31,860 nucleotides of DNA, from positions 1 to 31,860 of IMG/VR virus record IMGVR_UViG_3300046170_000547; one strand, 5' to 3'. The position numbers were made by a program, and so were the translations under genes. Position 1 is the stretch's first letter; the number at the start of each line of letters is the position of its first letter. Of this stretch, positions 1 through 31,860 are shown in pieces. The DNA is from a virus. Below the pieces are notes generated by a model, which made no database searches, was not told where the DNA came from, and saw nothing but the letters and a program-made list of their open reading frames with translations.

Positions 1-289
1 CGGTATCGATCTCTTCTGATTTTTCTTTGTGCATGTCATGTGCTTGAACGATGTATGCCAAAGCATCATCGTAACTATCTTCTTTAAATTTGTGTGTGGC
101 TCTAATTAATTTTGCTTGAGCATAAAGTAATGGAACTTGCCATCCTTCGATTGGTGCGATTAAATGTTTGTCCAAGATTATGGACCATGAAGAAGCAATC
201 TTATTCATATTCTCTTCGAATGATCCATATTGATCTTGTCTGGAACTTTCTAGTTCCTCCAGGCGGTTATGAAGTTTTTTTCTTGGCAT
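1..289 (-). CDS. Phage protein of the DUF6378-like type, C-terminus cut by window edge
   Basis: The start codon at 289-287 opens a frame that runs off the left edge, so only the first 96 residues are seen. The visible part contains QYGSFEENMNKIASSW followed by a helical stretch and the segment ATHKFKEDSYDDALAYIVQA. This is the arrangement I associate with the small phage family DUF6378 (Y-G-x-x-x-E-N then a late D-S-x-x-D-A-x-x-Y); function is unknown. It overlaps the end of the upstream 58-aa gene by 23 bp and is the most distal gene of the leftward early operon. The family call is from remembered pattern, not a search. Confidence 0.6.
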   Translation of the reverse strand, partial: MPRKKLHNRLEELESSRQDQYGSFEENMNKIASSWSIILDKHLIAPIEGWQVPLLYAQAKLIRATHKFKEDSYDDALAYIVQAHDMHKEKSEEIDT

Positions 290-443
290 CCTTACCTTTA
301 AAATCCTCATGACCTCTTTGAACATAAAACTCAACAGTCTTTGACATACTTATCGGTAGCTCAAATCTTTTTTGAGAAAGCTCTTCAAGTAACTGATAAG
401 TCTTGATGTTGATTGCAACTGATTTGAATTTATCTGGGTCCAT
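267..443 (-). CDS. Small protein, possible ribbon-helix-helix type
   Basis: This 58-residue frame starts at 443 (MDPDKFKSVAINIKTYQLL) and ends at 267. The N-terminal segment KSVAINIKTYQLLEELSQKR looks like the beta strand plus first helix of a ribbon-helix-helix (Arc/CopG-like) DNA-binding protein, followed by a second helix MSKTVEFYVQRG. The C-terminus is lysine-rich. It lies 2 bp after the 446-730 gene and overlaps the next gene, so it belongs to the leftward early operon. A regulatory role would fit but is inferred only from this short pattern. Confidence 0.6.
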   Translation of the reverse strand: MDPDKFKSVAINIKTYQLLEELSQKRFELPISMSKTVEFYVQRGHEDFKGKDAKKKTS

Positions 444-445
444 CT

Positions 446-730
446 TTAAGCCTCCAACTCACTTGGGTTGAAGCTTGTATCAGCAGCTCCACCACCATTA
501 GCTTCATCGGCTAGTTCAACTCTGTAAAAGGTATAAAATTCTGTACCTTCAGCCATCTTGCCTTTGCCGCTAGCTTTTTGTTTGTAAGCTCCGAAACGAT
601 GCTTAACTCCATCAACAACAATAGTTCCTGACATATCGTATGACTGTGGAGATTTTTTATTTGTTGCTATAAAAGCAGCTCCAAGATCTGGTCTGTCTTT
701 TTTAGCTTCTGTATTAAAATCATCTGACAT
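446..730 (-). CDS. Hypothetical early protein, possible small beta-barrel or ssDNA-binding-like protein
   Basis: This 94-aa protein starts with ATG overlapping the stop of the annealing-protein gene (TAATG), and AAAGGAG lies upstream within that gene's end. The core reads G-A-A-F-I-A-T-N-K-K, then Y-D-M-S-G-T-I-V-V-D-G-V-K-H-R-F-G-A-Y-K-Q-K, then a Gly/Lys-rich turn and EFYTFYRVEL. This strand-turn-strand pattern (N-K-K...G-x-I-x-V-x-G...K) resembles small phage proteins often encoded beside recombination genes. I cannot assign a family with certainty. Being between an annealase and an RHH-like gene suggests a part in DNA recombination or replication. The last 15 residues are acidic, as in many ssDNA-binding proteins. 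Confidence 0.65.
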   Translation of the reverse strand: MSDDFNTEAKKDRPDLGAAFIATNKKSPQSYDMSGTIVVDGVKHRFGAYKQKASGKGKMAEGTEFYTFYRVELADEANGGGAADTSFNPSELEA

Positions 731-1311
731 TAAATAACTCCTTTGGTTTGCAGATTGGTTTTGTGTACTTGGAAATCTTCCATAAAGGTGGTGTAGGCAA
801 TCGGATTTTTAATCTTCAGATCTCCTAACATTGCTTTATTTTTAGACAACCATTCTTGATAAGATCCTTTGTGAGACACAGCTTCTAATTCTTTTAAAGC
901 TGTTTGGATCTTTTTGTCTTGCTGCACTATTGCAGCTGAAACTTCTTCAGCAGATGCAATTCCATCTGAAATAAAGCCTAGGAATGCAAGAGCTCTACCA
1001 GTAGCAGAGGTTTCGCAATTCTCTAAAGCGGAAGTTTGATTTATTTTTGATGCTGCTCTTTTCTCTTCAGCATGACCAGTAGATACATGAACACCATCAA
1101 TATAAATATCCGATGACATCACTACTGTATTTACATCGATACTTACTATTTTAGTTACAATATCTAATGCAGTTCCAAGAACTCTTCTTGCAACAGCTAC
1201 TCTTAATGCAACAGTAGCATAGCTTTTTCCATGTATTGGGATTGTTTGTCCATCTAATGATTTTTTAAATTCATTAACAGCCTGGACTAGCTTATCTTTT
1301 ATATCAGCCAT
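730..1311 (-). CDS. ERF/Rad52-like single-strand DNA annealing protein
   Basis: This 193-aa protein probably pairs complementary single strands during phage recombination, working with the exonuclease encoded just upstream. Residues 93-113 contain TSALENCETSATGRALAFLG, close to the 'ETSAxGRALA' signature of ERF-type and Rad52-superfamily phage annealases. The N-terminal half has the expected strand-rich pattern (YATVALRVAVARRVLG...IVTKIVSIDV) and the C-terminal third is charged and helical, as in annealases with a variable tail. The start is fixed by a strong ribosome binding site (AGGAGGAATAACTAT directly before ATG). It overlaps a 40-aa membrane-protein gene upstream and shares TAATG with the next gene downstream. 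The call is by motif and context. Confidence 0.8.
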   Translation of the reverse strand: MADIKDKLVQAVNEFKKSLDGQTIPIHGKSYATVALRVAVARRVLGTALDIVTKIVSIDVNTVVMSSDIYIDGVHVSTGHAEEKRAASKINQTSALENCETSATGRALAFLGFISDGIASAEEVSAAIVQQDKKIQTALKELEAVSHKGSYQEWLSKNKAMLGDLKIKNPIAYTTFMEDFQVHKTNLQTKGVI

Positions 1312-1421
1312 ATAGTTATTCCTCCTACGATTAAAATAAAGAGAGCCGATAAAATTCTTCTCTTTACTTGTTGCTTATGTTGGTCCAATTTTCTTTGGAT
1401 ATAAAATTCTTCTAACTTCAT
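1299..1421 (-). CDS. Small single-pass membrane protein (40 aa)
   Basis: The frame begins at 1421, where ATGA couples it to the stop of the exonuclease gene, and ends at 1299 inside the annealase start region. The sequence is MKLEEFYIQRKLDQHKQQVK followed by a basic pair and the hydrophobic segment LSALFILIVGGITIWLI, one predicted transmembrane helix at the extreme C-terminus. The amphipathic, charged N-terminus would lie in the cytoplasm. The tight start/stop coupling on both sides supports translation. Function is unknown; a membrane peptide inside a recombination operon could modify the host nuclease or membrane, but nothing here proves it. Confidence 0.6.
   Translation of the reverse strand: MKLEEFYIQRKLDQHKQQVKRRILSALFILIVGGITIWLI
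1312..1326 (-). promoter_or_regulatory. Strong ribosome binding site of the annealase gene
   Basis: AGGAGGAATAACTAT lies immediately upstream of the ATG at 1311. The same 15 bases occur before the gene at 4792 in the other early operon. Confidence 0.8.
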
Positions 1422-2497
1422 GATAGCTTCCATAACAGTTTAGCTTCTTTTAATAATTCTGGTGGCATTCCATTCCAAGCAAATGGATGGTCTAGGTTCA
1501 TATCCATCAAAGATGCTGCTCCTTCAATAATTTCTTCTCTAGTGTAATCTTGATATAAAGTTAGGATCTGTTCTCTTCTTCTAAAAGTATTAAACATTAT
1601 TTGTAAATTCTTTTTCATTCCATCAACTGTTAAATGATGACAGTTGGTACTATCAAAAATAGTGTAACCAGATTTTGTTGCATAAAGTAAATATGCTGGA
1701 ACTTTAAAATTAAAGTGAGCTGCGTATGTTGCCACCTGGCAAACATGATTAAAACTAGCGGTAGCTGGTACGGAGGAAACAAGAAAACTCCTAGATCCAT
1801 CCTTTTTAACTTTACCTAATCGGCTCCACTTGGTTTTTAGCTCAATAATCTTATGAGGAAAGGCATCCACTTGGGATGTCGGATTAGTCTCTGTGAGAGG
1901 TGTACCGAACTCATGACTATTGATACCAAAATCAAAATCAATTCTACCAACTGTTGGTAACAACGGAGAAGAAAAACCTTCCAGTTGATCGATTGATATT
2001 TGTCTTTCGCAAGTTACAGGACTTGCTACCGCTAGTTCTTTTAATCCAGATAAAGCATTATTAATTACTTCTGGAATTTCTTCTAAATATTTTTGCTTCT
2101 TGTCGCTATCCTTCTCATCATTAGGAACATACTCTTTTAATTTTTCTATCTCCTCCTGGAGAGCTGCATCTTTTGTAATTTTTTCATTTGTTGTTGGAGC
2201 AACTTTTTTCTTAACTGGATGTAATTTATAAATTGTATCTGCGTAAATTCTTTGAAGAACTTCTCCAACAATTTTTCCAGCTTCCATAGCTGCATTAGAT
2301 GGAAGTAATTCTCTTCTCATCTTCTGGTCCATAAATACATACTTGAATAACCAAGCTGCATCTGGAATAGCAAATTGTGTTGGGGAGTAATGATTGATTT
2401 TTAATTTTCTTGCAAAGGTTGGTAATGTTTTTTCTAAAGCTTCTGCTAAAGGATCTGAAACTGGTTGTGTGTTTTGTATGTTTGATTTTATTATCAT
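1418..2497 (-). CDS. PD-(D/E)XK (RecB/Cas4-like) exonuclease
   Basis: This 359-aa protein carries the PD-(D/E)XK nuclease signature: GRIDFDF with D187, IIELKTKW with E219 and K221, and a later QVATY with Q254 and Y258, the RecB/Cas4-type QxxxY helix. An N-terminal helical part with HYSPTQF (residues 36-42) resembles the 'S-x-S' start of RecB-family nucleases. No Cys cluster for a 4Fe-4S site is evident in the C-terminal part, which argues against a true Cas4. The natural role is 5'-3' resection feeding the neighbouring annealase. The gene is the first of the leftward recombination operon and lies downstream of the 21-bp element at 2538-2558. It ends in an ATGA overlap with the 40-aa membrane protein. 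Confidence 0.8.
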   Translation of the reverse strand: MIIKSNIQNTQPVSDPLAEALEKTLPTFARKLKINHYSPTQFAIPDAAWLFKYVFMDQKMRRELLPSNAAMEAGKIVGEVLQRIYADTIYKLHPVKKKVAPTTNEKITKDAALQEEIEKLKEYVPNDEKDSDKKQKYLEEIPEVINNALSGLKELAVASPVTCERQISIDQLEGFSSPLLPTVGRIDFDFGINSHEFGTPLTETNPTSQVDAFPHKIIELKTKWSRLGKVKKDGSRSFLVSSVPATASFNHVCQVATYAAHFNFKVPAYLLYATKSGYTIFDSTNCHHLTVDGMKKNLQIMFNTFRRREQILTLYQDYTREEIIEGAASLMDMNLDHPFAWNGMPPELLKEAKLLWKLS

Positions 2498-2537
2498 ATG
2501 AAAGCCTTTTAACTCTCATATTTATTATGTAAAACAG

Positions 2538-2558
2538 TTTATGCGTTTTGGATAAACT
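2538..2558 (-). promoter_or_regulatory. Operator/promoter element, left copy
   Basis: Read on the minus strand, these 21 bases are AG followed by TTTATCCAAAACGCATAAA. They are identical to 4257-4277 on the plus strand. The core is an imperfect dyad with half-sites TTTATNC. In both copies CAAAAC is followed by exactly 17 bases and then an AT-rich hexamer (here TAATAA), which could be a promoter's -10 box. The copy lies about 40 bp before the exonuclease start. It is best read as an operator overlapping a left early promoter, bound by the repressor encoded between the two copies. Confidence 0.7.
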
Positions 2559-2565
2559 TCGCTGT

Positions 2566-2856
2566 CTATTTAGACTGTTTAGTCTTTGTCGGAAAGTTCG
2601 ACACATTCGACAAATTAACACCAGTATTTACTGACTTCTTTTTATAACTGAATGGTATCCTACTTGTTTTGTTCTTCCACTCATCTAATTCTGATTTGTA
2701 AAAAACCTTTTTAAATAAAATTATTTTGTATGGAACTTTGTAAGGATGTTCATCTGCTGTGTAATAAATAAAAGTTGTTCTTGGTAATCCAATATATTTA
2801 GCTGCTCCAGCAGCTGTTGTATATTCGTTTTTGTTTTCGTCTAACTTCCAAATCAT
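2566..2856 (-). CDS. Small helix-turn-helix protein (Cro/excisionase/AlpA-like)
   Basis: This 96-aa protein starts in a TAATG overlap with the repressor stop. Residues 11-30 (EYTTAAGAAKYIGLPRTTFI) form a plausible helix-turn-helix of the MerR/excisionase type. They are followed by YYTADEHPYKVPYKIILFKKVFYKSELDEW, the short beta wing plus final helix typical of excisionase-like proteins, in which a residue pattern 'F-x-K-x-x-L-x-x-W' ends the domain. The C-terminal 35 residues are basic and Ser/Asn-rich. Co-transcription with the repressor suggests a second regulator, for example of Cro, Xis or AlpA type. No integrase is visible in the window to decide between these. Confidence 0.7.
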   Translation of the reverse strand: MIWKLDENKNEYTTAAGAAKYIGLPRTTFIYYTADEHPYKVPYKIILFKKVFYKSELDEWKNKTSRIPFSYKKKSVNTGVNLSNVSNFPTKTKQSK

Positions 2857-4224
2857 TATTTTTTACCACCAACAATTTTTAATTTTGCTCTACTATCTCT
2901 ATTAATTTTTTCTCCAATTTTTTGAAATAAATCAATTTTATGTTTTGCTTTTTCTTCATACATTTGTTGTTCAATACTTTTAGAAATTTTTTTTATATCT
3001 TCTCTTAATTTTTTTTCTTGCTCTAAAGCATATTCATAAGCTTTTTGTGCTGTCGCTTTTACTTGTGCAGCTTCTGCTTTTGTTGCTTTAATAACATCTC
3101 CAAGATCTTCTTCGTATTTATCTTTTGCATGTAATAATTTTTTTGTTTTTTCTAATTCAGCTGCAAGCATTTCTTCTCTTCTAAATAAAGCTGAATGTGG
3201 AATAGTTTTTTTCAAATCTGTTTGATCTCTTACAGCATCTGGATTTACAAGAGCTGCAACTGGTGTGATAAATTGTGGTTCAAAATTTTTTAAAATAAAT
3301 TTATTTTCTAAATCTCCAGAATATGGATCTGGGTTTATTAAATTACATTGACCTCTAACCTCTTCATATAAACCAAAATAATATCTTGTCTCTGTATCAT
3401 TTGTAAATTCAACTGGACCAACTGGAACTTCAACACCAACTACACATAATTGATTTAAAATATTATTTTCTTTATTTTCTGCTCTGTAATAAAAAGCAAT
3501 TTTATTATCGTACATTGATCCTCTTGCAGTAATTTTAATTGCTTTAATATCTTCTCTGTAAAGATCTCTTGGTACAACAACATTTTCAAAATCTTTATCT
3601 TCGATTGCATAACTAAATAATCTTCCAGGATTATAAGTATCTTCTAATTCAGTTGGTTTTAGCAAATCAACTTTTGCCCAGACTGGACACATCTTTTTAT
3701 CAAACATTAAATCAACTGGATCGCAATTAAGTTTGTCTGCATACTCTATAGCAATTTCTCTTGAGATCTCTCTACCACCGCTTACATGATGGTATAATGA
3801 AGGTGCTTTAATTCCAGTTTTTTCTGCGAATTGTCTTGCTGTATAACCAGTATTTTCGATAGCTCTACCAAGTAAAGTTCCTGGAGATGTTGTTTGGTTT
3901 GTAGTAAATTTTGTTAAATTAAATTCGTCTGTAAATTTATCCATCATCTCATGTCTTTGTCTGTCATTCTTTTTTCTCATTATGACATCTAAAGATCTTT
4001 TAAAAACAACTCCTTCTTCTCCATAAAGATGAAGTCTTTTTTGTTGTACATCTGATTGATTGAAATTTTTTTTTATAAATAAATAAGACATCTGCCATTT
4101 GTGTTCCAAGCAATCCGCCTTTAATTGTTCTTACAATTTTGTAATCGATAAGTTCAGCAACATTAGACCAATCGCCTATTTGCCTTTCTTTAATTGGATA
4201 TTTTTGAATATCAGACATTATCAT
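2856..4224 (-). CDS. XRE/S24-like phage repressor, interrupted by a +1 at an A9 run
   Basis: From about 3895 down to 3710 the translation is a clear XRE helix-turn-helix (GTLLGRAIENTGYTARQFAEKTG, IKAPSLYHHVSGGREIS, LNCDPVDLMF). Around 3520-3550 comes IKITARGSMYDNKIAFYY, which resembles the 'GxSM' start of the LexA/CI S24 domain. The tail (about 3190-2860) is a long Lys/Glu/Ala-rich coiled coil. Two overlapping frames cover the 5' end. The upstream one (from 4224, with MSDIQKYPIKERQIGDWSN) runs into A9 (T9 at 4066-4074). Removing one A joins it as FIYKKNFNQSDVQQKR to the long frame. If unshifted, translation could start at 4109 or later. The catalytic Lys of S24 is not obvious, so RecA-triggered self-cleavage is uncertain. 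The gene lies between the two operator copies. Confidence 0.7.
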
Positions 4225-4256
4225 TTATATAGTTATTCAACCTGGAAAAGTAAAGG

Positions 4257-4277
4257 AGTTTATCCAAAACGCATAAA
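4257..4277 (+). promoter_or_regulatory. Operator/promoter element, right copy
   Basis: This is the plus-strand copy of the 21-bp element at 2538-2558, located 40 bp before the first gene of the rightward operon. CAAAAC is followed by 17 bases and TATCTA. The surrounding gap 4225-4316 contains no gene of its own. It also contains GGAG just before the element and TTGACT after it. Confidence 0.7.
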
Positions 4278-4316
4278 TTTAGTTGACTATCTATTTCAAC
4301 AGATTATTGAGGTTAA

Positions 4317-4820
4317 ATGGCTAGAAAAGAGCAATATCCAGGTGTTTTAAAGACACCATACTCAATATGGCATAGAAACCAACATAATGGCATAGCTTAT
4401 TCGGATATTGATAAAATTTCTCAATGTCCAGCATGTGGAAAAGCCTTATTTTTAGCCGATTTAATCTTCAATGCTAATAATCAGTTTAAAACAAAGCCTT
4501 TTTATACAAAGCGGATCTATTTAGAAATTGCAACAGCTCTACAAATACCTTTTTTTGAGCTCTATTATACAACTGTCGGTAAAGCAGATAATGGTCCATT
4601 AGAGAGCCTCTCTGTTCGAAGAATAGCTCCATCTAAAGGAGATCTACAACACATCGATTTAGATAAGTGGTTACAATATTTAGAATTTAAGGTCCAGGAA
4701 CACATCAAGGTTTGCCAATCAAAAGATTACTTACTCAAAAGAATTACTGAAGATAACGAACATAATAAAAATTTTGTAAGGAGGAATAACTATGTCAAAG
4801 TTTTATCTAACAGATCCTAA
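4317..4820 (+). CDS. Conserved phage protein with CPxCG motif
   Basis: The 167-aa protein begins MARKEQYPGVLKTPYSIWHR and continues with HNGIAYSDIDKISQCPACGKALFLADLIF. I recognise this arrangement (PGV..TPYS.WHR..H.GIAY.DID....CP.C...LF.AD) from conserved hypothetical proteins of several phages. The two Cys of CPACG could be half of a zinc site, although no second pair is obvious. The C-terminal segment HIDLDKWLQYLEFKVQEH is helical. Function is unknown. It is the first gene of the rightward early operon, directly under the operator-like element, and its end overlaps the next gene by 29 bp. TTGAGGTTA before the start is only a weak ribosome binding site. Confidence 0.75.
   Translation: MARKEQYPGVLKTPYSIWHRNQHNGIAYSDIDKISQCPACGKALFLADLIFNANNQFKTKPFYTKRIYLEIATALQIPFFELYYTTVGKADNGPLESLSVRRIAPSKGDLQHIDLDKWLQYLEFKVQEHIKVCQSKDYLLKRITEDNEHNKNFVRRNNYVKVLSNRS
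4779..4793 (+). promoter_or_regulatory. Strong ribosome binding site
   Basis: AGGAGGAATAACTAT precedes and runs into the ATG at 4792, which decides that start although it lies inside the end of the preceding gene. It matches the annealase leader on the other strand. Confidence 0.75.
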
Positions 4821-5298
4821 TATTATTAATGCAGCATTGACTGATAAAGAATTTAGAATTTATCACTATTGCTGTTCAAACTATAATGTTCAAAAAAGAT
4901 CTGCCTATATTAGAATTGTAGATATAGCTGGTCTATTCCAATTATCTAAAAAAGAAGTTGAAGAGCTGCTAATTAAATTAAGTCAAATTAAAGTCAACGA
5001 TTTGCCATTAATAAGTATGAAGCAAGAGAAGTATATTTCTTTTGACATGCCAAGCCATAAAAAATTTATAGAAAGTCTAGGATTTAAAAAATATTCCAAT
5101 CAAGGTTTTAGAACTTTAAATGGTCATTTCAAACAGATCAAAGATGCTGAACAAATTAAAATCAGAAGTTATCTATATCCAAACTTGGACCAATGGGAAC
5201 TCCTGGAGAAGTTAGAAGGTTTGCCAACAGAAGAATTTAATAAAGTTAAACCAGAGCAATTACAATATCCTTGGATCTTAAAAAAATGTCAAAGATAG
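4792..5298 (+). CDS. Hypothetical early protein, possible winged-helix
   Basis: This is a 168-aa soluble protein with no family I can name. The N-terminal half (LTDKEFRIYHYCCSNYNVQKRSAYIRIVDIAGLFQLSKKEVEELLIKL) has the helix-helix-recognition-helix order seen in winged-helix domains of phage replication or regulatory proteins. It begins with the 'LT-x-x-E-x-R-x-Y' pattern typical of such domains. The rest (SFDMPSHKKFIESLGFKKYS...) is mixed and charged. Translation is probably high because of the strong ribosome binding site. The stop overlaps the start of the following gene. A DNA-binding role in early regulation or replication is an inference. Confidence 0.6.
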   Translation: MSKFYLTDPNIINAALTDKEFRIYHYCCSNYNVQKRSAYIRIVDIAGLFQLSKKEVEELLIKLSQIKVNDLPLISMKQEKYISFDMPSHKKFIESLGFKKYSNQGFRTLNGHFKQIKDAEQIKIRSYLYPNLDQWELLEKLEGLPTEEFNKVKPEQLQYPWILKKCQR

Positions 5299-5745
5299 AG
5301 CATGAGATAAACCAATACTTATATGTAAGAAGTAATATTATTAATATTCTTGCAGATGCTGCTATTGCAGAAAGATTTATAAGAGCTCCAAATAATAGAA
5401 GATGTCCTAGTATGTATCAAATGCTTAGAAACTTATTATGATAAAAAAGACTGGGGTTATCATGCAGAGCCTAAATTAAAATTAAGAGGTACTCCAAAGC
5501 AAATGCAAAATTATGATACAGCAATAGATCTATTGTTGATGATTGAAACAGATATATCAGATGATCCAGTATTGATGCGTAAGATCTCCTGGATGAGAGC
5601 TAACAGAAATAAATGGACAGTCATTGGAAAGTATTTTGGTATTCATAGAACAAGTGTAAAGAGAATGTATGACAAAGTATTAGATAAGCTATCAAATAAA
5701 GTTATTACTCAAAGTGTTGACATACTAATCAAAAAGTTTAGTTAA
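5286..5745 (+). CDS. DUF6362-like HTH protein, single frameshift near 5427
   Basis: Frame one (MSKIEHEINQYLYVRSN...RCPSMYQML) continues in the next frame as ETYYDKKDWGYHAEPKLKLRGTP...DPVLMRKISWMRANRNKWTVIGKYFGIHRTSVKRMYDKVLDKL if one base (the A at about 5427) is removed. The joined 152-aa protein has the layout of the phage DUF6362 group: an N-terminal helix, a middle 'P-T-x-x-Q' linker, then W-x-R-A-x-x-x-x-W-x-x-I-G-x-x-x-G-x-x-R-x-x-V, a helix-turn-helix. These are thought to be DNA-binding; the function is unproven. It overlaps the upstream gene and is the last gene before the terminator at 5839. Confidence 0.65.
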
Positions 5746-5838
5746 TTAACTTATCCTCAAATATTTTTATAAAATAAATCACATAAGACAAAATATTAAA
5801 ACATCATAGTTGCAAAGTTATCTTGGAGCTGTAAAATA

Positions 5839-5904
5839 ATAGTAACTGCTTTCAAACAGAATAATAGAAGCTGTTGGAACTATTTTTTTTTCTCTTTTTT
5901 TTTT
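5839..5904 (+). terminator. Rho-independent terminator of the rightward early operon
   Basis: ATAGT at 5839-5843 pairs with ACTAT at 5879-5883. Inside, AACTGC (5844-5849) pairs with GCTGTT (5870-5875) with one mismatch, and a 3-base bulge lies between the two stems. Nine T follow (5883-5891) and then a second T run to 5904. The stem is imperfect but the position between two operons fits. Confidence 0.6.
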
Positions 5905-5923
5905 CAATCAATAATTAGCAACA

Positions 5924-6139
5924 ATGAAATTCAAACTGCCTTGCGAAACATTAACGAAACAAGGTAAGAGACCTTGTAGAGCTCCTGGAATAGTAATGAA
6001 GAATGGTAGAATACGATGCAAAGTGCATGGTGGTTATTCTACTGGACCAAAGACTAAAGAAGGTAAGGCAAGATCTGCCAATAATATTATTAAATATAAT
6101 GACCAAAGAGCTAGTAATAAACGACAAATTAACGAATAA
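5924..6139 (+). CDS. Small HGGxSTGPKT-motif phage protein
   Basis: The 71-aa protein reads KLPCETLTKQGKRPCRAPG...GRIRCKVHGGYSTGPKTKEGKAR. The 'CKVHGG-x-STGPKT-x-EG' core is a well-known feature of short phage proteins encoded beside terminase genes. The Cys and His residues (C6, C18, C32, H35) could bind one metal ion. Its function is not established. It lies at the start of the packaging module after the terminator and overlaps the small terminase gene by 41 bp. Confidence 0.75.
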   Translation: MKFKLPCETLTKQGKRPCRAPGIVMKNGRIRCKVHGGYSTGPKTKEGKARSANNIIKYNDQRASNKRQINE

Positions 6140-6524
6140 GATTTGTACAGAATTAATGAATGGCATTCCTCTTGCTAGACTTGCAAGACAAAAGGATATG
6201 CCAAGCTTAACCAGAATTTATAAAGAGATTACAAACAACAAATCCTTTCTTGAAAGAATAAACGAAGCAAGAAGAATTGGTGCTCAAACTTATATTGAGA
6301 ATGCAATGGATGAGTTGGAACATGCAGACAATCGAAACATTATGATTGTTAGAGAGAAGGTAGGATTAGCCAAGTGGTTAGCTTCTAAACTAATTCCAGT
6401 TTATGGAGACAGACAAGAAGTTAAGACTGATACAACGATTGAGATCAAGTGGTCAACAGATAATAAAGAAGTAGTTGATGTAACTCCAGATGATGTAGAG
6501 GTCGGTATTATAAAGGACAAGTAA
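6099..6524 (+). CDS. Terminase small subunit-like protein
   Basis: I place the start at 6099 (MTKELVINDKLTNKICTEL) because the upstream part of the open frame is a shadow of the HGG gene. This gives 141 aa. The N-terminus has an HTH pattern (KICTELMNGIPLARLARQKDMPSLTRIYKEI) as in Sf6 gp1-like small terminases. Then come a central helix (FLERINEARRIGAQTYIENAMDELEHAD) and the family-like AKWLASKLIPVYGDRQEV. The small subunit recognises the packaging site and hands DNA to the large subunit. Position just before the large terminase agrees. The C-terminal tail is acidic. The exact start remains open because the ribosome binding site is weak. Confidence 0.8.
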   Translation: MTKELVINDKLTNKICTELMNGIPLARLARQKDMPSLTRIYKEITNNKSFLERINEARRIGAQTYIENAMDELEHADNRNIMIVREKVGLAKWLASKLIPVYGDRQEVKTDTTIEIKWSTDNKEVVDVTPDDVEVGIIKDK

Positions 6525-6754
6525 AGTTACCTCTTGCGTCATGAGGTTTGGTTATAAGAAAGTAATTCACTTATATTCACTACCTTGCTTAAATTAATTA
6601 AGTAATTACTGGCTAGAGTAGTTGACTGTCCATCAATTATTAATGTTTTCTCCAGGAAAAGCTTTTTAGTTTCCGTAGAAATGGACCACACCACAAAAAT
6701 GGTACTGCGTATTTAATACATATAATCATAGGTAAGACACTTAAACACATTTAG
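6525..6754 (+). other. 230-bp stretch with no clear gene inside the packaging module
   Basis: I see no convincing ATG-started frame here. A short inverted repeat ACCTC-N9-GAGGT occurs at 6530-6548. The minus strand has an open stretch of roughly 55 codons without an ATG (about 6540-6710), and the plus strand a shorter one. The gap could hold the packaging recognition site, a promoter, or a decayed gene. Confidence 0.4.
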
Positions 6755-6944
6755 ATGACCAAAAAGATTAAAGACAAATATAAAAACATATCTGCTTATA
6801 GCTTTACTACATACAATAATGAGTTAGGTGGTTAGCTTTGATGGCTTTGAAGATCAAAAAGATATTATAGAGTTTGCTGACTTTGTATTTGCAAGAATTA
6901 AAATGAGATATTGGCATTCAGAGAAAGTTCCAACATTTCACTAA
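6755..6944 (+). CDS. Small hypothetical protein, split by one insertion near 6830
   Basis: Two frames, MTKKIKDKYKNISAYSFTTY and FDGFEDQKDIIEFADFVFAR with IKMRYWHSEKVPTFH, join into about 62 aa if one base is removed from GGTGG at about 6828-6832 (...NNELGVSFDGF...). The second half is clearly protein-like and its stop overlaps the terminase ATG (TAATG at 6942-6946), which is strong support for translational coupling. Function is unknown. It is helical and charged, and would be co-produced with the large terminase. Confidence 0.5.
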
Positions 6945-8215
6945 TGCAAGTTACAATACCTTATACTCCAAGGAAGGCTCAAGCTTATATCCATGAGCAA
7001 CTAGATAAGTTTAGATATAGCCTACTCTGTTGTCATAGGAGGTTTGGCAAAACTGTTTTGTGTATTAATCATTTAATCAAAGCAGCGATGACAAGTAAAA
7101 ATCATCAACCAAGGTATGCCTATATAGCTCCGACTTATAGCCAGGCAAAGAAGATAGCTTTTGATTATTTAAAACATTTTACAAAAGGTATTCCAGGAAC
7201 AAAGTATAACGAAACAGAATTAAGATGTGATTTTGTTAATGGTGCTAGAATTACTTTACTGTCATCTGAAAATCCAGATAGCATAAGAGGAATTTATTTA
7301 GATGGATGTATTATAGATGAGACTGCTCAAGTTAATACAGAGCTGCTTTCAGAAGTAATTACTCCAGCTTTATCTGATAGGAAAGGTTTTATGATTTTGG
7401 TTGGAACACCAAAAGGAATGGCAAATCTTTTTTATGACTATTACCAAAAAGCTCAAGGAGATCCTAAATGGTTTCTTCATGTAGCAAAAGCAAGTGAAAC
7501 AAAGATAGTTGATGATGATGAGTTAGCAGCAGCTTTGACTGTGATGGGCTCTCAAAAATACGAACAAGAATTTGAATGTTCTTTTATCGGCAATATTCAA
7601 GGCTCTATATATGGAGATGTTATTGCCTCTTTGGAGGACAAAAAGCAGATAACAAGAGTTCCAGTAGATCCTAGTTATCCAGTAAATGTAGCCTGGGATC
7701 TAGGTTTTAATGATGCAACAAGTTTAATATTTTTCCAACAGATTGGACACATGATCCACATCGTTGATTTCTATGAAAACAACAATGAGCCTCTGCCTCA
7801 CTATGCAGAAGTTATAAAAGAAAAAGATTATATAATCGGTCAAAATTATGGACCGCATGATTTAGAACAGACTGAATTTGGATCTGGTAAAACCAGAAGA
7901 GAAGTTGCTTATCAAATGGGATTGCGTTTTAAAGTTGCTCCCAGGATGGCAATCGAAGATGGCATACATGCTGTAAAAATGCTTTTGCCAAGATGTCTAA
8001 TAGATGTCGATAACTGCACAAAATTAATAAATGCTTTAAGGCATTACCATCGTAAGTTTTCTGACAAAGAAAGAACTTACAAAATTAAACCAGTCCATGA
8101 TTGGAGTTCACATGCGTGTGATGCGTTAAGAACTTTAGCAACTGGAATAACAGAAAATAAATATAACCAAAACAAAAGACAGCAAGTCGCTGACACTAAC
8201 TACAAGGTACTATAA
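6944..8215 (+). CDS. Terminase large subunit
   Basis: This 423-aa ATPase and nuclease drives DNA into the prohead and cuts the concatemer. All motifs are visible. The Walker A-type RRFGKT is at residues 32-37, the Walker B GCIIDE ends at D125-E126, and the coupling motif VGTPKG is at about 153-158. The RNase H-like nuclease acidic residues are D252 (WDLGFNDATS), D306 (GPHDLEQTEF) and D393 (HACDALRTL). I chose the start at 6944 (MQVTIPYTPRKAQ) because it sits in a TAATG overlap; a start at 6911 would add 11 unlikely residues. The protein is rather short for the family but lacks nothing essential. It is followed directly by a tiny membrane-peptide gene. Confidence 0.95.
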   Translation: MQVTIPYTPRKAQAYIHEQLDKFRYSLLCCHRRFGKTVLCINHLIKAAMTSKNHQPRYAYIAPTYSQAKKIAFDYLKHFTKGIPGTKYNETELRCDFVNGARITLLSSENPDSIRGIYLDGCIIDETAQVNTELLSEVITPALSDRKGFMILVGTPKGMANLFYDYYQKAQGDPKWFLHVAKASETKIVDDDELAAALTVMGSQKYEQEFECSFIGNIQGSIYGDVIASLEDKKQITRVPVDPSYPVNVAWDLGFNDATSLIFFQQIGHMIHIVDFYENNNEPLPHYAEVIKEKDYIIGQNYGPHDLEQTEFGSGKTRREVAYQMGLRFKVAPRMAIEDGIHAVKMLLPRCLIDVDNCTKLINALRHYHRKFSDKERTYKIKPVHDWSSHACDALRTLATGITENKYNQNKRQQVADTNYKVL

Positions 8216-8310
8216 TGAAAATAAAAGAACATATTCCACATATTATTCAAGAACATAAAACAACATGTGCAGTAGTGGCTGTAATCATAATTGTTTTAGC
8301 AATACTTTAA
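8215..8310 (+). CDS. Tiny membrane peptide (31 aa)
   Basis: The ATG overlaps the terminase stop (TAATG). MKIKEHIPHIIQEHKTTC is followed by AVVAVIIIVLAIL, a single transmembrane helix ending at the C-terminus. Tiny C-tail-anchored peptides are common between phage structural genes. The role is unknown, and translation is supported only by the start/stop coupling. Confidence 0.5.
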   Translation: MKIKEHIPHIIQEHKTTCAVVAVIIIVLAIL

Positions 8311-8316
8311 AAAATT

Positions 8317-8541
8317 ATGGGATCAATATTTAAACCAAAAATTCCAGCTCCTCCTCCAATCGTTATGCCAGAGCCAGTTGATGTTCCTAATTACGAAGAT
8401 GAGGAAAGAGATGCTGCTGCTAAAGCAGAAATGTTAGAAGCTGAAAGAAAAAGAAAAGGCAGAAGATCTACTATCTTAACTGGTAGTGGTCTAAACGAAA
8501 TCGAAGATGCAAATGTCGATAAGAAAACTTTACTAGGCTAA
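8317..8541 (+). CDS. Hypothetical head-region protein with C-terminal KKTLLG motif
   Basis: The 74-aa protein begins MGSIFKPKIPAPPPIVMPEP, a proline-rich, otherwise hydrophobic start. It has a charged helix (DEERDAAAKAEMLEAERKRKG) and ends in RRSTILTGSGLNEIEDANVDKKTLLG. I know this layout, with 'ILTG...KTLLG' at the end, from short proteins encoded between terminase and portal in many podo- and siphophages. Function is not established. The same ending recurs in the gene at 8717-9385. Confidence 0.7.
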   Translation: MGSIFKPKIPAPPPIVMPEPVDVPNYEDEERDAAAKAEMLEAERKRKGRRSTILTGSGLNEIEDANVDKKTLLG

Positions 8542-8543
8542 TT

Positions 8544-8714
8544 ATGTTTTCAACAATAACTAAATTTTTTCAAAAGAAAAAGAAAAAAGTAGAAGAAGCT
8601 TTAGACATTCCAAAGATTTTAATTTTAGAAGATATAACTTATGAGAACGAAGTTGAGAAATCTAAAACAAAAGACACTAAAGAAACTAAATCAACTTTAA
8701 CATTCGGTAAATAA
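8544..8714 (+). CDS. Small charged protein (56 aa)
   Basis: The frame starts 2 bp after the previous stop (MFSTITKFFQKKKKKVEEAL) and ends at 8714, 2 bp before the next ATG. The first ten residues are amphipathic and the rest is Lys/Glu/Thr-rich. Tight packing between two genes with the same spacing supports it as real. No family is recognised. Confidence 0.55.
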   Translation: MFSTITKFFQKKKKKVEEALDIPKILILEDITYENEVEKSKTKDTKETKSTLTFGK

Positions 8715-8716
8715 TT

Positions 8717-9385
8717 ATGGGTGGACCTTCTGGTGGACAAGGTGGCGGCAGAACAGATGCTGGACCAAATAGAACTACTGCAACTAAAATTGGTGTAGGT
8801 AACATAAATGAAAAAGGTAAAAAGACTAGATCTTATAAATCTGATAATCCAGATGCTTTTAGAAATCGTGGTGCAGAAAAAATAAAGAAAGGAGTTAAAA
8901 CTCCATCATTAATGTATAATGCTGGCTGCAGCAATTTTATCTAAACCTTTACAAGCTGGATCAAAAGTTACTAGAGATTTTTATACTGACTAAAGTTTTA
9001 GGATCAAAAAATTTTAAAGGTCAAACTAAAACAGAATTTTTAAGCATGAGTGCTACTGACCAGGAGAAACAATATAAGAAGTTATATTGATAATAGAACT
9101 TCTGGAAGAACAGATGCTTATGGAAATGACATCTCAAGAGATGGTCGAACTGGAGAAAATAAAAAATCTATTGAACAACCAAAAGTAGCTTCACAAATGG
9201 ATAATACTGAAGTGAAGTCCGATCTAATTACAGCTGATAAGACAGCTCCCACAGAAGTGGAGATGACGCAAGACGAAATCAATGTTGCTAACAAAAGAGG
9301 TAAGAAAACTAAAACAATCTTAACTTCAGTTAGTGGAGATAACTCAAGAACAACCTTAAGCAAAAAAGTATTACTAGGAGTATAA
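8717..9385 (+). CDS. Gly-rich head-region protein with KKVLLG ending, three frameshifts
   Basis: One protein of about 221 aa is spread over three frames. It starts MGGPSGGQGGGRTDAGPNRT. Single-base insertions near 8915, 8991 and 9082, if removed, give one continuous frame through AAAILSKPLQAGSKVTRDFY, GSKNFKGQTKTEFLSMSATD and DNRTSGRTDAYGNDISRDGR to KTILTSVSGDNSRTTLSKKVLLGV. The total shift of three restores the starting frame, which supports one gene. A hydrophobic stretch (LMLAAAILS) sits near residue 67. Function is unknown. The last 25 residues echo the end of the gene at 8317-8541. Confidence 0.55.
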
Positions 9386-9387
9386 TT

Positions 9388-9549
9388 ATGAGCCTTTATA
9401 GAAATATAAATAAAAGAAAAAAAGCTGGTACTTCCAGATCTAAAAAGAAATCAACTATATCAGCTAAAGCTTACAAGAATATGAAAGCTGGCTTTCCAAA
9501 TAGCAAAAAGAATAAAGCTAAAAGAAAAGCTAAAAAAAGAAGAAGATAA
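9388..9549 (+). CDS. Small highly basic protein (53 aa)
   Basis: MSLYRNINKRKKAGTSRSKK continues with STISAKAYKNMKAGFPNSKKNKAKRKAKKRRR. About two fifths of the residues are Lys or Arg. Its stop overlaps the portal start (TAATG at 9547-9551). I have seen similar short 'YRNINKRKKAGTSRSK' proteins next to portal genes in marine phages. A DNA- or RNA-binding role in packaging or the virion is a guess from the charge. Confidence 0.65.
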   Translation: MSLYRNINKRKKAGTSRSKKKSTISAKAYKNMKAGFPNSKKNKAKRKAKKRRR

Positions 9550-11165
9550 TGCAATCACAAGAATTTAGAACTTTGGCTAAACAGCTAAAAGACAACCTAT
9601 CTAGGTTAATGGAAAAGAGATCCAACTTTGAAAGCCATTGGCAAGAAGTAGCAGATCTTATGTTACCTAGAAAAGCAGAGATCACAAAAGAACGAGCAAG
9701 AGGCGATAAACGACATACACAAATATTTGATGCAACGGCTATACATGCTCTGGAACTTTTGGCTGCATCTCTGCATGGTATGTTGACTTCATCTGCGAAT
9801 AGATGGTTTTCATTAAGATTTAAGGAAACACAATTAAATGAAAGCGATGAAGCGAAAGAATGGTTAGAGGACAGTACACAAAGAATGTACGATGTAATTT
9901 CTAAATCAAACTTTCAACAAGAAATATTTGAATGTTATCATGATCTGATTGCCTTTGGCACATCATGTTTAATGATTGAAGAAGATCAAGAAGATGTATT
10001 AAATTTTTCTGCAAGACACATTAAAGAAGTTTATATCCAGGAAAACAAAAAAGGTTTTGTCGATACTTTATACAGAAGATTTAAGATGCCAGCTCAAGCT
10101 GTTATATCTAAATTTGGATTTGAAAATGTATCAAGAGAAGTTCAAAACACAGCAAACAAAAATCCATTTGATGATATAGATTTAGTTCATGTTGTTAGAC
10201 CAAGAATAGATTTTGATCCTAATAAAAAAGATAAAAAGAATATGCCATTTCAAAGTATTTATTTTGAATATGGTAGTGGTCATATAATTTCATTAGGTGG
10301 TTTTTTAGAAAATCCTTATGTCATTCCAAGATACTTAAAAGCTTCTACTGAACAGTATGGAAGATCTCCAGGAATGAATGCTTTAGCAGATGTAAAAGTT
10401 TTAAATAAGATGGTAGAGAATAGTTTAAAAGCTGCTGCAAAGCAGATTGATCCTCCTCTACTCATTCCAGATGATGGAATGTTAGCTCCTATTAGAATGT
10501 CTCCAGGCAGTATTAATTATTATAGATCTGGATCAAGAGATCGAATTGAGCCATTAAATATTAATGCTAACAATTCAATTACTATTAATAACGAAAATCA
10601 AAGAAGAGATGCTATTAATAAGATGTTTCATATCGATCAGTTAGTTGTAACTGAAAATAGAAACATGACAGCGACTGAAGTAATTCAAAGACAAGAAGAG
10701 AAGATGAGAATACTTGGTCCAGTATTAGGTAGATTACAATCTGAATTATTATCTCCATTAATAACTAGAGTATTTAATATTCTTTTAAGAAATGGATTGT
10801 TTATGCAATCTCCAGATATTCTTCAACAACAAGAATTAAAAATAGAATTTGTATCTCCAATGGCATTAGCACAAAGAGGACAAGAGCTTCAGTCATTAAT
10901 GAGAGGATTAGAAATCTTTGGATCACTTGCTCAAACAATGCCAGTTATGGATTACATAGATGAGAATGGATTAGTTAAAAACATTATTGATATTTTAGGA
11001 TTACCAGCAAAAGTTATTAAATCAGATGCTGAAGTAGAACAAATTAGAACTGAAAGAGCTGAACAAGAAGCACAACAAATGGAAATGCAGCAACAAATGG
11101 CTGAAACACAAATGGCGAAGAATGCAGCTCCAATGGCAAAAGTAGTTCAAGATGGATCACAATAA
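9549..11165 (+). CDS. Portal protein (T7 gp8-type head-tail connector)
   Basis: This 538-aa protein forms the dodecameric ring at the head vertex through which DNA enters and leaves. The N-terminus (LMEKRSNFESHWQEVADLMLPRK) and the segment LLAASLHGMLTSSANRWFSLRF around residues 70-95 are hallmarks of podovirus connector proteins. The middle contains the stem/clip region (ARHIKEVYIQENKKGFVDTLYRRFKMP). The C-terminal half has the conserved pattern ATEVIQRQEEKMRILGPVLGRLQSELLSPLITRVFNIL. It ends in a Gln/Met-rich helix (QAEQ..QQMEMQQQMAET) like other members. Length matches T7 gp8 (about 536 aa). The gene is intact. Confidence 0.93.
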   Translation: MQSQEFRTLAKQLKDNLSRLMEKRSNFESHWQEVADLMLPRKAEITKERARGDKRHTQIFDATAIHALELLAASLHGMLTSSANRWFSLRFKETQLNESDEAKEWLEDSTQRMYDVISKSNFQQEIFECYHDLIAFGTSCLMIEEDQEDVLNFSARHIKEVYIQENKKGFVDTLYRRFKMPAQAVISKFGFENVSREVQNTANKNPFDDIDLVHVVRPRIDFDPNKKDKKNMPFQSIYFEYGSGHIISLGGFLENPYVIPRYLKASTEQYGRSPGMNALADVKVLNKMVENSLKAAAKQIDPPLLIPDDGMLAPIRMSPGSINYYRSGSRDRIEPLNINANNSITINNENQRRDAINKMFHIDQLVVTENRNMTATEVIQRQEEKMRILGPVLGRLQSELLSPLITRVFNILLRNGLFMQSPDILQQQELKIEFVSPMALAQRGQELQSLMRGLEIFGSLAQTMPVMDYIDENGLVKNIIDILGLPAKVIKSDAEVEQIRTERAEQEAQQMEMQQQMAETQMAKNAAPMAKVVQDGSQ

Positions 11166-11373
11166 AGAAATAGAAAAAAAAGTTAAACAGCTCCGAGAAG
11201 ATTACAAAACAGTTTTTGGAACAGATGAAGGCAAAAGAGTTTTAGAGGACATCTCAATAAGATGTCATGAGAGTTCGACTACTTTCTCAAAAGATAACAG
11301 TCATGAGACCGCTTTTTTAGAAGGACAAAGATCAATGCTTCTTTTTATTAAAGCAATTCTAAAATCAAAATAA
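11152..11373 (+). CDS. Bbp19-like small head protein
   Basis: The 73-aa protein reads VFGTDEGKRVLEDISIRCHESSTTF followed by ETAFLEGQRSMLLFIKAIL. This 'F-x-x-x-x-G-x-x-V-L-x-D-I...F.EGQR' pattern matches the Bbp19 family named after a Bordetella phage BPP-1 gene located between portal and scaffold. The role is not known to me. It overlaps the portal end by 14 bp, and its placement between portal and scaffold is the family's usual position. Confidence 0.75.
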   Translation: MDHNKEIEKKVKQLREDYKTVFGTDEGKRVLEDISIRCHESSTTFSKDNSHETAFLEGQRSMLLFIKAILKSK

Positions 11374-11388
11374 CCAATAGGTATATTA

Positions 11389-12231
11389 ATGGAAAATCAG
11401 ACAACTGCTCCAGCGGAGCAATCTGAACAGCCAACAGAAGTTGTTCAGAATAATACTGTAATAACTGAAGTTGCAGAAAACCAGGAAACAAATTTTAAAG
11501 ATTTAATTCCTGAAGGTTTCAAAGAAGAAAAAGCTTTGGACAATTTTAACAATATGGAAGATTTCGTAAAAAGTTATCTCCATGCACAAAAGTTAGTTGG
11601 AGCTGATAAAATTCCAGTTCCTAACAAGCATGCAACAGACGAGGATTGGAATGAAGTATTTAAAAAATTGGGTGCTCCAGAAAGTCCAGATGATTATCAA
11701 TATAACATCAAAGATCAAGAACTGGATCAAACGCAAGTTAAAGAATTTAATAAAGCTGCACATCAATTAGGATTACTTCCTAAACAAGCTGAAGGCTTAA
11801 TTAAGTTTTATAATGAGATGAATGGTAACAATGCTGCATCTCAAGAAGAAGCTGCTGCTGAAGCACAGTTACAAACTGAAACTGAACTTAAAGCAGAGTT
11901 TGGACCACAGTTTAATAAGAGACTTGACCAGGCTAAAAAGCTTGCAGTTAATTCTTTAGGATCAGAGTTTTTAGAAAATACTTATCTTAAAGATGGATCA
12001 AGACTTGGAGACAACATCAAAGTTATAAAAGCTTTTTCTGAACTAGCTGACAAATTATCTGAAGATGAAATCATCAAAGGCGATGGATCTGAATATATGA
12101 CAGCTAAAGACATCGAAAAAGAAATTAACGAACTAACTCAAGAAGGATCTGCATATTGGAGCAAAACACATCCAAATCATAACAAAGCAGTTCAAGAAGT
12201 CTTGAAGTTAAGAGAGATGTTAAATGGCTAA
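11389..12231 (+). CDS. Scaffolding protein
   Basis: The 280-aa, acidic, mostly helical protein lies directly before the capsid gene. It starts with a disordered Gln/Glu/Thr-rich region (about residues 1-35). Then comes the family-like motif FKDLIPEGFKEEKALDNFNNMEDFVKSYLHAQKLVGADKIPVP, widespread in phage scaffolds, followed by DEDWNEVFKKLGAPESPDDYQY and a coiled-coil rich rest. It would nucleate prohead assembly and leave before packaging. A small gene separates it from the capsid gene. No protease is visible nearby, so the scaffold is probably released whole. Confidence 0.85.
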   Translation: MENQTTAPAEQSEQPTEVVQNNTVITEVAENQETNFKDLIPEGFKEEKALDNFNNMEDFVKSYLHAQKLVGADKIPVPNKHATDEDWNEVFKKLGAPESPDDYQYNIKDQELDQTQVKEFNKAAHQLGLLPKQAEGLIKFYNEMNGNNAASQEEAAAEAQLQTETELKAEFGPQFNKRLDQAKKLAVNSLGSEFLENTYLKDGSRLGDNIKVIKAFSELADKLSEDEIIKGDGSEYMTAKDIEKEINELTQEGSAYWSKTHPNHNKAVQEVLKLREMLNG

Positions 12232-12430
12232 TGAAAAATTTGAGCCAGGCGAAATAATAACAGAAACAGAAGTTAGACTTGAATGTTTAAGACTAGCAAC
12301 TGAATTTGGTCCAGAGAATGATCGTAGAGATCCTCTGCCAATAGCTGAAAATTATTTTGACTGGGTTATGCAAACTTCAAAGCGACAATCTGAAAAGACC
12401 GCCAAGAAAAAAGACAAAGTGAAGTCTTAA
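12224..12430 (+). CDS. Small hypothetical protein between scaffold and capsid
   Basis: The 68-aa protein overlaps the scaffold end by 8 bp. It reads EIITETEVRLECLRLATEFGPENDRRDPLPIAENYFDWVMQ and ends in a Lys-rich tail. The segment ECLRLATEF...ILxxAxxYxxWV is shared with small phage proteins of the same position, but I cannot name the family. It is helical and soluble. Confidence 0.6.
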   Translation: MANEKFEPGEIITETEVRLECLRLATEFGPENDRRDPLPIAENYFDWVMQTSKRQSEKTAKKKDKVKS

Positions 12431-12442
12431 AATTCACAGATG

Positions 12443-12471
12443 CGACCTCCTCTTGGAGACAATCCAAGTCG
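12443..12471 (+). other. Hairpin upstream of the capsid gene
   Basis: CTTGGA (12452-12457) pairs with TCCAAG (12463-12468) around a 5-base loop. Outer CGA (12443-12445) can pair with TCG (12469-12471) over a bulge. It lies in the 78-bp gap before the major capsid gene with no T run, so an mRNA-processing or stability element is more likely than a terminator. Confidence 0.4.
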
Positions 12472-12508
12472 ATTAAATCAACCATAACAACATAAGGAGA
12501 TTAGAAAT

Positions 12509-13375
12509 ATGTCTAATCAAATTACTACAGCTTTTGTACAGCAGTATTCAAACAATGTACAAATGCTATCACAACAAAAAGGCTCACTTTCTGAGATCTG
12601 CTGTTGATGTAGAAACTGTTGTCGGCAAAAACGCATTTTTCGATCAAGTCGGAAGTGCTCTTGCAGTTAAAAGAACTACAAGACATGCTGATACTCCACA
12701 GATGGATACACCACATGCAAGAAGAAGAGTAAGTCTTGTTGATTATGAGTACGCAGATCTTATCGATAACCAAGATAAAATTCGTACTTTAATCGATCCA
12801 ACATCATCTTATGCCTCTGCTGCTGCTTTCGCATTAGGAAGAGCTCAAGATGATGAAATTATCGCTGCTTTATCTGGAACAGCATTTACTGGAGAGACTG
12901 GATCTACATCTACTGCTCTTCCGTCAAGCCAAAAGATAACTGAAAGTGGTACTGCTGGTTTAACTATTGCTAAATTAAGATCTGCAAAAGAGATCTTGGA
13001 TGCAGCTTCAGTTGATCCATCAATCGCTAGATACATTGCAGTTTCGTCCAAAACAAATTACTGATTTGTTAGGAACTACTGAAGTTACATCTAGTGATTT
13101 TAACTAGTGTTAAAGCTTTAGCGAATGGAGAAGTTAATTCATTCCTTGGCTTCAACTTTATAGTGTCTAACAGACTTACATCTGCATCATCTAAAAGACT
13201 TTGCCTAGTTTGGGCAATGGATGGTTGTAAGATGGCTATCGGTCAAGACTTAATGACTAGAATTGATGAGAGATCTGACAAAGGTTATGCTCATCAAGTT
13301 TATGTTTGCCAGTCAATCGGTGCAACAAGAATGGAAGAAGATAAAGTTGTAACAATCCAAGCTCATGAAGCTTAA
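12509..13375 (+). CDS. Major capsid protein, broken by three single-base insertions
   Basis: A single protein of about 287 aa is rebuilt by removing one base near 12589 (CTTTCTG), 13043 (GTTTCG) and 13105 (AACTAGTG). It begins MSNQITTAFVQQYSNNVQML with AAGGAG upstream. It has the capsid-family features QQKGSLLRSAVDVETVVGKNAFFDQVGSA, RRVSLVDYEYADLIDNQDKIRTLIDPTSSYA, an Ala-rich helix ending GRAQDDEIIAALSG, and the late segment SFLGFNFIVSNRL. This is the HK97-fold coat type common in podophages with a BPP-1-like head; it differs from T7 gp10. Losing it would be lethal, so the indels are unlikely to be true mutations in a live phage. Confidence 0.88.
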
Positions 13376-13396
13376 TCAATAAGGAGATAATATATC

Positions 13397-13840
13397 ATGG
13401 CAAGTGTTAAAGGTGTAAATTACACAAATATAACTGCTGATCCTATTGTTAAAGTGGACAGCGAAGTTCTTGGTGGAAAGATGAGAGTTTCATACGATAA
13501 CTATGAAGCTTCAAGTCTTGCATCTGGATCAGACATAACGATTGGTAGAATACCAACTAACGCAACTATAATGGATGTTGTTCTAAAGTGTGATGCTTTA
13601 GGCGGATCTTCAACTTTAACAGTTGGAGACAGCGGAGACGCTGACAGATATTTAGCTGCTGTTGGTACATGGAATGCTGCTGGTCAAACACAATCAATGT
13701 TAGGTGGCTCTACTGCTGCTAATACTGCGATGACTGGTCTGGGTTACAGAACAACTGCGGAAACTGATATTGTAATTACAACTGGTGGAGCAACTATAAG
13801 TGGCTCTATTCATTGTTGGGTTATGTACACAGTTGAGTAG
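13397..13840 (+). CDS. Probable capsid decoration or stabilising protein
   Basis: The 147-aa beta-rich protein follows the capsid gene and has its own strong AAGGAG. Its sequence (SYDNYEASSLASGSDITIGRIPTNATIMDVVLKCDALGGSSTLTVGDSGDADRYLAAVG) has the Thr/Ser/Gly-rich, alternating hydrophobic pattern of phage head-decoration proteins, with the 'IP..A.I.DV.L..DAL...STL.VGD..D.DRY' arrangement known from many structural phage proteins. It ends in a strand-rich segment, GSIHCWVMYTVE. It would bind the outer face of the capsid. The function is inferred from position and fold type. Confidence 0.65.
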   Translation: MASVKGVNYTNITADPIVKVDSEVLGGKMRVSYDNYEASSLASGSDITIGRIPTNATIMDVVLKCDALGGSSTLTVGDSGDADRYLAAVGTWNAAGQTQSMLGGSTAANTAMTGLGYRTTAETDIVITTGGATISGSIHCWVMYTVE

Positions 13841-13854
13841 TCAATAATCATTTT

Positions 13855-13878
13855 ACTTGGCGGAGAAATCCGCCAGGT
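13855..13878 (+). other. GAAA-tetraloop hairpin after the decoration gene
   Basis: ACTTGGCGGA (13855-13864) pairs with TCCGCCAGGT (13869-13878) to give a 10-bp stem with one G-U pair and a GAAA loop. It lacks a T run. It has the same design as the hairpin at 28943-28966. Confidence 0.7.
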
Positions 13879-13887
13879 ATTAGTCAA

Positions 13888-14163
13888 ATGGCAAGAGCAA
13901 TTTCAAGAAATAAAAAAAATTACAGACCTACTAAAAAAGGTGCTGGAATGACAAAGGCTGGAGTGAAAGCTTATAGAAGAGCTAATCCAGGATCAAAATT
14001 AAAAACCGCAGTTACTGGTAAAGTTAAAAAAGGATCAAAGGCTGCGAAAAGAAGAAAATCATATTGTGCAAGATCTTTAGGACAACTGAAGAGATCTTCT
14101 GCAAAAACTAAAAATAATCCTAATTCAAGAATTAGACAAGCAAGACGAAGATGGAAATGTTAA
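13888..14163 (+). CDS. Basic phage protein of DUF6321 type
   Basis: The 91-aa, strongly basic protein shows KAGVKAYRRANPGSKLKTAV, then SKAAKRRKSYCARSLGQLKR, then RIRQARRRWKC at the C-terminus. This matches the pattern I know for DUF6321 ('G.T..G..AY.R..PGS.L..A......S...KRR.S.CARS.GQ.......RRRWKC'), found in marine and cyanophage genomes. The function is unknown. Its charge suggests DNA or RNA contact in the head. The two widely spaced Cys (C59 and C91, in CARS and RRRWKC) are the most conserved points I recall. Confidence 0.7.
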   Translation: MARAISRNKKNYRPTKKGAGMTKAGVKAYRRANPGSKLKTAVTGKVKKGSKAAKRRKSYCARSLGQLKRSSAKTKNNPNSRIRQARRRWKC

Positions 14164-14382
14164 ATGAAATACCTTTTGATTTTATATGTGTGTAGTTACG
14201 CAACAGCAGAAATGAAATGTAATAACGAAAGTATTACTGGATCATTTGATAATTGGTCCGCTTGTATAAACCAAGGTTACAAACAATCACATTTTTTATT
14301 AAACGAACTTTACAAAGAAGATTTCGAAGATGAGAAACTAGCAATTAGATTTTCATGTGAGGAACAAGGAGAACAAACATAA
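14164..14382 (+). CDS. Small exported Cys-rich protein
   Basis: The 72-aa protein starts with a probable signal peptide (MKYLLILYVCSYATA, cleavage likely before EMKCNN). The mature part has three Cys (in KCNNES, SACIN and SCEEQ). It starts directly after the previous gene's stop and shares TAATG with the next. The role is unknown; secreted phage miniproteins of this kind may act in the periplasm. Confidence 0.6.
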   Translation: MKYLLILYVCSYATAEMKCNNESITGSFDNWSACINQGYKQSHFLLNELYKEDFEDEKLAIRFSCEEQGEQT

Positions 14383-14960
14383 TGGCAAGTGCAGTAGATA
14401 TAGCAAATTCAGCTCTTAACTTATTAGGTGCATCAACAATTTCAGCATTCACAGATGATAGTAAGAATGCGAGATTAATTAACCAAAGATATGAGCCAGT
14501 AAGAAATAGAGTGTTTAGATCTCATGCCTGGAATTGCTTACATAAAAGAGTTCAATTAGCTCAAAACAGTACAGCTCCAGTAGTAGAATATTCTCATGCT
14601 TATGCTCTTCCTTCAGATTGTTTAAGAGTATTAAAAATTCATAACGGAACAACAGATAGTATCGCATCAAGTATTGATTATAAATTAGAAGGTAGAAATA
14701 TTGTTACCGATGAAGGAACTGTTTTTATAATTTACATCGCATTAGATACTGATCCAAATAATTACGATACTTATTTACAAGAAAGTATTGCTCATCAACT
14801 TGCAGCAGATTTAGCTTATGCTGTAACTAACAATGCAACTCTAGCAGATAAATATATGACTAGAGCAGATGAAAGATTAAGAGAGGCAAGATTTATAGAT
14901 GCAACGGAAAATTCATTAGGAACAATAGAAAGTTCAGAATTTGTTGATGCTAGATTATAA
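14382..14960 (+). CDS. Tail tubular protein A (T7 gp11-like)
   Basis: The 192-aa protein begins MASAVDIANSALNLLGASTI, the characteristic start of T7 gp11-type proteins that join portal and tail nozzle. The following YEPVRNRVFRSHAWNCLHKRVQLA and the late segment ESIAHQLAADLAYAVTNNATLADKYMTRADERLREARFIDA are also typical. Length agrees with the family (about 190-200 aa). It is the first tail gene and overlaps its neighbours by one base on either side. The gene is intact. Confidence 0.92.
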   Translation: MASAVDIANSALNLLGASTISAFTDDSKNARLINQRYEPVRNRVFRSHAWNCLHKRVQLAQNSTAPVVEYSHAYALPSDCLRVLKIHNGTTDSIASSIDYKLEGRNIVTDEGTVFIIYIALDTDPNNYDTYLQESIAHQLAADLAYAVTNNATLADKYMTRADERLREARFIDATENSLGTIESSEFVDARL

Positions 14961-15178
14961 TGTCCAAATCATCGTTTGATCCAAGATTATTAGAAAAATA
15001 TTCAGAGCCTAAATCACTTCTTCATTTTCAATGGGGAGATGATGAGAAAGTTTATCGATACGCATTAGTAGAAATTATTAATGAGGATGAAATAGATCCA
15101 ACTACTAAATGTAAAAGAGAAGAACAAGGTTTAACTCAACAAGAAATTTTTAAAAAGATATGCCAAGAACAACATTAG
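14960..15178 (+). CDS. Hypothetical protein between the two tail tube genes
   Basis: The 72-aa protein (MSKSSFDPRLLEKYSEPKSL...HFQWGDDEKVYRYALVEII) is acidic and soluble, starts on TAATG after gp11-like, and overlaps the gp12-like start by 19 bp. The family is not known to me. Its tight coupling implies co-translation with the tail genes; it might be an assembly factor. Confidence 0.55.
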   Translation: MSKSSFDPRLLEKYSEPKSLLHFQWGDDEKVYRYALVEIINEDEIDPTTKCKREEQGLTQQEIFKKICQEQH

Positions 15179-17180
15179 CTTTAACATCCTTTGTCTCTGG
15201 AGAGTTTTCTCCTAAAATGGATGGAAGAACAGATTTTGAAAAGTATAGCTCTGGTGCAAAAACTTTAGAAAATTTTTTAGTACATCCTCAAGGAGCTGCT
15301 ACTAGAAGAGTTGGTACTCAATTTATTGCAGAAGTTAAATCATCTGCTGCTAAAACAAGATTAATACCTTTTGAATTTTCAACTACTCAAACTTATATTT
15401 TAGAATTTGGAAATACTTATATTAGATTTTTTAAAGACAAAGGACAGATCTTATCTGGTGGATCAGCTTATGAGATTTCTTCTCCTTATCTAACAGCAGA
15501 ATTGTTTGACATAAAATTTGCTCAATCAGCAGATGTTATGTACATCACACATCCAAATCATGAAGTGATGAAGTTATCAAGAACTGGTCATACATCTTGG
15601 ACATTAGCAGAAGTTGATTTTACAGATGGACCTTACCTTGCAACAAATACGACAGCTACAACTTTAACACCAGCTCAAGCTGCAACTGGATCTAACATTA
15701 ATATTACAGCCTCTGCGGTTACTGGAATAAATGGTGGAGCTGGATTTCAAACAACCGATGTTGGAAGAATAATATCTTTTAACGGAGGTAAAGCTAAAAT
15801 TACAGCTAGGATCAAGTACGACTGTTGTTGCTTGCACAATAACTACTGCATTCACTAATACAAATGCAACAGCAGCTTTTAACCTGGGTGCGTTTTCAGA
15901 TACGACTGGACATCCTTCTTGCGTATCATTCTTTGAACAAAGATTAGTATTTGCTGGAACGACAGATGAGCCACAAACTTTATTTTTCTCTAAAGCTGGA
16001 GATTACGAAAACATGACTACTGGTACTAATGCAGATGATGCTATGGTTTATACGATTGCATCTAATCAAGTTAATGCCATTAGATATATGAAAGGCTGTA
16101 AGAACTTTAGTGGTTGGTACTACTGGAGGAGAATTTACAGTATCAGCAGATGGAACAGATGCGAGTATTACTCCAACTAACATTACGATTAAAAGACAGA
16201 GTTCTTTTGGATCAGCTAATGTTGATGCTATTCCAGCTGGTAACGCAATCTTGTTTTTACAAAAAGCAAAAAGAAAAATTAGAGAATTACAATACAACTT
16301 TGATAGTGATGGTTATCAAGCTCCAGACTTAACTATTCTTAATGAGACAGTTACAGATACTGGAATTAATGAAATGTCATATCAACAAGAGCCAGGTAGT
16401 AATATTTGGTGTGTAAGAGATGATGGAGTTCTAGCTTGTTTAACTTATCAAAGATCAGAGAATGTAATTGCCTGGTCAAGACATATATTCGGTGGAGCAT
16501 TTGGAAGTGGTAAAGCAGTTTGTGAAAGTGTTGCTTCAATTTCTGGAGTTTTAACAGAAGATGAAGTTTGGGTTATTGTTAAAAGAACAATTAATGGTGC
16601 AACTAAAAGATTTGTAGAATGTTTTTCTGATTTTGATTTTGATGAAACATCTGCAACAAGTTTTAAATTTTTAGATAGCCACCTCTCCTACTCTGGATCT
16701 GCTACAACAACATTAAGTGGTTTAGCACATTTAGAAGGTCAAACAGTTTCGATACTTGGAGATGGAGCTACTCATGCAAATAAAACTGTAAGCTCTGGTG
16801 CAATAACTTTAGATCGATCAGTTACTTCAGCATGTGTTGGATTAGCTTATGATAGTATTTTACAAACAATGAGAATTGAAGGTGGAGCTGCTGAAGGTAC
16901 TTCTCAAGGTAAAACAAAAAGAATTTCAAAAGTAGTTTTAAGATTATTTGAAACAGTTGGTGTAAAGGTTGGACCTTCATTAACAAATTTAGAGACTATT
17001 CCTTTTAGAACAACATCATCTTTATTAAGTAATCCAGTTGATACATTACTTTCTGGAGACAAAGAAATTGAATTTAACGATGACTACAATTCGGATGGCT
17101 TTATATTTATTAAACAAGATCAGCCTCTTCCTTGTTCAATATTAGCAATCTATCCAACTCTAGTTACATCGGATGGCTAA
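15160..17180 (+). CDS. Tail tubular protein B (T7 gp12-like nozzle), two frameshifts
   Basis: A protein of about 672 aa is rebuilt by dropping one base near 15808 (CAGCTAGGATC, giving TAGSSTTVV) and one near 16107 (AACTTTAG, giving KNLVVGTTGGEFTV). The N-terminus TLALTSFVSGEFSPKMDGRTDFEKYSSGAKTLENFLVHPQGAATRRVGTQFIA is a clear nozzle signature. FFEQRLVFAGTTDEPQTLFFSKAGDYENM and later RQSSFGSANVDAIPAGNAILFLQ also fit. The protein caps the tail tube and binds the fibre proteins. Homologues of this marine type are usually around 650-800 aa, so the joined product is full length. Confidence 0.85.
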
Positions 17181-17634
17181 TTTTAAAATAGTTCCTTACG
17201 AAAGACATCATGGAGATGAGATGGTTGAGTTTGGATTAAACCATAAACTAATGGATATTGATGCGAGTTATACAGAAACTAGAATTGATACTAAAGTGTT
17301 TGGTCTTTCATTCACTTTATTGGCTGACAATAATCCTATCATGGCTGGTGGCATTATTCCTCTTTGGGATGGAGTTGCTGAAGGTTGGGTTATGGCAAGT
17401 AAAGGAGTTCATGATTACAAAATTAAAGCAGCTTCTGCGGTCAAGAGAAGATTAGATTATCTCTGTAAGAATAACGAAGTTTGGAGATTGCAAACAGCAG
17501 TCAAAGAAGAATTTATAACTGGTGTTCGGTTTGCCGAATGGCTTGGTTTAAAGAATGAAGGTTTGATGACCATGTATGGTCCAGACAAAACTAACTATTA
17601 TAGGATGGCAAAGATATATGAGTTTCATAGGTAA
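17173..17634 (+). CDS. GNAT-fold / T7 gp13-like protein
   Basis: The 153-aa protein (KIVPYERHHGDEMVEFGLNHKLMDID...) has the alpha-beta layout of GNAT acetyltransferases. The central segment is FGLSFTLLADNNPIMAGGIIPLWDGVAEGWVMA and the late one KNNEVWRLQTAVKEEFITGVRFAEWLGLKNEG. Proteins of this kind occupy the T7 gp13 position (phage DUF2833-like family), where the role in the virion is structural or assembly-related. It overlaps the upstream tail gene and the downstream internal virion gene. Acetyl-CoA binding is not certain; the canonical R/Q-x-x-G-x-G/A loop is not evident. Confidence 0.7.
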   Translation: MANFKIVPYERHHGDEMVEFGLNHKLMDIDASYTETRIDTKVFGLSFTLLADNNPIMAGGIIPLWDGVAEGWVMASKGVHDYKIKAASAVKRRLDYLCKNNEVWRLQTAVKEEFITGVRFAEWLGLKNEGLMTMYGPDKTNYYRMAKIYEFHR

Positions 17635-18089
17635 TTTAGCTGCTGCTAGTTCAGCAAAAGCAATCGGTAAATACAATGCAAGTGTTGCTTATCAAGAAGC
17701 ATTATACGAAAGAAAAAAAGCAGCTGTAAAACAAAAAGTTTATGAAACAGTTGAGAAAGCCAAGATTACTAGATCAACAAGATCAACAGTTTTCAGATTT
17801 CTTTGTTAAGTCTTTAAGATCTGGTGCAGAGATGAGAGATGGAACAACTCCAATGTTTGTTGCCATTAAAAATAAACAGTTACAATCTTTTGATGTAGCG
17901 ATAGCAGATTATAATTCTAAAGTTGCTGTAACCGATATGATTAATCAATCTCTACTAATTGAAGCTAGAGGTAGAGGCGAAGAATTTAAAGGTAAGATGA
18001 CAGCTAATACAGAATACATGAAAGCTGCTGGAAGTTTATTATCTATGGGATCTCAATCTAAAACAGCTGGAAGATTGGTAATCGTATAA
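17618..18089 (+). CDS. Internal virion protein (T7 gp14-like), one frameshift
   Basis: Starting at MSFIGNLAAASSAKAIGKYN (ATG at 17618 inside the previous gene's end), the frame continues as ALYERKKAAVKQKVYETVEK. One extra A near 17756 (GAGAAAGCC) shifts the reading frame. Without it the protein continues PRLLDQQDQQFSDFFVKSLRSGAEMRDGTTP to the stop at 18089, about 156 aa. Coiled-coil helices and the Ala/Gly-rich N-terminus resemble gp14-type ejection proteins that open the outer membrane channel. The position before two giant proteins supports this. Confidence 0.65.
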
Positions 18090-19764
18090 TGGCAAAGTTA
18101 GAAATATTTAATAGTAAAGCTAATATAAAAGATAGTAATACTCCAAGAACATCTGCTCTTGCATTACCATTTTCTTTAGCAACTCAAAGAGGTGCAGCTA
18201 TAACAGCTGTTGCAAAGTCAATCGCATCTATTCAAAAGGATATGTATGCTATTGAAGATACCAATAATTATAATAAAGCATTACCAGCTTTATCTTTAGA
18301 AATAGATAAAAAATATTCTAAATATAAAGAAAGTAGAGATACTGATGCTCCAAACAAATTAATAAAAGAATTAGAGCCAAGTAATTTTAAGAATTTTCTT
18401 AATGGTCAAAGTATTCCAGTACAAAGATTATTAAAAAGTAAGCTTGCAGAAAAAGCTTCTTTATTAGTTCCAAAACTAAATAGTCAAATTGTAGAAAATA
18501 ATATTGAAGATTTTACAGTAGGATTAGGAGAAAGTTTTGATATAGCAATTAGTCAAATGATTAGTAAGGACCAGGCAGAGATGGCTATTGGTACTATTGC
18601 TTTTGAAAAATTAATTAATAACAAAGCTGCTGCTGGTTATATTGGCGAGAAAGAATTTCAAACATTAGTTAAAGCTAAAACTAAAATTAAAAATAATTTA
18701 TTATTAAATGTTAATCTTCAAGTTAATCCAAAAGAAATTTTACAAAACCAGGAAGCTTTAATTGAAGCTGTTGGTGCAGATGCTGCTAAAGAATATGTAT
18801 TTAAAGCAAAGACAGCTCTTATTTCTAAAAGAGTTGATGGAGAGAGAAAAGAAAGATTAATAGATCTACAAGATCAAGAAACTCAAATAGGTGCATTTAC
18901 TGAAGTTTTATTAAGAATTGATAAGTTTCAAAAAAATACTACCTGATAGCAGATGCTAAAAATGAAATGCCTACTATTAATGAGGTATTTCAAATGTATG
19001 AGAATGGCATCATTAATGAGGCTATGTTTGTTAAGATTTCAGATTTTATAACTGAAGATGCTCAAGATGGAATGACTGATAATGAAATATTTATGGCAGT
19101 TACTACTCAAATTCATTCAGCAACAACAGTTCAGCAATTAGACGATATTAAAAAGTCATACATAACAGATAACAATATTCTTAAAAATATGGCTATGACA
19201 GATATTAATTCATTTAATGCTTTAATTGATAAATCTAAATCAGATTTTGAAAGTCATAGAGATTACAAATTTTATTCAAAATTAATTAATGCAAACATAA
19301 GAAACATCTCAACTGTTAAAGGTGCTAAAGGTCAAGCTCTTTCAGCAGCGATTGCTAATAAAGAACAATTTATTTTACAAAGTTATAACGCAAAAGTTTT
19401 AGATGGTATGTCTCCAGAGAATGCTTACTTATCAGTTCTTGAAGAAGATTTTAACGAGGATCATATTCCAACTTTAAATACATTACCTTTTCCAGTTAAA
19501 GGTGTTAAATGGGATACTGCATTAGCAGACACTTCTTATTTTGATAATGTTGCAAAACAAGTTTTAGATAGATTTGAAACTTCAAACAAATCATCTTTCG
19601 ATGCTAAAAAATTAATTGACGATTTAGATCAAATAAATTTTGTAAGAGATGTTCTTACAATTAGAATGAGTGTTGCTCCAGGTGCAAACAATGAAGAAAA
19701 ATTTACCTGGGCTACTAGAGATGGAGCTCATACAAGTAAATTCAAAATAAAGGATATTCAATAA
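18089..19764 (+). CDS. Internal virion (ejection) protein, possible -1 frameshift at A7
   Basis: The first frame (MAKLEIFNSKANIKDSNTPR...LLRIDKFQKN) ends shortly after a run of seven A at 18930-18936. With one more A it continues as QKKYYLIADAKNEMPTINEVFQMYENG into the second frame to 19764, giving about 558 aa. The sequence is almost all helical and charged (KNFLNGQSIPVQRLLKSKLAEK, NLLLNVNLQVNPKEILQNQEAL), typical of ejection proteins. In the 0-frame the run reads A AAA AAT, a plausible -1 slippery site, so recoding is conceivable. The gene is between gp14-like and the giant genes. Confidence 0.65.
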
Positions 19765-19765
19765 C

Positions 19766-22648
19766 ATGAATGATTTAATTGATAATGTTTATTTGCCAGA
19801 CTTTGATAAAAGAAAAATCAGAGATAGTGATGCTTACAAATTATTAAAAGATAATAATAAAGATACTTCTGTTCTTGAAGGATATGAGAATACAGAAAAA
19901 ATTGAGCCAATAGATTTTCCAGTTTTTAATACTGAAAGTGATAAGACAAAATTTATAGAAGAGAATGCTACATCTGTTGCATCTACTGCTAAAGATTATC
20001 TTGAGACTTTTGGAAATATCTTAACAAATGAAACTGAAGATTTTTTAACTAGCATGCAGCTTGCAGCTGTTAATGGTGCAGATGTTGCAGTTAATCTTAT
20101 GCCTCTTGCTTATAAGATGTTTGAGAGTGCTCCTATTGCAATGGCATTACCTAAAGAATTTTTCAATCAAGAAACTGAAGGAGATGTTATGCGAGTTGCA
20201 CAACATTATTCAGATAATCTTGGAGAATACAGAGAACACTTATTTGAAAAACAAAAAGATAATGGATGGGTAAAAGATATATTAAGTCTTGTTGTTCAAG
20301 ATAGTGCCTACTCTATTCCAGCATATAATATGATGAGAAAAGCTGGTGTTCCTAAATATCCAGCATTCTTTCTTTCAGCTGCCTTTGGTGCTGTTGGTGT
20401 AGAGAATGTAGATAGAGATGGAGATAAAACTTACTTTGCTCCTTTTCAAAAAGATGTTCAAGAACTTAAAAGATTAATTGGAATACTACCAGATACTCCA
20501 GCAGATAAGATAGCAGATGAAGTACACCAGGCATTAGAATATGGAACTTTTGGAGCTGCTATTCCTGGTATCATAGATGCGTTTAAATTTATGAAGCAAT
20601 ATCTTCCTAAATTCTCGAACAGTAGCTGGATCAACTGCTGCTGTTGTTGGATTGACTGCTGACAATGAAGCTGAAGGATCTCTATTAAAAGTATTTTAAA
20701 AGCTGTTGACTAGTGCTCCAATGTTTAAATCAGCTGTTGTAGATGCAGCAGATAAAATTCCAACAGTTGCTAGTGGAGAACAAATATTTAAAACAATTAA
20801 AATACATCTGGTGTTAAAGCTTCTGAACTTAAATGGATGGACCTGGAAGGATTTTTAAAAGGTAAAACTAAAGTAAGTAAAGATGAAGTTTTAGAATACA
20901 TCAATACAAATAAAATAGATGTTACTGAAGTTACAATGTCATCTAGTTCAAAAAAAGGTTTGCCAGATGATTTAAGACAAAATGTTGATGATTACGAAAC
21001 TAGATGGAGAGATAGTGATCTTGCAGATGGTGTAACTCCTAACTATGACAGATATAAAGTAAGACATATTAATTATGAAGTTCCAGGCATAGATGGAAAT
21101 AAACCAATCGACAGAGTAATACCTCAAGATTGGCAATCAATTAATAGAAATCCATTAATAGAAGCTATGGATCAAGATGCAGAAATGGTTGGTACTGGAA
21201 CTAAATGGAAAACTATTAATGCCTTGTTAGAACCATGGAAAGATATGGAGACTGGTAAATTTACTGGTCATGTAATTGAGTTTGATCAAACAGCTTTAAG
21301 AAAATTTCCAGAAGATGATTACAATTTTGTATCTCAAAATGGTACACCTGGTGCTGATGATTATACACAAAGATATATTGTTTCCTCTAATAGTTTAGAA
21401 GAAATTGATTTAAAACATAAATATAAAAAAATTGCTACATACGAAATGGATAATCTTGAACTTGAAAGATTTCATTTAGAAGATGAAATAAGAAATTATA
21501 AATTAAGTGGCGAAGGTCAATCTAATCTACCAGTTTATGAAAGATATACTTCTCCTGGTGGATCTAATTATACTGAACTTGTTTTTAAAACTAAAACTAA
21601 AGATCTAACAACTCCAGCAATACTTGAAGGAGAGTTTGGAACTTTAGCAAATAATAAAGTTAAATCAGAAGTTAAAACATCTATTGATTTTATGTCTCCT
21701 CATTTTAACAGACCAAATGAGTTTGCTCATGTAAGATTTAAGACAAGAGAATTACCTAATGGTAAGAAAGCATTGGTTGTAGAAGAAATGCAATCAGATT
21801 TATTACAAGCCTCTAAAACAGATATGTTTGCTAGTGCTAACTCAACATCAAGAGCTGCCGATGAAATGAGATATGCAAATAGAGATAAAGTATTAAAAGA
21901 CTTTCCATTTAAAAACAGTTGGTATGAGTTCACAATTAAGAGATTAACTAGATATGCTGCTGATAATGGCTTTGATGCTGTTGCAATTCCTAAAGGAGAA
22001 TTAGCTGCTAATAGATATGGTCAAAAGATTAATAAGATAACTTCAGTTGAAGCTGTTCCATCTGTTGGAAAAACAGTAGATGAGGATGCTTATATAATTA
22101 GAATAATGGATGAAAATAATGAAGCTTTTAAAGAAATAAAAGTAAGTGCTGGAGGACCAGGAGAACTATCATTAGATCAAGTGTTTGAACAAATGTCTAG
22201 TTTAAGAAAAGATATTGGAGATAAAAATTATTCAATTCTTCAACAAACATATTTAGAAGCAGTTGATGCAAAACAATTAGTTAATAATAAAATCGAAACT
22301 TCAGTAACTGGAACTGGAAAAGGTAAGTTTGAATTATACGACAAAACTATTCCAAGCTACATGAAAAAGTATGCGAAGAAATGGAATGCTAAAGTTTATG
22401 ATGACAATATTCCATATTTTACAGATCAAGTTAATGAAGGTGTTTTTTCAACTGAAGTTGTTACAAATGCAAAAAGGAATGACATACCAGTTACAATTTT
22501 AGAATTATCAGATGAGATGAAAACTGGAGTACAAAGTTCAAGTCAACCTCTATTTGAATTACTTGGTGGAGTGAGCTTGTCATACTGGGGAGCTCAAGCA
22601 GTATCGGATAGTATGGAAAACAATAGTATTTCACAAACGACAAATTAA
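19766..22648 (+). CDS. Giant internal virion protein with polyvalent-protein-type C-terminal domain
   Basis: About 959 aa when rejoined (insertion near 20612, in-frame TAA at 20697-20699, one A missing near 20800). The N-terminal third is helical (QLAAVNGADVAVNLMPLAYKMFE...) with Gly/Ala-rich membrane-like stretches. From about 20820, ASELKWMDLEGFLKGKTKV then VSKDEVLEYINTNKIDVTEV begins a domain I associate with large phage polyvalent and virion proteins. It contains SPHFNRPNEFAHVRF, ALVVEEMQSDLLQ, WYEFTIKRLTRYAADNGFDAVAIPKGELAANRYGQ and ends PVTILELSDEMKTGVQSSSQPLFELL. This may be an enzyme delivered into the host. Activity is unknown. Confidence 0.65.
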
Positions 22649-22655
22649 TAGTAAT

Positions 22656-22681
22656 AAATAAATAGCTTCAAATATTTATTT
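22656..22681 (+). other. AT-rich hairpin between the two giant virion genes
   Basis: AAATAAATA (22656-22664) pairs perfectly with TATTTATTT (22673-22681) around an 8-base loop. It has no GC content and is followed by TCAAAAATC, so it is not a convincing terminator; it may affect translation of the next gene. Confidence 0.35.
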
Positions 22682-22706
22682 TCAAAAATCACAGGAATAA
22701 AAAAAC

Positions 22707-25664
22707 ATGGTAGTTAAAGCTATAATTAATGCCATTGGAAAGAGTAAGGTAAAACCACCAGAGTTTCCAATAGGTACAAAAAAATTTACAAAACAAGAAA
22801 GCAAAACTTTATTAGAAGAAGCTCAAGGTAAAATTGAAAAGATACAATCTGGAGAAGCAAAGGCAATAGAAACAATAAGTAGAGGAGAAGATTATTTAAG
22901 TGTTAAAACTTCTACTGTTGCTCCTAACTTACAGCCTAAAAAAGTTAATTATAAAGTTTCGCCTCCAAAGTCATCTTCTAAAAAAGCTGTTGATGATTTC
23001 TTAACTGAAGAACAAGAAATTTTAAACAAAGCTAATTTAGATGGTAACGAAAGTGATATTTTAAATTTTAATAAAATTAATAGTAGTGATGATGTATTAG
23101 CTGGTATTAGAGTTCTTGGTAATCAATATTCTAAAAGTATTAAAAAACAAACTAGAGGTGTTGTATCTTGGAAAGAAACAAACGAACTAGCAACTTTATT
23201 AGGTGTTGATAATGCAGATACTTTAACTGCTAATCTTTTAAAATTAAGACCTGGATCTGCTTTAAATGCACATGAGATAAAAGCAGCAAAGAATTTATTA
23301 ATTACACAGCATCAAAAGTTACAAGCATTAAGAACTAAATTATTATCTGAAGGCGGAGATAACAGTAAGAATGCTTTAGAGTTTGCTCAACAGCATGCCT
23401 TAACTGCTGAACTAACTAAAATTTATAAAGGTGTTCAAACAGAAACAGCTAGAGCTCTTAACATTATGAAAGAGCCTAATAACACCAGTATAATTAAGAA
23501 CATTAATTTAGATCAGTTAAATAGAAAAAACATCCTAATGAATTTAGGAGGTAAAGAGCAAATTATAAAGATTGCTGAACTCTATGGAGAAACTCCTGGT
23601 CTAGTAAATAAGATTAAATTTGCAGAAAAAAGTTTTGGCTCAAAAACTTCAGATGCTTTAGTTGAGATATTCTTAAACAATATTTTGATTGGTCCATTAA
23701 CACATGTCAAAAACATTGGTGGTAACTGGATCTATAAAGCAATGGAAAGATCTGAACGAAAGATTGCTGCTAGAATGTATGGCGGTAAAACTATCGATAG
23801 TGTTGCTGAATACGAAGATGTGGCTGCTGCTTTTGGAGAACATCTTGCAGCAACTAATATGTTCAGAGCATTTAGTCAAAAATGGAAATCAGTAAAACCT
23901 TTAGCTTCTAATCCATTAAAAACTTATAAGAATGCTCCAGGTGTAGAAAGTCAAATTGCTGGAACTAAATTTGAAAGTCCAGTTAATGCTTTTTCTTCAG
24001 ATGCTTTTGGAGTTGATAATAAAAGTATATTTGGAAAGTTTATAGATGTTAGCGGAAGAATTTTAACAATAGATAGACTGCCTTATAAATTTTTACAGAA
24101 TGCAGATAACTATTTTAAAAACTCTGCATATCAAAGTGAGCTCTATGCTTTAGCTTTTAGAGATACTATTAAACAAATTAAGATGGGTAATCTTAATAGA
24201 AGTAAAGGAGCAGATTATTTAGCATCTTTAGTTACTAATCCAGATGAGATTATGACAAAGCAAGCTTATGAAGCTGCTTTAAGAAGAACTTTTCAAACAC
24301 CATTAAGTAAAAGAAATGATGTAGTTGGAGATTTAACTGGTGCTGTACAAAATTTAAAAAATGTTAAAGCTTTAAATCCAATAACAATTTTATCTTCTCA
24401 ATATTTTACTTTTATAAGAACTCCAGGAAATATACTTGGAGCAGTTTTAGAAAGATCTCCTGGTACTAATAGAATTTTAAGAAGTCATAGAGATGCTCTT
24501 GCTAGAGGTGGAGCAGATGCTGAAATAGCAAAAGCTAAATCAGTTATGGGATGGGCTTTCATGGCAACCTTTGTACCATTAGGTTATTTTGGAATATTTT
24601 CTGGATCTGATCCAGATGTAAGAGGAAGAAAAAAATACGAATTAAAAAAGGCTGCAAACAAGCAACCTAAATCTTTTAGATTTCATAATTTCTTATCAGA
24701 TGAGATACAAGAATTAACTGGATTTACTGGATCTAAACTTCAAGTAAGTTTGAATGGTTTTGAGCCAGCGGTTATGCTTGCAGCAGTAGCAGCAGACATC
24801 GGAGCAATCATTGCAAACATGCAAGAAGATTTTTCTGGATGGGAAAATATTCATAAAGAATTTTATCAATTCTTAACTGCTTATGCAGTCTCTATTGGAG
24901 ATAACCTTTTAAATACATCTGTTCTTAATGGTGCTGGAAGATTATCAGATCTTGTTTCGAATATGAAGATGAGTAGTAACAAAAGCGAAGTTATAGCAAG
25001 AGAAGGTAAAAAGATTATTAGTGGAATGGTGCCATTTACAATGTTGCTTTCATACTTTGATGATCTTGGATCAGAAAAAGTTAAAACAGAAAATTATGGT
25101 TTAGTTAATAAAGATGATTTTAGAAAACTAAATATAGAGTTTAAATCTATGATCCAGAAAAATATACCTGGATTAGAAAACGAATTATTTTTAGACAGAG
25201 ATTGGTTAGCATTACCAGTTCCAAAATTTGGTGTTGTCTCTACAATGGAAGAGCATCCAGTAAATGTTGAGGCTGCAAAGGTTGGTTACAGTCCAATTAA
25301 ACCAAGAAAAAAAATGATGGTTACTGCTTACTCTATTGAAAATGAACAGTTAGCAGCTGATCTTGACTATGGCATTCAAGTTAATGTTCCATTGAAAGAA
25401 GAAGAATATGCAGTTTATGCTTTTCTAGTTGGAAATCATATTAGAGCAGATCTTACAGAATTAATTAATTCAGCTGATTACATAAACGAAGTAGATAAAA
25501 CAGCAAAATTAGAAAGCTTCAAAGATGCTGTTGAGACAGCAAAGTTAAACGCAAAAGAAGATTTTAAAAATACTGATCTTTATGCAGCGATTGAAGCAAG
25601 AGCAGAAATACAAGCAACCGAAAAATGGATGAAAAAACAAGGAGACCTAAAGGACCTACAATAA
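22707..25664 (+). CDS. Giant internal virion (DNA ejection) protein
   Basis: The 985-aa protein is intact. The N-terminal part is Lys/Glu-rich and helical. The middle contains NLLITQHQKLQALRTKLL and EFAQQHALTAELTKIYKGVQTETARALNIMKEP, found in ejection proteins of marine podophages. A conserved-looking core is FLNNILIGPLTHVKNIGGNW. Possible membrane helices are WAFMATFVPLGYFGIFSG (about residues 620-640) and PAVMLAAVAADIGAIIANM (about 690-710). The tail is Lys/Ala-rich. I see no lytic transglycosylase motif as in T7 gp16. It follows the other internal virion genes and precedes the fibre, the gp16 position in T7. Confidence 0.75.
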   Translation: MVVKAIINAIGKSKVKPPEFPIGTKKFTKQESKTLLEEAQGKIEKIQSGEAKAIETISRGEDYLSVKTSTVAPNLQPKKVNYKVSPPKSSSKKAVDDFLTEEQEILNKANLDGNESDILNFNKINSSDDVLAGIRVLGNQYSKSIKKQTRGVVSWKETNELATLLGVDNADTLTANLLKLRPGSALNAHEIKAAKNLLITQHQKLQALRTKLLSEGGDNSKNALEFAQQHALTAELTKIYKGVQTETARALNIMKEPNNTSIIKNINLDQLNRKNILMNLGGKEQIIKIAELYGETPGLVNKIKFAEKSFGSKTSDALVEIFLNNILIGPLTHVKNIGGNWIYKAMERSERKIAARMYGGKTIDSVAEYEDVAAAFGEHLAATNMFRAFSQKWKSVKPLASNPLKTYKNAPGVESQIAGTKFESPVNAFSSDAFGVDNKSIFGKFIDVSGRILTIDRLPYKFLQNADNYFKNSAYQSELYALAFRDTIKQIKMGNLNRSKGADYLASLVTNPDEIMTKQAYEAALRRTFQTPLSKRNDVVGDLTGAVQNLKNVKALNPITILSSQYFTFIRTPGNILGAVLERSPGTNRILRSHRDALARGGADAEIAKAKSVMGWAFMATFVPLGYFGIFSGSDPDVRGRKKYELKKAANKQPKSFRFHNFLSDEIQELTGFTGSKLQVSLNGFEPAVMLAAVAADIGAIIANMQEDFSGWENIHKEFYQFLTAYAVSIGDNLLNTSVLNGAGRLSDLVSNMKMSSNKSEVIAREGKKIISGMVPFTMLLSYFDDLGSEKVKTENYGLVNKDDFRKLNIEFKSMIQKNIPGLENELFLDRDWLALPVPKFGVVSTMEEHPVNVEAAKVGYSPIKPRKKMMVTAYSIENEQLAADLDYGIQVNVPLKEEEYAVYAFLVGNHIRADLTELINSADYINEVDKTAKLESFKDAVETAKLNAKEDFKNTDLYAAIEARAEIQATEKWMKKQGDLKDLQ

Positions 25665-25665
25665 T

Positions 25666-27906
25666 ATGACTATATCAACTACTACAATAAAAAATTCCTA
25701 CAATGGAAATGGATCTACAACAGCTTTTAATTACACTTTTAAAATTAGTGCTGAAAGTGAAATGCAAGTTATCATTAGATCTTCAACTGGATCTGAAACT
25801 GTAAAAACTTTATCTTCTCATTATACTATTTCTAATGTTGGAAATGCTGGAGGTGGAGCTGTAACTTTCCAATCTGGTCATATACCAGCATCTGGCGAAA
25901 CAGTTATTTTAAGAAGAGTTACTGCACAAACTCAAGCAATGGATCTAATTGATAATGATCCAATGAGTGCTGACACTATTGAAACAGCACATGATAAAGC
26001 GATTGCTATTACTCAAGAGTTACAAGAACAGATTGATAGATCTTTAAAACTATCAAGAACAAATACAATGTCATCGACTGAATTTACAATCGATGCAACA
26101 AACAGAGCTGGAAAAGTTTTAGGTTTTGATAATACTGGAGAGCTATCTGTTACAAATGAAATTGGAACTAATAAAGGAAATTGGTCCGCTTCAACATCTT
26201 ATGCAAATAGAGATATTGTTAAAGATACTTCTACCAATAATATCTTTATGGCTAACACGGTTCACACTTCAAGTGGATCTCAACCATTAACTACTAACAC
26301 CGATAGTGCAAAATGGGATCTATTGGTTGATGCTGCATCTGCAACGACTGCTTCAACTTCTGCTACCAATTCTGCGAATGCTGCTTCTGCTTCTGCATCG
26401 ACTGCTTCTGGTCATGCCTCAACTGCAACGACTAAAGCCTCTGAAGCATCGACATCGGCTGCTACTGCAACGACTAAAGCATCTGAAGCAACGACTGCCA
26501 AGAATGCTGCTGTAGTTGCTCAAGCTGCTGCTGAAGCTGCTCTTGATACTTTTGATGACAGATTTCTAGGAGCTAAATCTTCTGATCCTTCTGTTGATAA
26601 TGATGGAAATGCTTTAGTGGATGGAGCAATTTATTTTGATACAGCAAATGATATTATGAAAGTCTATGACTTGACTAATACTCAATGGAGGCAATTAACT
26701 TTAACTTCAACTAATCAAGCTCATGTAAATGTTGTTTCTGGTATTCAAGCTGCTGTAACTGGAGTGAACAATATTGCTGGTGCTGTTTCAAGTGTAAATT
26801 CAAATGCTACAAATATTAATACTCTTGCTGGAATTTCTGGATTATCATCTTTAGCTGCTGCTAGTGGAGCAGTAACGAATGTAAATAATAATTTAACTTC
26901 AGTAAATAATTTTGCAGAAGTTTATAGAATATCAGCTAACGCTCCGACAAGTTCACTAAACAATGGAGATCTTTGGTACGATAGCACAGCAAATAAATTA
27001 AAAATTTACGATGGATCATCGTTTGCTCTTGCTGGCTCATCCGTTAATGGAACGACTGCCAGGTTTAAATATACTGCTACTGCTGGTCAAACTACTTTTT
27101 CTGGAAGCGATGCTAACAGTAATACTTTGGCTTACGATGTAGCTGGAGGAGTTCTATTTGCAGATATATATTTAAACGGAGTTAAGCTTGTTGCTGGAAC
27201 AGATGTAACTGCAACGAATGGAACTTCTGTTGTTTTGGCAAGCGGAGCAAATCTTAATGATACTCTTGAGATAGTAACTTTTGGAACTTTTAGCTTATCA
27301 AGTATTTCAGTAAATGATTTAACAGATGTAACTACTGGTGGTGTTAGTGATGGACAAGTATTAGTTTATAATTCTGGAAACTCAAGATTTCAACCAGGCT
27401 CTGCTAGTTCAGCAGAAGTTTATGGATTTAAAAAATCTTTTGTTGGCTCAACTTTAGTTAAAACTGTAACAGTAGTTTCAGTTGGTGGTGCTAATAAATA
27501 TTTTATAGATGGTGTTCAACAAGATACTTTAGAATTATACGAAGGTAATACTTATGTATTTAATTATCCTTCAGCTCATCCTTTTAAATTTTCAACGACT
27601 TCAAATGGTACTCATGCTAGTGGATCAGAATATACGACTGGTGTAACTCACAATAGCTCAACGCAAGTAACGATTGTTGTAGCGACTGGAGCTCCTACTC
27701 TTTACTACTACTGTTCAAGTCATTCTAATATGGGAGGAACTGCGAATACACCAACTCCAGGTCCAAACAATTTACAAGTTACAACTACCAACAAAGGTGC
27801 AGACAATATCGACAGTTCAACTTATGCCTCTTTCGATGATGTCTTATTTAGTGCTTCTGGTTTTACCTTTAGCATTAGCAATGGCATTTTAATAGCAACC
27901 ATATAA
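25666..27906 (+). CDS. Tail fibre with T7 gp17-type N-terminus and cupredoxin-like domain
   Basis: The 746-aa protein begins TISTTTIKNSYNGNGSTTAFNYTFK, followed by the T7 gp17-like anchoring domain (residues 1-150, with SGETVILRRVTAQTQAMDLIDNDPMSADTIETAHDKAI). A low-complexity Ala/Ser/Thr stalk of TKASEASTSAATA repeats (about 225-295) follows. The body has phage-fibre modules (AIYFDTANDIMKVYDLTNTQW; NNGDLWYDSTANKLKIYDGS). Residues about 598-698 show a cupredoxin-like fold with possible copper ligands H638, C683, H686 and M689 (CSSHSNM). Receptor binding and anchoring to the tail nozzle are expected. Two further fibre genes follow. Confidence 0.85.
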   Translation: MTISTTTIKNSYNGNGSTTAFNYTFKISAESEMQVIIRSSTGSETVKTLSSHYTISNVGNAGGGAVTFQSGHIPASGETVILRRVTAQTQAMDLIDNDPMSADTIETAHDKAIAITQELQEQIDRSLKLSRTNTMSSTEFTIDATNRAGKVLGFDNTGELSVTNEIGTNKGNWSASTSYANRDIVKDTSTNNIFMANTVHTSSGSQPLTTNTDSAKWDLLVDAASATTASTSATNSANAASASASTASGHASTATTKASEASTSAATATTKASEATTAKNAAVVAQAAAEAALDTFDDRFLGAKSSDPSVDNDGNALVDGAIYFDTANDIMKVYDLTNTQWRQLTLTSTNQAHVNVVSGIQAAVTGVNNIAGAVSSVNSNATNINTLAGISGLSSLAAASGAVTNVNNNLTSVNNFAEVYRISANAPTSSLNNGDLWYDSTANKLKIYDGSSFALAGSSVNGTTARFKYTATAGQTTFSGSDANSNTLAYDVAGGVLFADIYLNGVKLVAGTDVTATNGTSVVLASGANLNDTLEIVTFGTFSLSSISVNDLTDVTTGGVSDGQVLVYNSGNSRFQPGSASSAEVYGFKKSFVGSTLVKTVTVVSVGGANKYFIDGVQQDTLELYEGNTYVFNYPSAHPFKFSTTSNGTHASGSEYTTGVTHNSSTQVTIVVATGAPTLYYYCSSHSNMGGTANTPTPGPNNLQVTTTNKGADNIDSSTYASFDDVLFSASGFTFSISNGILIATI
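26422..26490 (+). repeat. Tandem stalk repeat in the tail fibre
   Basis: A 27-bp unit (ACTGCAACGACTAAAGC...TCTGAAGCA) occurs at 26422-26448 and 26464-26490 with one mismatch, at a 42-bp (14-residue) period. It encodes the ATxKASEA stalk repeats and is a likely place for length change by recombination. Confidence 0.7.
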
Positions 27907-27920
27907 GGAGGAATTTCAAT

Positions 27921-28748
27921 ATGGCTCAAGTAAATATCGGTGCTATCAAATTTAACTGGAAAGGACCTTACAATAACGGAACTGCTTATGTAGTTGATGA
28001 TGTTGTAAGCTCTGGTGGATCTAGTTATGTTTGTATATTAGCATCAACTGGTAACGCAGTATCAAACGGAACTTATTGGCAGATCATGTCCTCTGCTGGT
28101 AGCAACGGAACAGACGCAGACTTGCTAAATATTAGCAATACAGCTCAAGGCGATCTCTATTATAATAGTGGATCTGCAATAGCGAGAGTGCCAAAAGGTA
28201 CAGCTGGTCAAGTTCTTAAAATGAACTCTGGTGCAACTGCACCTGAATATGGAACAATATCAACTGGTGCTTATTCAATAGCACAAATTTCTAGAAGTGG
28301 TTTAGGAAATACAAGTCATTCAGGAAGTTCTAATACAGCTTATAATTTTGGAACACCTATACAAGTTACACCTACTGCTTCAACTGATTTAATAGAGATA
28401 AAATTACAAACTGCTATCGAAGCTCAAGGTGATATGTATGTTGGATTAGCATTTGGTGTTAATACTTCAGATAGTTGGGGTACAACTACAAATGACAGTA
28501 GATTAAAACAATCAACTGGAGAATTTGCTTATGGTATTGGTACTGGTCACGATAGTGAAAGATACCAAGTATTGCATCTTATTGGTATTTATAGTCCATC
28601 TGATTTAGGTATGTCAGCAGGAACTAATTATTATGTATCTCCTCATTTATTAATTCATAGTCATAGTGGAACAACTAAAACTGGTCATAGAAGTACTAAC
28701 TATGAAGGAGACCCAAACAGATTTGATTTAATAAGATACACAGTATAG
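27921..28748 (+). CDS. Fibre/receptor-binding protein with chitin-binding-like module
   Basis: The 275-aa protein has a strong AGGAGG before the ATG. Residues 10-57 read KFNWKGPYNNGTAYVVDDVVSSGGSSYVCILASTGNAVSNGTYWQIM. This is the layout of small carbohydrate-binding (CBM5/12-type, chitin-binding-like) modules, W-x-x-x-Y...Y-x-x-x-D-x-V...G-x-x-Y-x-C/A...W, common at the N-terminus of phage fibres. The rest is beta-rich (PVYYNSGSAI, FGVNTSDSW, LLIHSHSGTTKTGHRS) and likely the host-facing part. It follows the gp17-like fibre and is probably a secondary adhesin. The His/Ser-rich C-terminal part may also bind metal, which I cannot confirm. Confidence 0.7.
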   Translation: MAQVNIGAIKFNWKGPYNNGTAYVVDDVVSSGGSSYVCILASTGNAVSNGTYWQIMSSAGSNGTDADLLNISNTAQGDLYYNSGSAIARVPKGTAGQVLKMNSGATAPEYGTISTGAYSIAQISRSGLGNTSHSGSSNTAYNFGTPIQVTPTASTDLIEIKLQTAIEAQGDMYVGLAFGVNTSDSWGTTTNDSRLKQSTGEFAYGIGTGHDSERYQVLHLIGIYSPSDLGMSAGTNYYVSPHLLIHSHSGTTKTGHRSTNYEGDPNRFDLIRYTV

Positions 28749-28758
28749 GAGATAAACA

Positions 28759-28935
28759 ATGCCAAATAATATAATAGAAATAGCTGACGCAATAAAAGCA
28801 ATTAATCCTGATGCAGATTTTTCTTACGAAAATTTAGCAACAGATGATGAAAGTATTGCTACTATTAATTGGAGAGGAACAACACCAATTAGTGCAGAAG
28901 ATATAAAAGCTAAAAAAGCTGAACTAGAAGCATAA
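28759..28935 (+). CDS. Small XkdW-like tail-region protein (58 aa)
   Basis: MPNNIIEIADAIKAINPDAD then FSYENLATDDESIATINWRG then TTPISAEDIKAKKAELEA, with AGGAG upstream. The order 'A-I-x-x-I-N-P-x-A-x-F...I-x-W-x-x-x-T-P-I-x-x-x-x-I-x' is that of short tail-fibre-associated proteins such as XkdW. They are often encoded next to fibre genes. A chaperone or adaptor role for the fibres is plausible but unproven. Confidence 0.6.
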   Translation: MPNNIIEIADAIKAINPDADFSYENLATDDESIATINWRGTTPISAEDIKAKKAELEA

Positions 28936-28942
28936 CACATAA

Positions 28943-28966
28943 AGGCTAGGTAGAAATATCTAGCCT
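28943..28966 (+). other. GAAA-tetraloop hairpin between fibre genes
   Basis: AGGCTAGGTA (28943-28952) pairs with TATCTAGCCT (28957-28966): ten pairs with one G-U and a GAAA loop. No T run follows. It is the second copy of the hairpin design seen at 13855-13878. Confidence 0.7.
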
Positions 28967-28997
28967 ACAAAATTCAAATCAATCAAGGAAATATTAA

Positions 28998-30191
28998 ATG
29001 ACTAGAGCAAGAGATATAGCCAATTTACTTGGCACAAATACAAATGGAATAATTGATAATGCAAAGATAACTTTGGATGCTGCTGAAGTACCAGATCTTG
29101 CTGCATCTAAAATTACTTCTGGAACATTTGCCGATGCTAGAATAGCTGCATCTAATGTATCTCAACATGCAACATCATTTGATGATAATAAAATTGTTAA
29201 TGATATTTCTACTCTTGCTTTGAGACAAGCATCTAACGAAAACAAAGGTGCTTACAATACTAACTCAATGTTTGTAGATGTATTTCAAGACAGCTCTGGA
29301 ATAGCCTCACACACTACCTCTGCAAGAGATACTGCTGAATATGTATCAAGTGTAGTTAGTTCATTAGGTTCTTTTTCTTTAAACACATCTGATAGAGGTA
29401 GCGAAGGTATTGTAGTGTCATTTTCTGGATTTACTCCAGCTGGAACTAATACAAATGTTGATAATGTTTGGTTAGATGGTGGAACTACTTATGATGATAG
29501 TGGTTCTGATGAAGATTGGTATTTTCATAATGCAGAAGCAAATAGTACATCATATATAATATCGCTAGATATGGGCAGTTCTTACAGTAAAATTGTAAAT
29601 AGTTTCAGATTAAATACAGGAAATAATGCTAGTTGTGGAGTTTGGAAATTTCAAGGTTCAAATGATGGTACTAATTATACTGACCTTTTAAGTACATTTA
29701 CTTGGCAAGGTACTGTTGGAAGTAATCCAAATGCATATACAGATTTTGATTTTACTAACACTACACAATACAGATATTTTAGATTTGTAGGAGTAAGTGG
29801 TAATGTAAGTAATAGTCCATATCAAAATTCTTTAATGTTAAAAGAGGCTACAAGTAGTTTAGTAACTAATGCAACTGGAAACTTTATATCTAATGTAATT
29901 ACAGCTCCATCAAGCACATCTAAAATGGGAGCTATTATTACTTACCAAGACAATGCTGGAACAAACACTTTAAATACAGATATAGTTTTACAATTATCAG
30001 CAGACAATGGTTCTAATTTTACAACAGCTACAATGACAGCTATGCCAGACTTTGCATCTGGAATTAAAATGGCAAAAGTAAATGACTTATCTGTTACTGC
30101 TGGAACACAATTAAAATATAAAATATCTTTTGCTAATCAATCTTCTGGATCTAAAGAAGCTAGAATTAGAGGTGTATCTTTACAATATTAA
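28998..30191 (+). CDS. Tail fibre with discoidin-like carbohydrate-binding domain
   Basis: The 397-aa protein starts MTRARDIANLLGTNTNGIID, a frequent start of marine phage fibres, followed by ASKITSGTFADARIAASNVSQH. Residues about 175-290 form an F5/8 type C (discoidin/CBM32-like) domain: strands SKIVNSFRLNTGN, GVWKFQGSNDGTNYTDL, AYTDFDFTNTTQYRYFRFVG. The C-terminal domain (GAIITYQDNAGTNTLNTDIV...LSADNGSNFTTATM..KARI) is a beta-sandwich seen on other phage fibres. It is the third receptor-binding candidate in the cluster, and the gene is intact. Confidence 0.75.
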   Translation: MTRARDIANLLGTNTNGIIDNAKITLDAAEVPDLAASKITSGTFADARIAASNVSQHATSFDDNKIVNDISTLALRQASNENKGAYNTNSMFVDVFQDSSGIASHTTSARDTAEYVSSVVSSLGSFSLNTSDRGSEGIVVSFSGFTPAGTNTNVDNVWLDGGTTYDDSGSDEDWYFHNAEANSTSYIISLDMGSSYSKIVNSFRLNTGNNASCGVWKFQGSNDGTNYTDLLSTFTWQGTVGSNPNAYTDFDFTNTTQYRYFRFVGVSGNVSNSPYQNSLMLKEATSSLVTNATGNFISNVITAPSSTSKMGAIITYQDNAGTNTLNTDIVLQLSADNGSNFTTATMTAMPDFASGIKMAKVNDLSVTAGTQLKYKISFANQSSGSKEARIRGVSLQY

Positions 30192-30192
30192 T

Positions 30193-30426
30193 ATGCCTAA
30201 AAAGAAAACAGCAACAATAGTTAATCAACAAGTAGGCATAAGACTTTCTTCACATGAAAAACTATGTGCTGAAAGAATGAATAATATTTTAAAGTCTATT
30301 GAAAGACTTGAAAAGAAGGTCGAACAATTAAGCGATCATGTATCAACTGGTAAAGGAATTGTTAAAGTTCTTGTAGTGTTAGGATCTTTAGCTGCTGCTT
30401 GTATCGGTTATCTCAACATAAAATAG
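30193..30426 (+). CDS. Small coiled-coil membrane protein
   Basis: I start at 30193 (MPKKKTATIVNQQVGIRLSS), right after the fibre stop. The 77-aa protein has a coiled coil (NNILKSIERLEKKVEQLSDH) and a C-terminal membrane helix (VKVLVVLGSLAAACIGYLNI). It heads the lysis cassette. A holin accessory, antiholin or spanin-like role is possible, but no known family is recognised. Confidence 0.65.
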   Translation: MPKKKTATIVNQQVGIRLSSHEKLCAERMNNILKSIERLEKKVEQLSDHVSTGKGIVKVLVVLGSLAAACIGYLNIK

Positions 30427-30434
30427 GAAATCAA

Positions 30435-30830
30435 ATGACAATGATAAGAGAGCCAGGCGACTGGCAAGAGGATTGGTGTAATTTTAAACCAGATGAATTT
30501 AGATGTAGTTGTTGCAACAGATTAGAAGTTGCATCTGAATTATTAGATGTATTACAAAAAGCTAGAAATGTATTAGGACCATTAACTTTGACCTCTGCTT
30601 ACAGATGTAGTGATCATAATAGTAAGGTGTCATCTACTGGTCTCTCTGGACCTCATACAACTGGTTTTGCGGTAGATATACATGTCTCTAACTCTCAACA
30701 TAGAAAAGAATTATTATCTTATTTTGCAGACAAAGTTACTGGATTAGGAATTGCTAAAACTTTTATCCATATAGATTTATTAAATAATGATCTTGGCTTT
30801 GATGCCAGACCTAACTGTTGGTTATATTAA
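30435..30830 (+). CDS. Endolysin, M15-type zinc peptidase
   Basis: From MTMIREPGDWQEDWCNFKPD the 131-aa protein has the peptidase M15 (D-Ala-D-Ala carboxypeptidase / VanY-like) pattern: FKPDEFRCSCCN (residues 17-28), LTSAYRCSDHN (52-62), SGPHTTGFAVDI (71-82) and FIHIDL (110-115). The zinc ligands are H74, D81 and H112. It would cut peptidoglycan cross-bridges at lysis. No signal peptide is seen, so it needs the holin encoded next. The start at 30435 follows TAGGAAATC; the upstream 12 residues (from 30399) overlap the previous gene and are less likely. Confidence 0.88.
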   Translation: MTMIREPGDWQEDWCNFKPDEFRCSCCNRLEVASELLDVLQKARNVLGPLTLTSAYRCSDHNSKVSSTGLSGPHTTGFAVDIHVSNSQHRKELLSYFADKVTGLGIAKTFIHIDLLNNDLGFDARPNCWLY

Positions 30831-31187
30831 ATGTGGTTTGCTCTACTTAAAAATCCTTTAACTAAAATTATTGCTGAAAAAACATTTGGAGCAATTAAAC
30901 ATAAATTAGAGAAGGATAAAATTGTTAGACAAAAAGAATTAGATCATGCTGCTAATACAGATGTTCAATCTTTAAAATCTAGCGAAAGCTCACTAAAAGA
31001 TGAATATTTAGTTATAATTTTTTCTTTAATTTTTTTAGCACATTTCGTGCCATCTCTCCAAGAAGCTATGCTGCGAGGCTGGGAAATCCTGGAGTTAGCT
31101 TCAGACTATTTCTGGATAATCATTTTAACAATAGTTGGTGGATCTTTTGGATCATCTAGTATTACAAAATTTATTAAAAAGAAGTAA
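30831..31187 (+). CDS. Holin of the GTA 3-TM type
   Basis: The 118-aa protein starts right after the endolysin stop. An amphipathic, charged N-terminus (KLEKDKIVRQKELDHAANTD) precedes a first membrane helix (residues 59-76, YLVIIFSLIFLAHFVPSL). The helix-forming LRGWEILELASDY and a second membrane helix (93-110, FWIIILTIVGGSFGSSSI) follow, then a basic tail. The late 'W...I...GG..G...I.K' arrangement resembles the 3-TM holin family of gene transfer agents. It would permeabilise the inner membrane for the M15 peptidase. Two clear helices rather than three are visible. Confidence 0.7.
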   Translation: MWFALLKNPLTKIIAEKTFGAIKHKLEKDKIVRQKELDHAANTDVQSLKSSESSLKDEYLVIIFSLIFLAHFVPSLQEAMLRGWEILELASDYFWIIILTIVGGSFGSSSITKFIKKK

Positions 31188-31321
31188 TGGCTAAACAGAA
31201 GTTCGTTAGCTTCACACCTAGAGAGAAGCCTCCAAAGAGAAAAGGTATTCATAAGAAGAGCCTATCAAAAAGCGAAAAGCTTAATAAGAAATTAACTAGA
31301 TACAAAGGTCAAGGAAGATGA
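31187..31321 (+). CDS. Small basic conserved phage protein (44 aa)
   Basis: MAKQKFVSFTPREKPPKRKG then IHKKSLSKSEKLNKKLTRYK and GQGR. The ATG overlaps the holin stop (TAATG). I know similar 'FVSFTPR.KPPKR...HKK.L.KSEK...K.YRGQGR' sequences from marine phages. It is strongly basic. The role is unknown. Confidence 0.7.
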   Translation: MAKQKFVSFTPREKPPKRKGIHKKSLSKSEKLNKKLTRYKGQGR

Positions 31322-31635
31322 AAGTTTCAGACAATACAGCTATCTCAATGCCAATGAGAAATCTTATATCAATAGTAATAACTGTTGCTATTGGTGTCTG
31401 GGGTTACTTTGGAATAGTAGAAAGAGTAACTAGATTAGAGACATCTGATACTTTGTTTGAAGCAGATCTATTAAAGAAGGCAGATCAAACTCCAAAAAAT
31501 TTAGAGATCTTTATGCTTATAGAAGAGCTCTTTAAACAGACAGATAAGCAACAAGAAGCTTTAGATAAGAATATTCACACACAAATTAAACTAGATCATC
31601 TTGAAGAGCAGCTATCAAAGCTCTTAAAGATATAG
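31318..31635 (+). CDS. Membrane-anchored coiled-coil protein
   Basis: The 105-aa protein (ATGA overlap with the previous gene) has ISMPMRNLISIVITVAIGVWGYFGIVERVTRLE, one N-terminal membrane helix at about residues 14-32, and then a long acidic coiled coil (LEADLLKKADQTPKNLEIFM...LDHLEEQLSKLL). The 'ISMP..NLISI' start with 'ERV.RLE' is common in marine phage lysis cassettes. The topology is that of an i-spanin-like or antiholin-like protein, but no function is proven. Confidence 0.65.
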   Translation: MKVSDNTAISMPMRNLISIVITVAIGVWGYFGIVERVTRLETSDTLFEADLLKKADQTPKNLEIFMLIEELFKQTDKQQEALDKNIHTQIKLDHLEEQLSKLLKI

Positions 31636-31662
31636 AAACACTTAAAGACAAGGTAAGAAAAA

Positions 31663-31860
31663 ATGGAAATAGTCATTAGCCTAATGTTATATCTTGGAAA
31701 TCCACCAGATTCTAAAAGAACACTTATTATGCCAGACTTTAAAACTTGTTTGGCTAAAAAAAGATATGCAACCAGGAACTCTAATGCTGACTATAAATGC
31801 AGCAAGGTTAATGCTGTTGTTAAAGATGGTAAAATTATCAGCATCTCAAGTTTAGATTAA
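31663..31860 (+). CDS. Small secreted-like protein at the window edge
   Basis: The 65-aa frame starts MEIVISLMLYLGNPPDSKRT and ends with a stop exactly at the last base. The hydrophobic start could be a weak signal or anchor. Two Cys (C29 and C47, in KTCLAK and KCSKVN) may form a disulphide. No family is named with certainty. It is the last visible gene of the lysis block. Confidence 0.55.
   Translation: MEIVISLMLYLGNPPDSKRTLIMPDFKTCLAKKRYATRNSNADYKCSKVNAVVKDGKIISISSLD

Follow-up and report, generated by a model that had tools for sequence, protein, structure and literature searches.

The two 21-base elements of the stretch analysed here (the window, 31,860 bases of the IMG/VR virus record IMGVR_UViG_3300046170_000547) are very probably operators, one left and one right, of the CI-like repressor whose gene lies between them, a reading drawn from the comparison of related phage sequences; the right copy probably serves to control the promoter of the repressor gene as well. 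Across relatives, the repressor gene and both operators appear to behave as one immunity cassette that is exchanged between similar genomes. It is this clean joint travel of the repressor and both sites in wild SAR11 phages, and not the operators themselves, that represents the main surprise; the observation is real and explained in outline. From left to right, the features of the region are the following, with relatives assigned to the A family (the window's type of repressor) or to the B type (that of the isolate HTVC028P).

1418 to 2497, minus strand: first gene of the leftward operon, 359 amino acids; the HTVC028P counterpart is annotated as a putative nuclease, and no Pfam match exceeded the cut-off.
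2506 to 2533, minus strand: predicted leftward early promoter, with TTTACA (2533-2528), a 16-base spacer and a weak -10 box, TAAAAG (2511-2506).
2538 to 2558, minus strand: predicted left operator, with the dyad TTATSC-N5-GSATAA, directed towards the leftward operon and kept in 24 of 25 typed A-family relatives.
2566 to 2856, minus strand: small second cassette gene, 96 amino acids, with an excisionase-like HTH recognised by eye only; it differs between relatives, one of whose versions has a weak HTH_17 match, below the cut-off.
2856 to 4224, minus strand: predicted CI-like repressor gene, with HTH_3 above the cut-off; it is split over two frames here.
4226 to 4254, minus strand: predicted repressor promoter, with TTTACT (4254-4249), a 17-base spacer and TATATA (4231-4226).
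4257 to 4277, plus strand: predicted right operator, the second 21-mer copy, with the dyad kept in 28 of 28 typed A-family relatives.
4283 to 4310, plus strand: predicted rightward early promoter, with TTGACT (4283-4288), a 16-base spacer and a weak -10 box, TATTGA (4305-4310).
4317 to 4820, plus strand: first gene of the rightward operon, 167 amino acids, with no Pfam or PHROGs match.

The preliminary description of the window had reported a 21-base element occurring once per strand, each copy pointing into the operon that it precedes, with two regulator genes in between, and all of this was borne out. The 19-base core lies at 2538-2556 on the minus strand and at 4259-4277 on the plus strand and has no third place in the whole window at up to three mismatches, the chance expectation being a mean of 0.02 in 100 dinucleotide shuffles, none of which reached two. 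Together with the adjoining AG it forms a perfect 21-base inverted pair with arms at 2538-2558 and 4257-4277. Start codons follow about 40 bases past each copy (ATG at 2497 leftward and ATG at 4317 rightward), and the two regulator genes occupy 2566-2856 and 2856 to about 4224. The same 19-mer was found in 15 stretches of other IMG/VR contigs.

The characterisation of each copy as an imperfect dyad with TTTATNC half-sites was correct and is the key point, the half-sites being conserved in relatives. Close repressor relatives carry TTTATCC-N5-GCATAAA at both equivalent places, with AAAAC, AAATC, ATATC, ATAAC, AATTC, AAATT or ATATT as the N5 spacer (loci were merged in the dyad listing when the last 90 bases of both regions agreed), and in 12 contigs with repressors 45-53% identical to that of the window the places seen hold the fully symmetric TTATCC-N5-GGATAA; L028 combines a symmetric left site with an asymmetric right one. 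The orientation of A sites with unequal halves is constant except in L024, where the right site is turned round in place, the sole inverted case among those seen, and this constancy counts against the operator reading. Emphasis had also been placed on CAAAAC followed by 17 bases and an AT-rich hexamer, an arrangement that is literally present in the window but not conserved among relatives, where CATATC, CAAATC, CAATTC, CAAATT, CATAAC or CATATT stands in the position of CAAAAC; as a -35 box CAAAAC was rejected, as it consists of the variable spacer plus one base. On this comparison the element reads as a dyad, with half-sites of six bases around five spacer bases that vary, and it has no directional box; the exact identity of the two copies appears to be a special case of the window, the half-sites alone being conserved.

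The dyad TTATSC-N5-GSATAA was sought at up to one mismatch in eight records, comprising the window and seven relatives of 12.8-36.1 kb. Fifteen perfect dyads were found, all flanking the repressor and two per record, save for record G001 with the right one alone; the only others within one mismatch lie at 20187-20203 in the window and 8482-8498 in G001, each with a single mismatch. At two mismatches the window held 7 dyads against 6.6 expected, which is chance level. Tandem operators on either side were not found at up to one mismatch, seven of the eight records having one dyad per side and the eighth the right one only. L014, L018 and G001 denote the same contig, IMGVR_UViG_3300047157_000047, which lacks the left operator (L018, 7230-7500), an absence that counts against the operator reading; the frames of the repressor N-terminus, the left gene and the one after it are broken in this contig, pointing to either decay or an assembly prone to errors. 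In the search of the genome and its relatives for the 21-mer, as initially proposed, the copies in the window occur only at the repressor's edges, and the 99% identical relative L018 is without the left one. A second inverted repeat was observed between the left operator and the start codon in L030-L041, L053, L054 and L101 (e.g. TAGACTGATAATGTATCAGTCTA in L101); this repeat may represent an additional operator or else a hairpin in the RNA.

The window repressor matches HTH_3 in Pfam at 25.1 bits (cut-off 23) and gives weak PHROGs matches to phage transcriptional regulators and repressors, and the best PDB sequence match is the HTH of an antitoxin-like protein (E 5e-5). Its frame is divided between ORFs 4000-4224 and 2856-4109, as a result of either assembly error or recent damage, and is read through in relatives such as L017 and L008. 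An AlphaFold2 model of the intact L017 relative, based on a 28-row alignment (mean pLDDT 73, with a low pTM of 0.48), comprises an N-terminal domain (approximately residues 1-107), an HTH (114-173), a beta domain (178-326) and long helices (342-443). The modelled HTH matched P22 c2, 434 Cro and 434 repressor (Z 9-10.4), among others, with Z scores of 9-10.7 overall. The structure matches listed for the whole model were taken up by the HTH, and the C-terminal domain was therefore folded and searched by itself. The beta domain alone (pLDDT 85) matched lambda CI with Z 9.2 over 122 residues (rmsd 3.4), LexA with Z 8.1 and the 186 repressor with Z 8.0; the best 28 matches listed all have a CI/LexA-like fold, and the first unrelated one has Z 5.2. 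Foldseek matches of the same domain were weak, the best being lambda repressor at E 7e-3 and none falling below 0.001. The fold lists also hold the iron enzymes MPnS, HEPD and HppE with a similar HTH, which was taken as a shared fold only. The modelling points to a CI-like repressor that combines a Cro/CI HTH with a lambda-CI/LexA-like C-terminal domain. In the repressors of L045 and L046 the recognition helix is altered (KKSASLYHHTKGI). A Ser/Lys pair is the motif of RecA-stimulated self-cleavage; Ser236 is invariant in the 28 rows of the alignment, in which no conserved Lys was seen by eye on the expected partner strand, and RecA-driven self-cleavage thus looks unlikely.

The nearest isolate found, Pelagibacter phage HTVC028P, is 77% identical to the window over positions 4317-6510 and is placed in the proposed Ubiqueviridae, Vigintioctopevirus, in a table of HTVC010P-type viruses (PMC10504331). 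It has an integrase and the same gene order as the window around the repressor, and its DNA-binding protein gp05 is likewise encoded between two matching dyads of its own. Unlike in the window, gp05 is of the B type (32% identical over 220 residues) and the dyad is TAGACY-N3-RGTCTA, which was recognised as shared between the intergenic regions of HTVC028P, one copy being perfect and one having 1 mismatch, and the predicted sites occupy 2262-2276 and 4119-4133 of its record; the A-type 19-mer is absent at up to five mismatches. Phages with B-type repressors were brought in through searches with the left and right genes, and they showed that a repressor of the HTVC028P type, only about 30% identical to that of the window, can accompany early-gene proteins that are 81-96% identical. 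This range applies to the flanking proteins seen in L048-L052 and L057, with values of 78-80% for L055, 65% (left) and 84% (right) for HTVC028P itself, and 39-79% for L053, L054 and L101.

Repressor type and site type change together. Regions next to an A-type repressor contain the A dyad (at up to two mismatches) in 24/25 cases on the left and 28/28 on the right and never the B dyad, whereas B-type repressors are accompanied by the B dyad in 10/10 left and 10/10 right regions and never by the A dyad. The types agree at 72 of the 73 sites and are never crossed, the single miss being the left region of L014, and chance dyads at up to two mismatches would amount to about 0.03 (A) and 0.02 (B) per 150-base region. 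The Fisher values of 8e-9 and 2e-9 are too optimistic since the contigs are related, and the counts are not independent, near-duplicate contigs (e.g. L007 and L012) having been kept; the window's own loci, L001 and L002, were left out. L045 (42%) and L046 (47%), A-like by sequence, were filed as 'other' with L058, L059 and L069, and counting these two as A would give 24/26 left and 28/29 right. The relatives on which motif B was counted are also those from which, together with HTVC028P, it had been derived, and a motif-free search served as a check. That search returned the dyad as the best left/right match in 29 of the 31 contigs of A or B type, with a score above six shuffles in 27. The site was missed in L014 and HTVC028P, and in L049 and L050 it was recovered at a score no higher than the shuffle maximum. 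In L069 and the other-regulator contigs L099, L102, L104, L105, L107, L108 and L110, the motif-free search gave no pair, with 13-15 of 19 positions matched against shuffle maxima of 13-15; scores one above the maximum of six shuffles (L102, L104, L105 and L069) were not counted. L045, L046, L058, L059 and L069 have related repressors without either dyad, which counts against the operator reading. L045 and L046 seem, on inspection by eye, to have a third site in common, around ACATACAG. In L104 (3221-4082) and L110 (5183-5936) the place of the repressor is taken by a small, unrelated protein that resembles a regulator (winged-helix by eye), and this replaced-regulator group has an integrase, the same flanking genes and no convincing site pair.

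The gene trees, which were quick and made without bootstrap, require at least nine switches between A and B for the left gene (37 rows, 33 typed A/B) and at least eight for the right gene (35 rows, 32 typed); well-supported branches alone force eight and three changes of the B label, respectively. Ten hand-picked A/B pairs show 81-97% identity over the gene's first 300 bases, but 49-70% over the 40 bases that precede the gene and 33-44% farther upstream, where six of seven same-type controls, also hand-picked, retain 80-96%. The seventh control (L022/L027, left side) reaches 35% and has a different small gene there.

Predicted promoters occupy constant positions beside the sites. Among A-type regions, TTTACA begins exactly 4 bases past the left operator in 24 of 26 (L005 and L095, both among these 26, are from contigs with no repressor gene), TTGACA or TTGACT stands 4-8 bases past the right operator in 28 of 28, and on the repressor side the distance from the operator to a -35-like hexamer is 4 bases in 26 of 28, as against 3 in L029 and -1 in L032. 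The -35 hexamer of B-type right regions overlaps the dyad by 2 bases in 10/10, and in B-type left regions no convincing -35 was found beside the dyad, which counts against the operator reading. On the non-operon side of the left site, the promoter score is at shuffle level. The predicted -10 box is 7-9 bases from the gene start in 24/26 A-type left regions and 3-8 bases in 28/28 right regions, and on the repressor side it ends 1-11 bases before the first ATG, which would place the transcript starts on the start codon or immediately beside it; the lambda cI mRNA from PRM likewise starts at or next to its start codon. Shuffle tests of single promoters were mostly not significant (A-type median 0.12-0.35), and a generic promoter/terminator scan of 1300-6000 returned 25 promoter-like sites against 23.3 expected and missed the three proposed promoters; the prediction therefore rests on constant position. 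A stretch like TATCTGAGGAAATTA follows the rightward -35 (window 4289-4310) and recurs across all cassette types, including those with other regulators.

In the proposed mechanism, one repressor dimer would bind each site and block a host sigma-70-type promoter whose -35 hexamer begins 4-5 bases beyond it, such that the leftward and rightward early operons would both be silenced; the right site, lying between divergent -35 hexamers, would allow the repressor to control its own gene as well. Repressor binding, repression and lysogeny are what we infer. The suggestion that one repressor governs both divergent early operons through matching sites is well supported, as the dyads occur only at the repressor's edges and change together with it, but the exact identity of the copies does not hold generally.

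The main rival is activation from an upstream position, whereby the repressor-like protein would occupy the sites chiefly in order to assist host RNA polymerase at any one or several of the three promoters. The A-type dyad indeed ends 4-8 bases before the -35 hexamer rather than over it, and weak -10 boxes are as expected of activated promoters. However, the overlap of dyad and -35 in all ten B-type right regions suits repression, and the dyad centre lies about 50 bases before the predicted start, which is not a usual activating position; activation is on balance unlikely. It is more improbable still that the small second protein (2566-2856), and not the repressor, is what binds the sites. The gene for this protein belongs to the same cassette and adjoins the left site, but two unlike versions (the window type of L015/L022 and that of L020/L113) occur with the same A dyad, and the dyad follows the repressor type.

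The alternative offered in the preliminary description, a promoter for a phage-encoded single-subunit RNA polymerase read towards each operon, would account for two matching copies that each point into an operon, and is now scarcely credible. Just two copies per genome were found in the records searched, in opposite orientation and with none before the late genes, and the symmetry of the element, its inversion in place in L024 and the presence of another dyad when the repressor changes all argue against a polymerase promoter. No RNA polymerase match was obtained in Pfam for nine further large ORFs of the window; a PF00940 search of five records was also empty, with the control genomes silent as well. 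Operators of the CI-like repressor thus remain the preferred reading. A more elaborate version of it, which is doubtful, is a minimal lambda-like switch in which two single sites 1.7 kb apart would be bridged through the long C-terminal helix of the repressor, replacing three tandem sites per side, with three outward mRNAs starting at or next to start codons and the whole cassette exchanged in nature among SAR11 phages, so as to yield at least three types of immunity.

The phage of the window is probably temperate and infects SAR11 bacteria. No integrase is present in the 31,860 bases of the window, itself a genome fragment, and one was found in 9 of 12 related records as well as in HTVC028P. 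In L018, whose repressor is 99% identical to that of the window, the integrase is at 12126-13133, about 2.2 kb past the point matching the window's left end (a rough estimate from shared ORFs). A search for attachment-site tRNAs in the window and six loci gave none. Also beyond the point corresponding to the window's left end, the leftward operon of L018 encodes a second small HTH protein (10570-10968, XRE-like by eye), possibly a lytic-side regulator. L113 is a contig of a SAR11 single-cell genome, uncultured Pelagibacteraceae AG-439-N16, with an A-family repressor, exactly two predicted sites, both symmetric (1537-1553 and 3372-3388), and an integrase-like ORF recognised by eye (7706-8956); the contig is either a prophage or a co-sorted phage.

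SAR11 phages rank with the most abundant marine viruses, and a literature search limited to open-licence papers found no published repressor-operator pair for them. From the sites it can be predicted which phages would keep one another out of a lysogen, and the natural swaps provide a ready test, as near-identical early genes carry different repressor-operator types; if the reading is true, immunity type would help structure competition among SAR11 phages. In the passages considered from a transcriptome study of two other pelagiphages, one of which has its own RNA polymerase gene, no operator is named (PMC12753301).

The region resembles the immunity regions of lambda, 434 and P22 in the location of the repressor gene between left and right operators with the early operons directed outward, in the divergence of the repressor promoter from the rightward promoter, and in the pairing of a Cro/CI-type HTH with a CI/LexA-like C-terminal fold, known here from the model of the L017 relative. 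A near-leaderless repressor mRNA, predicted in the window, is a further likeness to lambda. The window type differs from lambda in having one dyad per side instead of three, a larger repressor (about 455 amino acids in the intact relative) to which an N-terminal domain and a long C-terminal helix are added, no recognised cro (in Pfam and PHROGs searches with the first rightward gene, which gave no match), a cleavage Lys that is absent by prediction, and an A-type site upstream of the -35. Although it would work like the lambda immunity region, it is not classed as such, since neither tandem operators nor the cleavage pair, both looked for, were found. Lambda itself is described as having six 17-base operators, three per side (PMC10742460). 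For 434, repression of PR and PL and a second gene on the PRM transcript have been described (PMC3564112), the latter in a place like that of the small gene of the window. In cluster A mycobacteriophages, repressor and sites are reported to diverge together and to define immunity types (PMC6550527); their stoperators are many, asymmetric, in one orientation and distributed genome-wide, whereas the window has two dyads at the edges of the repressor.
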